A DNA stretch of 64,000 bases from Streptomyces mutomycini (lineage in GTDB: Bacteria; Actinomycetota; Actinomycetes; Streptomycetales; Streptomycetaceae). The notes beneath the pieces were generated by a model. The model had not been told where the DNA came from. It worked only from the letters and a program-made list of their open reading frames with translations, and did no database searches. The DNA lies in assembly GCF_001700505.1 (NCBI RefSeq), contig NZ_MAPV01000022.1, positions 1 through 64,000 of the forward strand, written 5' to 3'. This document shows, piece after piece, positions 1 to 64,000 of this stretch. Every line of letters starts with the position of its first letter. Position 1 is the stretch's first letter. Position numbers and translations under genes: made by a program.

Positions 1-75
1 GTCCTCGATCCAGGGAAGTCCGTCCGGAGCGCCTGCTCGTTCCGCGGCTGCGGTCGGTGCAGTATGCATGGTCAT
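1..75 (-). CDS. N-terminal fragment of an unidentified protein
   Basis: The first 25 codons of a minus-strand gene run off the left edge. The start chosen is the ATG at 75-73, 9 nt downstream of a GAGGAG ribosome site (complement of 85-90); a second in-frame ATG lies two codons later. The visible peptide is Ala/Pro rich and ends ...DGLPWIED. That is too little to assign a family. No signal peptide or membrane segment is visible in this part. Confidence 0.5.
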   Translation of the reverse strand, partial: MTMHTAPTAAAERAGAPDGLPWIED

Positions 76-580
76 CCCGTCACGCTCCTCGGATTGTGGG
101 CCGTGAGGTTGAGACGCCTGCCCGATCGGCCACAACTCATGCGCAATCAAAAGGATTTGAGTAACACGTACCCAGGAATCGGCCGCGGACAGCCTGATCG
201 TCCCCAGGGGCCGTCGCTGCGGCACCGCGTGAGCCCGGCAGCGCACAGAACCGCCCCACCGGTACGGGGGAGCCCGGTGGGGCGGTCGTACCCAGAGTGC
301 CACAGGCCGGTGCCGGTTGGGGCAGTATCGCGCGCAGTGGTGCACTATTCGCCGGACCGGACGCGGCGCGGCCGGCCTGACGCGGTGTGGTCTGCGGTAC
401 ATGCCGGGCGCCGCGCGCGAGCGGAGAGCGCGCCGGCGACGCGGCGTCCACCCAGTTCCCCCGCCGCACGCTCGTGGACGGCCCGGCGTCCGGGTGCCCG
501 GGTGCCCGGGAATAGGCGAGGGGCGGATCAGCCTTACATCCCTGTCGCGGATACCCGTACCGACCGGAGTGAGAGAGCCC
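76..580. other. 505-bp intergenic region between divergent genes
   Basis: The stretch separates the minus-strand fragment at the left edge from the plus-strand acetyltransferase. I found no convincing coding frame on either strand; long open frames here have arginine/proline-rich shadow translations. The part near 150-180 is relatively A/T rich and probably contains the promoter of the leftward gene. A strong hairpin lies at 250-286 and is listed separately. Confidence 0.5.
250..286. terminator. Orphan terminator-like hairpin between divergent genes
   Basis: Two perfect 13-nt arms (250-262 and 274-286, ACCGCCCCACCGG pairing with its complement) flank an 11-nt loop. No U-tract follows, as is usual in high-G+C actinobacteria. 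It is not placed after any gene I can see, so it may end a small unannotated transcript. Confidence 0.45.
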
Positions 581-1420
581 ATGCCCGAGGCCACGCCCCT
601 GCGCACGAACCCGCCCGGGGCGGGGACAGCGAACCACTCCGCGTCGTGGGCCACCGGCCCCCGTACGGGAGCCGAAAGGCCCCATCCGCTGGACAATCCT
701 GTCCGCGCCGCCCTGACCGGTCCGCACGCCCACTTCGCCGAACGGCGAGGGCGCATCCTGCGCTACCGCCCCGACGTCACCCCCTGGCTCGCCCTGCCGG
801 ACGACCCCGACGCCCAGGACTGGGCCGACGTCGCCGCGCTGGCGGGCCCCGGCGGGTCCGTCACCCTCACGGCCTTCCGCGAGCCCCCGCCGGCCGAGTG
901 GGAGGTCGTCTTCCAGGCCGAGGGCGTCCAGCTGGTGAGCGAGGCGGACACCGCCCCCGACCCGGAAACCGTGGTCCTCGGCCCCGCGGACGTGCCGGAG
1001 ATGCTCGACCTGGTCGAGCGCACCCGTCCCGGCCCGTTCCTGCCGCGCACCGTTGAGCTCGGCACCTATCTCGGGATCCGCCGCGCCGGGATCCTCGTCG
1101 CGATGGCGGGGGAGCGGCTGCACCCGCCCGGCTGGACCGAGATCAGTGGCGTGTGCACCGACGGGTCCGTGCGGGGCCAGGGACTCGCGACACGCCTCGT
1201 CGGGGCCGTCGCCCACGGCATCAGGGAGCGGGGCGAGACGCCCTTCCTGCACGCCGCCGCGTCGAACACCTCCGCCATCCGGCTCTACGAATCCATCGGC
1301 TTCACCCTGCGCCGCAGGACCTCATTCCTCTCGGTGACCGTCCCCGCGGACTCGGAGCCGCCCGCCGACGCCGAGACCCGGGGCCCGGGGGCGGGTAGCT
1401 TGGAACACGTGGGGCGGTAG
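581..1420 (+). CDS. GNAT-family N-acetyltransferase (FR47-like C-terminal domain)
   Basis: A 279-residue protein. The ATG at 581 is preceded by CCGGAGTGAGAG and gives a sensible N-terminus; the frame stays open upstream but turns arginine-rich. The first half (about residues 40-130) is a variable acceptor-side region. The C-terminal third is a GNAT fold: a beta-strand with SGVCTDGSVRGQGLATRL, where RGQGLA is the acetyl-CoA pyrophosphate loop, followed by an HAAASNTSAIRLYESIGF block typical of FR47-like enzymes. It should transfer an acetyl group from acetyl-CoA to an unknown amine in the cytoplasm. It ends 24 nt before the phosphatase gene and may share its transcript. Confidence 0.85.
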   Translation: MPEATPLRTNPPGAGTANHSASWATGPRTGAERPHPLDNPVRAALTGPHAHFAERRGRILRYRPDVTPWLALPDDPDAQDWADVAALAGPGGSVTLTAFREPPPAEWEVVFQAEGVQLVSEADTAPDPETVVLGPADVPEMLDLVERTRPGPFLPRTVELGTYLGIRRAGILVAMAGERLHPPGWTEISGVCTDGSVRGQGLATRLVGAVAHGIRERGETPFLHAAASNTSAIRLYESIGFTLRRRTSFLSVTVPADSEPPADAETRGPGAGSLEHVGR

Positions 1421-1444
1421 GGACGGACAGGCGGGAGGCATGCC

Positions 1445-2590
1445 GTGGTCATGGGGTTCCTCCGCCCGTCGGCGGCGCGCAGACCGCCGCTGCCCGGTTC
1501 GGATCCGGGAGACACGGAGGCGGGCGCCGCCCGGATCGGGAACTGGGCACTCGCACTCTGGCTGTTCCTGCTGACCGTGGCGGTCGTCCTGCTGGACGCC
1601 CTCACCGGCGAGGACCTCCCACTGGTCCCGCTCCTGGTCGTGCTGCCCGCGCTGGCGTCGGTCTTCTGCACGGTCCGCCAGACCACCGCCGTGGCGGTAT
1701 GGGTCATGCTGGTCGTCGTCGCCTCCCGGATCGCCTCGACAGGCCCCTTCTGGGACGTGGCCTTCCTCATCGGCTTCACGGCCCTCGCCAGTGGCCTGGG
1801 AGTCGCCGCCTGCGCCGCGCGGATCCGGCACGCCACCGAGGTCGCGCGGCTGCGCTCGGCCGCCGTCGCGCTGCAGCGCCAGATCCTGCGCCCGCTCCCC
1901 ATCGTCACGCGGCAGCTCCGTGCCCACGGCCTCTACGAGCCGATCGAAGGGGACCGTTTCGTCGGCGGTGACATCTACGAGGTCGTGCAGTCGCCCCACG
2001 GGACCCGGGTGATCATCGGGGATGTCCAGGGCAAGGGGCTCCCCGCGATCGGGGCAGGGTTCGCCGCGCTCGGCGCGTTCAGGGAGGCGGCCGTGAGGGA
2101 ACCCGAGCTCACCGCCGTGGCCGACTCCGTCGAGGACGCGGTCGTCCGGCACAACGCTTTCTCCGCCGAGACCGGTGAGACCGAACGCTTCGTCACCGCC
2201 CTGGTCCTGGGGTTCGACGGCGGTGACCGGATGCAGGCCGTCAACTGCGGGCATCTGCCGCCCCGGCTGCTGTGCGACGGGGCTGCGTCGGTGGTCACCC
2301 TGCACCGTACGTCCGTACCCCTGGGCATGGCGGATCTCAGCGGTGAGGCGCGCGCCACCGAGTGGGTCGGCTTTCCACCGGGAGCGTCCCTGCTGGTCTG
2401 CACCGACGGGGTGACCGAGGCGCGCGACGCCACGGGTGGCTTCTACCCGTTCGACGAGCGGCTGGGACGATGGGTCGGCCGCGAGCCGGACCAGGTCCTG
2501 GACGCGCTCCAGGCAGACCTGGAGACTTTCTCCGGCGGAGTGCGCCGTGACGACGTGGCGGTGCTCGTCCTGAGCAGGCCGCCGGTGTGA
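1445..2590 (+). CDS. Membrane SpoIIE-type PP2C serine phosphatase
   Basis: A 381-residue protein starting at a GTG 6 nt after GGGAGG; an ATG two codons later is the alternative. Residues about 33-115 form three hydrophobic helices, followed by a short helical linker and a PPM/SpoIIE phosphatase domain (about 150-378). Metal-binding motifs are present: VGGDIYEV, GDVQGKGLPA, NCGHLPP, CTDGVTEARD and the terminal RRDDVAVLVL. In Streptomyces such proteins dephosphorylate anti-sigma-factor antagonists (STAS proteins) and so relieve sigma-factor inhibition; the partner here is unknown. No PAS or GAF sensor domain is visible, so any sensing would be through the membrane part. Confidence 0.9.
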   Translation: MVMGFLRPSAARRPPLPGSDPGDTEAGAARIGNWALALWLFLLTVAVVLLDALTGEDLPLVPLLVVLPALASVFCTVRQTTAVAVWVMLVVVASRIASTGPFWDVAFLIGFTALASGLGVAACAARIRHATEVARLRSAAVALQRQILRPLPIVTRQLRAHGLYEPIEGDRFVGGDIYEVVQSPHGTRVIIGDVQGKGLPAIGAGFAALGAFREAAVREPELTAVADSVEDAVVRHNAFSAETGETERFVTALVLGFDGGDRMQAVNCGHLPPRLLCDGAASVVTLHRTSVPLGMADLSGEARATEWVGFPPGASLLVCTDGVTEARDATGGFYPFDERLGRWVGREPDQVLDALQADLETFSGGVRRDDVAVLVLSRPPV

Positions 2591-2802
2591 ACACGGATGA
2601 AGCACGTCGTCACCTACTTCAGTACTCCAGCCGGAACGGCCGCGGCACACGAGCCGCCCTGCGGGGCGTACACCGACCCGGTTCAAGCCCTCACGCGCGC
2701 TCGCGGCCCAAGTGCAGAAAGTGCCATGGGTTCGTACTACGACTTCTCTGATACGCGGCCGGGACGCCGACCACTTGCCGCCTGACTCACCGGAGCGCCC
2801 TC

Positions 2803-3300
2803 TCAGTCGTCGGCGATCTGCAGGACCAGTGTGAAGTGCTGACCGTCCATTCCTGCGAGCAGGCTGTCGAACAGTGGGGTGAGTCCATTCACTGCGCCGC
2901 ATTCGGCGTCGTGGTTGGTCCACCATCCGGCCGTCGGTCCGAGCAGGGACACCACCCGGTCCGCCGCGCGCTTGGCGGTCTCGACGGGCAGGTGCCGGTG
3001 GCTCGGCCAGACCAGGTCGACGGCCGCGACCTGGGCCAGGAACGAGGCGGCTCCGTGCGTCTCCACCGCTTCCAGAGAGGCGCAGATCTCCGGGACGGAC
3101 GCCGGGGTGTACCCGGGCAGGAATCGCCGCCAGGCATCGTCCGCCGCGATCGCGGCCAGCAGTGTGCGGATCCGGGCTGCCAGCTCTGGAAGGTCGGGTT
3201 CCGGCTCGGTGAATCGCCCGGCTGCCACGTACACCCGCATGGGCGTGGACAGCTCTGCCATGCCGGCTTCCAGCTCGGTCAGCACCCCCGTGGATGTCAC
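2803..3300 (-). CDS. Hypothetical protein, alpha-helical
   Basis: A 165-residue open frame from a GTG at 3300. An internal ATG at 3261 has a better upstream GGAAG and would give 152 residues. The translation looks like a real soluble, mostly helical protein (conserved-looking stretches around DDAWRRFLPGY, HGAASFLAQVAAVDLVWPS and TNHDAECGAVNGL), with no signal peptide or membrane segment. I do not recognise the family. It lies downstream of the lipase-like gene on the same strand, but a strong palindrome between the two suggests separate transcription. Confidence 0.6.
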   Translation of the reverse strand: MTSTGVLTELEAGMAELSTPMRVYVAAGRFTEPEPDLPELAARIRTLLAAIAADDAWRRFLPGYTPASVPEICASLEAVETHGAASFLAQVAAVDLVWPSHRHLPVETAKRAADRVVSLLGPTAGWWTNHDAECGAVNGLTPLFDSLLAGMDGQHFTLVLQIADD

Positions 3301-3336
3301 AGCGTGATTCTGCCGTACACCATCGCTCAGTCACAT

Positions 3337-3368
3337 GGGGGTCCGGGACCGTACGGTCCCGGACCCCC
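3337..3368 (-). terminator. 32-bp perfect palindrome, probable terminator
   Basis: GGGGGTCCGGGACC, the tetranucleotide GTAC and the exact complement form an uninterrupted palindrome. It lies 34 bp beyond the stop codon of the minus-strand lipase-like gene and 37 bp upstream of the next minus-strand gene, fitting a transcription terminator. Because the symmetry is perfect through the centre, an operator for a dimeric regulator cannot be excluded. Confidence 0.65.
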
Positions 3369-3401
3369 ACGAGGGGACTTCCGTCGGCGGTTGGCCGGTG
3401 G

Positions 3402-4670
3402 TCACGCTTCCTTGAGCTTGTTCACGATCCACTCGCCGAGTTCGCGGGTCATGGTGGTGTGGCCTTCGTTGGTGGTGGCGCAGTGGTAGTCGTGGAGGTC
3501 GCTGTGCTGGGGGTCGATCTTGCTGTAGAGGGCGTCGTGGTTGTCGATGCGGGCTGAGGACACGGCGCTGACGGTGGGGACGAAGGTGGAGGCGTTGTGC
3601 GTGAGTTCAGCCTCGGTCTTGTTGACGAGGCCGGCCAGCATGGCGGCGATGCCGAAGTTGGCGGCGTGGTTCAAGGCGGGAGCCTGGGGGAAGAGTCCGC
3701 CGGGTGCACCGTCGAGTTCGGGGAAGCCGGTGGTGCGGATCTCTGTCGGCTCCTGGCCCGGCCTGTCCATCCGGGCGACGGTCTGCGAGCCCGTGCCCTG
3801 GGCGTCGAGCCGGCCGATCAGATGCGGTCCGTAGGCTTCCATCGCGGGGTGGCCGGAGGGGATGTCGTTCCCGGCACCGGTGCCGGTGCCGTTGGCGACG
3901 CCGAGCAGGCGGGGAATCTGGGGCCAGTCGCCCATCTGCTCCAGGGCTTCCAGGAAGTCGGTCCGGTCCTGGTGCTGGCCGGAGGCGACGTCGAGGGTGG
4001 TCCCGGTGGCGCTCTCCAGGTGCCAGCGCAGCATCTGGCGGGCGGCGGGGCTGTTGACCAGGTTGGAGAAGGAGTTGAGGACCGGCTTGCCGACGCCTCC
4101 CCAGTTGTCCTTCACGTAGTGGGCGAACGCCTGGACTCCCAGGGGCAGCCATGCGCCGCGGTGCGGGGTGTCGTAGGAGAGGTAGGTGGCGGTTTCGTGC
4201 CGCATCCGCTGGCGCTCCAGCTTGGCAAGCGCGTAGCGGGTGATCAGCCCTCCCATGCTGAAGCCGCCGACGGTCAGCGGGTGCTCGCCCTCGCGGTCGG
4301 CGATCGCCCGCATGATGCACTGGATCGCTACCTCGGCGTTGTCGAGGATGGAAGCGGTGCGGTCGGCGAAGCCCAGCAGCACGACGTCGAAGCCGGCCTC
4401 GCGCAGCGTGGAGACGAACGGGTACTCCCCGTTCTGCAGGCCGTCGTACAGATCGTCGACGTTGGTCCCGCCGGGGGCGAAACCGTCGGCGAGGATCACC
4501 GGACGCTTGAGGGTCTTGTCGCCAGGTGAGCAGTAGAAGACCCAGGCGGTCCCGCTGGTGGTCCTGCTCCCGAGGTCCCACTTCGTGTCCCAGGGGGCGG
4601 GGGCGGCTTGCGCGGCTGCGGGCGCAGCCTCTTCAGGGGAGCCCCAGATGTTGACGACAGGCTTGGACAT
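3402..4670 (-). CDS. Lipase-like alpha/beta hydrolase
   Basis: A 422-residue protein with the nucleophile elbow GGFSMGG (Ser138), a preceding beta-strand (about 57-62) and a candidate oxyanion ADGFAPGG segment typical of triacylglycerol-lipase/PGAP1-like esterases. A YDTPHRGAWLP block follows, as in lipases. The C-terminal part carries His residues in NHDALYSKI and TNEGHTTM, either of which could complete the triad. There is no signal peptide; the N-terminus is Ala/Pro rich. The start ATG has AAGGAG 10 nt upstream, and the gene is followed by a strong hairpin. The substrate is unknown. The protein seems cytoplasmic unless exported by an unusual route. Confidence 0.75.
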   Translation of the reverse strand: MSKPVVNIWGSPEEAAPAAAQAAPAPWDTKWDLGSRTTSGTAWVFYCSPGDKTLKRPVILADGFAPGGTNVDDLYDGLQNGEYPFVSTLREAGFDVVLLGFADRTASILDNAEVAIQCIMRAIADREGEHPLTVGGFSMGGLITRYALAKLERQRMRHETATYLSYDTPHRGAWLPLGVQAFAHYVKDNWGGVGKPVLNSFSNLVNSPAARQMLRWHLESATGTTLDVASGQHQDRTDFLEALEQMGDWPQIPRLLGVANGTGTGAGNDIPSGHPAMEAYGPHLIGRLDAQGTGSQTVARMDRPGQEPTEIRTTGFPELDGAPGGLFPQAPALNHAANFGIAAMLAGLVNKTEAELTHNASTFVPTVSAVSSARIDNHDALYSKIDPQHSDLHDYHCATTNEGHTTMTRELGEWIVNKLKEA

Positions 4671-4907
4671 GCTTCGGCGTCTCCTTGGCGGTGCGGACGA
4701 TCATGGCGATCACCGCCATCGTGTCGACGTTCGTGCCCGCCTACCACCCGAATCAGGTCGAATCACTCTCGCGGGTACGAAACGCCCTGTTCATGCCCGC
4801 CCGCCCGCACATCTCGCGTATGCGGGCGGAGCGGCGGACCTGGCTGGTCAGGCGTTGAAGAGGGCTGACGGGTGACCCCTCCACTGCGATCTGGAACGCG
4901 CCGGGCA

Positions 4908-5168
4908 TCAGGGGCGGTGCAGTACGCGCCCGGGTTGCCGGTTGGGCGCTGCCTCGGGGAGGTGCCACAGGATGGGCAGAGCGGTGACTGCGACGAGGGC
5001 GACCATCGCTCCGGGCACGAGGCTCCAGCCGGTGGCCAGGATGGGATCGTCGCTCGTCACCAGGCCCGCGGCGGCCTCACGTTCCTGCACAGCCCGGCGG
5101 CCCTGTGCCTCGTCGGGGACCGACGTCACGTCGGACCACCCCGGACGCAGGCGCTGCAGTTCCTCCAT
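4908..5168 (-). pseudogene. Membrane-anchored hypothetical, possibly 5'-truncated
   Basis: From the first ATG (5168) there are 86 codons, with one clear membrane helix (about residues 48-70, GWSLVPGAMVALVAVTALPILW) near the C-terminus. The same frame stays open with coding-like third-position G/C back to the stop at 5360-5358, reading a plausible protein (for example FEAFRFTPHPAG and LVAGVTAHGTPHHAKIAVTG). That extension has no ATG, GTG or TTG, only one CTG, and no ribosome site. It may therefore be a decayed or frameshifted gene of about 140 codons whose start was lost next to the Nudix gene. The family is not recognised. Confidence 0.4.
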
Positions 5169-5332
5169 CGCCTGCGGCTCGGCCCCTGTGACGGCGATCT
5201 TCGCGTGATGGGGCGTGCCGTGTGCCGTGACGCCCGCAACCAGCGGGTGGGTCCGGTCGGACGCTCGTCCCGCGGGGTGGGGGGTGAAGCGGAAAGCCTC
5301 GAACTGCGGGCGGGCCGGGCCGTGACGGACCT

Positions 5333-5839
5333 CTACGCATCCGAGGGGGCGCGCCCCTCACGCACGTAGGCACGCAACCGCTCGACGAAGACCCGCTGGC
5401 CCGCCACCAGCCGTGCGAGGGCGACGTCCGGTGCGCACCAGGCGAACCGGTCCATCTCCGGGAACTCACGCAGCACACCGGACCCCTTCGGCCACTCCAT
5501 GCTGAAGGTGCCGGGGACCGCCGCGTCAGGGTCCAGCCCGGCTTCCACGGCCCATACGGTCACGGTCTTGCCCCCCGACTGGCGTGTCTCACCCAGCGAC
5601 ACCCAGGTGCCGTCCGGGAGGGGCAGGCCGAGTTCCTCCTCGAACTCCCTCCGCGCGGCGGCGGCGGGCTCCTCGTCGGGTCCGTACTCGCCCTTGGGGA
5701 TGGACCAGGCGGCCGTCTCACGGCGGGCCCAGAACGGTCCGCCCATGTGGCCGATCATCACTTCGGCGTCCGGGTGGCCGTCCCTTCCGGTGACGACCCG
5801 GAAGAGCAGAATCCCCGCGCTGCGCCTGACTGTCGACAT
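5333..5839 (-). CDS. Nudix hydrolase (Ap4A-hydrolase-like)
   Basis: A 168-residue protein with a complete Nudix box: GEYGPDEEP followed by REFEEELG (G-x5-E-x7-R-E-x2-E-E-x-G). The N-terminal RRSAGILLFR and the AAWSIPKGEY lead-in resemble the diadenosine-polyphosphate/NUDT2-like branch of the superfamily. It likely hydrolyses a nucleoside diphosphate-linked or phosphoanhydride substrate in the cytoplasm with Mg2+. The exact substrate cannot be read from sequence. It stands alone. Confidence 0.88.
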   Translation of the reverse strand: MSTVRRSAGILLFRVVTGRDGHPDAEVMIGHMGGPFWARRETAAWSIPKGEYGPDEEPAAAARREFEEELGLPLPDGTWVSLGETRQSGGKTVTVWAVEAGLDPDAAVPGTFSMEWPKGSGVLREFPEMDRFAWCAPDVALARLVAGQRVFVERLRAYVREGRAPSDA

Positions 5840-6047
5840 GTCGTCAAGTGTGCGGGGCTGCGGGGCGGAAGGCCACCGGCGCGGGGATCAGTGAAGCCCC
5901 GCCGTCCGGGACCGCGGAGGTCACCCCTCTGCCGCGCGCTGTTCCTCCTGATGTCCCCGTTGTCCTCTGGTGCGTCCCACCGAGCCCGGTCATGCTGTCC
6001 GCCGACACCGTATTCCGCGTGCAATCCGCTCCGCACCAGGAGGATTT

Positions 6048-9000
6048 GTGGGCCCAGGCACTTTCCGCGGCACCCGGCGGTCACTCGTGCTGCTGGCGGC
6101 CGTGGCGGCGACGGCGGCCGGGGCCGTCGCACCCGCAGCAGCCGACTCGACACCCGACCCCCGCCCGCACACCACCGCCGAGATCCTCAGACCCGTCGCC
6201 CCGCCGGCCGCGAGCGGCTCGTCCGGGCAAGCGAGATCCGTCGTGGACGGCGACGGCATCGAGACCGCTCGCGCCTCCCGCCCCGTCGCCCCCGGCGTGC
6301 GTCTGAGCTCGTACGACCGCCTCGAGTCCGACAAGTGGCTGCGGGTCGACACCCTCTCGGTCGACCTGGACGGCAGCGGAGTACGCGCCGACTACCTCTC
6401 GTCGGGCAAGGTCGCGGACCGGCACACGGTCTCCGAGCTGGCCGCCGGGCATGACGCGGGGAAGGGGCGTCGTACAGTCGCTGCGATCAACGCGGACTTC
6501 TTCGACATCAACCAGACCGGAGCGCCCCAGGGGCCCGGGATCAAGGACGGCCGGACGGTCCACTCCCCGGCCCCGGGTGTCAACCGAGCGGTGGGCATCG
6601 GGCCGCAGAACGCCGGCCGCGTCCTGCAGCTGTACTTCGAGGGCACAGTGACCCTCCCTTCCGGCGCGCACCCGCTGGCGGCGTACAACGCGGCGAACGT
6701 TCCGGCCCAGGGCGTGGGCGCATACACCTCGGCCTGGGGCAGTGCCGACCGGGCGCTGACCGTCGACGGCGCACAGCCCGTGGCGGAAGTCGCGGTGCGG
6801 GACGGCAAGGTCGCCTCCGTGTCGGACACCCCAGGAGCGGGCCCGGTGCCCGAGGACACCGTGGTCCTCGTCGGCCGTGAGGCGGGAGCGGGGCTGCTGG
6901 CCGCCCTGGAGCCCGGTGACCCGGTCGGCATCGAGTACCGGGCCCGCACCGACAGCGGAGCCGTCCCCCGCACCGCCGTGGGCGGCCGGGAACTGCTCGT
7001 CGTCGACGGGGTGGCACAGGACCACGAAGGCGAAGGCAACAACACCGCGGCGCCCCGCACCGCGGTCGGGTTCTCCGCGGACGGCCGGACCATGCAGGTC
7101 ATCACAGTCGACGGCCGCCAGACCGACAGCGGCGGTGTCACCCTCACCGAACTCGGTGTGATGATGCGCGAGGCCGGCTCTCACAGCGCGCTGAACCTCG
7201 ACGGGGGAGGCTCGTCGACCCTCGTCGCGCGCGAGCCGGGCAGTGACGCGCTCCAGGTCGAGAACAGCCCGTCCGACGGCAGCGAACGCACCGTCCCCAA
7301 CGGTCTCGCCCTGACCGCTCCCGACGGCAGCGGGCGGCTCGAGGGCTTCTGGGTCGAGACCCGTACACCGTCCGGCGCGGCCCCCGGCGACGACCCCGTC
7401 GGCGGCGGGCACCCCGAGCGGGTCTTCCCCGGCCTGACCCGGCAGCTCACCGCCGCAGGCCATGACGAGACGTACGGCCCTGCCGAGGGCGCCCCGCACT
7501 GGCGTGCCGTCAGCCCGGCCGTCGGCATCGTGGACGCCCGGGGCACGTTCACCGCGCACCGCAGCGGCACCACCGACGTCCGCGCGGAACGCGCCGGCGT
7601 CCATGGCGACACCCGGCTCACCGTCCTGGACCGGCTGGACCGTATCCGGCCCACCACCGCGCGCGTCGGACTGGCCGACGAGGAGGCCACCGGCAGCTTC
7701 GGCATCGTCGGATTCGACGCCCACGGCACGAGCGCGCCCGTCGAGCCGGGTGACCTCACCCTCGACTACGACCGCACGCTGTTCGCCGTCGCCGACGACG
7801 GCCTGGGGTCCTTCACCGTCAGGTCTCTCACCGGCTCCGGGGCAGGCCGGATCAAGGCCACGGTGGCCGGCGTGGCCACGACCCTCGCCGTGAGCGTCGG
7901 CCTCACCGAACAGCCCGTGTCGGACTTCGACGACGCCGGATCCTGGAAGTTCAGCCAGGCCCGCGCGGACGGCGCGCTCGCCGCTACGCCGGACGGGCAC
8001 ACGGGCACCGGCCTCCGCCTCACCTACGACTTCACCAGGTCGACGGCGACGCGCGCCGCCTACGCCGCTCCGCCGCAGCCCGTCGCGGTGCCGGGCCAGC
8101 CGCAGGCGTACACCCTCTGGATCAAGGGGGACGGCAACGGAGCCTGGCCGACCCTGCACCTCAAGGACGCGGCAGGCTCCGACCAGCTGCTGCGGGGTCC
8201 GTACATCACCTGGACCGGCTGGCGCCAGGTCACCTTCGCCGTGCCGCCGGGCGCGGCGATGCCTTTGTCGGTGCACCGCTTCTACCTCGCCGAGACGGCG
8301 GCGGCCCGGCAGTACACCGGCGAGGTCGTCATCGACGACCTGACCGCCCAGGTGCCTCCCACGGTCGAGCTGCCCGAACAGAGCCGATCCGCCGACCCGT
8401 TGATCGACACCGCGGCGGTCACGGAGGGCCGGGACTGGCAGTTCGCGGTGATGTCCGACGCCCAGTTCGTCGCACGCGACCCGGACAGCGCGATCGTCGA
8501 GCAGGCCCGCCGCACCCTGCGCGAGATCAAGGCGGCGCGTCCCGACTTCCTGGTCGTCAACGGCGACCTCGTCGACGAGGGTTCGCCCGCCGACCTCGCC
8601 TTCGCCCGGCAGGTCCTCGACGAGGAACTGGGTGACTCCCTGCCCTGGTACTACGTGCCGGGCAACCACGAGGTGATGGGAGGCAGCATCGACAACTTCA
8701 TCACACAGTTCGGTCCGGCCCGGCGGACGTTCGACCACAAGGGCACCCGGGTCATCACGCTCGACACGTCGAGTCTCAGCCTGCGCGGCGGCGGATTCGC
8801 CCAGATCAAGGAATTGCGCGCCCAGCTGGACGCGGCGGCGAAGGACTCATCCGTCGGCTCCGTGATGCTGATCGAGCACGTGCCCCCGCGCGATCCGACC
8901 GTCCAGCAGGGCAGCCGGCTGAGCGACCGGAAGGAGGCGGCCCTCGTCGAACAGTGGCTCGCCGGCTTCCGCCGTACGACGGGCAAGGGCGCGGCCTTCA

Positions 9001-9539
9001 TCGGCAGCCATGCGGGGGTCTTCGACGCCTCGCGCGTGGACGGAGTCCCCTACCTGATCAACGGGAACTCCGGCAAGGCACCGGCAGGGCCCGCGGACGA
9101 GGGCGGATTCACCGGCTGGTCCCTGATCGGCGCCGACCGTGTGGCGCCCGGCGAACAGGCGACGGCGCGCCGGCAGCCGTGGCGGGGCGGATCCGACTGG
9201 GTCTCCGCGCAGACCCGCGCCCACGTCGACGCGCTGGCCCTGGACGCCCCCACCGCGCTCGTCGCGGGGGAGCGCACGACGGTCGGGGCGTATGTCACCC
9301 AGGGCACACGGACCGTGCCGGCGGCCTTCCCGCTGAGCGCGGACTGGACCGGCTCACCCAACATCCGCATCGGGAAGCCGGACGGCGCCCGTCCACGCCA
9401 CATCGCGACGCTGGACCCCGCGACGGGCACACTCACCGCGCTCCGGCCGGGCAGCGTCACGCTCGCGGTGACGGTCAACGGCGTCACCCGGCAGACAGAG
9501 ATCCGGATCGCGGCCACGGCGGTGACACCCGCCGCCTGA
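6048..9539 (+). CDS. Secreted phosphodiester glycosidase (NAGPA) fused to metallophosphoesterase
   Basis: A 1163-residue exported protein. The GTG at 6048 follows AGGAGG by 4 nt and begins a classical signal peptide (GTRRSLVLLAAVAATAAGAVAPAAAD). Residues about 90-440 form a NAGPA-type phosphodiester glycosidase domain (NADFFDINQTG near 147; LNLDGGGSSTL near 382). Beta-sandwich/Ig-like segments follow to about 780. A calcineurin-like phosphoesterase then covers about 795-1040 with MSDAQF, NGDLVDEG (838), PGNHE (872), IEHVPP (942) and GSHAG (985), replacing canonical metal ligands in order. A final Ig-like segment ends the protein. It could uncap sugar-phosphodiester-linked envelope polymers and release phosphate. 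A strong terminator follows. Confidence 0.88.
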   Translation: MGPGTFRGTRRSLVLLAAVAATAAGAVAPAAADSTPDPRPHTTAEILRPVAPPAASGSSGQARSVVDGDGIETARASRPVAPGVRLSSYDRLESDKWLRVDTLSVDLDGSGVRADYLSSGKVADRHTVSELAAGHDAGKGRRTVAAINADFFDINQTGAPQGPGIKDGRTVHSPAPGVNRAVGIGPQNAGRVLQLYFEGTVTLPSGAHPLAAYNAANVPAQGVGAYTSAWGSADRALTVDGAQPVAEVAVRDGKVASVSDTPGAGPVPEDTVVLVGREAGAGLLAALEPGDPVGIEYRARTDSGAVPRTAVGGRELLVVDGVAQDHEGEGNNTAAPRTAVGFSADGRTMQVITVDGRQTDSGGVTLTELGVMMREAGSHSALNLDGGGSSTLVAREPGSDALQVENSPSDGSERTVPNGLALTAPDGSGRLEGFWVETRTPSGAAPGDDPVGGGHPERVFPGLTRQLTAAGHDETYGPAEGAPHWRAVSPAVGIVDARGTFTAHRSGTTDVRAERAGVHGDTRLTVLDRLDRIRPTTARVGLADEEATGSFGIVGFDAHGTSAPVEPGDLTLDYDRTLFAVADDGLGSFTVRSLTGSGAGRIKATVAGVATTLAVSVGLTEQPVSDFDDAGSWKFSQARADGALAATPDGHTGTGLRLTYDFTRSTATRAAYAAPPQPVAVPGQPQAYTLWIKGDGNGAWPTLHLKDAAGSDQLLRGPYITWTGWRQVTFAVPPGAAMPLSVHRFYLAETAAARQYTGEVVIDDLTAQVPPTVELPEQSRSADPLIDTAAVTEGRDWQFAVMSDAQFVARDPDSAIVEQARRTLREIKAARPDFLVVNGDLVDEGSPADLAFARQVLDEELGDSLPWYYVPGNHEVMGGSIDNFITQFGPARRTFDHKGTRVITLDTSSLSLRGGGFAQIKELRAQLDAAAKDSSVGSVMLIEHVPPRDPTVQQGSRLSDRKEAALVEQWLAGFRRTTGKGAAFIGSHAGVFDASRVDGVPYLINGNSGKAPAGPADEGGFTGWSLIGADRVAPGEQATARRQPWRGGSDWVSAQTRAHVDALALDAPTALVAGERTTVGAYVTQGTRTVPAAFPLSADWTGSPNIRIGKPDGARPRHIATLDPATGTLTALRPGSVTLAVTVNGVTRQTEIRIAATAVTPAA

Positions 9540-9566
9540 CGCCCGCCGCTCCGCCGCTCGAAGCCC

Positions 9567-9606
9567 CACCGCACGGCTCCCGGACCGCTCCGGGAGCCGT
9601 GCGGTG
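9567..9606 (+). terminator. Strong hairpin terminator
   Basis: 18-nt perfect arms (9567-9584 and 9589-9606) with a CCGC loop lie 28 bp after the stop of the large secreted phosphatase gene. The following gene is convergent, so the structure can end transcription in both directions. Confidence 0.8.
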
Positions 9607-9752
9607 TCCCCGGTCCCGTACGCACCCGAGTCGCCGCGTCCTGCCGTGGCCCGGCCTGGTGCGCCGCCCTCGCCACCACGGTGAGGCCCGCCCACGCCCG
9701 GCACCCTGCTGTGCGAGGGCCGTGTCCGGCTCGCGACGCCGTCGGGGCGGGT

Positions 9753-10244
9753 TCACATCAGGGGGACGAGGACGGTGATCCGCTTGCCGTCCGGGCGAGG
9801 GCTGATGGCCACGTGCCTGGACAGACGGCAGACGAGCGGCCATCCGAACCCACCTCGCGTGAGGCCGTCCGAGGCGGACGGTGCCGATGTCGTCGGTTGT
9901 TCCGGGGAGCCGTCCTCGATGTCGAGGCGGAGTCCGTCGTCGACGAGCGCGGCCCTGAAGCCTGTCAGGCCCCTGCCGTGCCGAATCGCGTTGGTGACGA
10001 GTTCCGAGGTCACCAGCAGTGCGTCCGCGACGACGACGTCGAGGTCCTCGTTCCTCAAGTCGCAGAACGCGGCGCCGAGAAGCTCGGCCACGCGTTCCCT
10101 TGCCTCACCGGGGGTTCTGGGAACGGCTTGCCGGGCGAAACCGTGATCAGCGCTGCCGGCGGTGCGCCCAGCGATCGCTCCGGGCATCTCACCGCCCTCG
10201 GGGAGCGCGCCTGTGTCTGTCATCGTCTGCATCGGCTGCCCCAT
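9753..10244 (-). CDS. ATP-binding anti-sigma-factor-like regulator (HATPase_c_2)
   Basis: A 163-residue single-domain GHKL ATPase of the RsbW/SpoIIAB-like type that is abundant in Streptomyces. The N box is VTSELVTNAIRHG (about residues 78-90), the G1-like segment is DIEDGSPEQP, and the G2-like GGFGWPLV follows. Such proteins act in the cytoplasm as serine kinases or anti-sigma factors against STAS antagonists. The histidine-kinase dimerisation domain is absent. No cognate sigma factor or STAS gene is adjacent, so its partner lies outside this window. Confidence 0.85.
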   Translation of the reverse strand: MGQPMQTMTDTGALPEGGEMPGAIAGRTAGSADHGFARQAVPRTPGEARERVAELLGAAFCDLRNEDLDVVVADALLVTSELVTNAIRHGRGLTGFRAALVDDGLRLDIEDGSPEQPTTSAPSASDGLTRGGFGWPLVCRLSRHVAISPRPDGKRITVLVPLM

Positions 10245-10718
10245 TCCCGCCGTCCCATGCCGGATGGGGCGGACCTGGTCCGAGGAGCTGGGAGGAGTCG
10301 TGACCCGCTCCCACCGGCACTCCCACCAGGGCGATCGGGCTTCGGCTCCTCACGCTTCGGTGCCCAGGCCGTTGTGTAGCCTGTCGATCTGTTCGAACGG
10401 GAGGGCTGGACGTGGAGCAGCTGGTGGACCCGACTGTCGCGCAGGCGCTTCACGCCGGAGGCGGCGAGGCCGTCCGCCTGTACGTCGCCTGATGAACACC
10501 GGCTCCAGTCCCACTCGCTGAGCGGTGACGCCTCAGATCTGTGGCACACGAACGTCAGGGCCGGCCGGGACAGATTCCGTGCGGTAGTGCGCCGCCTGCC
10601 CCGCTGAAGCGTGTGCAGAAGGCGCGCGGAGGTCTCGTCACCTCTGCGAGCCCCCCGACCGCGTCATCGACCACCGCGCCCGATGTCCACCGGCGTACGG
10701 AAGCCGGCTCGGCCACCC
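10245..10718. other. 474-bp region with no convincing full gene
   Basis: Between the HATPase gene (leftward) and the end of the dha operon. Both strands have only shadow-like frames apart from the 26-codon frame at 10412-10492 described separately. A TAGCCT sequence near 10377 lies about 30 bp before that frame and could be a -10 box. No strong hairpin was seen. Confidence 0.4.
10412..10492 (+). CDS. Possible small ORF or gene remnant (26 aa)
   Basis: GTG preceded at 6-7 nt by GGGAGGG opens a 26-codon frame (MEQLVDPTVAQALHAGGGEA, then VRLYVA) with coding-like third-base G/C and a TGA stop. The translation reads like the N-terminus of a larger protein that ends abruptly, so this may be a truncated gene. 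No homologue is recognised, and nothing further supports expression. Confidence 0.25.
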   Translation: MEQLVDPTVAQALHAGGGEAVRLYVA

Positions 10719-11129
10719 TCATGCCTTCCGGTAGTCGTACGCGTCCGTGGCCGCGGCCTCCACGGTCCCCAGATCGCCCCCCGCCGACGCCGTCACCAGT
10801 GCCGCGACCGCGCCCTCCACGAACGGGGCGTCCACCAGCCGCGCCCCTTCGGGCAGTTCGTCGCCCTCCGCCAGCATGGACTTCACCGTGAGCACCGCGC
10901 TCCCGAGGTCCACGATCAGCGCGACCCCGGCGCCCCTGTCGACCGCCCTCGCAGCCGCGGCGATCAGTTCCGTGCTCGTCCCCAGGCCGCCGGCCGAGGT
11001 GCCCCCCGCCGCTGCCACCGGTGCCGTCGCACCACCGGCCGCCAGCCCTCTGGCCAGCTCGGCGACGGCCTCCGCCACCGGCCGGCTGTGCGAGACCAGC
11101 ACGATCCCGACCTGCTTCTCCTCGCTCAT
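10719..11129 (-). CDS. dhaM: DhaM, phosphotransferase (EIIA-Dha) subunit of PTS-dependent dihydroxyacetone kinase
   Basis: A 136-residue EIIA-Man-like domain. VGIVLVSHSRPVAEAV holds the phosphorylatable His (His14). LIVDLGSAVLTVKSML matches the DhaM core. In this system phosphate from PEP passes through EI and HPr to DhaM, then to ADP bound in DhaL, and finally to dihydroxyacetone on DhaK. Here DhaM is the EIIA domain alone, without the fused HPr/EI domains of the enterobacterial protein. Its ATG overlaps the dhaL stop (ATGA, 11126-11129), so translation is probably coupled. Confidence 0.93.
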   Translation of the reverse strand: MSEEKQVGIVLVSHSRPVAEAVAELARGLAAGGATAPVAAAGGTSAGGLGTSTELIAAAARAVDRGAGVALIVDLGSAVLTVKSMLAEGDELPEGARLVDAPFVEGAVAALVTASAGGDLGTVEAAATDAYDYRKA

Positions 11130-11743
11130 GCGCCGCCTCCACCGTTCGGTCCGGCGGCCTCGGCGAGTGCCCCGACCAGCAGCGCCGCCGAAGCCGCCCC
11201 CGGGTCCTGGTGCCCGATGCTGCGCTCGCCCAGATAACTCGCCCTGCCCTTGCGGGCCAGCAACGGCACGGTCGCCAGGGCGCCGGCCAGTGCCGCGTCC
11301 CGGGCCTCCCCGAACGAGCCGCCCAGCACCTCCACCGCAGGGAGCAGTGCGTCGAGCATCGTCTTGTCCCCGGCCTGCGCCCCGCCGAGCTGCGCCACCG
11401 CGGCCACCCCTGCCCCGAGGGCCTCGGCCAGCTGATCCGAGGTCACCTCCGGCGCATCGCCCAACGCCTTCCCGGTACGGCGCAGCAGCGTCCCGTACAA
11501 CGGCCCCGACGCCCCGCCGACCGTCGAGATCAGATGCCGGCCGGCCAGTGTCAGCACGGCCCCCGGTGCGGCGGGGGCCTCCTTCTCCAGTACGTCGCTC
11601 ACCGCGGCGAAGCCGCGCCGCATGTTGCTCCCGTGGTCGGCGTCCCCGATCGCGGCGTCGAGCTCGGTCAGCCGGTCCGCCTCACGGTCGACGGCGGCCG
11701 CGGTGGCGGCCATCCAGCGACGGAAGAAATCGGTGTCGAGCAC
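11126..11743 (-). CDS. dhaL: DhaL, ADP-binding subunit of dihydroxyacetone kinase
   Basis: A 205-residue protein. The start is the GTG at 11743, five nt after AGGAG; the open frame upstream is the shadow of dhaK. The Mg-ADP-binding motif DAAIGDADHGSNMRRG (about residues 28-43) and GGASGPLYGTLL are the DhaL hallmarks, and QAGDKTMLDAL is also conserved. It binds ADP permanently and relays phosphate from DhaM to dihydroxyacetone on DhaK. It lies 35 nt after dhaK and overlaps dhaM by 4 nt. Confidence 0.95.
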   Translation of the reverse strand: MLDTDFFRRWMAATAAAVDREADRLTELDAAIGDADHGSNMRRGFAAVSDVLEKEAPAAPGAVLTLAGRHLISTVGGASGPLYGTLLRRTGKALGDAPEVTSDQLAEALGAGVAAVAQLGGAQAGDKTMLDALLPAVEVLGGSFGEARDAALAGALATVPLLARKGRASYLGERSIGHQDPGAASAALLVGALAEAAGPNGGGGA

Positions 11744-11778
11744 AAGATCTCCTGTTCCTCGTACGGTGGAAAGTCCGT

Positions 11779-12771
11779 TCACCGGCCCCAGCGCAGCGCG
11801 GGCGTCCGTACCGGTGCGTCCCAGAGCCGCACCATCTCCTCGTCCACCTGGCAGAGCGTCACCGAGCAGCCTGCCATGTCCAGCGACGTCACATAGTTGC
11901 CCACCAGCGTACGAGCGACCGCCACCCCCCGCTCCGACAGCACCCGCTGCACCTCCGCGTTGAACCCGTACAGCTCCAGCAGCGGGGTCGCGCCCATCCC
12001 GTTGACCAGCACCAGCACGGGACCGCTGGGGCGCAGGTCCTCCAGCACCGCGTGGACCGCGACATCGGCGATCTCGCCGGACGTCATCATCGGGCGGCGC
12101 TCCCGGCCGGGCTCGCCGTGGATGCCGATACCCAGTTCCAGTTCGCCGGCGGGCAGGTCGAACGTCGGCGTGCCCTTCGCCGGAGTGGTGACGGAGCTGA
12201 GAGCCACCCCGAAGCTCCGAGAGGACTCGTTCACGCGCCGGGCCATGCACTCCACCCGCTCCAGCGGCGCACCCTCGTCGGCGAGGGCACCGGCGATCTT
12301 CTCGACGAACAGTGTCGCCCCGGTGCCGCGCCGGCCCGCCGTGAACGTGCTGTCGGCCACCGCCACGTCGTCATCGACCAGGACCCGGGCGACCTGGATA
12401 CCCTCGTCCTCGGCGAGTTCGGCCGCCATGTCGAAGTTCAGCACGTCCCCCGTGTAGTTCTTCACGACGAACAGCACGCCGGCGCCGCTGTCGACCGCGG
12501 CGGCCGCCCGCACCATCTGGTCCGGCACCGGCGAGGTGAACACCTCCCCGGGACACGCCGCGGACAGCATCCCGGGCCCGACGAACCCGGCGTGCAGCGG
12601 CTCGTGCCCCGACCCGCCGCCGGACACGAGTCCCACCTTCCCGGCCACCGGGGCGTCACGCCTGACGACGACGCGGTTCTCGACGTCCACGACGAGCTCA
12701 GGGTGGGCGGCGGCCATTCCGCGGAGTCCGTCCGCGACGACTGTCTCCGGCACGTTGATGAGCATGCGCAA
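11779..12771 (-). CDS. dhaK: DhaK, dihydroxyacetone-binding subunit of dihydroxyacetone kinase
   Basis: A 330-residue protein. VSGGGSGHEPLHAGFVG and the substrate-binding His in GIGIHGEPG are the DhaK signatures; the latter His forms a hemiaminal with dihydroxyacetone. The start taken is TTG at 12771, five nt after AGGAGG. The ATG two codons later is 11 nt from the same site and also possible. First gene of the minus-strand dhaKLM operon that turns dihydroxyacetone into dihydroxyacetone phosphate, feeding glycolysis. No glycerol dehydrogenase or DhaR/DhaQ-like regulator is adjacent. Confidence 0.94.
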   Translation of the reverse strand: MRMLINVPETVVADGLRGMAAAHPELVVDVENRVVVRRDAPVAGKVGLVSGGGSGHEPLHAGFVGPGMLSAACPGEVFTSPVPDQMVRAAAAVDSGAGVLFVVKNYTGDVLNFDMAAELAEDEGIQVARVLVDDDVAVADSTFTAGRRGTGATLFVEKIAGALADEGAPLERVECMARRVNESSRSFGVALSSVTTPAKGTPTFDLPAGELELGIGIHGEPGRERRPMMTSGEIADVAVHAVLEDLRPSGPVLVLVNGMGATPLLELYGFNAEVQRVLSERGVAVARTLVGNYVTSLDMAGCSVTLCQVDEEMVRLWDAPVRTPALRWGR

Positions 12772-12975
12772 CGGTTCCTCCTGGGGAGTGCGTGACGGTC
12801 GGCCGTCAGCGTGAATCCGGTCCTCTTGTCTCAGGTGCGTACGGCACCAGTATCGAAGAGACCCGGATGACGGGGAAGCGACGCGTCCGAGTGACCTGCC
12901 CCGAGCAGTCGGAGAGCGGCTACGGCCTGACCACCTTCCGGGCGGAGCCCGGCGGATCCGCGTCCCGTGGGCGTT

Positions 12976-13043
12976 CTTACGGTCCGGTGACGTGGGCGTG
13001 CCGCACCGTCCGTCCCGGCTTCCGGCGGCCTAGCGTGGCGGCC
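12976..13043 (+). promoter_or_regulatory. Promoter A: 11-bp repeats plus TAGCGT box, leaderless epimerase gene
   Basis: TAGCGT at 13031-13036 is separated by 7 nt from the ATG at 13044, and no ribosome site is present, so the transcript probably starts at or beside the ATG. Upstream, two adjacent 11-bp units CTTACGGTCCG (12976-12986) and GTGACGTGGGC (12987-12997) repeat a KTKAC core. The same arrangement recurs at three other promoters of this locus. Confidence 0.55.
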
Positions 13044-14132
13044 ATGCGCGTACTGGTCACCGGCGGAGCCGGGTTCATCGGGTCACACATCGTCCGGACT
13101 CTCGCCTCCGCCGGGCACGAACCGGTGGTCCTCGACGCACTGCTTCCTTCCGCGCACGGACCGGCCGGGTCCAGCGCTTCGGCGGCGGGTGACCTGCCAC
13201 CGGGTGTCCGGACTGTCGTCGCGGACGTGCGGGACGGGGCGGCGGTGGCAGGAGCGCTGTCCGGGATCGACGCCGTGTGTCATCAGGCGGCGATGGTAGG
13301 TCTCGGCAAGGACTTCGCGGACGCGCCGGAGTATGTCGGGTGCAACGACCTCGGCACCGCAGTGCTGCTCGCGGAGATGGCGGCGGCAGGGGTCCAGGGC
13401 CTGGTGCTCGCCGGTTCGATGGTGGTCTACGGCGAAGGGCGCTACGACTGCCCCCGGCACGGGTACGTCAGGCCCGGACCCCGGGCGGTGGCCGACCTGG
13501 ACGCCGGCCGGTTCGAGCCGCGGTGCCCCGCCTGCGGTGCGGAGCTGGTGCCGGGGCTGGTCACCGAAGCGGCGGCGGGCGACCCGCGCAACGTGTACGC
13601 GGTGACCAAACTCGCGCAGGAGCACCTCGCCGCCGCCTGGACGCGGGCGACGGGCGGCCGGGCCGTCGCGCTGCGCTACCACAACGTGTACGGCCCCGGG
13701 ATGCCGCGCGACACGCCGTACGCCGGTGTCGCGTCGTTCTTCCGCTCGGCCCTGGCCCGGGGTGAGGCACCCCAGGTGTTCGAGGACGGCGGCCAGCGCC
13801 GCGACTTCGTGCACGTACGGGACGTGGCGGCGGCCAACGCCGTGGCTCTCGCGGTACTCGGGGAGCGGGGGCCCGGCACCTTCGACGCCTACAACACGGG
13901 CAGCGGCACTCCGCACACCATCGGCGAGATGGCGTGCGCCCTGGCAGCGGCCCATGGCGGTCCGGCACCCGTCGTCACCGGTGAGTACCGGCTCGGTGAC
14001 GTCCGCCATGTGACCGCGGATTCACGACGCCTCCGTGAGGAGCTCGGCTGGAAGCCGGAGACGGATTTCGCCGAGGGCATGCAGGAATTCGCCCTGGCGC
14101 CCCTGCGGAACACCGGCCGAACGGACGGGTAG
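13044..14132 (+). CDS. NAD-dependent sugar-nucleotide epimerase (dTDP-rhamnose 4-epimerase-like)
   Basis: A 362-residue extended SDR. The Rossmann motif GGAGFIG is at residues 7-13, the catalytic Tyr/Lys lies in YAVTK, and RDFVHVRDVAAANAVAL is the epimerase-type signature. Between the catalytic strand (LAGSMVVYGEG) and YAVTK there is a 50-residue insert containing CPRHG and CPACG, which could bind zinc. A similar insert occurs, as I recall, in dTDP-L-rhamnose 4-epimerases of the WbiB type, so a deoxysugar nucleotide is the likely substrate; this is inference. The start is set by the TAGCGT box; upstream in-frame sequence is not coding-like. Confidence 0.85.
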   Translation: MRVLVTGGAGFIGSHIVRTLASAGHEPVVLDALLPSAHGPAGSSASAAGDLPPGVRTVVADVRDGAAVAGALSGIDAVCHQAAMVGLGKDFADAPEYVGCNDLGTAVLLAEMAAAGVQGLVLAGSMVVYGEGRYDCPRHGYVRPGPRAVADLDAGRFEPRCPACGAELVPGLVTEAAAGDPRNVYAVTKLAQEHLAAAWTRATGGRAVALRYHNVYGPGMPRDTPYAGVASFFRSALARGEAPQVFEDGGQRRDFVHVRDVAAANAVALAVLGERGPGTFDAYNTGSGTPHTIGEMACALAAAHGGPAPVVTGEYRLGDVRHVTADSRRLREELGWKPETDFAEGMQEFALAPLRNTGRTDG

Positions 14133-14134
14133 GG

Positions 14135-14167
14135 CGGCGGGCCGGCCGTCCTGGGCCGGTGCCGCCG
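14135..14167. terminator. Imperfect hairpin between convergent genes
   Basis: CGGCGGGCCGGC (14135-14146) can pair with GCCGGTGCCGCCG (14155-14167) with one bulge. It sits between the epimerase stop (plus) and the histidine kinase stop (minus), a position for a shared terminator. Confidence 0.45.
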
Positions 14168-14203
14168 GGTGTGTGCCGTCGCTGCCGGGCCGGGCTTCCG
14201 GCC

Positions 14204-15316
14204 TCAGCCCGATGCGGCCGGGAGGGTGACTTCGAAGCAGCAGCCACCGGCCACGTTCCGCACGGCCGTCCGGCCGGAGTGCGCCTCGACGATCCCGCGG
14301 ACGATGGCGAGTCCGAGGCCCGCTCCCGCCGGCGGGGTGCGGGCCGGGCTGCCCCTCCACCCCGTGTCGAACACGCGCGCGAGATCCTCCTCCGGGATTC
14401 CGCCGCACCCGTCGGTCACCGACAGCACGAGGCCGTCGGGCGACCGCCGCGCCGTCACCGCGACCGTGCCATCGGACGGGGTGCGCCGGATCGCGTTGAT
14501 CAGGAGGTTGCCCATGACCCGGCTCATCTCCTTGCTGTCGACCTCCACGGGCACCGCGTCGACCTGGTCGCCCACGAGGAGGACCCCGCGCTCGCGGGCC
14601 AGCGGATCGGCCCCGGCGAGCGCGTCGCCCACCAGGTCGTGGGCGGACACCCGGGTGGGGGTCAGCGTGAGTGACCCCGCATGGATCCGGGAGAGCTCGA
14701 AGAGGTCACCGACCATGTCGTTCATCCGCTCCACCTCCCTGCGGATCTGCCGCAGATAGCGCCCGGAGTCCGCGGCCATGCCGTCCTCCAGAGCCTCGGA
14801 CATGGCACGCAGACCGGTCAGCGGGGTCCGGAGATCATGTGAGATCCAGGCGACGAGTTCCCGGCGCGAACTCTCCAGGGCACGCTCGCGCCTCCGGGAG
14901 CTCTCCAGTTTCGCGCTGGTGGCCGCCAGCTCACGCGTGAGCGCGTCGAGTTCCGCGGTTGCCTGTCCCTCCGGGGCCGCGAACGTACCTCCCTCGCCGA
15001 AGGAGCGAGCGGCCAGCGTCAGGTCCCTGCTCCTGGCTGCCACCCAGCGGCCCAGCAGCATCGCCGTCGCGAAGGAGACCGAGGCGGCCATGGCGACGAC
15101 GGTCGTCACCACCGTCAGATCGTGAGGGGAAAGGAACATGGCCCAGGCCACGGTCAGGGTCCCGGCGAGCATCGCCGTCACCGCCACCGCGGCGACAACG
15201 GTCAGGGAGACCACCAGGGGACGGTGCCGTAGCAGCCGCAGCGCCAGGGCGCCCAGCAGCCCGGCCGCGGCGGCGCCCAGAAAGGCGAAGAGAGCGATGA
15301 GCAGGATGTCGGCCAC
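14204..15316 (-). CDS. Sensor histidine kinase
   Basis: A 370-residue kinase. Residues about 3-95 contain two or three membrane helices with very short external loops, followed by a HAMP-like linker. The phosphoacceptor is in ISHDLRTPL (His160). The N box LLINAIRRTP, the DGCGGIP G1 box and GAGLGLAIVRGIVEAH complete a HisKA/HATPase core. The start was placed at the GTG at 15316, just beyond the regulator stop (5-nt gap), implying coupled translation; a CTG overlapping that stop is less likely. With almost no extracytoplasmic domain it may sense a membrane or cytoplasmic cue. It pairs with the upstream OmpR-type regulator. Confidence 0.88.
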   Translation of the reverse strand: MADILLIALFAFLGAAAAGLLGALALRLLRHRPLVVSLTVVAAVAVTAMLAGTLTVAWAMFLSPHDLTVVTTVVAMAASVSFATAMLLGRWVAARSRDLTLAARSFGEGGTFAAPEGQATAELDALTRELAATSAKLESSRRRERALESSRRELVAWISHDLRTPLTGLRAMSEALEDGMAADSGRYLRQIRREVERMNDMVGDLFELSRIHAGSLTLTPTRVSAHDLVGDALAGADPLARERGVLLVGDQVDAVPVEVDSKEMSRVMGNLLINAIRRTPSDGTVAVTARRSPDGLVLSVTDGCGGIPEEDLARVFDTGWRGSPARTPPAGAGLGLAIVRGIVEAHSGRTAVRNVAGGCCFEVTLPAASG

Positions 15317-15321
15317 GTCGC

Positions 15322-16092
<771 letters not shown>

Positions 16093-16147
16093 GGTGTCAC
16101 TGTGGCACTACCGGCCGTTCGCACGCATGGTCCCGGGCTGCCACATG

Positions 16148-16215
16148 GCCGACGTCCACGTTTCGTAAGAATCCGAAGCCCGGAATGTCGGTTTTCGCTC
16201 CGTAGGGTGATCGGC
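16148..16215 (+). promoter_or_regulatory. Promoter B: TAGGGT box for leaderless GT2 gene, repeats on the opposite strand
   Basis: TAGGGT at 16203-16208 stands 7 nt before the GTG at 16216, with no ribosome site. On the minus strand, 16169-16148 read CTTACGAAACG then TGGACGTCGGC, the weakest of the four repeat pairs. The site lies between the divergent response-regulator and glycosyltransferase genes and could control both. Confidence 0.4.
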
Positions 16216-16947
16216 GTGACTCACTACGCACCGGCTGAACCCGCCGGCCCCGTCCACGCCGACATCGTGTTGCCCTGCCTCGACGAGGCCGAAGCCCTGC
16301 CCCGGGTACTGGCGCGCGTTCCCGAGGGGTGGCGGGCCATTGTCGTCGACAACGGCTCCACCGACGGGTCGGCGGACATCGCGCGCTCGCTCGGCGCGAC
16401 CGTCGTGCACGAACCCCGCCGCGGCTTCGGCTCCGCCTGCCACGCGGGGCTGCTCGCGGCAGAGGCGGAATACGTCTGCTTCTGCGACTGCGACGGCTCG
16501 CTTGACCCGGCGCTGCTCCGCGGCTTCGTCCGACGGATCGCCGACGGGGAGAGCGACCTGCTCCTCGGCCGGCGCCGCCCCACGACCCGCGGTGCCTGGC
16601 CTCTGCACGCGCGGGCGGGCAACACCGCCCTGTCCAGCATGCTCCGCCGCCGCACCGGCCTGCGGCTCCGCGATCTCGGGCCGATGCGGGCCGTACGCCG
16701 TGAGACGCTGCAGGCGCTCGGCCTGACGGACCGTCGCAGCGGATACCCGCTGGAGATGGTCGTGCGCGCCTCGGACGCCGGACTGCGCGTCACCGAGACG
16801 GACGTGCCGTATCTGCCCCGGACAGGGAAGTCCAAGGTCACCGGCACCTGGCGGGGGACCTGGCACGCGGTCCGGGACATGAGTGCGGTGCTCCGGCAGC
16901 CGGGGACGCCGGCCCCGATCAGCGCCCGGACAGAGGCGACCCGATGA
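16216..16947 (+). CDS. GT2 glycosyltransferase (polyprenyl-phosphate-sugar-synthase-like)
   Basis: A 243-residue GT-A enzyme. DIVLPCLDEAEALPRVL opens the fold, VVDNGSTDGS binds the nucleotide-sugar, and CDCDGSLDP carries the DxD-like metal site. No membrane helix follows, so it resembles soluble dolichyl/polyprenyl-phosphate mannosyl- or glucosyltransferases of the DPM1 type. RTGKSKVTGTWRGT near the C-terminus is typical of that branch. The GTG start is fixed by the TAGGGT box 7 nt upstream; the in-frame extension leftwards is antisense to the regulator. First gene of a three-gene operon whose members overlap by ATGA. Confidence 0.87.
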   Translation: MTHYAPAEPAGPVHADIVLPCLDEAEALPRVLARVPEGWRAIVVDNGSTDGSADIARSLGATVVHEPRRGFGSACHAGLLAAEAEYVCFCDCDGSLDPALLRGFVRRIADGESDLLLGRRRPTTRGAWPLHARAGNTALSSMLRRRTGLRLRDLGPMRAVRRETLQALGLTDRRSGYPLEMVVRASDAGLRVTETDVPYLPRTGKSKVTGTWRGTWHAVRDMSAVLRQPGTPAPISARTEATR

Positions 16948-17603
16948 GCGCACGGACACCGCAGGCCGGCGCGACGACGCTGCTGGTCATGGCCAAGGAG
17001 CCGGTCCCCGGCCGGGTCAAAACCCGGCTCACGCCGCCCTTCAGCCCGGCCCAGGCCGCGGAGATCGCCGCCGCGGCGCTGGAGGACACGCTGCGGACCG
17101 TGCTCACCCTGCCCGCCCGGCGGCGGGTCCTGGTCCTCGACGGGCGCCCCGGTCCCTGGATGCCCCCGGGTTTCGACGTACTGCCGCAGAGGGCGGGCTC
17201 CCTCGACGAACGCATCGCCACCGCATTCGGCGCCTGTACGGGACCGGCCCTGCTCATCGGGATGGACACGCCGCAGATCACCTCCGCCCTGCTGGGCCCC
17301 GCGCTCTCCCCGGGCGGCTGGGACGGATGCGACGCCTGGTTCGGACCGGCCGAGGACGGTGGCTTCTGGGCCCTGGGCCTGGCCGCGCCCGACCCCGCTC
17401 TCGTACGAGGCGTCCCGATGTCCCGCCCCGACTCGGGCAGACTTCAGCGGGCCAGGCTGACGGACGCGGGCCTCGACGTCCGGGACCTGCACCCCCTGCG
17501 CGACGTGGACACCGCCGAGGACGCGCGGCACGTCGCCGCCGCCGCGCCCCACGGCCTGTTCGCCGAGGCATTCACCCGCATGGGCGGGGCGGTGGTCCGA
17601 TGA
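16944..17603 (+). CDS. DUF2064 / TIGR04282-type nucleotidyl-sugar-transferase-fold protein
   Basis: A 219-residue protein with the DUF2064 pattern: LLVMAKEPVPGRVKTRLTP at the N-terminus (CofC/MobA-like nucleotide loop), IGMDTPQIT (DxD-like) and GPAEDGGFWALGL. The family is often named after arsenosugar glycosyltransferases, but no arsenic gene is nearby, so that name should not be carried over. Its partner in many genomes is a GT2 enzyme, as here. It overlaps both neighbours by 4 bp. Likely cytoplasmic, handling a nucleotide-linked substrate. Confidence 0.85.
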   Translation: MSARTPQAGATTLLVMAKEPVPGRVKTRLTPPFSPAQAAEIAAAALEDTLRTVLTLPARRRVLVLDGRPGPWMPPGFDVLPQRAGSLDERIATAFGACTGPALLIGMDTPQITSALLGPALSPGGWDGCDAWFGPAEDGGFWALGLAAPDPALVRGVPMSRPDSGRLQRARLTDAGLDVRDLHPLRDVDTAEDARHVAAAAPHGLFAEAFTRMGGAVVR

Positions 17604-18385
17604 GCACGCTGCTGCCACCGGCAACCCCGGGCCCCGCGCCCTGGGCGACCGATCCGTACGCGCGAGCTCTGAGCCAGGGCCGGGGCCCGCTCTTCCTCCG
17701 CCGGGACGACGGGTGGCTGCTGCCACTGGACGTCGAACGCTGGTGCGCGGACGCCGACGCGGCGGACCTGTCGGCACTCCACCGCGCTGAGGGGCCGGTT
17801 CTCGACATCGGCTGCGGGCCCGGGCGGCTGGTCGCCGCGCTGGCCGCGCGAGGACACCGCGCCCTGGGCATCGACGTGAGCGAGGCCGCCGTCGGCCACA
17901 CCCAGCGGATCGGCGGATCGGCTCTCCGCCGCAGCGTGTTCGAACCGCTGCCCGGGGAGGGCCGCTGGGGCACCGCCTTGCTCATCGACGGCAACTTCGG
18001 AATCGGCGGCGACCCGCGGGCCCTGCTCCGACGGGTCGCCACCGTACTGGCACCGGGGGGACTGCTCATCACGGAGGCCGCGCCCCACGACGTGGATGAG
18101 CAGGTCCAAGTGAGTCTCGACGACGGCCGGCCACAGGCAGGCACCGCACCCCACTTCCCCTGGGCCCGTGTCGGCGCGTCCGCGCTGCTCGGGTACGCGC
18201 GGTCGGAACACTGGAGGCCCGTCGATCAGTGGGAGGCCGACGGCCGCCCGTTCCTCGCGCTGCGCCGCCGCGCCCGGACGGTGCACAGAATGAGCCGGAG
18301 CGCCGACACCGCGAACAGCGTGGCCGTGATCAGAAGCCAGTTCCCCAGAAACCTGTCGGGGGACATCCCGCTCGCCGGTTCGTAG
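17600..18385 (+). CDS. Class I SAM-dependent methyltransferase
   Basis: A 261-residue protein with the SAM-binding motif VLDIGCGPGRL (about residues 63-73), a GIDVSEAAVG acidic loop and LLRRVATVLAPGGLLITE. The family body appears to end near residue 225 (GRPFLALRRR). The last 35 or so residues are encoded opposite the final membrane helix of the convergent gene and look non-conserved, as if the original stop had been lost. The ATG overlaps the DUF2064 stop (ATGA). The methyl acceptor is unknown, perhaps the product of the preceding glycosyltransferase. The 160-bp overlap with 18226-18699 is unusual. Confidence 0.85.
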   Translation: MSTLLPPATPGPAPWATDPYARALSQGRGPLFLRRDDGWLLPLDVERWCADADAADLSALHRAEGPVLDIGCGPGRLVAALAARGHRALGIDVSEAAVGHTQRIGGSALRRSVFEPLPGEGRWGTALLIDGNFGIGGDPRALLRRVATVLAPGGLLITEAAPHDVDEQVQVSLDDGRPQAGTAPHFPWARVGASALLGYARSEHWRPVDQWEADGRPFLALRRRARTVHRMSRSADTANSVAVIRSQFPRNLSGDIPLAGS

Positions 18386-18699
18386 CGCTCCGTGTGACGT
18401 GTGATCAGGGGAAACCACACCAGTAGGAGCAGCCCGGACATGAGCAGCGGCACACGTACGAAGTTGACCGCACCGGGCCGTCGCGCGAAGGGGAGCCGCA
18501 ACGCCCGGTCCGCCACCGAGTACAGCGGCACCAGCACCAGGTCGTGCACGAACGCGGCGCCCACGAACCACACCAGGATCATCAAGGTGTCCCCGTCGAG
18601 CAGCCGTACCCCGGCGTAGCCCGCGAGGGCGAACGAGGAGACCATCAGCAGCAGGTGCAGTGGCCCCTCCCCGTACCAGCGGCGCAGCAGCCTCGTCAC
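18226..18699 (-). CDS. Four-helix membrane protein
   Basis: A 157-residue integral membrane protein with about four helices (LLLMVSSFALAGYAGV, LMILVWFVGAAFVHDLVLVPL, VRVPLLMSGLLLLVWFPLI and WLLITATLFAVSALRLIL). The GTG at 18699 overlaps the stop of the molybdopterin oxidoreductase (GTGA) and has GGAG at 4 nt; an upstream ATG at 18729 would add ten residues inside that gene. Co-translation with the oxidoreductase suggests it is an accessory or membrane partner. The function is unknown. Its C-terminal 160 bp are antisense to the methyltransferase gene. Confidence 0.8.
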   Translation of the reverse strand: MTRLLRRWYGEGPLHLLLMVSSFALAGYAGVRLLDGDTLMILVWFVGAAFVHDLVLVPLYSVADRALRLPFARRPGAVNFVRVPLLMSGLLLLVWFPLITRHTERYEPASGMSPDRFLGNWLLITATLFAVSALRLILCTVRARRRSARNGRPSASH

Positions 18700-19967
18700 A
18701 GCTCTCCGAACGTCAGGCGGCCGACCCATTTGGTGTTCATCACGCCTGGGGCGGCCGGCACGATGACGCGCGCCGGGTAGCCGTGATCCGGTGACAGGTC
18801 CTCACCGTTGACGCCCAGCGCCAGGAGTGAACGCGGATCCCGCACCTGGTTGTCCCGGAGCGCCACCGTCCGGAACGGCCCGCTGCGCTGGATGGACGCC
18901 ACCAGCACCCCCGGCGGTCCGTCCGGGAACCCGGCGAGCGCGGCGAGGTCGCGCAGGCGGACCCCGCGCCACCACTGGTCGGAGGTCGACCAGCCTTCCA
19001 CACACGCGATGGGCAACGACGCGCTGTGCTGTCGCATGGCCAGCAGTTCCGTCCGCGACAGCCGGATCTCCCCGGCCGGTCCGACGACCGTGAGCCGCCA
19101 TGGATCCCCCGTCACGTCCGGGGTGATGCCCGCCTTCGCCGCGGTCTTGTTGATCTGGAAGCCGTTGGGTCCGGAAGCCGGCTCGGCGCCGCCGCGCGGC
19201 GTCAGCAGGGCGGTCCGCCGCAGCCCGCCGTCGAAACTACGGCCGGCGGAGGTGGCCAGCAGAAGCAGCGACCCCGCCCCCACGACGGCCAGGGCACTGC
19301 GCCGGGAGACGGTCGGCTCCGAGGGACGCGGTGAGGCAAGTTCGTCGTCCTGCCCCGTGGGGAGCCCCTGGCGCAGGACCTGCAGCGCCCGGGGGAGCTT
19401 GAGGCAGGTATGGGCGAGGAACGCGGCGAAGAAGACCCAAGCACCGTAGAAGTGCAGTGGGTAGAAGGACCCGGGGAACAAGTACTCCAGCTGGATGTTG
19501 AGCAGGCCCGTGACGAACTCGAAGAGCGCCCCGCCCACCAGCAGCAGCAGCGACAGCCGCTCCAGCGCATGACCGGCCGACCGGGCCGGCGGCAGTGCGA
19601 AGAGCTTCGGTGCCACCGACCACAGCTTGGCCAGCAGGACGGGCACGAGCACGATGCCGAGGGTGACGTGGATCCCTTGCGTCATCCGGTACAGCCAGTG
19701 GGGGCCCGTGGGCCAGGCGAACAGGTAGAAGCCCAGCCACCCCTTGTCGGGCGTCTTGTCGTTCACGGCGGCCAGGTCCGGGTTGTACGCCGCGTACGAC
19801 AGAAGGCCGGTCACGAACAGCAGGGTGATACCGGCGAGGAGTGCAAGGCCGAGTACGGCCGTGAAGCGGACCCCGCGCACCGGACTGCGCCAGAACGCGG
19901 GCTCGGTGGGAAGAGGAGGGCCGGGGGAGGGGAGGCGCACTCCGGCGTAAGGGCGTCTGTCGCGCAT
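18696..19967 (-). CDS. Membrane-anchored molybdopterin oxidoreductase (MsrP/sulfite-oxidase-like) with cytochrome b-type domain
   Basis: A 423-residue two-part protein. Residues about 30-215 hold four membrane helices with conserved-looking histidines (GPHWLYRMTQGIHVTL, PLHFYGAWVFFAAFLAHTCLKLP), like a cytochrome b561/formate-dehydrogenase gamma domain. A fifth hydrophobic segment preceded by a twin arginine (SRRSALAVVGAGSLLLL) leads into a sulfite-oxidase-fold domain. LPIACVEGWSTSDQWW contains the Mo-ligating Cys, as in MsrP (YedY). It probably reduces or oxidises a small substrate outside the membrane, with electrons passing through its own heme domain. It appears leaderless, with TAGCGT 7 nt before the ATG. 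Confidence 0.86.
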   Translation of the reverse strand: MRDRRPYAGVRLPSPGPPLPTEPAFWRSPVRGVRFTAVLGLALLAGITLLFVTGLLSYAAYNPDLAAVNDKTPDKGWLGFYLFAWPTGPHWLYRMTQGIHVTLGIVLVPVLLAKLWSVAPKLFALPPARSAGHALERLSLLLLVGGALFEFVTGLLNIQLEYLFPGSFYPLHFYGAWVFFAAFLAHTCLKLPRALQVLRQGLPTGQDDELASPRPSEPTVSRRSALAVVGAGSLLLLATSAGRSFDGGLRRTALLTPRGGAEPASGPNGFQINKTAAKAGITPDVTGDPWRLTVVGPAGEIRLSRTELLAMRQHSASLPIACVEGWSTSDQWWRGVRLRDLAALAGFPDGPPGVLVASIQRSGPFRTVALRDNQVRDPRSLLALGVNGEDLSPDHGYPARVIVPAAPGVMNTKWVGRLTFGEL

Positions 19968-20035
19968 GTCGTCGACGCTATGCCGTGCACACCGCCCCAG
20001 GGGCGTACGACTCCTGACGAAAGTCTGACATCGGC
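19968..20035 (-). promoter_or_regulatory. Promoter C: TAGCGT box for leaderless oxidoreductase gene, 11-bp repeats
   Basis: On the minus strand TAGCGT (19980-19975) precedes the ATG at 19967 by 7 nt. Upstream, the plus-strand reading shows two adjacent 11-bp units CTGACGAAAGT (20014-20024) and CTGACATCGGC (20025-20035) with identical CTGAC cores. This is one of the clearest tandem repeats of the four promoters. Confidence 0.55.
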
Positions 20036-20066
20036 CCACGCCGGGGCGGGCGTCCCCGCAGCGGAT

Positions 20067-20132
20067 CTGACGGTTCGGTGACGCGGGGGCGTCGTACCTC
20101 ACTGGGGCCCCGCCGGTGCGTAGCGTGCCAGC
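20067..20132 (+). promoter_or_regulatory. Promoter D: TAGCGT box and 11-bp repeats for GT-C-like gene
   Basis: TAGCGT at 20121-20126 lies 6 nt before the GTG at 20133. The repeat pair is CTGACGGTTCG (20067-20077) and GTGACGCGGGG (20078-20088). Over about 30 bp this block is close to promoter A (both read ACGGTYCGGTGACGYGGG). Promoters C and D share one 165-bp divergent region. Confidence 0.55.
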
Positions 20133-21545
20133 GTGACGACCGAGGAACGCAGCGCCCCGACCCGTACCGCCGAACCCGCCGAACCTGCCGCCCCGACCGG
20201 TACCGCCGGAGGGCGCCGGGACCTGGCAGCGGCCGCAGCCGGAGTGCTGCTGGTCGCCCTGGCCATCGGGGCCGGATGGCTCATCCAGCAGGGTGACGGC
20301 AGCCTGCAGGTCCAGTGGCCGCCTCTCCTGGCCTCCTGGGACCCGCACCTCGGTCCGGGCACCCCGGCCGCCGTGGCCGTGGCGGTGGCGGTGGTCGCGT
20401 ACGGCCCACGGCTCGCGGGCCGACTCCCCTGGCGGGCGCTGCTCCTCACCTGCTGGGCCGGCTCGGTGGCCTGGATCCTCTCGCTCGCCCTGATCGAGGG
20501 CTGGTACCGGGGGGTAGAGCGCAGGCTGACCACCAAGCACGAATACCTGCGGGTGATCGACCGTTTCGACGACATCGGCGCCGCCCTGCGCGGCTTCACC
20601 GACCACATCGTGATCGGACCGCCGGGCAACTGGCCCGCCCACGTCGCCGGGCACCCGCCGGGCGCCACGCTCACCTTCGTCGGCCTGGACCGGGCCGGAC
20701 TCGGGGGCGGCGCCTGGGCCGGTACGTGGTGCATCGTCCTCGGAGGCTCCGCCGCGGTGGCCGCGATGGTCGCGCTGCGTGCCCTGACGGGCGAGCACCT
20801 CGCCCGGCGCGCGGCTCCGTTCCTCGTCCTCGCCCCGTTCGCCGTCTGGACCGGAACCTCGGCTGACGGCTACTTCACCGCCGTAGCGGCGTGGTCCGTG
20901 GCACTGCTGGCCCTCGCGGCCACCCGCACGGCCCGGCACCCGGCGGGCGCGGCGCTGGGCTCCGGGCTGCTGTTCGGGCTGACCTGCTACCTCAGCTACG
21001 GTCTGACGCTCCTCGCCGCGCTCCTGACAGCCGTCCTCCTGCTCGGCCGCACTGCTCGTCCGATCGTGCCCCTCGCGCTGGGCGCACTGGTCGTACCCGC
21101 GGCCTTCACCCTGGTGGGCTTCAACTGGTGGGCGGCCTACCATCTGCTGGTCGAGCGCTATTACCAGGGCGCGGGAGGAACCCGTCCATATTCCTACTGG
21201 GTCTGGGCGAACTTCGCGTGCACCACGCTCGCCGCGGGGCTCGCCACCGTCGCGGGTCTGCGGCGTGCGGCGGTGGCGAGCCCCGCCGCCGTACGCGGAC
21301 TGCGTTCCGGCGCGTCTACCGGCGCCCAGCGGCTGGCGTTCCTCACCCTTGCCGCACTCCTGACGCTCGTCGTCGCGGACCTGTCCGGGATGAGCAAGGC
21401 GGAGACGGAGCGCATCTGGCAGCCATTCGTCGTCTGGCTGATGCCCGCCGCCGCTCTGCTCCCGGACATCGGCCGACGCGGCTGGCTGACCGCCCAGGCG
21501 GTCGTAGCGCTGCTGGTCAACCACCTCCTGTGGACCGGGTGGTGA
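20133..21545 (+). CDS. Polytopic GT-C-like membrane protein
   Basis: A 470-residue protein with about ten to eleven hydrophobic helices after a Pro/Ala-rich 30-residue cytoplasmic head. An extracytoplasmic loop after the second or third helix contains EGWYRGVERRL, and a GHPPGATL motif precedes a further helix. AETERIWQPF near the C-terminus is charged. The layout resembles GT-C polyprenyl-phosphate-sugar-dependent transferases, although no experimentally named family can be read. If correct, it would use the lipid-linked sugar made by the cytoplasmic GT2 enzyme to decorate an outer-surface acceptor. It begins leaderless from promoter D. Confidence 0.72.
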   Translation: MTTEERSAPTRTAEPAEPAAPTGTAGGRRDLAAAAAGVLLVALAIGAGWLIQQGDGSLQVQWPPLLASWDPHLGPGTPAAVAVAVAVVAYGPRLAGRLPWRALLLTCWAGSVAWILSLALIEGWYRGVERRLTTKHEYLRVIDRFDDIGAALRGFTDHIVIGPPGNWPAHVAGHPPGATLTFVGLDRAGLGGGAWAGTWCIVLGGSAAVAAMVALRALTGEHLARRAAPFLVLAPFAVWTGTSADGYFTAVAAWSVALLALAATRTARHPAGAALGSGLLFGLTCYLSYGLTLLAALLTAVLLLGRTARPIVPLALGALVVPAAFTLVGFNWWAAYHLLVERYYQGAGGTRPYSYWVWANFACTTLAAGLATVAGLRRAAVASPAAVRGLRSGASTGAQRLAFLTLAALLTLVVADLSGMSKAETERIWQPFVVWLMPAAALLPDIGRRGWLTAQAVVALLVNHLLWTGW

Positions 21546-21590
21546 GCGACGGGCGGGGCAACAGCGGGGAAGGGCCAGGCAGACAGCCCC

Positions 21591-22784
21591 TCAGCCGGGC
21601 AGACAGAATTCGTGATCGGTGAGCCACTGGCCGAACCAGTCGCTCAGCGGGAACGCGGCGCACCATCCGGTCTCGTTGGGGTCCGGTGCCGGCTCCGTCG
21701 GTGCGGGCTTGCCGGGCTTGGGCGCCGTCGGCGTCCCGCTCGGGTCCGGCGCGGGTACCGACGGCCCGGCGTCCGGCAGCCCGCTCAGCATCTCCCTGAA
21801 CACCGCGGAGGACTCGGGGTTGTCGGCGCACTGCCACACCCCGTGCGGGCAGTAGTCCGTGATCGTCTGATACACCGGCTTGTGCTGGTCCATCCACTCC
21901 AGCATGCGGCGCATGTACTCGGGGTTGTCGCCGTTGCGGAACAGGCCCCACTCGGGGAACGAGATCGGCTTTCCGTGCTCGGCCGCGAAGTCGACCTGCT
22001 TGCGCAGCCCGTACGGTTCGTTCACCTGTTCGTCGAAGGTCCGCGCGGGAGGCTGGTCGTAGGAGTCCATGCCGATGATGTCCACGACGTCGTCACCCGG
22101 ATAGCACTCCGTCCATGGCACGGCGTCCCGCCCTCTGCTCGGTGCGAAGTCGAAGCGGAACTCCTGGCCGGAAACGGACCGCATCGCCGTGACGATGCGC
22201 TTCCAGTACGCCTTCCACGCGGCGGGATCGGGGCCGCACCGGTGTGTGTACGTCGTGCCGTTCATCTCCCAGCCGAGGACGATCACGGTGTCCGGGACCC
22301 CCCGCAGGACCAGGCGCTCGGCCAGTCTGCGGAAGTGCTCGTCGAACTGCCCCTCGGCGCCCGCCCGCAGCAGGCCGCGCACCTCGTCGTCGGGGACTCG
22401 CTCCTCGTTGCGCTCCAGCATCGGCGTGTTCAGTACGAACATCCGGTCCTCCGAGGCCTTGCGCCAGGCCGCCCACGAGGAGAGGAAGCCGGGACGCCCC
22501 TCGATGTTCTCCCACAGGTCGCCCGGGAGGTAGCTGTGCCCGACGCGCAGCTCTGTACCGCCGAGCCACCGCGACAGCTCTTCCATCCGCTGTACGCCCT
22601 TCGGCCCGTAGTCCAGATAGGCACCGATGGCGGTCGCCCTGTCCGGCTCCGGCGCTCCCCGGGCGGCACCCTTGCCGGCCTGGCTGTCCGGCGCGTCGTG
22701 GCCGGCGAGGACCGCGCCGCCCACGAGGAGGCAGAGCGCGGTCGCCCCGATGCCGAAATTGATGAGACGGCGCTGTGCGGGCAC
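21591..22784 (-). CDS. Secreted GH26-like glycoside hydrolase
   Basis: A 397-residue protein starting at GTG after AGGAGGAGCC. An N-terminal hydrophobic segment (residues 7-28) is a signal peptide or anchor. The TIM-barrel core (about 50-335) has the acid/base Glu173 in GWEMNG and the candidate nucleophile Glu278 in FPEWG, as in GH26 mannanase-type enzymes. IGMDSYDQ also fits. A Pro/Gly/Thr linker (about 340-375) precedes a short C-terminal WCAAFPLSDWFGQWL tail. It could trim mannan-like or exopolysaccharide material outside the cell. It lies in the same neighbourhood as the exopolysaccharide operon but is transcribed alone. Confidence 0.83.
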   Translation of the reverse strand: MPAQRRLINFGIGATALCLLVGGAVLAGHDAPDSQAGKGAARGAPEPDRATAIGAYLDYGPKGVQRMEELSRWLGGTELRVGHSYLPGDLWENIEGRPGFLSSWAAWRKASEDRMFVLNTPMLERNEERVPDDEVRGLLRAGAEGQFDEHFRRLAERLVLRGVPDTVIVLGWEMNGTTYTHRCGPDPAAWKAYWKRIVTAMRSVSGQEFRFDFAPSRGRDAVPWTECYPGDDVVDIIGMDSYDQPPARTFDEQVNEPYGLRKQVDFAAEHGKPISFPEWGLFRNGDNPEYMRRMLEWMDQHKPVYQTITDYCPHGVWQCADNPESSAVFREMLSGLPDAGPSVPAPDPSGTPTAPKPGKPAPTEPAPDPNETGWCAAFPLSDWFGQWLTDHEFCLPG

Positions 22785-22924
22785 GGCTCCTCCTAGGATT
22801 GCGGGCCTGACTGCGACCCTGCCGACCCTATGGAGAAGGATTCAACGATGGGCTGTGGGACCGCCCGTGAATAGACCATTCGCTACGCGTGTCGGTTTCG
22901 GTGTGCGCCGTTCGGGTGACACAT

Positions 22925-24187
22925 CTAGAAGGTGAAGGGAAGTGATCCGACGCGGTTGTCGAAATTCGAATCGACCAGGCCGGGTTCGCCCGATGTCCGC
23001 ACCCCTCCGAGCCGTGTCAGCATTTCGCGGAACAGAGCTTTCATCTCCAGCTTCGCCAGGTGCGCACCCAGACAATGGTGAGGACCTCCACCGCCGTATC
23101 CGAGGTGCGGATTGGGGGACCGGGTGATGTCGAAGGCGTCGGGGTCGCCGAAGACGGAGGCGTCCCGGTTCGCGGACGCGTAGAGGAGCACGACCTTCTC
23201 CCCGGGCAGGAAGGTGTGACCGCCGAGCGCGCATTCGGCTGCCACCGTCCGGCGGAACTGGATGATCGGCGTCGAGTGGCGGACGATCTCGTCGACCGCG
23301 CCGTCCGCATACCGGTCGAAGTCGGACTCCAGCAGGGCCCGCTGCCCCGGATGCGCGGTCAGCAGGACCATCCCGTGGGCGATCGCGTTCCGGGTGGTCT
23401 CCACACCGGCCACGAGCAGCAGCGAGAAGAAAGCGCCGAGCTGTCGCGAGGAAAGGGCCTGTCCGCCGACATCCGCGCGCACGAGCGCCGAGATCACGTC
23501 GTCCGCAGGGACGCGACGCCGCTCACGTGCGATGCCCGCCATCTCCATCTGCATCCGGGCCAGTGAGCGCAGACCACGTCCCGGGACCCGCAGCCGGGCG
23601 CGGCCGCGCCGCTGTACGCCGACGTACTCCGAGGCGTGATCGATGCGCGCGGCGATGCCGGCCCGGTGGCGCCCGGGGATGCCCATCAGGTCGCAGATCA
23701 CCTCGAACGGCATGCGCGAGGCCGCCGAGCGCATGAAGTCCCCCGGGCCCTCGGCGGTCATCTCGTCCACCAGCCGCCGGGCGACGGCGCCGATGTTCTC
23801 CTCGGCGGCCGCGAGCAGCCTGGGTGTGAAGGCGCGGGAGATGGTCCTGCGCAGCCCCGCGTGCTCGGCGCCGTCCATGTTGACCATGGAGTTGCCGAAC
23901 ACCGCCTTGGCCCAGGGCGCCGGTTCCGGCGTGGTGACACCGGGCGCGCTGGCGAAGACCTGCGGCTGCCTGCTGGCCGCCCTCACGTCCGCGTACTTCA
24001 CCAACGCGTAGAACGGCGTGCGCGAGCCCGTACGGGGAACGAACCGTACCGGCGCATCGAGCTCCCGCAGGCGGGTGAACGCTGACAGCCGCTCCTGCCG
24101 CGGCAGACGCCAGAACGCGGGATCGGCCAGATCGGCGCCGCCCGTCACTCGCACACGGTCCGTGGGCACCTGCGTCGGCGCGTTCAT
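22925..24187 (-). CDS. Cytochrome P450 (CYP124/125-like)
   Basis: A 420-residue P450. The I-helix motif AGVETT is at 260-265, the K-helix ExxR is EIVR (300-303) and the heme loop is GYGGGGPHHCLG with Cys372. The extra-glycine GGGGPHxCLG form is characteristic of the CYP124/CYP125/CYP142 group, whose members hydroxylate methyl-branched lipids or sterol side chains; the substrate here is inferred only at that level. Start ATG at 24187 with GGAGG 6 nt upstream. No ferredoxin or reductase gene is adjacent. The gene is divergent from the melanin operon. Confidence 0.9.
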   Translation of the reverse strand: MNAPTQVPTDRVRVTGGADLADPAFWRLPRQERLSAFTRLRELDAPVRFVPRTGSRTPFYALVKYADVRAASRQPQVFASAPGVTTPEPAPWAKAVFGNSMVNMDGAEHAGLRRTISRAFTPRLLAAAEENIGAVARRLVDEMTAEGPGDFMRSAASRMPFEVICDLMGIPGRHRAGIAARIDHASEYVGVQRRGRARLRVPGRGLRSLARMQMEMAGIARERRRVPADDVISALVRADVGGQALSSRQLGAFFSLLLVAGVETTRNAIAHGMVLLTAHPGQRALLESDFDRYADGAVDEIVRHSTPIIQFRRTVAAECALGGHTFLPGEKVVLLYASANRDASVFGDPDAFDITRSPNPHLGYGGGGPHHCLGAHLAKLEMKALFREMLTRLGGVRTSGEPGLVDSNFDNRVGSLPFTF

Positions 24188-24377
24188 GCACAACCTCCGG
24201 GAGTTCGAACGGCCATGCTGGCCCGGCGGGCGGCGCGGAACGGCCGACACGGCCGGACCGGCATGAGAATTCCCACGGTCGCGTGATACCCCCGGACGAG
24301 AACCGTTCGCGCCCCGTCTCGTTGCCCATGCGAGCGAGACACCTCGCAGGAGCGGACGAGAAGGAGGTACACCCCCC

Positions 24378-24851
24378 ATGAATCCGACCACCGGCACGCC
24401 CAGGGAGCCGGCCGGCGCCCCGCGGCCGGCCCGCCGCGCGGTGCTGCGCACCGTCTTCACCGCGGCCGTGATCGCCGGCACAGGCGCCGCGCTCGCCCCG
24501 GTGCTTCTCGAAGGCCACGGGGCCGCAGGCCGCGCCCAGGAGCGCGACGCCGTGGGCCCCGAGCGATTCTCCGAGCTGTACAGGGGCCGCGAGATCAAGG
24601 GCACGGCCACGGCCGTCGTGGCGGCCGGCGCACAGGCCGACGCCGGAGAGGCCGGAGCCGTCACCGCGGCGCCCGGCATCGACGTCCGTGTGGACGGGAG
24701 GGCGCTGCACGTGATGCGGCGCGCCGACGGGAGCTATCTGAGTGCCGTCAACCACTACGAGTCCTTCCCGACACTCCTCGAAACGGCCCGCGCGGCGGTC
24801 GACGAACTGGGCACCGCCCAGTTGTCAGCCTCCTCCCCGCACACGATCTGA
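24378..24851 (+). CDS. melC1: MelC1, tyrosinase cofactor / copper chaperone
   Basis: A 157-residue protein with a Tat-type signal (RRAVLRTVFTAAVIAG). MelC1 proteins bind apo-tyrosinase, deliver copper and carry it out through the Tat pathway. The C-terminal half has GRALHVMRRADGSYLSAVNHYESFPTL, close to the caddie-protein core of known MelC1, including the His-rich part. The ATG follows GAAGGAGGT. The gene is 18 nt upstream of melC2, forming the usual two-gene melanin operon. Confidence 0.95.
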   Translation: MNPTTGTPREPAGAPRPARRAVLRTVFTAAVIAGTGAALAPVLLEGHGAAGRAQERDAVGPERFSELYRGREIKGTATAVVAAGAQADAGEAGAVTAAPGIDVRVDGRALHVMRRADGSYLSAVNHYESFPTLLETARAAVDELGTAQLSASSPHTI

Positions 24852-24869
24852 GCCGAAGGGCGAGCACGC

Positions 24870-25730
24870 GTGTACAGCCGCAAGAATCAGCGAGACCTCA
24901 CGCGCACCGAGAAGAAACGCCTGGTCGACGCGATCCTGGAGCTCAAACGCACGGGACGCTACGACGAATTCGTCACCCAGCACCGGCAGTACTACGTCAC
25001 CGACGCCCAGAGCGGACCGCGGCCCGCCCATATGACCCCGTCGTTCTTTCCCTGGCACCGCAGGTACCTGCTGGAGTTCGAGAAGGCGCTGCAGGCCGTC
25101 GACTCCCGTGTGTCGATTCCTTACTGGGACTGGACGCGGGACAGCACGGCGAGCGCGTCCCTCTGGGCCGAGGGCTTCCTCGGTGGCAACGGAAGGCCGG
25201 GCGACCGGCAGGTGATGACCGGGCCGTTCGCCTACCGGCAGGGGAACTGGCGGATCCGTGCGGGAGTCACCGACGACCCCTTCCTGCGGCGCAACTTCGG
25301 CCGGCCCTCCGCGCCCGTCACACTTCCCGTGGCCGCGGACGTGAAGCGCGCGCTGAGCGATCCCGTGTACGACGCCGCACCCTGGAACAGCCTCAGTACC
25401 ACCGGCTTCCGCAACAGGATCGAGGGCTGGGGCATCCGAGGGGGCCGCGGTGTGGCCAACCACAACCGGGTGCACCGCTGGATCGGAGGGTCGATGGCAG
25501 GCGCGGCATCGCCCGACGACCCGGTCTTCTGGCTGCACCACGCCTTCATCGACCTGCTCTGGGCCCGCTGGCAGAAGGCACATCCGCGCTCCCGCTACCT
25601 GCCGGCCCGCGCGCTGCCTGCCGAAGACCCGCAGCGGGGCCGGATCTTCACGCTCGATCAGCCGATGCCCCCGTGGGACGTGGCTCCCTCACAGCTCATG
25701 GACCACACCCGGTACTACCGGTACGTCTGA
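24870..25730 (+). CDS. melC2: MelC2, tyrosinase
   Basis: A 286-residue type-3 copper oxidase that makes dopaquinone from tyrosine, giving melanin. All six copper ligands are present: CuA His38 (VTQH), His54 (PAH) and His63 (FPWHRR), and CuB in ANHNRVH plus FWLHH. It has no signal peptide, because it is carried out by MelC1. It starts with GTG at 24870. Length matches Streptomyces enzymes (about 273-290). The operon suggests the strain can form dark pigment. Confidence 0.96.
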   Translation: MYSRKNQRDLTRTEKKRLVDAILELKRTGRYDEFVTQHRQYYVTDAQSGPRPAHMTPSFFPWHRRYLLEFEKALQAVDSRVSIPYWDWTRDSTASASLWAEGFLGGNGRPGDRQVMTGPFAYRQGNWRIRAGVTDDPFLRRNFGRPSAPVTLPVAADVKRALSDPVYDAAPWNSLSTTGFRNRIEGWGIRGGRGVANHNRVHRWIGGSMAGAASPDDPVFWLHHAFIDLLWARWQKAHPRSRYLPARALPAEDPQRGRIFTLDQPMPPWDVAPSQLMDHTRYYRYV

Positions 25731-25767
25731 GCGGCGCCGGGCCGTGCCCGGACCGGTGCCGGCGGGA

Positions 25768-26049
25768 TCAGTGGCCGTAGCCGTACTCGCCCTTGTCCTC
25801 GTGGCTGTCCGACACGTTCGCGCAGGTGTTGCCGAACGCCGGGTTCAGCAGGGCGATCACGTTCACCGTGTTGCCGCAGACGTTGACCGGGATGTGCACG
25901 GGCACCTGGACGGCGTTGCCCGAAAGGACACCGGGGGAGTGGGCCGCGACGGCCCCCGCTCCGGAGTCGGCGGTAGCCATGCCGGCACCGCCGGCGATCA
26001 GGGCACCGGTACCGGCCATGACGGCGGCCACCTTCGAGATACGCGACAT
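25768..26049 (-). CDS. Short chaplin (hydrophobic surface protein)
   Basis: A 93-residue secreted protein: signal peptide (residues 1-26, cleaved after MATA) and one chaplin domain (about 40-78) with VPVNVCGNTVNVI and FGNTCANVS; the two Cys form the usual disulfide. Short chaplins assemble into amyloid-like rodlets on aerial hyphae and spores. A charged, His/Asp-rich tail of 15 residues (DSHEDKGEYGYGH) follows the domain, which is longer than in typical single-domain chaplins. Start ATG at 26049 with AAGGAG 5 nt away. It lies immediately downstream of the exopolysaccharide operon. Confidence 0.93.
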   Translation of the reverse strand: MSRISKVAAVMAGTGALIAGGAGMATADSGAGAVAAHSPGVLSGNAVQVPVHIPVNVCGNTVNVIALLNPAFGNTCANVSDSHEDKGEYGYGH

Positions 26050-26160
26050 CAGTTCTCCTTGAGAGGGTTGAGACCGGCTGCCGAACGTGCGGCCGGTATG
26101 CCTTGAGAACGCGAAAATCGACAGACGGTAACGGACCAACTCAAAAGTCATCATCCCGGG

Positions 26161-27324
26161 TCAACTCCGGCCGATGAACGCCAACCCGTCCGGTAGCGCG
26201 CTGAGCCGCCCCCGCCAGTCCCGCGCGGCGGGAAAGCGTGACTTCACCGACTCGGCCGCCCGGTCCCGCACGGTCAGTTGCGTCTCGCGCAGTCTCAGCA
26301 GCGGTTCGAGCGAGGAACGGGCCAGCAGCAGACGCTGATTGACCACCGGAACGGGCGCCCAGTGGTTCTTGTACTGCTCCGAGCCGCGCAGGAGACTGAG
26401 CACGCCGCGGTCCAGGCCCTGCGCCTCCCGCGCGATCTCACGCAGCAGCATCGACGAGACGTCCACCTTCCTCTCCCTGAGCCGGGGGTCGGCGCCGTAG
26501 AGGTAACCCCCCGTCAGGTGCGCCGACCGGAACGACAGGTCGGCGGCAACGACCTCGCCGTCGAGCACGAACTCCCTGACCGAGGCCTCGCCGTCGCGCA
26601 CCATCCGGCGGGCGGAGCGCACCAGATGCGCGCAGAAGCGTGGCCGCAGGTGCTCCGGGTTGACCGCTCTGCCGGCCCACTGGAGCTCGTGGAGCCGCAG
26701 CAGGTTGCCGATCGCGACCGACACCCGGTGGACCGGGGCCGTGCGGCACTCGATGCCCAGCGAGTCGATCCTGCGCAGCTTGGCCCGCGCACGCTGGGCA
26801 CGCGGACCCGGCATCCGTCCGACGAGGACGTCGATCGGCTCGGCGGGCAGCTCCATGCACGTCGAGTCGGTGCGGCTGCTCCGGGCGCCGGACCACGCCT
26901 CGAACAGCAGGTGTGCCGAGGCGCCGGGACGCACCTCCCGCAGGTCCACGACCGTGTGCGCGGCCGCCCGCCCGACCCCGTGCTCCAGCGCGGTGACGGC
27001 TGCCACGCTGTCCTCGCCGTCCACCAGGATGTCGAAGAAGTCGGAGATGGCACCGCCCATCGGGACCAGCAGAGGCATCGGACGGTGCGCGAGCATCAAC
27101 GGGACCGCGCCGATCAGACGTCCTCCCCGGCGCGCCAGTACGACGCGGAGCCGGCCGGGGGTTCCGTAGGAGAGCCACCAGGAGTGGAGCCACGCGTGAC
27201 TCTGGAACGGTGTGGCGGTGGGGCAGCGGCGATGCAGGTCACCCCACTCCGCGGCGAGGTCGGCGAAGTCCGGCAGGTCCCTGCAGAGTGTGACGGTGAG
27301 CTGCCCATTACGGTCTGTGTTCAT
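26161..27324 (-). CDS. GNAT/CelD-like (BioF2-type) acetyltransferase of the EPS operon
   Basis: A 387-residue protein with a CelD/BcsL-like (Acetyltransf_6) fold: FQSHAWLHSWWLSYGTPGRLRVVLA at the N-terminus and a second GNAT half around VAADLSFRSAHLTGGYLYGADPRLRER. It is the last gene of the eight-gene exopolysaccharide operon and overlaps the upstream chain-length gene (ATGA, 27321-27324). It most likely acylates a sugar of the polymer or its precursor in the cytoplasm. Acyl donor and acceptor are not determinable. Confidence 0.78.
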   Translation of the reverse strand: MNTDRNGQLTVTLCRDLPDFADLAAEWGDLHRRCPTATPFQSHAWLHSWWLSYGTPGRLRVVLARRGGRLIGAVPLMLAHRPMPLLVPMGGAISDFFDILVDGEDSVAAVTALEHGVGRAAAHTVVDLREVRPGASAHLLFEAWSGARSSRTDSTCMELPAEPIDVLVGRMPGPRAQRARAKLRRIDSLGIECRTAPVHRVSVAIGNLLRLHELQWAGRAVNPEHLRPRFCAHLVRSARRMVRDGEASVREFVLDGEVVAADLSFRSAHLTGGYLYGADPRLRERKVDVSSMLLREIAREAQGLDRGVLSLLRGSEQYKNHWAPVPVVNQRLLLARSSLEPLLRLRETQLTVRDRAAESVKSRFPAARDWRGRLSALPDGLAFIGRS

Positions 27325-27989
27325 CGTGCGAACTCCCTCTCGTCGGTGGTCCCGCCCTGTGCGGGGCCCGGTACCTGGGCTGTGGCGCCCCGGCGTCCGG
27401 GGCGGGGGCGGACGAGCAGGACCAGCCCGCCCACCAGCCCGCCGGCGCCGGCGCCCACAGCCGTGCCGAGCGGCACGGAGGGGGAGACGGGTTCGGCCGG
27501 CGGCACGGCGTGCGAGAACTTGATCAGCTTCACGCCGGTGTCCTTCGCCACGTGCCCGCTGCTGACGACGACTGCCTCGGTCACCGCGTTCGCGATGTCA
27601 GCGGCACGGTCCCTGTCGTCCGACGTACCGGTGACCGCGATCATGGGTGAGTCGGGGGAGGTCTCGGACCGCACATGAGTGCGCAGTTCACGCACCGGCT
27701 CCCCGGCCGCCCCCTTGGCGTAGGCCAGGGTGGCGTCGCTGGTGGCCAGCCGGCCGTACGACTGCGCGTACCCCAGCGCCGCCGCCGGATCGATGTCCTT
27801 GCCGGCGGTGACCACCGCGTAGCTGGTCGCCGCGTACTGGGGCTGGGCGAGCATGCCGTAGGACAGTCCGCAGGCCGCTCCGAGCAGGACACAGGCAGGC
27901 AGGGGCCACCAGCTGGGCCGTACGAATGCGGGGCGGAGCCGGCGGAAGTGTCCGGGGACGGCCCGCTGCTGCTCGGGAGACTCGGTCAT
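27321..27989 (-). CDS. Wzz/YveK-like polysaccharide chain-length (co-polymerase) protein
   Basis: A 222-residue protein with two membrane helices (about 25-48 and 178-200) flanking an extracytoplasmic region (QYAATSYAVVTAGKDIDPAA, then DIANAVTEAVV). This is the classic polysaccharide co-polymerase layout. The C-terminus is short and has no Walker A motif, so no tyrosine kinase is fused. It would set the chain length of the polymer together with the Wzy-like gene. It overlaps its neighbours by ATGA at both ends. Confidence 0.85.
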   Translation of the reverse strand: MTESPEQQRAVPGHFRRLRPAFVRPSWWPLPACVLLGAACGLSYGMLAQPQYAATSYAVVTAGKDIDPAAALGYAQSYGRLATSDATLAYAKGAAGEPVRELRTHVRSETSPDSPMIAVTGTSDDRDRAADIANAVTEAVVVSSGHVAKDTGVKLIKFSHAVPPAEPVSPSVPLGTAVGAGAGGLVGGLVLLVRPRPGRRGATAQVPGPAQGGTTDEREFAR

Positions 27990-29140
27990 GGGTGTGCTCT
28001 CTCGGTCGGGGGAACTGGGGCGGTGCCGACGGCCTGCGCGTAGACGTCCATGAGGCGCCGGCTGCTGAGCCTGATGTCGTAGTGGGCCACGGCGGGGGGC
28101 GGCGCCAGCCTGCGGACGCCGCTCTCCATGCGGTGCCGCAGCACGGCGGTCAGCTCGTCCGTGGGATCGGCGGCGCCGGAGGCACGTCCGATACGGGTGG
28201 CACCGGGCACGCGGCCGCCGCCCGGCAGGTCCTCGATGGCGGGGCAGGCCGCGTGCACCACGGGGAGCCCCGCGGCCAGGGCCTCCACGACGGCGAGACC
28301 GAAGGACTCCTCGCGGGACGCCGAGACGAAGGTGTCCACGGCGCCGAGCACCGCGGGGATGCCGGGAGCGGCGTCCATGGTGCCGCACTCGCCGAGGAAC
28401 GTGACACGCCCGGACACACCGAGCCGGGCGGCCAGGGCGCGCAGCGATCCGGCCTCCGGGCCGTCCCCGGCCAGCAGGAGCCGGGCGCCGGGCAGCGAGG
28501 CGACGGCGCGGATCAGCAGGTCGAAGCGTTTGCCGGGGACCATCCTGCCCACGCCGCCCACCACGAAGGCCGCGTCGGGAAGGCCCAGCGAGGCCCGTGT
28601 GGCGCGCCGTCGCACGGGGTCGAAGCGGAAGGCGGCCGCGTCGATGCCGTTGGGCACGGTATGGATACGGGCCGGCGGCACACCCCAGTCGCGCAGTCTG
28701 CCCGCGACGGTGTCGGAAACGGCGACCGTCGCCGCCCCGAGCCGCTCGGTGCGCAGATAGAGCTCCCGCGTACCACGGGTGAGGGGCCGCCCCTCGATCT
28801 CCGCGCGCCCCAGCGAATGCTCCGTCGACACGACGGTGGTCCCGGCGAGCCGCGCGGCGATCCGGCCGTAGACACACGCCCGGTAGAGGTGCGTGTGAAC
28901 GAGGTCGTACGCACCCCGGCGGATGAGGCGGGCCAGCCGGGGCACCGCGCCCAGGTCACGGTTGCTCCGCATCCCCAGGTCCCGGACACGGACGCCGTCG
29001 GCACGCAGCCCCTCCGCGACCGCTCCCGGGTTGGTGAGCGTCACGACGTCGCAGCGCACCGGCAGATGACGCAGCAGCAGCCGCAACTGCTGTTCGGCCC
29101 CGCCGACACCGAGTCCCGTGATGACGTGCAGTGCCTTCAC
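27986..29140 (-). CDS. GT4 glycosyltransferase (EPS operon)
   Basis: A 384-residue GT-B enzyme. The N-terminal domain has VITGLGVGGAEQQL. The C-terminal domain has VGRMVPGKRFDLLIRA and the E-x7-E motif SREESFGLAVVEALAAG, marking the nucleotide-sugar site of family GT4. Starts at GTG overlapping the deacetylase stop (GTGA at 29137-29140). It adds one sugar to the lipid-linked repeat unit on the cytoplasmic face. Confidence 0.92.
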   Translation of the reverse strand: MKALHVITGLGVGGAEQQLRLLLRHLPVRCDVVTLTNPGAVAEGLRADGVRVRDLGMRSNRDLGAVPRLARLIRRGAYDLVHTHLYRACVYGRIAARLAGTTVVSTEHSLGRAEIEGRPLTRGTRELYLRTERLGAATVAVSDTVAGRLRDWGVPPARIHTVPNGIDAAAFRFDPVRRRATRASLGLPDAAFVVGGVGRMVPGKRFDLLIRAVASLPGARLLLAGDGPEAGSLRALAARLGVSGRVTFLGECGTMDAAPGIPAVLGAVDTFVSASREESFGLAVVEALAAGLPVVHAACPAIEDLPGGGRVPGATRIGRASGAADPTDELTAVLRHRMESGVRRLAPPPAVAHYDIRLSSRRLMDVYAQAVGTAPVPPTERAHP

Positions 29141-29907
29141 CCGGCGTCACCCGGCCCCATGGTGCCGGCCGACCGGTACCTCAGCCGGTGCCGGATCTCC
29201 TTCGCCCGCATGCGTGCGCCTTGGTCGGCGTGGCTGATGTGCGTGCGGGGAAGGGCGAGCGGTCCTGACAGTGCGCCGGGAGACAGCGCGCAGCCGTAGG
29301 TGTATCCCGCCTCCCGTACGGACTCGGTCACCCGCAGGTCGGCCGTTCCGTACGGGTAGCAGAAGCCGGACGGCGCCTGCCCGGTGATGCGGCGCAGCGC
29401 GTCCCGGCTGCCGAGGGTCTCCCGGCGCAGTTCGTCGTCGGACAGCGCCGTCAGGTCCTGGTGGAGCATCCCGTGCGAGCCGACCTCCATCCCCGCCGCG
29501 GCGACGGTACGGATGCCCTCCTCGTTCAGCAGCGGCCGGCGCGGGCCGAGCGGATCCCAGGCGTTGGAACCACCGGGACGGCCGGGCAGGACGAACACCG
29601 TCGCGGCGCAGCCGTGGGCGAGCAGCACCGGGAGCGCCTCGTCGACGAAATCCGCGTACCCGTCGTCGAAGGTGAGCCCGACCAGCCCCCGCTTCCCGGT
29701 GGCCCAGGCGTCCAGCAGCGCCGTGACTCCCACGCCGGTCAGCCCCCGGCGCCGCAGCCAGGTCAGCTGCTGGTCCAGGCGGTCCGCGGAGACGGTGATG
29801 CCATAGGGATCGTCGGTGGGATCGCTCACCGAGTGGTAGGTCAGGATCCACGGCTGGGACCGGAGGGGGATCGTACGGGCACGGGGCGGCGAGGTGTCAG
29901 CGGCCAT
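29137..29907 (-). CDS. Polysaccharide deacetylase
   Basis: A 256-residue NodB-homology (CE4) protein. YHSVSD begins the fold, GLTFDDGYADF supplies the catalytic and metal-binding Asp pair, and SHGMLHQDL the two metal His. There is no signal peptide, which suggests action on an intracellular lipid-linked intermediate rather than on finished polymer. Start ATG at 29907; it overlaps the flippase 3' end by 11 bp. Deacetylation of an N-acetyl sugar could create a cationic polymer. Confidence 0.88.
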   Translation of the reverse strand: MAADTSPPRARTIPLRSQPWILTYHSVSDPTDDPYGITVSADRLDQQLTWLRRRGLTGVGVTALLDAWATGKRGLVGLTFDDGYADFVDEALPVLLAHGCAATVFVLPGRPGGSNAWDPLGPRRPLLNEEGIRTVAAAGMEVGSHGMLHQDLTALSDDELRRETLGSRDALRRITGQAPSGFCYPYGTADLRVTESVREAGYTYGCALSPGALSGPLALPRTHISHADQGARMRAKEIRHRLRYRSAGTMGPGDAG

Positions 29908-31528
29908 GGGGGAACCTCTGTCGGATGAGGGCCAGCAGATGAACGGCTTCCGGGGCCCGGAGTGCGAGCCCCGTGAGAAGGAATGCCGTGGGTACGAGAA
30001 GGCAGCCGGCCGCCAGACCCGGCAGCGGCCCCGGCACCAGGCCCGTGGCCAGCGCGCCGGAGGCCGCGGCGACCGCCGCGGCGGCCGCCGGCCTGGCGAG
30101 GGAGAGGGCGACCGCCCCGGGCCGTACGGCGACCGCCCGTGAGCCCAGCCCCATGAGCATGAGCACGGCGGCTGCGCTGATGCCGAGGGCGTTGGCCGCC
30201 GCGATGCCGTCGACGCCGAAGGGGCCGGCCAGGAGCAGCCCGGCCGCGGTGGTGACCAGCAGCCCGCAGCACATCGCGCCGAGCGGGTACCAGGTGGGCC
30301 GGCCGGCCGAGAAGAACGGCCTGCACAGGGCACCGACCAGCGTGTGGCCGAGCAGACCGAGCGCGTAGACCCGCATGACACCGGCCGTGGCGGCGGTGTC
30401 CGCGGCGTCGAAGGCGCCGCGCTGGAAGAGGACTTCGACGATTCCGGGCGCGCAGCCCAGCACCGTCGCCGCGCCCAGCAGCACCACCGTCCCGGCCAGG
30501 GCGAGATCACGTTCGACCCGCCGCCGGGCACCCTCCCGGTCCCCGGCGGCCATGGCCCGCGCGACGACGGGGAAGGTCACCGTGCAGATCATCATGGACA
30601 GCACCATCGGCAGCTGCGCGACCTTCTGCGCGTAGTTGAGATGGGAGATCGCCCCGTCCGGCAGGGACGAGGCGAGGAACCGCTCGACCAGGACCTGCGA
30701 CTGACGGCTCACCACGAACAGCACGACCGGGGCCAGGACCGTCGCCCCGAACAGCGCGGGACCCCGCTCCCGTGCCACCCGCTTCCCGCTCCGTCCCGGC
30801 ATCAGCCGCAGGAACGTGGGCAGCAGGGTGAGGATCATCAGCAGGCTGCCGACGGCGACCCCCGCGGCCGCGGCGCGCACACCCCAGACGGAGTGCAGCG
30901 CCAGGGTCGTGCCGATGATGCCGACGTTGTACGCGATGTAGACACCGGCCGGCGCCAGGAACCGGCCGTGCGCCCGCAGCGCCGCGCTGAAGTACCCCGT
31001 GACGCCGAAGGTGAGCACGGTGACGGCCGTCAGACGCGTGCAGTCCACCGCGAGCCGGGGATCGTCCAGTCCGGGAGCCAGGATGCCGACGGCCCACGGG
31101 GCGCCCCAGACCAGCAGCCCGCCCGCGCAGGCCAGCGAGGCGAACAGCCGGGGGAGGGTGCCGGTCACCAGGGCGCGGACCGGATCCGTCGCGTGGCCGC
31201 CGGCGGTGCGCTGTGTCAGGGCCAGGCTGAACGCCGGCACGAGCAGCAGCGCCATGCCGTCCTCGATCAGCAGCGTGGCCGCCATCTCCGGCACCGTCCA
31301 GGCGATGAGGAAGGCGTCGCTGGCATGGCTGGCACCGAAGAGCCTGGCGACGGCCTGGTCACGGACGAGCCCCAGCAGGGCGGCGACCACGGTCAGCCCC
31401 GCGGCGCCGCCCGCCGCCCTGGCCAGGAAGCGGCCGGACCGTACCTGAGCGTCCGGCGTGCAGGGTCCGGCGGCCTTCATCCCGGCGGCCGTCGTCTCCG
31501 CGGCCGGATCCGTGGCGGTCCCGCTCAC
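29897..31528 (-). CDS. MurJ/MviN-family lipid-linked oligosaccharide flippase
   Basis: A 543-residue membrane protein with about 14 helices. GGAAGLTVVAALLGLVRDQAVARLFG is the family opening, and VVSRQSQVLVERFLASSLPDGAISHLNYA holds the central charged motif. Start GTG at 31528 overlaps the ligase stop (GTGA). In an EPS operon such a MurJ-like protein most probably flips the undecaprenyl-linked repeat unit (a Wzx role); it is probably not the essential lipid II flippase. It is followed by the deacetylase. Confidence 0.88.
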   Translation of the reverse strand: MSGTATDPAAETTAAGMKAAGPCTPDAQVRSGRFLARAAGGAAGLTVVAALLGLVRDQAVARLFGASHASDAFLIAWTVPEMAATLLIEDGMALLLVPAFSLALTQRTAGGHATDPVRALVTGTLPRLFASLACAGGLLVWGAPWAVGILAPGLDDPRLAVDCTRLTAVTVLTFGVTGYFSAALRAHGRFLAPAGVYIAYNVGIIGTTLALHSVWGVRAAAAGVAVGSLLMILTLLPTFLRLMPGRSGKRVARERGPALFGATVLAPVVLFVVSRQSQVLVERFLASSLPDGAISHLNYAQKVAQLPMVLSMMICTVTFPVVARAMAAGDREGARRRVERDLALAGTVVLLGAATVLGCAPGIVEVLFQRGAFDAADTAATAGVMRVYALGLLGHTLVGALCRPFFSAGRPTWYPLGAMCCGLLVTTAAGLLLAGPFGVDGIAAANALGISAAAVLMLMGLGSRAVAVRPGAVALSLARPAAAAAVAAASGALATGLVPGPLPGLAAGCLLVPTAFLLTGLALRAPEAVHLLALIRQRFPHGR

Positions 31529-32886
31529 CCGGCACTCGTCCTCTCCGGTCCGCCGAGCGCCCACCACGCGGAGAGGCCGAGCACGATCCCGGTCAGGACG
31601 GTGGAGGGGCCGCCGATGTCCGCGTACAGGAAGTCGACCGTCTGCCAGGTCATCAGCCCGACGGCGGCGAGACCGCAGTCGACGGCCGCGGCCCCCCGGG
31701 CGCGTGCGGGCACCAGCCTGCGCACCCCGCCCGCCAGGAGCGCCGCCCATGAGCCCACCAGCGCGGTGAAGCCGATGAGGCCCTGCTCGCTGAGCACCAG
31801 CAGATACATGTTGTGAGGGGAGAGCAGCGGCTGCTTGCGGAACTCCTGTCCGGCCCCCGCCGTGTCACTCCCGGCGGAGAGCCCGATCGAGGCGTGCCCG
31901 TCCCGGTGCGCCGGAAAGCCCTTGAGGCCCACGCCGGTCGCGGGCTGCTCGCGCCACATCCCCGCCGCGGCTGCCCACATGGTGTAGCGGTCGCTGACCG
32001 ACCGGTCCGGGGCGCTGGTCACCTCCGTGATGCTGGTGAGCCGCTGCGAGACCATCTCGGACCCGACGCCGAAACCACCGACCAGCACGACTCCTGCCGC
32101 GCCGAGCACCGCCAGCGCGCGGACGGCCTGCCGGAGCCCGGTCAGCGCGATCACCGCGAGTACTCCCGCCGCCGTCGCGATCCACGCACCCCGGCTGAAG
32201 GACAGGGTGAGCGGGACGACCAGCAGCGCGGCGGTCACGGGAGCCCACGGCCTCAGCCTGCGAGGCGTGCCGGCGGGGGTGCGGAGCGCGTACGCGGCGG
32301 CCGCGACCAGGCCGTAGCCGACGACCGTGGCCATCCCCATCACATCGCCGGGCCCGAACGTGCCGACCGCGCGGATGTCCTCCCCCATGTAGGAGGCGCC
32401 GGAACCGGTGACGTACTGGTGGACACCGGTCGCGCCCTGGACGACCGCGAGCAGGACGAGCGCGCCGGCGACGGCCCGGAAACCCCAGGCGTCCCTGACC
32501 AGGAGGAGGACGGCGGCCGGCACCAGGACGAAGACCTGCAGATACCGCACGAACCCCGGCAGGGCCGCGACCGGATCCGCGGCGGTGACCGTGGCCAGGG
32601 CCAGGCCCACGGCCGGCAGCCCCAGCACGACCGCCGCGGCGGGAGTCAGCGGGCGTCGTCGCAGGAACAGCAGACGGCCCACGCAGACGAGCACCGCCGC
32701 ACCCGAGAGGAGGTCGGCAGCCGGAACGCCGAGGACGGTGCCCCCCACAGTGCCGTCGGCGGGTACCCCCACGAGCAGGACCGTCGCGATCAGCGGCAGC
32801 AACGGCCATCGGACACCCCGCCCCCCGAGGGATGTCCTCCGCCGGGTGATCGGTACGGCGGGCGCCGCGGCCTCGGTGAGTGTCAC
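31525..32886 (-). CDS. O-antigen ligase / Wzy-type polymerase
   Basis: A 453-residue membrane protein with about 11-12 helices and the large external loop of the Wzy/WaaL family. The loop carries SVSDRYTMWAAAAGMWREQPATGVGLKGFP and SPHNMYLLVLSEQGLIG, the latter with the conserved His. It begins with GTG three nt after the sugar-transferase stop. It would polymerise flipped repeat units outside the membrane or transfer them to an acceptor. Confidence 0.9.
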   Translation of the reverse strand: MTLTEAAAPAVPITRRRTSLGGRGVRWPLLPLIATVLLVGVPADGTVGGTVLGVPAADLLSGAAVLVCVGRLLFLRRRPLTPAAAVVLGLPAVGLALATVTAADPVAALPGFVRYLQVFVLVPAAVLLLVRDAWGFRAVAGALVLLAVVQGATGVHQYVTGSGASYMGEDIRAVGTFGPGDVMGMATVVGYGLVAAAAYALRTPAGTPRRLRPWAPVTAALLVVPLTLSFSRGAWIATAAGVLAVIALTGLRQAVRALAVLGAAGVVLVGGFGVGSEMVSQRLTSITEVTSAPDRSVSDRYTMWAAAAGMWREQPATGVGLKGFPAHRDGHASIGLSAGSDTAGAGQEFRKQPLLSPHNMYLLVLSEQGLIGFTALVGSWAALLAGGVRRLVPARARGAAAVDCGLAAVGLMTWQTVDFLYADIGGPSTVLTGIVLGLSAWWALGGPERTSAG

Positions 32887-32889
32887 GGT

Positions 32890-34380
32890 TCAGCTGCCTC
32901 CGAGCCGGAACACCGAGCCGGCCGTGCGCGCAAGCACGCACACGTCCTGCCACAGTGACCAGGTCTCGATGTACCGGTTGTCGAAGCGGGCCCGGTCCTC
33001 GATGGAGGTGTCACCGCGCAGCCCGTGCACCTGGGCCAGTCCCGTGATGCCGACGGGCATCCGGTGCCGGGACCGGTAGCCCGGGTGCATACGGTTGAAC
33101 TGTGCGACGAAGTAGGGGCGTTCGGGGCGTGGTCCGACCAGGCTCATGTCGCCTCGCACGACGTTCCACAGCTGGGGAAGCTCGTCGAGGGAGGTCCTGC
33201 GCAGCATCCGGCCGACGCGGCTCATGCGCCGGTCCGCCGACACGTTCCACCGGGTGGCCGACTCGTGCGCGTCGCCCGGGCGCAAGGTGCGGAACTTCAA
33301 CAGGACGAACGGCCGTCCGTGCTCGCCGATCCGCTCCTGCCGGAAGATCACGCCCGGACCGTCGCACATGCGTACGGCGAGTGCGCATGCGCCCATCACC
33401 GGGGACGCCGCGACCAGGGCTACCGTGGCCAGGACGGCGTCCATCGCCCGCTTCACGCGGTGAGCCGCCGGACGGTGCGGCCGGGGATGCAGCGAATGCG
33501 CCGCGAATCCCCATACGTGGTCCGGCCGGGCCGCCGGCCGGCAGTCCGCGACCGTCCCCTGATCGGTGATCAGCCACACGCGGCAGCCGTGGCGCGTGAA
33601 CAGAGCGAGGAGTTCCGCCCCGTCGGGCGTGGCCTCGGGCGGGGCCGTGAAGACGGCGTGCCGTACGGAGTTCTGCACGACCGCCCGTGCCGCGGCCTGC
33701 ACCGAAACGAGGACGGGCAGCGGTACTTGTCGCGTGGACGCGCCTGCCGCCTCTTCCGCGTCCGTGCCTGAGCCCACGACCCGGCCGACCGGCCGCATCC
33801 CGTAGCGCGTGTGCTCCTGCAGGACGGCGACGACCCGGCCGGCGACCGGACCGTCGCCGATCACCAGGGCGGACTGCGGATCGCGTGCGGCCGACCACAT
33901 CCGGAACCGGTGGACGAGGGCGCGTGCGCCGCAGCACACCACGGCCTGGACGCCGGACGCGCAGCCGAGCGTCACCCATCCCGCTGCACGGCTGGAGTCG
34001 TACGCGGCCACCGCCTCGGCGACGGCGTACCACTGCACCGCGGCCAGCCCGGCCAGCGCGGGCAGTTCCGCCAGGGCGGACGGGGAGAGCCCGGGCCTGT
34101 AGAGGCCCCGGTAGGCGTGCAGGAGCAACTGGACGGCCGGCAGCAGGAGGAGGACGAACGGTGGCCACCGGTCGGGGCCGGCCAGTGCCACGGCCAGGCC
34201 GAGCGCGAGCACGTCGGAGACCATCAGCGCCGCCGGTGCCCGCCGTCGAGTCGCGCCTCCGGCGGTCCGTGGGACCCGAGCGTCCTCCCCGCCGCTGCGC
34301 GGCGGGCTGATCACGGCAGCCGCACGCCGTACGGCGGTTGCCTGGGCGGCTCGCGGGGCAGGTGCACTCTCCGTCGTCAT
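32890..34380 (-). CDS. Polyprenyl glycosylphosphotransferase (initiating sugar transferase, WbaP/CpsE type)
   Basis: A 496-residue protein with four N-terminal membrane helices (about 50-150), a Rossmann-like middle domain (about 165-290) and, from about residue 308, the bacterial sugar transferase domain: KRAMDAVLA, RQERIG, KFRTL, DELPQLWNVVRGDMSLVGPRPE and a conserved C-terminus. It transfers a sugar-1-phosphate from a nucleotide sugar to undecaprenyl phosphate and so starts repeat-unit assembly. Start ATG at 34380 overlaps the preceding GT4 stop (ATGA). Confidence 0.94.
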   Translation of the reverse strand: MTTESAPAPRAAQATAVRRAAAVISPPRSGGEDARVPRTAGGATRRRAPAALMVSDVLALGLAVALAGPDRWPPFVLLLLPAVQLLLHAYRGLYRPGLSPSALAELPALAGLAAVQWYAVAEAVAAYDSSRAAGWVTLGCASGVQAVVCCGARALVHRFRMWSAARDPQSALVIGDGPVAGRVVAVLQEHTRYGMRPVGRVVGSGTDAEEAAGASTRQVPLPVLVSVQAAARAVVQNSVRHAVFTAPPEATPDGAELLALFTRHGCRVWLITDQGTVADCRPAARPDHVWGFAAHSLHPRPHRPAAHRVKRAMDAVLATVALVAASPVMGACALAVRMCDGPGVIFRQERIGEHGRPFVLLKFRTLRPGDAHESATRWNVSADRRMSRVGRMLRRTSLDELPQLWNVVRGDMSLVGPRPERPYFVAQFNRMHPGYRSRHRMPVGITGLAQVHGLRGDTSIEDRARFDNRYIETWSLWQDVCVLARTAGSVFRLGGS

Positions 34381-35552
34381 CGCTCGGTGCGCTTCCTCGT
34401 CGTGGGGCGGGACATGCCGACAAGTTCCTCGTAGAGGCACAGGACCGCCGCGGCGGTCCTCGTCACGTCGAAGACCGACCGGGCGCGGCTCTGTGCCGTG
34501 ACGCCCAGCCCGGCCCGCAGCGCCGGATCGCCCAGCAGCGCGGTCAGGGCCGCAGCAAGGGCAGGGGGGTCGTCCGGAGGCACGAGACAGTGGGACAGCT
34601 GTCCGGGCGGCAGGCTCTCCCTGGCCCCGTTGACATCGGTCAGCAGGACGGGCGTGCCGCAGGCCATGGCCTCCAGGGGGGCCAGCGCCATCCCCTCCCA
34701 GCGTGAAGGGCCAACCAGCAGGTCCGCCGCGTGGATCCAGGGCCGTACATCCGCGCTGGCCCCCGCGAACAGCACGCCGGGGGGCGCGGCGCGCCGCAGT
34801 TCGTCCCCGTACGGTCCGTCACCGACCAGAACCAGCCGTGCACCGCCCACCGCTGCCGTCCGCCAGGCTCGCAGCAGCACGTCCTGGCCCTTCTGCCGGC
34901 ACAGGCGCCCGACGCACACCACGAGCGGCACGCCGGGCGGGACCGCCTCCGGCAGCGGGAGCGAGGCGCGGGCCGACGCGGCGGCGTCCTCGCGCGCGGG
35001 CCGGAAACGGCCGAGGTCGATACCGTTGTGGATCACCGACCAGGGTGCGGTGATTCCCGCGCGCTGCCCGGCCAGGCGCTCCGACTCGCTGACGCAGAGG
35101 ATGCGGTCGCTCCACCGCGCCCCGAACCGCTCCCACGCCCTGGCGAGTCCGGCCGCCCTGCCCTCCAGGGCCTCGAACGACCAGGCGTGCGGCTGGAAGA
35201 CCGTGGGAACCCGGCCGCGTACGGCCAGGCGGCCGGCGAGCCCCGCCTTGGAGCTGTGGGCATGGATCACATCGGGAGCGCACGCGCGGACCAGACGGCC
35301 CGCCGTGAGGACCTCCCGGGCCAGCCGGGGACCGGGGGAACGCTCCGCCGGCCAGGAGCACACCCGCGCCCCCGCGGTGCGGGCCGCGGCCGCCAGCGGT
35401 CCGTCGGGCGGGCAGGCGACGACGGACCGCAGCCCTGCGCGCACCTGTGCCGCGACTAGGTCGGTCACGACCCGTGCGACTCCCCCCTCCACCGGCTGGA
35501 CCAGGTGAAGGACCGTCAGGCGACTTCCGTCGGTGAAACTCTTCTGCAGCAC
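34377..35552 (-). CDS. GT4 glycosyltransferase, first gene of EPS operon
   Basis: A 391-residue GT-B enzyme: VLHLVQPVEGGVARVVTDLV at the N-terminus, CVGRLCRQKGQDVLLRA and the E-x7-E motif SRWEGMALAPLEAMACG. The GTG at 35552 preceded by GAGAG is the preferred start, since the open frame continues 42 codons upstream without coding character. It is promoter-proximal in the eight-gene minus-strand operon whose stops and starts mostly overlap by 1-4 nt, implying one long transcript. Confidence 0.88.
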   Translation of the reverse strand: MLQKSFTDGSRLTVLHLVQPVEGGVARVVTDLVAAQVRAGLRSVVACPPDGPLAAAARTAGARVCSWPAERSPGPRLAREVLTAGRLVRACAPDVIHAHSSKAGLAGRLAVRGRVPTVFQPHAWSFEALEGRAAGLARAWERFGARWSDRILCVSESERLAGQRAGITAPWSVIHNGIDLGRFRPAREDAAASARASLPLPEAVPPGVPLVVCVGRLCRQKGQDVLLRAWRTAAVGGARLVLVGDGPYGDELRRAAPPGVLFAGASADVRPWIHAADLLVGPSRWEGMALAPLEAMACGTPVLLTDVNGARESLPPGQLSHCLVPPDDPPALAAALTALLGDPALRAGLGVTAQSRARSVFDVTRTAAAVLCLYEELVGMSRPTTRKRTER

Positions 35553-36173
35553 ACACGGCTCTCTTTCACATGCCCCCGAAGAGCCGGTCGGGTAAACACC
35601 GGCGGCGTTGGATATGGCGGCGGAGATCAAGTGGGTGAAACCGAACTGAACTGTGGCAGACCGTGCGTGGGAAAACACGTATGACTCGCGCTCGCGCCCG
35701 GTGAATTACCCTCGGTCAGGACGCCGCTCGTGGCTTCCCCGAATTCTGCGGCGTGTCAGATGAGCATGACTGCCGTTGCCCGTCACCGTGCCGCATGATG
35801 ACGTGCTGTGCGCCTCTGCTCATATGCGGAGCGAATCCCGGGGGCGTAACAGGGAACGTATCCCGATGGCCCCGGATGCGACTGGCGTTAATGGGCGGAG
35901 ATATTCCCGGAGTTGAGAGCCCGAATTGCGGCTGCCCGCGTTACGGATGCCCGGCGCGGCATTCTCCGGCCCCGTCGTCTCCGGGCGCCGCTTTACGAGC
36001 GAATCGGCCAACCGTCGCGAAACGGGCCCGGGATCCACCGTTCGCCCGATGTACTGCCGGTCCGGGCCCCGTGCCCGTAAGCGCGGTCGAAGAGGCAGTA
36101 TCGGGTACAACTCGTGGTGATCGTCCGCCCTGTGGCGGTCCGCGAACGGCCGATGAGGACTTGAGGAGAAGCG
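35553..36173. other. 620-bp spacer between divergent EPS operon and pgm
   Basis: No coding frame on either strand looks real. Base composition is visibly less G+C rich than neighbouring genes around 35580-35910. It must hold the promoters of the EPS operon (minus) and pgm (plus). At 35651-35630 the minus strand reads GTTCAGTTCGG followed by TTTCACCCACT, which resembles two 11-bp PHO-box units (GTTCACC-like); treat this as tentative. Confidence 0.5.
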
Positions 36174-37820
36174 ATGGTTCACGAACGGGCCGGGCAGCCG
36201 GCGCAGCCGGGCGACCTGGTTGACGTGGCACGGCTGGTGACGGCCTACTACACGGTCCACCCCGACCCGGCCGAGCCCGGCCAGCGTGTGGCCTTCGGTA
36301 CCTCGGGGCACCGCGGGTCGGCGCTCGCGGCGGCGTTCAACGAGGACCACATCGCCGCCACCACCCAGGCCATCTGCGACTACCGGGTACGTCAGGGCAC
36401 CGACGGGCCGCTGTTCCTCGGCGCGGACACCCACGCGTTGTCGGAACCTGCCCGGATCACGGCGGTGGAGGTCCTTGCCGCCAACGGCGCTGCCGTCCTG
36501 ATCGACAGCGACGACGGTTACACCCCCACGCCGGCCGTCTCGCACGCGATCCTGGCTCACAACCGGGACCGCACGGCCGGTCTCGCCGACGGCATCGTCG
36601 TCACGCCCTCGCACAATCCGCCCGCCGACGGCGGGTTCAAGTACAACCCGCCGCACGGCGGGCCGGCCGGCTCGGACGCCACCTCCTGGATCCAGGACCG
36701 GGCCAACGCCCTGATCGAAGGCGGTCTCAAAGAGGTCCGGCGCATCCCCTACGCCCGTGCCCTCGCCTCCGACACCACCGGGCGGCACGACTTCCTGACC
36801 GGCTACGTCGACGATCTCCCGGCAGTCCTCGACCTCGACGCCGTACGCGACGCCGGGATCCGGATCGGCGCCGATCCCCTGGGCGGCGCCTCGGTCGCGT
36901 ACTGGGGGCGGATCGCCGAGCGCCACCGGCTCGACCTCACGGTGGTCAATCCGCTCGCCGATCCCACCTGGCGGTTCATGACGCTGGACTGGGACGGGAA
37001 GATCCGGATGGACTGTTCCTCGCCCTATGCCATGGCCTCCCTGATCGAGCGGCGCGACGCGTACACCATCGCCACCGGCAACGACGCCGACGCCGACCGG
37101 CACGGCATCGTCACGCCCGACGGCGGTCTGATGAACCCCAACCACTATCTGGCCGTCGCGATCCGCTACCTCTGCTCCCACCGTGAGAACTGGCCGGCCG
37201 GCGCCGGGATCGGCAAGACCCTGGTCTCCTCCTCCATGATCGACCGGGTCGCCGCCGACCTCGGACGGCAACTGGTGGAGGTCCCGGTCGGTTTCAAGTG
37301 GTTCGTCGACGGGCTGTTCGGAGGCACCCTGGGATTCGGTGGCGAGGAGTCCGCCGGGGCGTCGTTCCTGCGCCGCGACGGCCGGGTGTGGACCACCGAC
37401 AAGGACGGCATCCTGCTCGCCCTGCTCGCCTCGGAGATCACAGCCGTCACCGGCTCCACCCCCTCCCAGCACTACGGCGAACTCACCGCCCGGTTCGGTG
37501 ACCCGGCCTACGCCCGGGTCGACGCACCGGCGACCCGCGAGCAGAAGGCGGTGCTGGCCCGGCTCTCCCCGGACCAGGTCACCGCGGACACACTGGCCGG
37601 TGAGCCGATCACCGCCGTGCTCACCGAGGCGCCGGGCAACGGCGCGGCCCTCGGAGGCCTGAAGGTCTGCACCGACAGCGCCTGGTTCGCCGCCCGCCCC
37701 TCCGGCACGGAGGACGTCTACAAGGTGTACGCGGAAAGCTTCCAGGGCGCCGAACACCTGGCCAGGGTCCAGGACGAGGCCACGGCCCTGGTCTCCGACG
37801 CCCTGGGCGCCACGGGCTGA
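36174..37820 (+). CDS. pgm: Phosphoglucomutase (alpha-D-glucose phosphate-specific)
   Basis: A 548-residue protein: catalytic Ser146 in TPSHNPP, the metal loop [10 protein letters not shown], the sugar-binding GGEESAG and the phosphate-binding [20 protein letters not shown] at 41-48 is the usual N-terminal signature. It interconverts glucose 6-phosphate and glucose 1-phosphate, giving precursor for nucleotide sugars of the divergent EPS operon as well as glycogen. Start ATG with AGGAGA six to seven nt upstream. A G+C-rich hairpin follows. Confidence 0.96.
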
Positions 37821-37833
37821 GCGGGCTGACCGG

Positions 37834-37857
37834 GCGGGCGGGCCGGGGCCCGCCCGC
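37834..37857. terminator. Hairpin between convergent pgm and meaB
   Basis: GCGGGCGGGCC (37834-37844) pairs with GGCCCGCCCGC (37847-37857), 11 bp with a tight GG centre. It sits between two stop codons of convergent genes and can serve both. Confidence 0.65.
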
Positions 37858-37859
37858 TC

Positions 37860-38849
37860 TCAGCCTTCCCCGCGGAACGCCCCGAGGATCCGCTCGGCGG
37901 CCAGCGTCGCCGTCAACTCGCCTTCACGAACGCGCTGTTCGAGCTCCGGGGTGAGCGCGCGCACCGCCGGGTGGCCCCGCAGACTGTCCAGCAGTTCGTC
38001 GCGGACCATCGCCCAGGTCCAGTCCACCTGCTGCTCGCGGCGCTTGGCCGACAGCCGCCCGGTGGTCTCCAGGAGCGTCCGGTGCTGCTCCAGCCGCTCC
38101 CAGAGCGCGTCCAGTCCGGTTGATTCCCTGGCGCTGCACGTCAGTACCGGGGGAGTCCAGGCCGCGTCCACGGGGTGCATCAGCCGCAGTGCGCCCGCCA
38201 GTTCGCGTGCCGCCGCGCGGGCGTCGTGTTCGTGCGGGCCGTCGGCCTTGTTGACCGCGATCGCGTCGGCCAGCTCCAGGACCCCCTTCTTGATGCCCTG
38301 CAGCTGGTCCCCAGTACGGGCCAGGGTGAGCAGCAGAAAGGTGTCGACCATGTTGGCGACCGCCGTCTCCGACTGCCCCACCCCGACCGTCTCCACCAGC
38401 ACCACGTCGTAGCCCGCCGCCTCCATGACCACGACGGACTCGCGGGTCGCCCTGGCCACCCCCCCGAGCGTCCCCGCGGTGGGGGAGGGACGCACGAACG
38501 CCCGTGGGTCCACCGCCAGCCGCTCCATCCGGGTCTTGTCACCCAGGATCGAGCCGCCGTTGCGGCTGGACGACGGGTCGACGGCCAGCACCGCGACCCG
38601 GTGCCCGAGGCCCGTCAGCAGGGTGCCCAGCGCGTCGATGAACGTGGACTTCCCCACCCCCGGCACCCCGCTGATGCCGATACGCCGGGCCCGGCCCGAG
38701 TGAGGCAGCAACTCGCTCAGCAACCGCTGCGCCGACACCCGGTGATCGGGACGGGTCGACTCGACGAGAGTGATCGCTCGGGCCACGAACGCCCGCTTCC
38801 CGTCGAGCACACCCTTGACGTACGCGTCGGTGTCGATGTGTCGCGCCAT
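37860..38849 (-). CDS. meaB: MeaB, methylmalonyl-CoA mutase-associated GTPase
   Basis: A 329-residue G3E-family P-loop GTPase: Walker [10 protein letters not shown] (61-69), base-1 region [20 protein letters not shown], Walker-B-like [10 protein letters not shown] and NKAD for guanine specificity. It protects and reloads B12 for methylmalonyl-CoA mutase. Third gene of the mutA-mutB-meaB operon, 11 nt after mutB. Confidence 0.96.
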
Positions 38850-38860
38850 CCGTCAGCGGC

Positions 38861-41097
<2,237 letters not shown>

Positions 41098-41098
<1 letters not shown>

Positions 41099-42954
41099 CA
41101 CGCCACTCCCATGCGGTCGAGTTCGGAGGAGAGGACGGCGACAACGTCGCAGCCGGCGAACACGTGGACGTCTGCGCCGGCGTACTCGCCCGGCCGCCCG
41201 GCCAGGAAGATCTGCTCGGCGCCGGCGGCCCTGAGGGCGGAGGCGACGGTGTCGCCCTGTTCGGCGTAGAGCGTGTCCGTCGAGCAAAGGCAGGCGATCG
41301 TCGCCCCACTGGCCTCGAAGGCGGCGGCAGCGGTCGACGCGTCCACGGACACCGGTTCGTGGACGGGCTCGATGCCACCGGACAGGAAGAGGTTCGCCGC
41401 GAAGGAGGCCCGCGCGGTGTGCACAGAGGCGGGCCCCAGCGCGGCCATGAACACCCTGGGGCGGCTGCCCGTGGCCGCGAGGTGCGCGTCGGACCTGGCC
41501 CGCAGCGCCTCGAACGCCTCGTCACGCCGGACCCTGGGCAGCCCGCCGGCCGGCGGCCCGGCGGGCGCGGGCTCGCGCTCCACCGGCCGCTCGTGGAGGG
41601 CCGGGAATTCGCTCACCCCGGTCACCGGCTCCTTGCGCCGCGCCAGATCCCTGCTCCGGGCCGCCCAGGTGGCCGCGAGCCGTTCCCGGACCATGCCGGA
41701 GCGAAGGGCGGCGGCCTGGCCGCCCGCCTTCTCGACCTCCTGGAAGAACACCCAGGCCGCCGCGGCGAGTTCATCGGTCAGCCGCTCGACGTACCAGGAA
41801 CCGCCCGCGGGGTCCGTCACCCGCGCCAGATGCGACTCCTCCACGAGGATCGTCGAGGTGTTGCGGGCGATCCGCCGGGCGAACGCGTCCGGCAGGCCCA
41901 GTGAGTGATCGAACGGCAGTACGGTGACCGACTCGGCTCCGCCGACACCCGCGCCCAGACAGGCAAGCGTCGTCCTCAGCATGTTCACCCATGGGTCACG
42001 GCGCGTCATCATCACCGGCGACGTCACGGCGTGCTGCCGCTGCGCACCGGCGGCCGGGGCCCCGCAGACCTCGGCGACACGGGCCCACAGCCGCCTCGCC
42101 GCGCGCAGCTTCGCGATCGTCAGGAACTGGTCGGCGGTCGCCGCGTACCGGAACTCCAGCTGTGCGCAGGCCTCTTCCACGGAGAGTCCCGCGGCCGTCA
42201 GCTCCCGCAGATAGGCGACACCGGTGGCCAGCGAGAGCCCCAGCTCCTCGGCGGCGGAGCCGCCCGCCTCGTGGTACGGCAGTGCGTCCACGGCCAGGGC
42301 GCGCAGCCCGGGGTACTCGTGGGAGCACAGCCGCGCCCAGTGGACGGCGGACGCCGCGTCCGGCTCCGTGCCCGTGCGCGCCGACTGACCGAGCGGATCC
42401 ACCCCGAGGCTGCCGCGCACGGCCCCCTTCGCGACTCCGCGGGCCTCGTAAAGCCCCAGCAGCTCGCGGACGGCGGGCCCGGGATCGGCGCCCGCGTCGA
42501 GCGCGACGGGCGCGAGGTCGAGATGGACACCTTCGAGTGCACGGGCGAGGCCGGAGACCGGAACGCCGCCGGGCCCGCCGACGGCGAGCCAGAGCGACGT
42601 GACGCCGTTCTCCAGGTCCCCCAGTACGGCCTCGTTCAGGCGCACGGGATCGGCCAGTTCGTGGCGCTGGCGCACGTCCCAGCCGTCCGCGGTGCTGCCC
42701 GTGACCCTGCTGCCCCGGGTGAAGGGTGCGAAGCCGGGCAGACCGGGGTCCGGCGAGGCGTCGGCGGAGGTGTACAGAGGGCGGACTGTGAGCCCGTCCC
42801 CGAGTGCGGTGGACAGCGCTTCCTCGGCGGCCGCGCCCCTGAAGTCCTTGCCCGAACGTCGCAGTACGCCTTCGACGAGGCTCTGCCACTGATCGTGGGA
42901 AGGACCGGGGAACTCGGTGGCCGGAGAAAGCCCGTCAGCAGGCTGGACCGTCAT
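41098..42954 (-). CDS. mutA: Methylmalonyl-CoA mutase small (beta) subunit
   Basis: A 618-residue mutase-fold protein. It shares the barrel core with mutB ([24 protein letters not shown]) but the C-terminal part lacks the DxHxxG B12 motif, as in other small subunits, so it is structural. First gene of the operon. TAGCAT stands 6 nt before the ATG at 42954 with no ribosome site, consistent with a leaderless transcript. Confidence 0.95.
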
Positions 42955-43117
42955 GCTCAGATGCTAGGTCAGCACTCTGACGAGCAGCAGGGCCACCGGC
43001 TGTGACCTTGCACTCTCCGAAATGAGAGGAATCCCCTGGCTGGAGCGTCCTTGTCCTTCACGGGGCCGGAGGCGAAGCCCGACGCCGGGCAAGGGGGTTG
43101 GCACCGGGCCGCCTCGC

Positions 43118-45502
<2,385 letters not shown>

Positions 45503-45875
45503 GCTCGTCGTCTCTCCATCCGTTCGCGGGGCCGCCTGCGCGGTCGCCGTCGGCGTCGCCCGCGCGCTCGCGGCAACGGTCGTGGTCCAGCAGACCAGCG
45601 GCGCGGGCCGGGGCGCAATCACCTGCGCGGACCCGACATCGTTGATCTCCGTACGAACGACGCTACGGGCGGCGGGAGGCTTTCGCTTCTTCATTCCTGA
45701 CCGGTCGGCGACCTCCCTCGCCCTGATGCCGGCGTGCCGCCGAGGGGCGGTCCGGGCACGGCAGGGCAGCCGCCATGACACTCGACGGCCTGTTTGTCAT
45801 TGTTTTTCACAGTGCGTTACTGATCGTCCGAAGTTAAGCTGCTGCTGATCCATCACCTCAGGGGAAGGACGCACC
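45503..45875. other. 373-bp divergent intergenic region
   Basis: Between the UvrA2-like gene (minus) and the DUF6325 gene (plus). The minus frame stays open to 45781 but its translation (Arg/Ala/Thr rich, an ATG at 45694 without a ribosome site) does not look coding. AT-rich DNA near 45790-45840 (GTTTGTCATTGTTTTTCAC; TTAAGCT) is the likely promoter area. Confidence 0.45.
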
Positions 45876-46370
45876 GTGGCCGTGGGACCTGTGGAGTACC
45901 TCGTCGTCACCTTTCCCGGTGGCCGTTTCGCCGACGCCATCGCGCCCGTATTGGCCGACGCCGTCGCGTCCGAGACGGTACGCATCCTCGATCTGGCCTT
46001 TGCCCGCAGCGTGGCGGGCGGCGCCCTGGAGCCTGTCGGTCTGCGGGAGATGGACCCCCAGGGCCTGGTGCCGTTCGATCCGCCGGACGACCGGCCGGCC
46101 GGGATGCCGCAGATCACCGAACTCGATGCGCTCGAACGTCTGCCGGAGGAGAGCTCCGCCGCGCTGATCGTGTGGGAGGACCTCTGGTCGGTACCTCTCA
46201 CCCGGGCGGTCCAGGGGGCGGGCGGCCGGCTCCTGGCACACGAGCGGGTCCCGGCGGACGGCGGGGACGACGTCATCACGCTGCTGGAGCGGCTCGCCGA
46301 TTTGAGGCAGCGCGGTGTTCTCACCGACGCCGAATTCGCGGAGCAGAAGACACGCGTCCTCGCCGACTGA
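45876..46370 (+). CDS. DUF6325-like protein with C-terminal SHOCT domain
   Basis: A 164-residue protein starting at GTG after GGGGAAGGA. The N-terminal 115 residues (GPVEYLVVTFPGGRF, VRILDLAFARS, ELDALERLPEESSAALIVWED) match the DUF6325 type common in Streptomyces. The last 33 residues form a SHOCT helix pair (LLERLADLRQRGVLTDAEFAEQKTRVL). SHOCT modules usually mediate oligomerisation. Cytoplasmic; the role, perhaps in stress response, is not established. Confidence 0.82.
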   Translation: MAVGPVEYLVVTFPGGRFADAIAPVLADAVASETVRILDLAFARSVAGGALEPVGLREMDPQGLVPFDPPDDRPAGMPQITELDALERLPEESSAALIVWEDLWSVPLTRAVQGAGGRLLAHERVPADGGDDVITLLERLADLRQRGVLTDAEFAEQKTRVLAD

Positions 46371-46476
46371 TCCCCCTCGTGCGCCGCCCCGGTACCTCAC
46401 GTTCCCTTTGTCGATATCCGCACGCCGTGCGACGTTGATTCCGACCTGCAGTCTGTCGGGAAAGAGGCAGTTCATC

Positions 46477-47271
46477 GTGCAGACCGCCCGGGCCGTCCCC
46501 GCGTCAACCGTCATCAACCTGCGCGATCTGGGCGGTATCGCCCTGGGCCGCGGCCGCCGCCTGCGGCAGGGCATCCTTCTGCGCTCGGGTCAGCTGAGCG
46601 AATTCGAGCAGCACGACATGGCGGTGGCCGCACTCGGCATCCGCACCGTCGTCGACCTGCGCACCGCCGACGAGCGCCGATGGGCGCCGGACCGGCTTCC
46701 TGCGGGGGCGAGGCTCTTCGTGGCCGACGTCCTCGGCGACGATCCGGGGGTCGCGCCGGCGCGGCTCAAGGCGCTGCTCGGTGACCCGGACGGAGCAGCG
46801 CGCGTACTCGGCGGCGGGCGGGCCGAGGAGCTGTTCGCACAGACGTACCGGAGGATGGTCCTCTCACCGGGGGCGTCGGCCGCCTACCGCGCCTTCCTGG
46901 ACACCGTCGCCGACCCCCGGGCGAGACCGCTGCTCTTCCACTGTGCGACGGGCAAGGACAGGACCGGCTGGGCCACCGCGCTGCTGCTGATGATGGCGGG
47001 CGCACCGCGTGATGCCGTACGCGCGGAGTTCCTCGCTGTGAACCAGGCGGTGCGCGCAGCCTTCGGGCCCGCAGTACGGCGCTTCCTCGCCGACGGCGGT
47101 GACCCGGACATCGCCTATGCGGTCATCGAGGCCCGGCCCCGCTACCTCGAGGCGGCCCTGGACGCGATGGATGAGCGCTGGGGCGGACTCGACGGCTACC
47201 TGAGCAAGGCGCTGCGCCTTCCCCCGGCGGTGGCCGAGCGGCTCCGTGCCGACCTGGCCGTCGCCGTCTGA
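46477..47271 (+). CDS. Tyrosine-protein phosphatase (PtpB/Y_phosphatase3 type)
   Basis: A 264-residue protein: NLRDLGGI at the N-terminus, VVDLRTADER, and the P-loop FHCATGKDRTGWATALLL (Cx5R). The family includes lipid- and tyrosine-specific phosphatases similar to mycobacterial PtpB. The GTG at 46477 follows AAAGAGG by 8 nt. No signal peptide. The substrate is unknown. A long hairpin follows. Confidence 0.88.
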   Translation: MQTARAVPASTVINLRDLGGIALGRGRRLRQGILLRSGQLSEFEQHDMAVAALGIRTVVDLRTADERRWAPDRLPAGARLFVADVLGDDPGVAPARLKALLGDPDGAARVLGGGRAEELFAQTYRRMVLSPGASAAYRAFLDTVADPRARPLLFHCATGKDRTGWATALLLMMAGAPRDAVRAEFLAVNQAVRAAFGPAVRRFLADGGDPDIAYAVIEARPRYLEAALDAMDERWGGLDGYLSKALRLPPAVAERLRADLAVAV

Positions 47272-47291
47272 CGGACTGCCCGCGGCAGGGG

Positions 47292-47332
47292 CCGGCCCGG
47301 GGCCGCGTCGCAGGGACGCGGGCCCGGGCCGG
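47292..47332. terminator. Long hairpin between convergent genes
   Basis: 18-nt arms 47292-47309 and 47315-47332 with a single mismatch and a 5-nt loop; each arm is G+C rich. It lies between the phosphatase stop (plus) and the 47352 stop (minus), so it is probably bidirectional. Confidence 0.7.
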
Positions 47333-47351
47333 TGAGCGGCGACGGGGCCGC

Positions 47352-47891
47352 TCAGATCTTCAACAGCTGTTCGCTGATGTCGCGGTAGCGCTGAAGCGCC
47401 ACCCGCAACTCCTCCGTCTGCGCCTCTGTGTCCTGTCCCTGCCATCCGGCGCGCAGTACCCGCTTGCGTTCCGTGAGGGCCTCGGTCAGCCCGGACACGA
47501 TCTGGTCGAACGTGCTGTCGGCCTCCTCGACCGCCCGGCGGGGGCTCTCGACGAAGTCGGTGACCGCCTGCTGCATGCGCCGGGACAGCTCATCGCGTTC
47601 GCCCCGGGGAACCAGATGTCGCTCGGCGCCGACGGCCTCGTGGCGGCCGGCCCGCTCGGCGGACGGCGTGTCCGGGGCCTCCCGGGGGGCGGGAGGCACG
47701 CCGAGGTCGCCATGGCCCGTGAGCTTCGGCCCGAGGCCCTTGCTGTCGCCGGGCGTGCTGTCGGCCGCCGTGCCGGGTGACCTGCCCGGCGGGTTCCGAA
47801 GTCCCCTCTCAGGTGCGGACACCGGGGTGCCGGTGTTCCGGGGCTCCGTGATGAAGACGGGCTCCGTAGTGCGCTCGGTGTGGTCGGTCAT
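47352..47891 (-). CDS. Hypothetical protein, SPR-motif paralogue
   Basis: A 179-residue protein. The N-terminal 90 residues are Pro/Thr/Gly rich and probably disordered. The C-terminal 85 residues form helices with DFVESPRRAVEEADSTFDQIV and TEELRVALQRYRDISEQLL. This half matches the C-terminal half of the overlapping upstream gene (SPRDAVVEAD; TEEMRKALIESR), so the two are paralogues. ATG overlaps that gene's stop (ATGA). Function unknown. Confidence 0.72.
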   Translation of the reverse strand: MTDHTERTTEPVFITEPRNTGTPVSAPERGLRNPPGRSPGTAADSTPGDSKGLGPKLTGHGDLGVPPAPREAPDTPSAERAGRHEAVGAERHLVPRGERDELSRRMQQAVTDFVESPRRAVEEADSTFDQIVSGLTEALTERKRVLRAGWQGQDTEAQTEELRVALQRYRDISEQLLKI

Positions 47892-48463
47892 GCTGCTGCA
47901 CCGCCTTTCGCCTCATGCCGGTCCGTCCGGGCCGGCTCGTCCGCTGTGTCCGCGAGAAGTACGTCGAAGAGCGCCCGGGACTCGATCAGGGCCTTCCGCA
48001 TCTCCTCCGTGCCCCCCTGGCCGCGCACGGCCGTGTGCACCCTGCGGTAACCGTCGACCTGTGCGGCGTGGTGGACCGAGAGCGCGTCCGTCTGCTCCTG
48101 GAAGCTGTCGCCGTCCGGGAAGCCCCGGTCACGCGCGAGCTGTGCCAGAAGCGCGTCGGCCTCGACGACCGCGTCCCTGGGGGAGTCGATGAACCGTTCC
48201 TGCACCTCGGCCCAGCGGCGGGCGTACGCCTCGCGGGCCTCGGGCCGCAGGGGCCGCTCGGAGAGGGAGCCGTGCAGCTTCACCCGCTCGGACAGTTCGT
48301 GCTCGGCCGCTTTGGTATCGCCGTCATGACGGGCGACCGTCCGGTCGTACTCGGGTCCGAAGCGGCGCTGCAGTCCGCGCCCGCCGGTCCTGCGGCCCCG
48401 GACGAGGAAGAAGGCGAGCGCTGCCACCAGGACGACGGCGACGATGATCAGCACGGTCGTCAT
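47888..48463 (-). CDS. Membrane-anchored hypothetical protein, SPR-motif paralogue
   Basis: A 191-residue protein with one N-terminal membrane helix (TVLIIVAVVLVAALAFFLV) and a cytoplasmic helical body. RFGPEYDRTVARHDGDTKAAEHELSER comes first, then the SPRDAVVEAD motif shared with the downstream gene. Start ATG at 48463 with GGGAG 7 nt upstream. The pair is co-translated (4-bp overlap). Similar small membrane proteins are common in Streptomyces, but I know no assigned function. Confidence 0.75.
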   Translation of the reverse strand: MTTVLIIVAVVLVAALAFFLVRGRRTGGRGLQRRFGPEYDRTVARHDGDTKAAEHELSERVKLHGSLSERPLRPEAREAYARRWAEVQERFIDSPRDAVVEADALLAQLARDRGFPDGDSFQEQTDALSVHHAAQVDGYRRVHTAVRGQGGTEEMRKALIESRALFDVLLADTADEPARTDRHEAKGGAAA

Positions 48464-48691
48464 GGCCGACGCTCCCGTCGGCTCGCGGTCGGTGCGTCGT
48501 GCTGTTCCACTCTCGTCAACCCCTTCCGTTTCGAGCCCGGTCCGGTGTACGGCCGGGCTGCGTGCACCAGGCGTGTAACCCCCTGGACGCCGTTCATGCC
48601 GGGAACCCTCCCGGTATCGTCGAGGACACCGGACCGGACGTGCCCGGCCTGACACGGAGCTGTCCGGCACGACTTGCGAGAGGGGCACGCG

Positions 48692-48853
48692 GTGACCGAG
48701 CGCAAACCCGCAGGGGTCAGCTTCGAGACATGGGTGGACCGGCAGATCCGCGAGGCACTCGTCAGGCCGCCGGAGGGCCCGCCGCTGAACCTCACGCCGT
48801 TCGACATCGACGCGGTCGTGGGGGAGTGGCGGGCCGGGCGGCGCGGACACTGA
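48692..48853 (+). pseudogene. DUF1992-like protein with apparent internal deletion (53 aa)
   Basis: GTG preceded by GAGAGGGGCACGCG opens a 53-codon frame. The first 22 residues (TERKPAGVSFETWVDRQIREA) match the N-terminus of DUF1992 (DnaJ-homologue subfamily C member 28-like) proteins. The remainder (LVRPPEGPPLNLTPFDIDAVVGEWR) matches their C-terminus. The central portion, about 65 residues in the family as I recall it, is missing although the frame is kept. It may be a fixed in-frame deletion between IREA-encoding repeats; whether a functional product remains is unknown. Confidence 0.6.
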
Positions 48854-48898
48854 GTACCTCCGTGCCGCCGTGTGCCCGGAGTGCGTGATACTCCCCGT

Positions 48899-49381
48899 AT
48901 GAGATCGCGCATCACGGACCGGTGCGCCGGCGTCCGGATCAGGCGGGCCGTCGCGCGCGACGCCAAGCGGCTCACCCGCCTGGTCACGACCTCACGCGCC
49001 TACGAGGGCCCGTACGCGCACATGGTCGAGGGGTACAGGGTCGGCCCGGACTACATCGAGGCACACGCCGTCCACGTGGCCGTGGACGACGGAGGCCGGG
49101 TGCTCGGGTTCTACGCGCTGGTCCTGTCCCCGCCTGAACTCGACCTGATGTTCGTCGCCGACGGCGCCCAGGGGCGCGGCATCGGGCGGCTCCTCATCGG
49201 CCACCTGCGCGAGGAGGCGCGCCGTGCCGGCCTGGCCGCCGTACGCGTGGTCGCGCACCCGCCGGCCGAGGGTTTCTACCGCGGTGTGGGCGCCGAACGC
49301 ACCGGCACCGTCGAGGCCCGCCCGCCCGCGGTGAGGTGGGACCGGCCCGAGCTGATGCTCATGACCGACGAGGGCACCTGA
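48899..49381 (+). CDS. GNAT-family N-acetyltransferase
   Basis: A 160-residue protein. VRIRRAVARDAKRLTRLV begins the GNAT fold, LDLMFVADGAQGRGIGRLLIGHL contains the acetyl-CoA loop QGRGIG, and FYRGVGAERTG is the usual C-terminal element. A GATACT -10-like box (48886-48891) lies 7 nt before the ATG with no ribosome site, so it may be leaderless. Substrate unknown. Confidence 0.85.
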   Translation: MRSRITDRCAGVRIRRAVARDAKRLTRLVTTSRAYEGPYAHMVEGYRVGPDYIEAHAVHVAVDDGGRVLGFYALVLSPPELDLMFVADGAQGRGIGRLLIGHLREEARRAGLAAVRVVAHPPAEGFYRGVGAERTGTVEARPPAVRWDRPELMLMTDEGT

Positions 49382-49382
49382 G

Positions 49383-49426
49383 CCGGACGGCCCGGCCGGA
49401 TCCCTGATCGCGGCGGGGCCGTCCGG
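49383..49426. terminator. Stem-loop between convergent genes
   Basis: CCGGACGGCCC (49383-49393) pairs with GGGCCGTCCGG (49416-49426), an 11-bp stem with a 22-nt loop. It lies between the GNAT and VOC stops. Confidence 0.5.
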
Positions 49427-49457
49427 ACTGTCCGGGCTTTCCAAGAACGGGGACCCG

Positions 49458-49844
49458 CTACGACCAGCCGCCGTACGGACGGGTGATGATCTCCATCCCG
49501 TGACCGCTCGGATCGGGGAAGTACACCCCGCGTCCCCCGTCGTTGTGGTTGATCTCGCCGGGGTGCTTCCGGTGGGGATCGGCGTAATACGCGATCCCCT
49601 GCTCCTCGATGTGCCCGAAGGCCGTGTCGAACTCCGCCTCCGAGATGAGGAACGCGTAGTGCTGCACGGTGATCGACTCGGCGGGCACGGTCGCGAAGTC
49701 CAGCGTGACCCCGTTCGCGAGAACGACAGGGATGAACGGGCCCCACTCGGTTCCGACGGTGAGACCGAGGATGCGCGCCAGGAAATCGGCGGATTCGCGG
49801 TTGTCCCGGCTGTGAACGATGGTGTGATTCAACTCGACTGACAC
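49458..49844 (-). CDS. VOC-family (glyoxalase-like) protein
   Basis: A 128-residue single VOC domain: ELNHTIVHSRD with the first metal His, VQHYAFLIS, and YFPDPSGHGMEIITRPY with the closing Glu. The metal set suggests a lyase, dioxygenase or binding role; the substrate is not determinable. GTG start with GGAGG nine nt upstream. Confidence 0.87.
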   Translation of the reverse strand: MSVELNHTIVHSRDNRESADFLARILGLTVGTEWGPFIPVVLANGVTLDFATVPAESITVQHYAFLISEAEFDTAFGHIEEQGIAYYADPHRKHPGEINHNDGGRGVYFPDPSGHGMEIITRPYGGWS

Positions 49845-50144
49845 TGTGGAATGCCTCCAGTGGGCATCTCACGGGCTACCTCCACGCCTCACCCGGACGG
49901 TGACCGACGCGCGATGCCGTAAGACGATCCTAGGCGAGTTGTCACGCTGCGTCGAGGTTTGGCCTCGGCCGGCTCCGGTTCCCCGGCCTGTCCTTTCGAA
50001 CACCGGTGGTGCTTCTCCAGGCTGCTGCCACCATGGAGGACATCGGCAGGCGCGCCGTCCCGCGGCGGTCCGAACGCGGTGTCCCAGGATTCACTCCGGC
50101 TCCGCGGGGAACCAGTACCACCTCTGAGAGGTGGGGAGGAAGCG

Positions 50145-50693
50145 ATGGGACAGACACCGGCGGGCCATGGCGGGACCGGGGGAGACGAGCCGGGCACCAA
50201 CCCGCGCAGCGGACGGCGTGAGACCGAGGAGGAGAGGGCGGACCGGCAGTGGAGCGACCTGCTCCAGGAACTCAGGGTCGCGCAGACCGGCGTGCAGATC
50301 CTCTTCGGCTTCCTGCTCGCGGTGGTCTTCCAGCCACGCTTCGCCGATCTCTCCACCGTCGACCGGAACATCTACGTGGTGACCGTCATGCTCGGGTCGG
50401 GAACCGCCGCCGCGCTGATAGGACCCGTGTCCTACCACCGGCTGCTGACCGGACGCCGGATGAAACCGCAGACCGTCACCTGGGCCTCACGCCTCACGAA
50501 GCTGGGGCTCGGCCTGCTCTTCTGCACGATGTGCAGCACGCTGCTGCTCATCCTGCGGGTGGCACTGCACAACGTGGCGGCACTGTGGCTGGTGGGCGGG
50601 ATGGCCCTGTGGTTCCTGGCCTGCTGGTTCGTGTTCCCGCTGTGGGCGATAGCCCGGGACGGCGGCCGACGGGCGACCGGCCGGCAAAGGTGA
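50145..50693 (+). CDS. DUF6328-like four-helix membrane protein
   Basis: A 182-residue protein: a charged N-terminal arm (about 1-40), then four membrane helices (VQILFGFLLAVVF, IYVVTVMLGSGTAAALIG, LGLGLLFCTMCSTLLLILRV, LWLVGGMALWFLACWFVFPLW). The ELRVAQTGVQILFGFLL opening is typical of the DUF6328 type. The ATG at 50145 follows GGGGAGGA. Function unknown. Confidence 0.82.
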   Translation: MGQTPAGHGGTGGDEPGTNPRSGRRETEEERADRQWSDLLQELRVAQTGVQILFGFLLAVVFQPRFADLSTVDRNIYVVTVMLGSGTAAALIGPVSYHRLLTGRRMKPQTVTWASRLTKLGLGLLFCTMCSTLLLILRVALHNVAALWLVGGMALWFLACWFVFPLWAIARDGGRRATGRQR

Positions 50694-50735
50694 CGCCCCG
50701 GACACCCCCGACTCCGACCTGCGTACCTGACGCCG

Positions 50736-51563
50736 TCAGTCCTCGTCCAGGCCCGCCGGGCTGCGTACGTCCGTCACGGTGAAGAGCCCGCCGTCCGGGT
50801 CCCGCAACGTCGCCTCGCTGCCGTACCGCACCTCGCGCCGTTCCATCAGCGACCCTCCGTTCCGCTCCGCGGCGAAAACCGTCGCGCCGACATCGGCGAC
50901 CGGGAACTGCACCTGCCAGTGCGGACGCACCTGCGGGTCGGGAGCGGCCTCCACCGCGCCGGAGCTGATACGGGCCAGCGGGCGCCCGTTGCAGCGTACG
51001 AGCACCTCCTCCTTCACGTACGCCACCTCGCAGCCGCCGGACTCCCCGCTCTCCCAGCCGAGGACCTCCCCGTAGAAGATGGCGGCGTCGAAGGCGTCCC
51101 TGGTGCGGAGCCGGAGCCAGGCGTGTGCCCGGGTGCCGGACGGCGCGAGCGTGGCCGCGCGCCCCGTCCACTCCCACACGCCGAAGGACGCCCCGTCCCG
51201 GTCGGCGGCCAGGACCGCGCGGCCCTGCCCGACCGTCAGCGGGCCCACCGCCACGGTGCCACTGCGTTCGCGGATACGGGAGGCGACCACATCGGCGTTC
51301 CGGACCGAGAAGTACGGCATCCAGGCCACGGCCACCTGGTAGGCGGACGCGACCGCGCCGATGCCCGCCACCGGAACGCCGCCGGAGCGTGCCATCAGAT
51401 AGTCCCTGCCCAGCGGCCCGCGACGGAACGTCCAGCCGAGGACGTCGCCGTAGAAGCGCTGAGCGTCGTCCAGGTCGCGGGTCACCAGGTGGACCCAGCA
51501 CGGCGCGCTCGCACCGCTCAGCACCGCCGGTTCCGGTGCGGTCCGCGGATCGCGAGGAGTCAT
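50736..51563 (-). CDS. Two-domain VOC-family protein
   Basis: A 275-residue protein with tandem VOC domains: CWVHLVTRDLDDAQRFYGDVLGW (first) and AWLRLRTRDAFDAAIFYGEVLGW (second), ending TLRDPDGGLFTVTDV. The classic metal Glu is not obvious in the second domain. Proteins like this are annotated as hydroxylase-like or bleomycin-resistance-like, but I would claim only the fold. Start ATG at 51563; no strong ribosome site, so a short leader is possible. Confidence 0.84.
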   Translation of the reverse strand: MTPRDPRTAPEPAVLSGASAPCWVHLVTRDLDDAQRFYGDVLGWTFRRGPLGRDYLMARSGGVPVAGIGAVASAYQVAVAWMPYFSVRNADVVASRIRERSGTVAVGPLTVGQGRAVLAADRDGASFGVWEWTGRAATLAPSGTRAHAWLRLRTRDAFDAAIFYGEVLGWESGESGGCEVAYVKEEVLVRCNGRPLARISSGAVEAAPDPQVRPHWQVQFPVADVGATVFAAERNGGSLMERREVRYGSEATLRDPDGGLFTVTDVRSPAGLDED

Positions 51564-51680
51564 GGTCCACTGCCCTATCGGTTCTGCGGCATGACTTCTT
51601 CGGTGCCGCGCGGCCAGGACCAGCCTCATGCGCCTCGGCGACTCCCGCAACACGCGGCGGGCGCGACCGCGGCCCGCCCC

Positions 51681-51728
51681 GTCGCACACGTCCGGGCCCG
51701 CTCCATGGCGGGCCCGGACGTGTGCGAC
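51681..51728 (-). terminator. Perfect 21-bp hairpin terminator
   Basis: GTCGCACACGTCCGGGCCCG (51681-51700, plus C at 51701) pairs exactly with 51708-51728 around a TCCATG loop. It lies 30 bp past the stop of the minus-strand DUF6479-like gene, the expected place for a terminator. Confidence 0.8.
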
Positions 51729-51757
51729 CCACCGTTGACCGGTGGGGGAACGGCGGG

Positions 51758-52096
51758 TCAGTTCGGCCGGGGCTCGTCCTCCGGCGGCGGGATCACCTCG
51801 TTACCGTGGTCGCTGAGCTCGTACGGTGTGAGGGCGCGGCCGCTCTCGGGGAAGTGGTCCGAACCGTGTCGGCCGCTCTCCTGGATCTCCGTCCGGTGGT
51901 CCGGCCGGAGCGGCTGCTCATCGGGGCGCGGCGGCCGCGATTCCTTGTCGCGACGCCTCATCCCGAACCAGAAGCCCCCGAGCAGCAGAAGCACCACGCA
52001 CAGGCCGACGATGCCGATGATCACGCCTACCGCGCCCGGCCCGTCGGCTCCGCCGGTGCTGGCGAGCGATTCCCATGCTCCGTTCGTTACGTCCAT
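51758..52096 (-). CDS. DUF6479-like single-pass membrane protein
   Basis: A 112-residue protein: a short external head (MDVTNGAWESLASTGG), a strong membrane helix (VGVIIGIVGLCVVLLLLGGFWFG) and a charged Pro-rich cytoplasmic tail (LTPYELSDHG) common to the DUF6479 type. The ATG at 52096 was preferred to the one at 52150, which lacks a ribosome site and adds an atypical head. Function unknown. Confidence 0.75.
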   Translation of the reverse strand: MDVTNGAWESLASTGGADGPGAVGVIIGIVGLCVVLLLLGGFWFGMRRRDKESRPPRPDEQPLRPDHRTEIQESGRHGSDHFPESGRALTPYELSDHGNEVIPPPEDEPRPN

Positions 52097-52184
52097 GCTT
52101 GGCGCATACCCCGGGGAATCGATCACAGACAGCCATTGACATGAATTCATGTTTTATGGCGATGTCACGGTAAATGTGTTTCAT

Positions 52185-53150
52185 ATGGTTCAAATCGGCT
52201 ACACGATGATGACCGAGCAAGCCGGTCCCCGCGCACTCGTCCAGGATGTGGTCGCCGCGGAGGAGGCCGGCTTCGACTTCTCCGTCACCTCCGACCACTA
52301 CTTCCCCTGGCTGGCTTCCCAGGGACACGCGCCCTACGCGTGGTCGGTCCTCGGAGCCGCCGCGCAGGCCACCTCCAGAATCCCGCTGATGACGTATGTG
52401 ACCTGCCCGACGACCCGCTACCACCCGGCTGTGGTCGCGCAGAAGGCGGCGACGCTCCAACTGCTCGCCGAGGGCCGTTTCCGGCTCGGCCTCGGATCCG
52501 GTGAGAGCCTCAACGAACACGTGGTCGGCGCGGGGTGGCCCGCCGCCCATGTCCGGCTGGAGATGCTCGAGGAGGCCGTGCACATCATCCGCGCTCTCTT
52601 CGACGGGGACTACGTCAACCACCACGGCACCCACTTCGATGTCGAGAACGCCAAGCTGTGGGACCTGCCCGAAAAGCGGGTCCCCGTCGGCATCGCGGTC
52701 TCGGGGGAGCGCTCCTGCGCACTCGCGGGCGCACTCGCCGACCTGGTCATCGCGACCGAACCCAGGAGCGAGCTGCTCAGCGCGTTCGACCGGCACGGCG
52801 GGGCCGGGAAGCCCCGCGTCGGACAGGTGCCCGTCTGCTACGACACCGACCGGGACACCGCGATCGCCCGCGCCCACGACCAGTTCCGGTGGTCGCTCGG
52901 GGGCTGGAAGGTCAATTCGGAGCTGCCGAATCCCCCGGCGTTCGATCAGGCGACCAAGTTCGTCCGCGAGGACGACATCGCCGGATCGATCCCGTGCGGC
53001 CCGGACGTCGAGGCGTTCGTCGAGGCCGTGCGCCCCTACAGCGAAGCGGGCTTCACCGAGGTCGCCCTCGTCCAGATCGGCGGGGCGGAGCAGCGGCCCT
53101 TCATCGAGTGGGCGCGGAGCACGCTCCTGCCGGCGCTGCGCGAACTGTAG
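52185..53150 (+). CDS. F420-dependent LLM-class oxidoreductase (TIGR03557/FGD-like)
   Basis: A 321-residue luciferase-like TIM-barrel protein: VQIGYTMMTEQAGPRALVQD at the N-terminus, then GLGSGESLNEHVVGAGWP, the hallmark of F420-dependent glucose-6-phosphate dehydrogenase-like enzymes. ATG at 52185 is preferred because the 12 preceding codons (from 52149) are AT-rich and uncharacteristic. The promoter region is AT-rich. It likely transfers hydride between coenzyme F420 and an alcohol or sugar; the exact substrate is unknown. Confidence 0.85.
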   Translation: MVQIGYTMMTEQAGPRALVQDVVAAEEAGFDFSVTSDHYFPWLASQGHAPYAWSVLGAAAQATSRIPLMTYVTCPTTRYHPAVVAQKAATLQLLAEGRFRLGLGSGESLNEHVVGAGWPAAHVRLEMLEEAVHIIRALFDGDYVNHHGTHFDVENAKLWDLPEKRVPVGIAVSGERSCALAGALADLVIATEPRSELLSAFDRHGGAGKPRVGQVPVCYDTDRDTAIARAHDQFRWSLGGWKVNSELPNPPAFDQATKFVREDDIAGSIPCGPDVEAFVEAVRPYSEAGFTEVALVQIGGAEQRPFIEWARSTLLPALREL

Positions 53151-53448
53151 GCGAGGACCGGCACAGGGCGCGGGCAGGCCCACGTTTCCCCGCCTCCCGC
53201 CGGGTACGAGATCTATCGCGGGGCCGCCCCGTCCGAGCCTTCGCTCGTGTCGCCGACACGGGGCCGTGGGGCGAGTCTGGAGTCAGTCCCCGGACCGCTG
53301 GAGACGACACCGCGTCGTCCGGATCGAGGGCGAACCGGACTCTCCGGCCGGCAGCGAGCCCTTGCACCACGCCCGGCCACGCGGTCGGCGCCCGGCGGCG
53401 GGAGGCCGCCAGGGGCGCCCACAGTGCTCCCAGTGAAAGGAACCCAGG
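53151..53448. other. 298-bp intergenic region, nothing recognised
   Basis: Lies between the F420 oxidoreductase and the 131-residue hypothetical gene, both on the plus strand. I see no coding frame with support, no strong hairpin and no clear promoter hexamers. Confidence 0.35.
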
Positions 53449-53844
53449 GTGAACAGCACGCAGGAACACACACAGGAACACCGGGAGAGCGGCGACGTCG
53501 TGGTGGCGGTGACCGGCTGCCCCAAGGAGGACGCGCGCACCGTGTTCGACGTACTGCGCCGCTCGTTCGCCTCCGACCGTCCGGCGAGCGACGCCCCCGA
53601 GGAGGCGTCCGACACGCGCCCCACCGTGTGGACGGCGACCGTCGACGTCACCGAGACCAGGACGGGCTCCGGGCCCGCGCGGCTCTCCACCCCGGTGACG
53701 GTCGAGGCGCAAGGTGGCTACTGGGCGGTCGACCGTCTCCGCAAGCACCTGACGGAGGCGTTCACCGTCCGGCTCGTCGGGACGGCGGCGGGCGACCAGG
53801 AGCAGGAGATCCGCCTGCGGCTGGAGAGCCACCGACCCGCGTGA
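53449..53844 (+). CDS. Small hypothetical protein
   Basis: A 131-residue soluble protein, GTG start with AAGGA seven nt upstream. DVVVAVTGCPKEDARTVFDVLRRSF at the N-terminus and LESHRPA at the C-terminus frame a predicted alpha/beta body. I do not recognise the family. It precedes the molybdenum aldehyde oxidoreductase genes by 34 nt and may be co-transcribed, but no maturation role (for example an XdhC type) is suggested by sequence. Confidence 0.6.
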   Translation: MNSTQEHTQEHRESGDVVVAVTGCPKEDARTVFDVLRRSFASDRPASDAPEEASDTRPTVWTATVDVTETRTGSGPARLSTPVTVEAQGGYWAVDRLRKHLTEAFTVRLVGTAAGDQEQEIRLRLESHRPA

Positions 53845-53878
53845 CCACCGCACGTCCGAACCCGGAAGGTACATACCC

Positions 53879-54451
53879 ATGGCTGCCACCCCGGGGATCA
53901 CCGACGCGGAAGAGGCACACGTGCCGAATCCCGTCGACCGGTCCACCTTCACCCTGTACGTCAACGGAACGGAACGGACCCTGACGCTCGATCACCGGAC
54001 CACCGTGCTGGACGCGCTCAGGGAGCATCTCGGTCTCACCGGTGCCAAGAAGGGCTGCGACCACGGTCAGTGCGGAGCCTGCACGGTTCTCGTCGACGGC
54101 CGGCGCGCAAACAGCTGCCTTCTGCTGGCCGTCGCCCAGGAGGACGCCCACATCACCACGGTCGAGGGGCTGGCCGAGGGCGACCGGCTGCATCCGCTGC
54201 AGAGGGCCTTCCTGGAGAGGGACGCGCTCCAGTGCGGTTACTGCACCCCGGGGCAGATCTGCTCCGCCGTCGGCATGCTCCGTGAGGCCGAGGACGGCTT
54301 CCCCTCGCACGCGACCCCGCGGACTGCGCTCGCCGGCGAGGGGCCGGCTCCGCTCGGCGCGGACGAGATCCGCGAGCGGATGAGCGGCAACCTCTGCCGG
54401 TGCGGCGCCTACCCGCGCATCGTCGACGCCATCGAGGACGTGGCCCCGTGA
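53879..54451 (+). CDS. paoA: PaoA-type [2Fe-2S] subunit of molybdenum aldehyde oxidoreductase
   Basis: A 190-residue iron-sulfur subunit of xanthine-oxidase-family enzymes. The N-terminal plant-type cluster is CDHGQCGAC plus a later Cys (ANSC), and the second cluster is CGYCTPGQ with CRCGAY. No Tat signal is apparent, so the enzyme is probably cytoplasmic, unlike periplasmic E. coli PaoABC. It overlaps the next gene by GTGA (54448-54451). Confidence 0.93.
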   Translation: MAATPGITDAEEAHVPNPVDRSTFTLYVNGTERTLTLDHRTTVLDALREHLGLTGAKKGCDHGQCGACTVLVDGRRANSCLLLAVAQEDAHITTVEGLAEGDRLHPLQRAFLERDALQCGYCTPGQICSAVGMLREAEDGFPSHATPRTALAGEGPAPLGADEIRERMSGNLCRCGAYPRIVDAIEDVAP

Positions 54452-55443
54452 AACCCTTCGCCTACCTGCGCCCCGCAACCGTGTCCGAAGCCGTCCGAGC
54501 GGGCGCCGGGCACCCCGGCTCACGCTTCCTCGGCGGCGGCACCAACCTCGTCGACCTCATGAAACTCGGCGTGGAGACGCCCGGCCTGCTCATCGACGTC
54601 AGCCGGCTGCCGCTGGACGGAATGACACGGACGGACGACGGCGGTCTCCGGATCGGCGCAACCGTACGCAACAGCGATCTCGCAGCCCACCCCGAGGTGC
54701 GGAACCACTGGCCCGCCCTGTCGCAGGCCCTGCTGGCAGGCGCGTCCGGGCAGCTCCGCAACACCGCCACCACCGGTGGGAACCTGCTCCAGCGCACCCG
54801 GTGCCCGTACTTCCAGGACGTCTCCAAGCCCTGCAACAAGCGGATTCCCGGCTCGGGCTGCCCAGCCAGGGAGGGAACGCACCGCGATCTCGCGGTGCTG
54901 GGCCACTCGCAGGACTGCGTCGCCACCAACCCCTCGGACATGGCTGTCGCCCTCGCGGCCCTCGACGCGACCGTCCAGCTGCACGGACCCGAGGGAGTGC
55001 GGACCGTGCAGGTGACCGACTTCCACCGGCTGCCCGCCGACAACCCCGACCAGGACACGGTGATCCGCCCGGGCGAGCTCATCACGGAAGTGGTGCTGCC
55101 CCCGCCTTCCGCCGGTGCAGTCTCCCTCTACCGCAAGGCCCGGGACCGTGCCTCCTACGCCTTCGCCCTGGCCTCAGTCGCAGCCGTACTGAGCGTGCGT
55201 GACGGCCGCGTCGACCGTATCTCGCTCGCCTTCGGCGGGCTCGCGCACCGCCCGTGGCGTGCCCGGGTGGCCGAGGACCTGCTGCGCGGGGCGTCCACGA
55301 CCGGGGACGCCTTCGCGCGTGCGGTGGACGCCGAACTCGCGGCGGCCAGGCCACTGCGCGACAACGGCTTCAAGGTGGACCTGGCCCGCCGGCTGGCCAT
55401 CGGCGCCCTCGTCGAACTCACCACCCGGGCCGCATCCACCTGA
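54448..55443 (+). CDS. paoB: PaoB-type FAD subunit with extra [4Fe-4S] Cys set
   Basis: A 331-residue FAD-binding subunit. AGHPGSRFLGGGTNLVDLM is the FAD loop. TRCPYFQDVSKPCNKRIPGSG with a following GC and a further downstream Cys (GHSQDC) gives the four-cysteine [4Fe-4S] insert that marks PaoB-type proteins. It begins GTG overlapping paoA. It mediates electron transfer from the molybdenum subunit. Confidence 0.93.
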   Translation: MKPFAYLRPATVSEAVRAGAGHPGSRFLGGGTNLVDLMKLGVETPGLLIDVSRLPLDGMTRTDDGGLRIGATVRNSDLAAHPEVRNHWPALSQALLAGASGQLRNTATTGGNLLQRTRCPYFQDVSKPCNKRIPGSGCPAREGTHRDLAVLGHSQDCVATNPSDMAVALAALDATVQLHGPEGVRTVQVTDFHRLPADNPDQDTVIRPGELITEVVLPPPSAGAVSLYRKARDRASYAFALASVAAVLSVRDGRVDRISLAFGGLAHRPWRARVAEDLLRGASTTGDAFARAVDAELAAARPLRDNGFKVDLARRLAIGALVELTTRAAST

Positions 55444-55484
55444 TCCGCCGGCCCGCACACCCCGACGAACCGAGGACTTCCGTC

Positions 55485-57581
55485 ATGAGCGACTCCCCCC
55501 GGGCGCTGGGCGCGCCCGCAGTCCGCCGCGAGGGCCGGGACAAGGTCACCGGCACCGCCCGATACGCAGCGGAGCACACCGCGCCGGGCTGCCTGTACGG
55601 CTGGATCGTGCCGGCCACCGTCCCCACCGGGCGCGTCACCGCGATCCGTACAGCAGGCGCACTCGCGGTGCCCGGGGTGCACACCGTCCTGACGCACGAC
55701 AACGCGCCGCGGCTGAAGGAGCCCGACGACCCGATTCTCGCCGTGCTCCAGGACGACCGGGTGCCGCACCGGGGCTGGCCCGTCGCCCTCGTACTCGCCG
55801 AAAGCCTGGAATCCGCCCGGGCCGGTGCGGATGCCGTGTACGTCGAATACGCCACCACCGAGCACGATGTCGTCCTCACCGGGGACCACCCCGGCCTCTA
55901 CACCCCGAAGGAGGCGAACGGCGGCCACCCGGCTCTGCGTGAACGCGGCGACGCCATGAGCGCGTTCGACGCCGCGCCCGTGCGGATCGACGCCACCTAC
56001 ACGCTGCGGGGCCTGCACAACCACCCCATGGAACCGCACGCCTCCACCGCCCGGTGGGCCGACGGACACCTGACCGTCCACGACTCCAGCCAGGGGTCGA
56101 CCGCCGTGCGCAACAGCCTCGCCACCGCCCTCGGGCTCGACCGGGACCGCATCACCGTCATCTCCGAACACGTCGGCGGCGGCTTCGGTTCCAAGGGCAC
56201 CCCGCGCCCGCAGGCCGTCCTCGCCGCCATGGCCGCACGGCACACCGGGCACCCGGTCCAGCTCGCCCTGCCCCGGCGGTACATGGCGGCGATCGTCGGG
56301 CACCGGGCACCCACCCTGCAGCGGGTGCGGCTGGGTGCGGACCGGGACGGCGTCCTGTCCAGCGTCTCCCACGAGATCGTCACGCACACCTCGCGGATCA
56401 AGGAGTTCGTCGAGCAGGCCGCCGTACCGGCCCGCGTCATGTACGCCTCGCCCCACAGCCGTACGGAGCACCGGGTGGCGGCACTCGACGTGCCCAGCCC
56501 GTCCTGGATGCGCGCACCGGGGGAGGCCTCGGGGATGTACGCGCTGGAGTCGGCCATGGACGAGCTGGCCTGCGCCCTCGGCATCGACCCCGTCGAACTG
56601 CGGCTGCGGAACGAACCCCGGACGGAACCCGACAGCGGCCTTCCGTTCAGCAGCCGCAACCTCACGGCCTGTCTGAGCGAGGGCGCCAGGCGTTTCGGCT
56701 GGTCGGACAGGGACCCCCGGCCCGCCGCCCGTCAGGAGGGGCCCCGGCTGCTCGGCACCGGGGTCGCCTCGGCGACGTACCCCGTGCTCGTGTCGAAGGC
56801 CGCCGCGTCCGCGCAGGCCGCCCCGGACGGCTCCTACCGCGTCGGGGTCAACGCCACGGACATCGGTACCGGTGCCCGTACCGTCCTGGCGCAGATCGCC
56901 GCCTCGGTCCTGGACACGCCCCCGGACAACGTCACGATCGACATCGGCAGCAGCGATCTGCCCACGGCACCCGTCGCGGGGGGCTCCTCGGGCACGGCCT
57001 CCTGGGGGTCGGCGGTCCACAAGGCGGCCACCACGCTGGTGCGCCGGCTCGCGGAGCACAGCGGGCCGCTCCCGCCGGAGGGCATCGGCGTCACCGTCGA
57101 CACCGGCGAGGAGACGGCACAGGAGCCGCCGTACGCACGGCACGCCTTCGGCGCACACTTCGCCGAGGTGGCGGTCGACTCCCTCACCGGCGAGGTGCGG
57201 GTGCGCCGCCTCCTCGGCGTGTACGCCGCCGGACGCATCCTCAACTCCCGCACGGCACGCTCCCAGTTCATCGGCGGCATGGTCATGGGCCTCGGCATGG
57301 CCCTCACCGAGGGCAGCACCATGGACCCGGCCTTCGGCGACTTCACCGAGAGCGACCTGGCCTCCTACCACGTGCCGTCCTGCGCGGACGTGCCCGACAT
57401 CCAGGCGCACTGGCTCGACGAGGACGACCCGCACCTCAACCCCATGGGCAGCAAGGGCATCGGCGAAATCGGCACCGTAGGAACCGCCGCCGCGATCGGG
57501 AACGCCGTGCGGCACGCCACCGGGGCACGGCTGCGCGAACTCTCCCTCACCCCGGACAAGCTCCTGCCCTACCTGCCGTGA
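55485..57581 (+). CDS. paoC: PaoC-type molybdopterin-binding catalytic subunit
   Basis: A 698-residue catalytic subunit: GRDKVTGTARYAAEH at the N-terminus, EHVGGGFGSKG (Moco dithiolene region), and the conserved Glu in MGSKGIGEIGTVG, which acts as general base. It oxidises aldehydes to acids. Start ATG at 55485 with GAGGA upstream. Cofactor cytosine-dinucleotide and sulfuration genes are not in the window. Confidence 0.93.
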   Translation: MSDSPRALGAPAVRREGRDKVTGTARYAAEHTAPGCLYGWIVPATVPTGRVTAIRTAGALAVPGVHTVLTHDNAPRLKEPDDPILAVLQDDRVPHRGWPVALVLAESLESARAGADAVYVEYATTEHDVVLTGDHPGLYTPKEANGGHPALRERGDAMSAFDAAPVRIDATYTLRGLHNHPMEPHASTARWADGHLTVHDSSQGSTAVRNSLATALGLDRDRITVISEHVGGGFGSKGTPRPQAVLAAMAARHTGHPVQLALPRRYMAAIVGHRAPTLQRVRLGADRDGVLSSVSHEIVTHTSRIKEFVEQAAVPARVMYASPHSRTEHRVAALDVPSPSWMRAPGEASGMYALESAMDELACALGIDPVELRLRNEPRTEPDSGLPFSSRNLTACLSEGARRFGWSDRDPRPAARQEGPRLLGTGVASATYPVLVSKAAASAQAAPDGSYRVGVNATDIGTGARTVLAQIAASVLDTPPDNVTIDIGSSDLPTAPVAGGSSGTASWGSAVHKAATTLVRRLAEHSGPLPPEGIGVTVDTGEETAQEPPYARHAFGAHFAEVAVDSLTGEVRVRRLLGVYAAGRILNSRTARSQFIGGMVMGLGMALTEGSTMDPAFGDFTESDLASYHVPSCADVPDIQAHWLDEDDPHLNPMGSKGIGEIGTVGTAAAIGNAVRHATGARLRELSLTPDKLLPYLP

Positions 57582-57733
57582 CGCCGTCCCCCGGTCCCCT
57601 CGGTTGCGCGACCGGCCCACTCGGTCCACCCTGATGAGTGACCCAGAAGTGATGACAGCTCACGCTTCGTGTTCGGGGGTCGTTGGTTCGAACGGGGTGA
57701 AGCACGTGAGCCTCGCGATGAGGAGCCTCGACG

Positions 57734-58249
57734 ATGACCGTTCCACTCGACCGGCACTATCTGGTCGAACTGCAGGTGTCGGCAGAGCGCATTTCCCAGT
57801 TGCGGCGGATAGTCGCCGCACACCTGCGTCACTGGAGTCTCGACCTGCACGTCCGGCCGGTGTGCCGGGCAGCGGAGGAGCTCCTGACGAACGTCCAGCG
57901 ACACGTCGGCGACGGCCACGAGTGCGTCGTCGAACTCCGCTGGACCGGACGGCACCTGACGGTGTCCGTGTCCGACAACGATTCCCGGATGCCCCGGCTG
58001 CTGGACGGCGGTGGCGGCGGCCTCAGCCGCGTCATGGCCCTGAGCGACAGCTGGGGCACCTGCCGGACCACCGACGGCAAGGTCGTGTGGTTCACGCGCT
58101 ACGCGGAGACCCCGGTCACCACCGGCCTGCTTCCGCGTACGCCCCTTCCCGGCGGCCGTGCGTTCCTCGGCGGCCCCGTCACCGAGAACGGCCCGTACGC
58201 CGAGAGCGGCCCCGCAGCCGAGAACGGCCCGGTCGCCGAACTCGTGTGA
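57734..58249 (+). CDS. HATPase_c_2 anti-sigma-like regulator with repeat tail
   Basis: A 171-residue GHKL ATPase: N box AAEELLTNVQRHV (about 45-57), VSDNDSRMPRL (G1-like) and GGGGGLSRVMALSDSWG (G2-like). The last 25 residues are four GP-x-x-E-N/S hexapeptides (GPVTENGPYAESGPAAENGP, then VAEL) encoded by 18-bp repeats. It lacks a histidine phosphoacceptor. It probably regulates a sigma factor or STAS protein encoded elsewhere. Confidence 0.85.
   Translation: MTVPLDRHYLVELQVSAERISQLRRIVAAHLRHWSLDLHVRPVCRAAEELLTNVQRHVGDGHECVVELRWTGRHLTVSVSDNDSRMPRLLDGGGGGLSRVMALSDSWGTCRTTDGKVVWFTRYAETPVTTGLLPRTPLPGGRAFLGGPVTENGPYAESGPAAENGPVAELV
58172..58243 (+). repeat. Four 18-bp tandem repeats at the end of an HATPase gene
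   Basis: Units at 58172-58189, 58190-58207, 58208-58225 and 58226-58243, all starting GGCCC and encoding GPxxE(N/S) in frame (the last reads GPVAEL). Divergence is mostly at synonymous or near-synonymous positions. Copy number could vary by slippage. Confidence 0.8.
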
Positions 58250-58398
58250 CGAACAGCCCGGTGCCGGCCCGGCCGGCGCGGACGGTGTGCCCGCAGCACG
58301 CATGTTCCGCGCCGGCCGGGTACGCGTGCGTGAGGGGTCGCATTGCGCGCCGCGGCGCTGCGCGGCACGGTCGGAGAACAACGCAAGGAGGCACAGCC

Positions 58399-59805
58399 AT
58401 GCCCATCGCGACGGTCAATCCCGCGAACGGCGAGACGCTCAGGACATTCGACGCACTGGACGGGCAGGAGACCGAGCGCAGGCTCGCCGCCGCACACAGG
58501 GCGTTCCGCAGCTACCGCACCACGGAATTCTCCGAGCGCGCCCGACTGCTGAACCGGGCCGCCGATCTCCTCGACGCGGACCAGCAGGAGATCGCCCGCA
58601 CCATGACCACCGAGATGGGCAAGCCGGTCAAGGCCGCCCGGGCCGAGGCCGCCAAGTGCGCCAAGGCGATGCGCTGGTACGCGGCCAACGCCGCACGCCT
58701 GCTCGCCGACGAGCACCCCGACGACACCGACGTCAAGGACTCCGGTGCCTCCCGCGCCCGGGTGCATTACCGGCCGCTGGGCGTCGTGCTCGCCGTGATG
58801 CCGTGGAACTTCCCGCTCTGGCAGGTCATGCGCTTCGCCGCGCCCGCGCTCATGGCCGGCAACACCGGACTGCTCAAGCACGCCTCGAACGTGCCGCAGA
58901 CGGCCCTGTTCATCGAGGACCTCTTCACCAGGGCCGGATTCCCCGCAGGCTGTTTCCAGACCCTTCTCATCGGCTCGGGCGCCGTGGAGGCCGTCCTGCG
59001 CGACCCGCGGGTCGCCGCGGCGACGCTCACCGGCAGCGAACCGGCCGGCCGCGCGGTCGCCTCAATCGCGGGCGACGAGGTCAAGAAGACCGTGCTGGAA
59101 CTCGGCGGCAGCGACCCCTACGTCGTCCTGCCCTCCGCGGACGTCGGCAAGGCCGCCGAGACCGCTGTGACGGCCCGCGTCCAGAACAACGGCCAGTCCT
59201 GCATCGCCGCCAAGCGCTTCATCGTCCACGCGGAGGTGTACGACGCGTTCGCCGAACGGTTCGCCCAGGGGATGCGCGCCCTGACCGTGGGAGACCCCCT
59301 GGAGGAGTCCACCGACGTGGGACCGCTCTCCAGCGAACAGGGCCGCACCGACCTGGAGGAACTCGTCGAGGACGCCCTCGCCAAGGGTGCGACCGCCCTG
59401 TGCGGGGGCGGGCGGCCGGAGGGGCTGGACCGCGGCTGGTTCTACGAGCCGACCGTGCTCACCGGGATCACCCCGGACATGCGCATCCACCGCGAGGAGA
59501 CCTTCGGCCCGGTGGCGACCCTGTACCGGGTGGCGGACCTGGACGAGGCCGTGGACCTCGCCAACGACACGCCCTTCGGGCTCAGTTCCAATGTCTGGAC
59601 GCGTGACCAGGGAGAGATGGACCGCTGTGTACGCGACCTGGAGGCCGGCGGGGTCTTCTTCAACGGCATGACGGCCTCCCACCCGGCGCTGCCCTTCGGC
59701 GGGGTGAAGCGCTCCGGCTACGGGCGGGAGCTGGCCGGGCACGGCATCCGCGAGTTCTGCAACGCCACCACCGTCTGGTACGGGCCCGGCTCGGACGCCC
59801 GTTAG
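58399..59805 (+). CDS. NADP-dependent succinic-semialdehyde-type dehydrogenase
   Basis: A 468-residue aldehyde dehydrogenase. Catalytic Cys268 (NNGQSC), general base Glu234 (TVLELGG), the NAD(P)-site PWNFPLWQ and LTGSEPAGRAV. Similar proteins are called NADP-dependent succinate-semialdehyde dehydrogenase. ATG at 58399 follows AAGGAGG. It lies between the HATPase gene and phosphoketolase, all on the plus strand. Confidence 0.92.
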   Translation: MPIATVNPANGETLRTFDALDGQETERRLAAAHRAFRSYRTTEFSERARLLNRAADLLDADQQEIARTMTTEMGKPVKAARAEAAKCAKAMRWYAANAARLLADEHPDDTDVKDSGASRARVHYRPLGVVLAVMPWNFPLWQVMRFAAPALMAGNTGLLKHASNVPQTALFIEDLFTRAGFPAGCFQTLLIGSGAVEAVLRDPRVAAATLTGSEPAGRAVASIAGDEVKKTVLELGGSDPYVVLPSADVGKAAETAVTARVQNNGQSCIAAKRFIVHAEVYDAFAERFAQGMRALTVGDPLEESTDVGPLSSEQGRTDLEELVEDALAKGATALCGGGRPEGLDRGWFYEPTVLTGITPDMRIHREETFGPVATLYRVADLDEAVDLANDTPFGLSSNVWTRDQGEMDRCVRDLEAGGVFFNGMTASHPALPFGGVKRSGYGRELAGHGIREFCNATTVWYGPGSDAR

Positions 59806-59862
59806 GCCGGGACGCCCACTGGTCCGGACACCACCCCCTCGCCATGCCCAGGGAGACGCTTC

Positions 59863-62250
59863 ATGACCGACGCCCGAACCCCGGCCGGGACATCCGCCCT
59901 GTCCGACACCGAGATCGCCGCCCTCGACGCGCACTGGCGTGCGGCCAACTACCTGGCGGTCGGCCAGATCTATCTGATGGCGAACCCCCTCCTGGAGGAG
60001 CCGCTGGCCCCCGAGCACATCAAGCCGCGGCTGCTCGGCCACTGGGGCACCTCACCCGGGCTGAATCTGGTCCACACCCATCTCAACCGGATCGTCAAGG
60101 AACGGAACCAGCGGGCGCTGTGCGTCTGGGGGCCGGGCCACGGCGGCCCCGCCGTCCTCGCCAACTCCTGGCTGGAGGGCAGCTATTCGGAGACGTATCC
60201 GGACATCAGCCGCGACCGCGCAGGAATGGGAGCCCTGTTCAAGCAGTTCTCCTTCCCCGGCGGTGTGCCCAGTCACGTCGCCCCGGAGACCCCGGGCTCC
60301 ATCCACGAGGGCGGCGAACTGGGGTACGCGCTCACCCACGCCTACGGCGCGGCTTTCGACCATCCGGAGCTCCTCGTCGCCTGCGTCGTGGGGGACGGGG
60401 AGGCGGAGACCGGACCGCTCGCCGCGTCCTGGCACTCCAACAAGTTCCTCGACCCCGTGCACGACGGAGCGGTCCTGCCGATCCTTCATCTCAACGGGTA
60501 CAAGATCGCCAATCCGACGGTGCTCGCCCGGCTGCCCGAGGACGAACTCGACGCACTCCTGCGCGGATACGGCCACGAGCCCGTCCACGTGGGGGGTGAC
60601 GAACCCGCCGTGGTCCACCGCGCGCTGGCCGCCGCGATGGACCTCGCCGTCGACCGGATCGGGGAGTACCAGCGCGCTGCCCGCACCGGGGGCGCGTCCG
60701 TTCGTCCCCGCTGGCCGATGATCGTGCTGCGCACCCCCAAGGGCTGGACCGGTCCCCAGGCGGTGGACGGACTCCCCGTCGAGAACACCTGGCGCGCCCA
60801 CCAGGTCCCGCTGCCCGGCGTCCGGGAGAACCCCGACCACCTGCGTCAGCTCGAGGAGTGGATGCGCTCCTACCGGCCCGGCGAGCTCTTCGACTCCGAG
60901 GGCCGGCCCACCGGCCAGGTCCTGGCGTACGTTCCCGAGGGCGTCGCACGGCTCGGCTCGACGCCGTACGCCAACGGCGGGCTGCTCCTGCGGGATCTGC
61001 CGCTCCCTCCCATCGAGGACCACGCGGTACGCGTCGACAAGCCGGGAACCGTCATGCACGAACCCACCAGGGTCCTGGGCGGACTGCTCGAAGACGTCAT
61101 GGCGGCCACCGCCGGCAGCAGGAATTTCCGGGTGGTCGGGCCGGACGAGACCGAGTCGAACCGGCTGGGCGCGCTCTACGGGGCGACCGGCAAGGCCTGG
61201 CAGGCGGAGATCCTCCCGACCGACGAGCATCTGGCCCGCGACGGCCGGGTGATGGAGGTGCTCTCCGAACACCTCTGCCAGGGCTGGCTGGAGGGCTACA
61301 TCCTCACCGGGCGGCACGGACTCTTCTCCTCCTACGAGGCCTTCGCCCACATCGTCGACTCGATGGTCAACCAGCACATCAAGTGGCTGCGCACCTCGCG
61401 CAGGCTGCACTGGCGCGCGCCCGTGGCCTCGCTGAACTACCTGCTCACCTCACATGTCTGGCGTCAGGACCACAACGGCTTCTCGCACCAGGACCCCGGC
61501 TTCGTCGACCACATCCTGAACAAGAGCCCGGAGGTCGTCCGGGTCTATCTGCCGCCGGACGCGAACACGCTGCTCTCCACCGCCGACCACGTGCTGCGCA
61601 GCCGCGACTACGTCAACGTGATCGTCGCCGGCAAGCAGCCCGGCTTCGACTGGCTCACCCTCGACGAGGCCCGCGCGCACTGCGCCCGAGGGGCCGGGGT
61701 GTGGGAATGGGCCGGCACCGAGGACGGCAGCCGCGAGCCCGACGTCGTACTGGCCTGCGCCGGAGACGTCCCCACCCTGGAGACGATGGCCGCGGCCGGG
61801 CTCCTGCGGCATCATCTTCCGGACCTCGCCGTCCGCGTGGTCAACGTGGTCGACATGACCCGGCTGCTGCCGCACGAGGAGCACCCGCACGGGATGCCGG
61901 ACGCGGAGTACGACGCCGTCTTCACCCGGGACAGGCCCGTGATCTTCGCCTACCACGGCTACCCCTGGCTGGTGCACCGTCTCGCCTACCGGCGCACGGG
62001 ACACGCACATCTGCATGTCCGGGGCTACAAGGAGGAGGGGACCACCACCACGCCGTTCGACATGGTGGTGCGCAACGACCTCGACCGCTACCGGCTCGTC
62101 ATGGACGTGATCGACAGGGTGCCCGGCCTCGCGGCCCGCGCCGTCGCGGTCCGGCAGGCGATGGCGGACGCCCGTACGCGCCACCACGACTGGATCCGCG
62201 AGCACGGCACGGACCTGCCCGAGGTGACCGACTGGGCCTGGGAGGGCTGA
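59863..62250 (+). CDS. xfp: Phosphoketolase
   Basis: A 795-residue TPP enzyme, within the usual 790-830. [22 protein letters not shown] is the TPP-proximal signature, with DGEAETGPL and [13 protein letters not shown] in the C-terminal part. It splits xylulose 5-phosphate (and often fructose 6-phosphate) into acetyl phosphate and a triose or tetrose phosphate. ATG follows GGGAGA. A strong hairpin follows. Confidence 0.96.
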
Positions 62251-62312
62251 CCGGCGCCGCGACGGACCCGCCTGACCACGCCGCGACGCACCGGGCCGAC
62301 CGCGCCGCGACG

Positions 62313-62352
62313 CACTCCGGCCGGCCTGCTTCCTGGCAGGCCGGCCGGAGTG
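62313..62352. terminator. Strong bidirectional hairpin after xfp
   Basis: CACTCCGGCCGGCCTGC (62313-62329) pairs perfectly with 62336-62352 around TTCCTG. The flanking genes are convergent, so both can use it. Confidence 0.85.
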
Positions 62353-62363
62353 AGCGGCGACGC

Positions 62364-62771
62364 TCAGTTCACGGTCGTGCGGACGACCGGCGAGACGGCC
62401 CCGCCGCCGACGATCCGCAGGGCGTTCTCGCCCTGGATGCCCAGCTTCACCCGCATGCTGTACTCGCCGCTGCCCGCGGTCCTGATCGTGGCGGGCAGGG
62501 TCACCCAGCGCTCGCCCTGCTTCTGCTGCAGGGTGACCGGGGTGCCGGCACCGATGTTCCGGGCGGAGCCGTGGATACGGAACTCCTCCCAGGCCGCCAC
62601 GCTGCGCGCGGTCGCGTGCGCGGAGAGGGCCGGCCGCGTCGCCAGGTCCTGCGCACGCTCACCGGACGGCGGTGCGGGGACGCCGGACGACGCCGCGGCC
62701 CCGCCCACCGCGCCTGCCAGCGCCACCGCTGCCAGCAGCGCTGCCGCCGATGCGCGCCTGAATCGGTCCAT
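62364..62771 (-). CDS. Small secreted protein with beta-rich domain
   Basis: A 135-residue protein with a signal peptide (MDRFRRASAAALLAAVALAG). The mature part has SVAAWEEFRIHGSARNIGAGTPVTLQQKQ and the repeat-like RWVTLPATIRTAGSGEYSMRVKLG, reminiscent of an Ig-like fold. The ATG at 62771 has AAGGAG 8 nt upstream. The region to the right (62772-62883) is AT-rich and probably contains its promoter. Function unknown. Confidence 0.75.
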   Translation of the reverse strand: MDRFRRASAAALLAAVALAGAVGGAAASSGVPAPPSGERAQDLATRPALSAHATARSVAAWEEFRIHGSARNIGAGTPVTLQQKQGERWVTLPATIRTAGSGEYSMRVKLGIQGENALRIVGGGAVSPVVRTTVN

Positions 62772-62883
62772 GAATGGTTCTCCTTCGTGCACGACGTGAT
62801 CAGTGAGATCGCCGCGGTGAGATCGACTTCGGAGCACCAAATCTAGACAAAATTCACATAATCCTTACGCAGGGACACGCGGG

Positions 62884-63999
62884 TCAGAAACGCAGAACCG
62901 CTGCGAGGCGGCCGTGGTCCGCGAGGGAGTCGTCGGCCACGAAGGCGACCTCGCAGCCCTTGTCCAGCGCCGCTTCGACGAGCTCGTCGACGATGTCCTC
63001 ACGGACCTGGCCGTCCATGGACGGGGTGACGTCCGGACCCACCGGCTCCAGGTGCCCGTCGGTGACCCTGACCGTCTGGTCGAAGTGCTCCTCGACGGCG
63101 ATCAGGCCCGCCCTGCCCTCCCGTACGGCCAGCCACACCTCGTCGAGCCCGCCGGCGAAGGAGCGGCTGCTGTGGGCGTTGTCGAGCCTGCCCTGGATGC
63201 GGGAGGCGGCCTGCTTCCGCCAGTCCTCCAGGGCCGGGCCCAGCTCCTTGAGCAGCTCGGGCGCGGTCGTGTCCGCCGTCGTCCCCTTCGCGACCCTGCC
63301 GACGGCGGGCTTCGCGCTCTCGCCCACCTCGTCGAGCAGGGAGAGCGCGGGTGCGAGGCCGACCAGGAACAGGGGGCGCGGGTCCGCGGCCAGGGCCCCG
63401 CGCAGCTTCTCGTCGACCGTGCGCAGGAAGTTGCGCGCGTCCTCGCTGCTGTAGGTGCTGGGGGTGTCGCCGATCCGCTCCTCGCGTTGCGGGTTGGGCT
63501 CCTCGTGCGGAGCCGTGAGCGGGAAGCCGTCCCCAGGCTCGGGGCGCAGGCCGTCGCTCGTGCCGGAGAAGAGGGAAGCGTGCTCCGCGGACAGGCTGAG
63601 GACCCAGAAGGGCTGCGCCCCGGCCTTCGCCGCGACCAGGTTCCGGGTGAGGAAACTGTCGCTCAGGACCACTCGTTCGGGCGCGGTGCGCGGGAGCTGC
63701 CAGATCTGGTACCCGTCGGTGTCGGCGAAGATCACGAGGGACTCCAGGGCGCGGCGCTGGTCCACCTCGGCCACCGCACGGTCGAGCTGCGCCTTCACCG
63801 CGGTCCGGGCCTCGTGGGTCACCCGGGGGTCTGCGTCCAGCCGGTTGCCGGCCTCGGCCACGAGGTTCCGCAGCCGTACGGCGTCCTGGGCGTTGTCCGG
63901 CGCCCTGCGGTGGGTCGGCATCGTCAGGGACAGAGCCGGGTAGGGCCTGGTCGCGCGAAGGTCCTGCAGCAGGCCGGGCGTCAGGGCGTCCGTATCCAT
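62884..63999 (-). CDS. baeRF-family (archaeo-eukaryotic release factor-like) protein
   Basis: A 371-residue protein. LTMPTHRRAPDNAQDAVRLRNLV, LVIFADTDGYQIW and the C-terminal VRVTDGHLEPVG with LVEAALDKGCEVAFV resemble baeRF3-type eRF1-like domains (ribosome-associated fold). The catalytic GGQ loop of true release factors is not seen. The start ATG is at 63999, on the window edge, so no regulatory sequence is visible. Confidence 0.75.
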   Translation of the reverse strand: MDTDALTPGLLQDLRATRPYPALSLTMPTHRRAPDNAQDAVRLRNLVAEAGNRLDADPRVTHEARTAVKAQLDRAVAEVDQRRALESLVIFADTDGYQIWQLPRTAPERVVLSDSFLTRNLVAAKAGAQPFWVLSLSAEHASLFSGTSDGLRPEPGDGFPLTAPHEEPNPQREERIGDTPSTYSSEDARNFLRTVDEKLRGALAADPRPLFLVGLAPALSLLDEVGESAKPAVGRVAKGTTADTTAPELLKELGPALEDWRKQAASRIQGRLDNAHSSRSFAGGLDEVWLAVREGRAGLIAVEEHFDQTVRVTDGHLEPVGPDVTPSMDGQVREDIVDELVEAALDKGCEVAFVADDSLADHGRLAAVLRF

Positions 64000-64000
64000 C

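Follow-up and report, generated by a model that had tools for sequence, protein, structure and literature searches.

A conserved Wzx/Wzy-type polysaccharide operon with a GH26-like hydrolase partner in a chaplin neighborhood of Streptomyces mutomycini

The sheath of Streptomyces is well known to contain chaplins and rodlins. In Streptomyces mutomycini, a chaplin gene lies directly downstream of eight closely packed genes of polysaccharide synthesis, raising the question of what polymer these genes would make and whether it belongs on hyphae or spores. The locus was analyzed in a window of 64,000 nucleotides, comprising positions 1–64,000 of the forward strand of contig NZ_MAPV01000022.1 (assembly GCF_001700505.1).

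Gene content of the operon

By open-reading-frame coordinates and family matches, positions 26161–35552 hold eight genes, all on the minus strand, separated in order of transcription by −4, +3, −4, −11, −4, −4, and −4 bp. A sequence-only reading of this DNA had placed an eight-gene polysaccharide operon here, and its genes, strand, and coordinates agree with ours. It had called seven of eight junctions tight; the tightness stands, as every junction is a 4–11-bp overlap or the one 3-nt gap, and the count was off since eight genes make seven junctions, all of them tight. Judged from this layout, the eight genes are probably co-transcribed as a single transcript. A scan of positions 25700–36200 for sigma-70-type promoters and T-tract terminators found none, which is uninformative given chance expectations of 0.1 and 1.2.

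The first gene, with a GTG start, encodes a GT4 glycosyltransferase (GT4a, 34377..35552, minus strand; PF13439, PF13692) whose best NCBIfam match, TIGR03088, is under its cut-off. It is followed by an initiating polyprenyl-phosphate sugar-1-phosphate transferase (PHPT, 32890..34380, minus strand) that matches PF02397 (205 bits) and TIGR03025 (332.9, cut-off 295.55) above cut-off, as expected of the initiating enzyme of a Wzx/Wzy pathway. The next gene encodes a Wzy-like polymerase (31525..32886, minus strand) with nine hydrophobic segments, assigned to the Wzy type through PF04932 (Wzy_C, O-antigen ligase family; 70.5 bits, cut-off 31.7), a family that also includes ligases. The flippase gene (29897..31528, minus strand) matches only the MurJ family PF03023 (199 bits) at E 0.001, with no match to the Wzx (PST) family, and falls below the cut-off for MurJ proper (TIGR01695, 211.6 vs 235.55). 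The earlier description of a complete Wzx/Wzy-type operon is thus sound for gene content, which covers a full polymer pathway, and not for the flippase, a MurJ-family rather than Wzx-family protein that may serve the same function. A second GT4 enzyme (GT4b, 27986..29140, minus strand; PF13439, PF13692) and a short Wzz-like co-polymerase without a kinase domain (27321..27989, minus strand) complete the chain-building set. The Wzz-like protein, with hydrophobic segments at residues 30–48 and 174–193, is the weakest assignment (PF02706, 16.6 bits vs cut-off 25.5; TIGR01006, 20.4 vs 296). No Walker A motif was present in any of the eight proteins, and none of six genome matches to the BY-kinase model TIGR01007 lay on the operon's contig or exceeded the cut-off, bearing out the claim that no tyrosine kinase is fused or adjacent. 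Scores for the XrtA/PEP-CTERM exopolysaccharide type were also below cut-off (TIGR03088, 99.7 and 120.9 vs 409.05; TIGR03013, 189.5 vs 393.35).

Two further genes would modify the sugar unit. The polysaccharide de-N-acetylase (29137..29907, minus strand; PF01522, Polysacc_deac_1, 98.7 bits) carries FDDGY and SHGxxH motifs that are invariant in 19 aligned sequences, and lacks an N-terminal hydrophobic segment, in line with its earlier description as a deacetylase without a signal peptide. Its best solved relatives by sequence are of the PgaB type, and the PgaB/IcaB equivalogs of the PNAG/Ica/Pga systems scored far below cut-off (TIGR03938, 56.8 vs 321.9; TIGR03933, 22.7 vs 248.35), and none of the operon's proteins gave a GT2-type match. 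The last gene encodes an N-acyltransferase (26161..27324, minus strand), the acyltransferase of the sequence-only reading, identified by PF13480 (Acetyltransf_6, 73.3 bits). No sequence relative was found among solved structures at E 0.1, so that only the fold search was informative: the AlphaFold2 model (pLDDT 85.7) gave FemX, 7z6a, as its best fold match (E 2.4e-11). The two modifying enzymes predicted from the letters as decorating a possibly cationic polymer are thus present, and a cationic product is just one option because an acyltransferase of FemX-like fold could re-acylate the freed amine. The sugar, linkage, and charge of the polymer are beyond what sequence can tell.

Conservation and the GH26-like partner

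Among Streptomyces loci spanning at least 18 kb, 86 of 95 had all eight genes colinear, which excludes a chance arrangement. The survey found 111 genomes with a PHPT hit, the window's included, and laid out 109 loci; the window's own locus and G114 (a 6-kb contig) were omitted, and L220, a repeat, was removed. The denominators include the non-orthologous hits in this set of 109, and the HMMs used for the layout were derived from a share of the loci they scored. A six-gene core from PHPT to Wzz extends to other genera and one other family, being present in 20/20 loci from outside the genus; of the other family's five loci, one was found to have the acyltransferase and four have GT4a at the opposite end. 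Operon presence required 11 changes, at least six of them on well-supported branches, on a tree of 51 genomes (the marker-hit genomes among 59 searched, minus G037, plus the window), indicating that the operon has often been lost or gained. Because two of the genome searches scored the best 11 and the best 5 candidates in each genome, some genes may have been missed.

The steadiest partner of the operon lies outside positions 26161–35552: a gene for a secreted GH26-like glycoside hydrolase (21591..22784, minus strand), which accompanies the operon in 89/95 Streptomyces loci and in 18/20 loci from outside the genus. The protein has an N-terminal hydrophobic segment (residues 7–29) and a short C-terminal Cys/Trp motif, and its predicted fold matches 2bv9. 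Its assignment to GH26 combines PF02156 above cut-off (25.5 bits, cut-off 20.2) with two glutamates, E173 and E278, which are conserved without exception in 25 and 21 sequences and which we take to be the catalytic residues. In the tree set, GH26 was present in 21/22 operon genomes and 3/29 operon-free genomes; the scoring covered the locus for most operon genomes and the whole genome for the others. A comparison of independent pairs (means over 200 pairings) was underpowered, with 3.9 changing in the same way, 0.1 in opposite ways, and 2.0 showing no difference (median p = 0.125).

The Pfam match and the mostly mannanase-named sequence relatives in the PDB would also fit a plant-cell-wall mannanase that is nearby by coincidence. 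We consider this improbable, given that the gene is kept beside the operon within and beyond Streptomyces, is rare in operon-free genomes of the tree set, and occurs in just 6 of 39 genomes without a PHPT hit, three of which carry Wzy.

The chaplin and tyrosinase neighborhood

Beyond the coordinates of the sequence-only reading lies a developmental neighborhood. A chaplin gene (25768..26049, minus strand; PF03777, 96.8 bits), one of eight ChpA–C matches in the genome, is on the same strand 111 bp downstream of the operon, followed by genes for the tyrosinase MelC2 (24870..25730, plus strand; PF00264, 149.2 bits), its co-factor MelC1 (24378..24851, plus strand; PF06236, 95.2 bits), and a cytochrome P450 (22925..24250, minus strand, start codon approximate; PF00067) that is probably outside the pathway. 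On the other side, a divergent phosphoglucomutase gene (36174..37820, plus strand; TIGR01132, 943 bits, above cut-off) is a plausible source of Glc-1-P; it was found in 5/60 loci, next to the operon in the closest relatives only. Within the Streptomyces loci, a chaplin was present in 74/95, a rodlin in 25/95, MelC2 in 38/95, and the P450 in 17/95. The window's order, downstream of the operon, mirrors the block <GH26 <P450 MelC1 MelC2 <CHP that several relatives carry, L121, L122, and L148 among them, so a single inversion explains it. The alternative that chaplin, tyrosinase, and GH26 had joined the operon anew in the clade of the window was therefore rejected.

Outside Streptomyces, 16/20 loci had no chaplin near the operon, and chaplins were kept in all 26 of the operon-free Streptomyces genomes searched (of 36), indicating that neither operon nor chaplins needs the other. 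A de novo motif was found upstream of 27/37 rodlins and 38/186 chaplins, counts that are partly circular because the motif was derived from those upstreams, and it was present in 0/107 regions upstream of the first operon gene, with upstreams measured from the HMM match rather than a mapped start. A BldN-type promoter motif, considered as a shared element, failed on the chaplin and rodlin upstreams used as positive control and was dropped. The operon's own upstream holds conserved blocks.

Comparison with known systems

A search of open papers turned up no study of the eight-gene locus, which is apparently unstudied so far. Streptomyces makes other extracellular polysaccharides, of which the CslA polymer is not known to be of the Wzx/Wzy type. 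The CslA/GlxA polymer, described as helping to anchor chaplin-dependent fimbriae, and the PNAG of MatAB, likened to IcaADBC rather than made by a Wzx/Wzy-type route, are extracellular according to the available text of PMC5972031, as the operon's product is predicted to be. The same holds for ebosin, whose ste cluster, as far as the available text describes it (PMC11078827), is larger (numbering to at least ste26) and has its own regulator and precursor genes.

Closer counterparts come from Actinoplanes missouriensis, as described in the available parts of two sources. The wps-1 cluster, of Wzx/Wzy type and with a GH26 protein (WpsE), is transcribed during formation of reproductive structures and required for normal sporangia, all its genes except wpsD being indispensable (PMC13390465). 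It differs in the type of its transferases (GT2/GT26), in encoding two sulfotransferases, and in the greater length of its Wzz, and that text lists for it neither a deacetylase nor an acetyltransferase nor a bacterial sugar transferase (PMC13390465). Nearest as judged by gene content is wps-3, transcribed during sporangium formation, with GT4, Wzx, Wzy, Wzz, a deacetylase, and a BioF2-like acetyltransferase; it adds aminotransferase, monooxygenase, and dioxygenase genes, the text at hand lists neither GH26 nor a bacterial sugar transferase for it, and its deletion is reported there to give no phenotype (PMC13390465). The imp pathway likewise adjoins a glycoside hydrolase gene, gimB, and the hydrolases GimA and GimB break down the sporangium matrix, but the hydrolase is GH5, the transferases are three GT4 and one GT2, and the membrane proteins are others (PMC12691653, in part).

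The Caulobacter holdfast also builds lipid-linked oligomers that are flipped, polymerized, and modified by a deacetylase (HfsH) and an acyltransferase (HfsK), the latter a tandem-GNAT enzyme whose closest solved homologue is FemX; it differs in being a polar adhesin of a Gram-negative bacterium and in having dedicated anchor proteins, with hfsK outside the hfs locus and no GH26 partner mentioned in the portions available (PMC5362036, PMC8449245). The S. mutomycini operon combines a PHPT, a deacetylase, and a FemX-like acyltransferase, a likeness of parts and not of systems, and the HfsE/HfsH equivalogs scored well below cut-off (NF050817, 149.1 vs 750; NF050820, 33.6 vs 400).

Proposed function

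Our overall reading, to which we give a probability of about 0.52, is a Wzx/Wzy-type secreted polymer with a modified amino sugar, trimmed by the GH26-like enzyme and coating hyphae or spores. Gene content, family matches, motifs, two predicted folds, conservation, and neighborhood were established directly, and from these we infer every enzymatic step, the action of GH26 on the operon's polymer, and the developmental site. The product would be a secreted heteropolysaccharide, for which PHPT would load a sugar-1-phosphate onto undecaprenyl phosphate and the two GT4 enzymes would lengthen the unit, perhaps to a trisaccharide. The cytoplasmic deacetylase would unmask an amine on an amino sugar, where the FemX-fold acyltransferase would attach an acyl or aminoacyl group. 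The MurJ-family flippase would then carry the unit over the membrane, where the Wzy-like protein would polymerize it and the short Wzz-like protein control chain length without a tyrosine kinase; the secreted GH26-like hydrolase may cleave the polymer or turn it over. The most likely place for this polymer in Streptomyces would be the surface of hyphae or spores, at the sites of chaplin and rodlin assembly.

This last step, a role in sheath or spore, is tentative, being disfavored by the chaplins in 26/26 operon-free genomes, the motif count of 0/107, and the silent wps-3 deletion. An ordinary vegetative exopolysaccharide or capsule, serving pellet cohesion or soil attachment with no developmental role and with a chaplin neighborhood that is an inherited accident, is a serious contender short of even odds: the same three observations fit it, as does the occurrence of core and GH26 without a nearby chaplin in 16/20 loci of other genera and families. 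It accounts less well for a chaplin in 74/95 and a rodlin in 25/95 Streptomyces loci, and for neighbors that remain together across the inversion dividing the window type from its relatives, although both arguments are weak because both reflect shared ancestry. Alternatively, the Wzy_C-family protein might act as a ligase and not as a polymerase, in which case the operon would yield a glycopolymer linked to the cell wall or a glycan that is transferred. The name of PF04932 (O-antigen ligase) and weak NCBIfam matches that include O-glycosylation ligases, all under cut-off, lean that way, but the Wzz-like protein in 92/95 loci and the secreted GH26 partner suggest a polymer, and we judge a ligase unlikely. 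A long shot is a holdfast-like monoderm adhesive, deacetylated and then (amino)acylated by an HfsK-like FemX-fold enzyme, perhaps c-di-GMP-responsive, sited at chaplins for sheath anchoring or hydration, and released by GH26.

For the laboratory strain Streptomyces coelicolor, the chaplin genes chpF and chpA are numbered SCO2705 and SCO2716 (PMC5650626, in part), and counting from the gene order of relatives and published SCO numbers would place the operon's counterpart at about SCO2706–SCO2714. A second polymer pathway in the chaplin region, common across the genus and with its own hydrolase, would offer a direct genetic test of sheath sugars.

Gene content of the operon

In this 7.07-Mb genome, eight minus-strand genes occupy 26161-35552, in the order first GT4 glycosyltransferase (GT4a), initiating polyprenyl-phosphate sugar-1-phosphate transferase (PHPT), Wzy-like protein, MurJ-family flippase, deacetylase, second GT4 glycosyltransferase (GT4b), Wzz-like protein and PF13480 acyltransferase. 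The sequence-only reading had called this a Wzx/Wzy-type operon, which the eight-gene pathway content bears out, with the flippase family corrected to MurJ. It had also counted seven of eight junctions as tight; the tightness holds, but eight genes give seven junctions, and all seven are tight (-4, +3, -4, -11, -4, -4 and -4 nt). Because the genes overlap, transcription as a single unit is likely. The proposed absence of a tyrosine kinase was upheld, as a Walker A motif was found in none of the eight operon proteins and no TIGR01007 BY-kinase match in the genome exceeded the cut-off. Upstream of the operon, 35553-36173 holds several blocks conserved among related species, including a GCGAGT stretch. 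Elsewhere in the genome, G000:C35:21319-33389 is a candidate for a further polysaccharide locus; it matches PF02397 and, weakly, BY-kinase models. We read the operon as biosynthetic, making a polymer, with a probability of about 0.85.

Predicted modification enzymes

The deacetylase lacks an N-terminal hydrophobic segment, in agreement with the earlier claim that it has no signal peptide; its FDDGY and SHGxxH motifs are conserved in 19/19 aligned sequences, and its closest sequence relatives of known structure are poly-GlcNAc deacetylases of the PgaB type. An AlphaFold2 model of the acyltransferase (pLDDT 85.7) matched FemX best (7z6a, E 2.4e-11), with aminoacyl-tRNA-dependent peptide synthases and MprF among the lower-ranked matches. 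Once acylated, an amine stays cationic only where the added group is itself charged, as an amino acid would be, so the cationic polymer suggested earlier is one possibility. In predicted function the two enzymes resemble the Caulobacter holdfast proteins HfsH and HfsK, and the parallel appears close, since HfsK is described in a passage of PMC5362036 as a c-di-GMP effector whose closest solved homologue is FemX and as possibly acylating the amines that HfsH exposes. Against models of HfsE and HfsH, the operon proteins scored far under the cut-off.

Conservation in and beyond Streptomyces

PHPT matched (E <= 1e-40) in 111 of 150 evenly drawn Streptomyces genomes, the window's own counted, and 109 of these loci were laid out. 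The eight genes were colinear in 89/109 loci. Of the 95 loci that span 18 kb or more, 86 had all eight colinear, and these 95 also serve as the denominator for the neighbours: a GH26-like gene lay within 89/95, a chaplin within 74/95, a MelC2 tyrosinase within 38/95 and a rodlin within 25/95. A DUF3344 protein gene stood upstream of the operon on its strand in 49/95 (e.g. L054:14761-15837), with no match in loci of the window's type. Among the 39 PHPT-negative genomes, three held the Wzy gene and six a GH26-like gene.

With the best 11 candidates per genome scored, the Wzy profile matched 114/150 genomes drawn from the family, representing 6/17 genera; with the best five scored, it matched 30/296 genomes drawn from the class, 25 from the window's genus and five from a single other family. 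The run PHPT-Wzy-MurJ-deacetylase-GT4b-Wzz was present in all 20 loci retrieved for that family and for other genera, 18 of them with GH26 and four, all from one genus (g7), with chaplins. Among the five loci of the other family, one yielded the acyltransferase and four had GT4a at the opposite end, so the full eight-gene order appears confined to the window's family. Many loci carry, after GH26, a weakly ATP-grasp-like gene and a FAD-dependent oxidoreductase gene (L054:1196-3713, L249-L252, L264), kept in 4/5 other-family loci (the fifth is incomplete) and in one from genus g10, with no match in window-type loci; their products could be additional modification enzymes. In our reading the six-gene core with GH26 is probably the older unit, whereas neighbouring chaplins are a trait of Streptomyces and g7.

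The GH26-like hydrolase

On a one-marker tree of 51 genomes, selected to include many operon-free ones, the GH26-like gene (21591-22784, minus strand) was present in 21/22 operon-bearing and 3/29 operon-free genomes. The operon label changed 11 times, at least six on well-supported branches; over the six independent pairs there, GH26 on average followed the operon in 3.9, ran counter to it in 0.1 and was alike in both members in 2.0 (median p 0.125, too few pairs). E173 and E278, which by analogy with the GH26 family would be the catalytic glutamates, do not vary among the 25 and 21 sequences aligned. The AlphaFold2 model (pLDDT 70.5) best matched the GH26 enzyme 2bv9 (E 4e-10), and PDB relatives by sequence are for the most part mannanases. 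Most GH26-like proteins end, past a Pro-rich linker, in a short two-Cys/Trp motif, WC...DW...W....C (window 21591-21700), possibly a small surface-binding domain. A second, weaker and diverged GH26-like match elsewhere in the genome, at G000:C378:11442-12413, contains one in-frame TGA. There is a good chance that the hydrolase is a partner of the operon.

Neighbourhood and possible developmental role

The window runs operon, chaplin, tyrosinase pair (opposite strand), P450 and GH26, a form also seen in records of S. griseus, S. anulatus and S. globisporus. This downstream block mirrors what is seen in relatives including S. chryseus (L121) and, without a P450 match, S. candidus (L167); independent re-association of the neighbours with the operon was therefore dropped. 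Among the Streptomyces loci sampled, the most frequent arrangement places chaplin and rodlin genes upstream of the operon and for the most part on the other strand. In loci such as L207 and L195, a chaplin, the MelC pair and another chaplin are followed by the eight operon genes and GH26, and then by a single gene, chaplins and a rodlin.

A role in the aerial sheath or spores is favoured by the chaplins in 74 of 95 loci, with tyrosinase and rodlins in fewer, and by Actinoplanes missouriensis, where passages of two reports describe wps-1, a polysaccharide cluster with a GH26 protein as here, as required for normal sporangia (PMC13390465) and the imp cluster with its hydrolases as needed for the sporangium matrix (PMC12691653). 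However, wps-3, which resembles the operon more in having a deacetylase and an acetyltransferase, gave no phenotype on deletion in the passage concerned (PMC13390465). Chaplins are also not lost with the operon, all 26 operon-free genomes tested holding 3-14 chaplin matches, and the core lacks neighbouring chaplins in 16 of the 20 loci from outside the genus. A spaced ECF-like motif, [CG]AACC-N14-17-xGTTG, perhaps marking a sheath-gene promoter class, preceded 27/37 rodlins and 38/186 chaplins (shuffled, 1/37 and 1/186; loci L031-L219) but 0/107 first genes of the operon. Action in sheath or spores is thus a tentative proposal, rather less probable than its absence.

In S. coelicolor, chpG (SCO2699), chpF (SCO2705), chpA (SCO2716) and chpD (SCO2717), as numbered in part of PMC5650626, leave ten slots, enough for the operon, GH26 and a single further gene; by counting, the operon is therefore probably SCO2706-SCO2713. 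A full-text search of the main texts of open papers returned no paper identifiable as about the locus and zero matches for SCO2706-SCO2712, SCO2714 and SCO2715; SCO2713 was named once, as a control RNA in a passage of PMC9130861. Given that scope, this silence is weak evidence of novelty.

On present evidence the operon represents no new mechanism. It is real, complete-looking, widely conserved and of a known kind, with a MurJ-family flippase, a conserved hydrolase partner and a neighbourhood suggestive of development.
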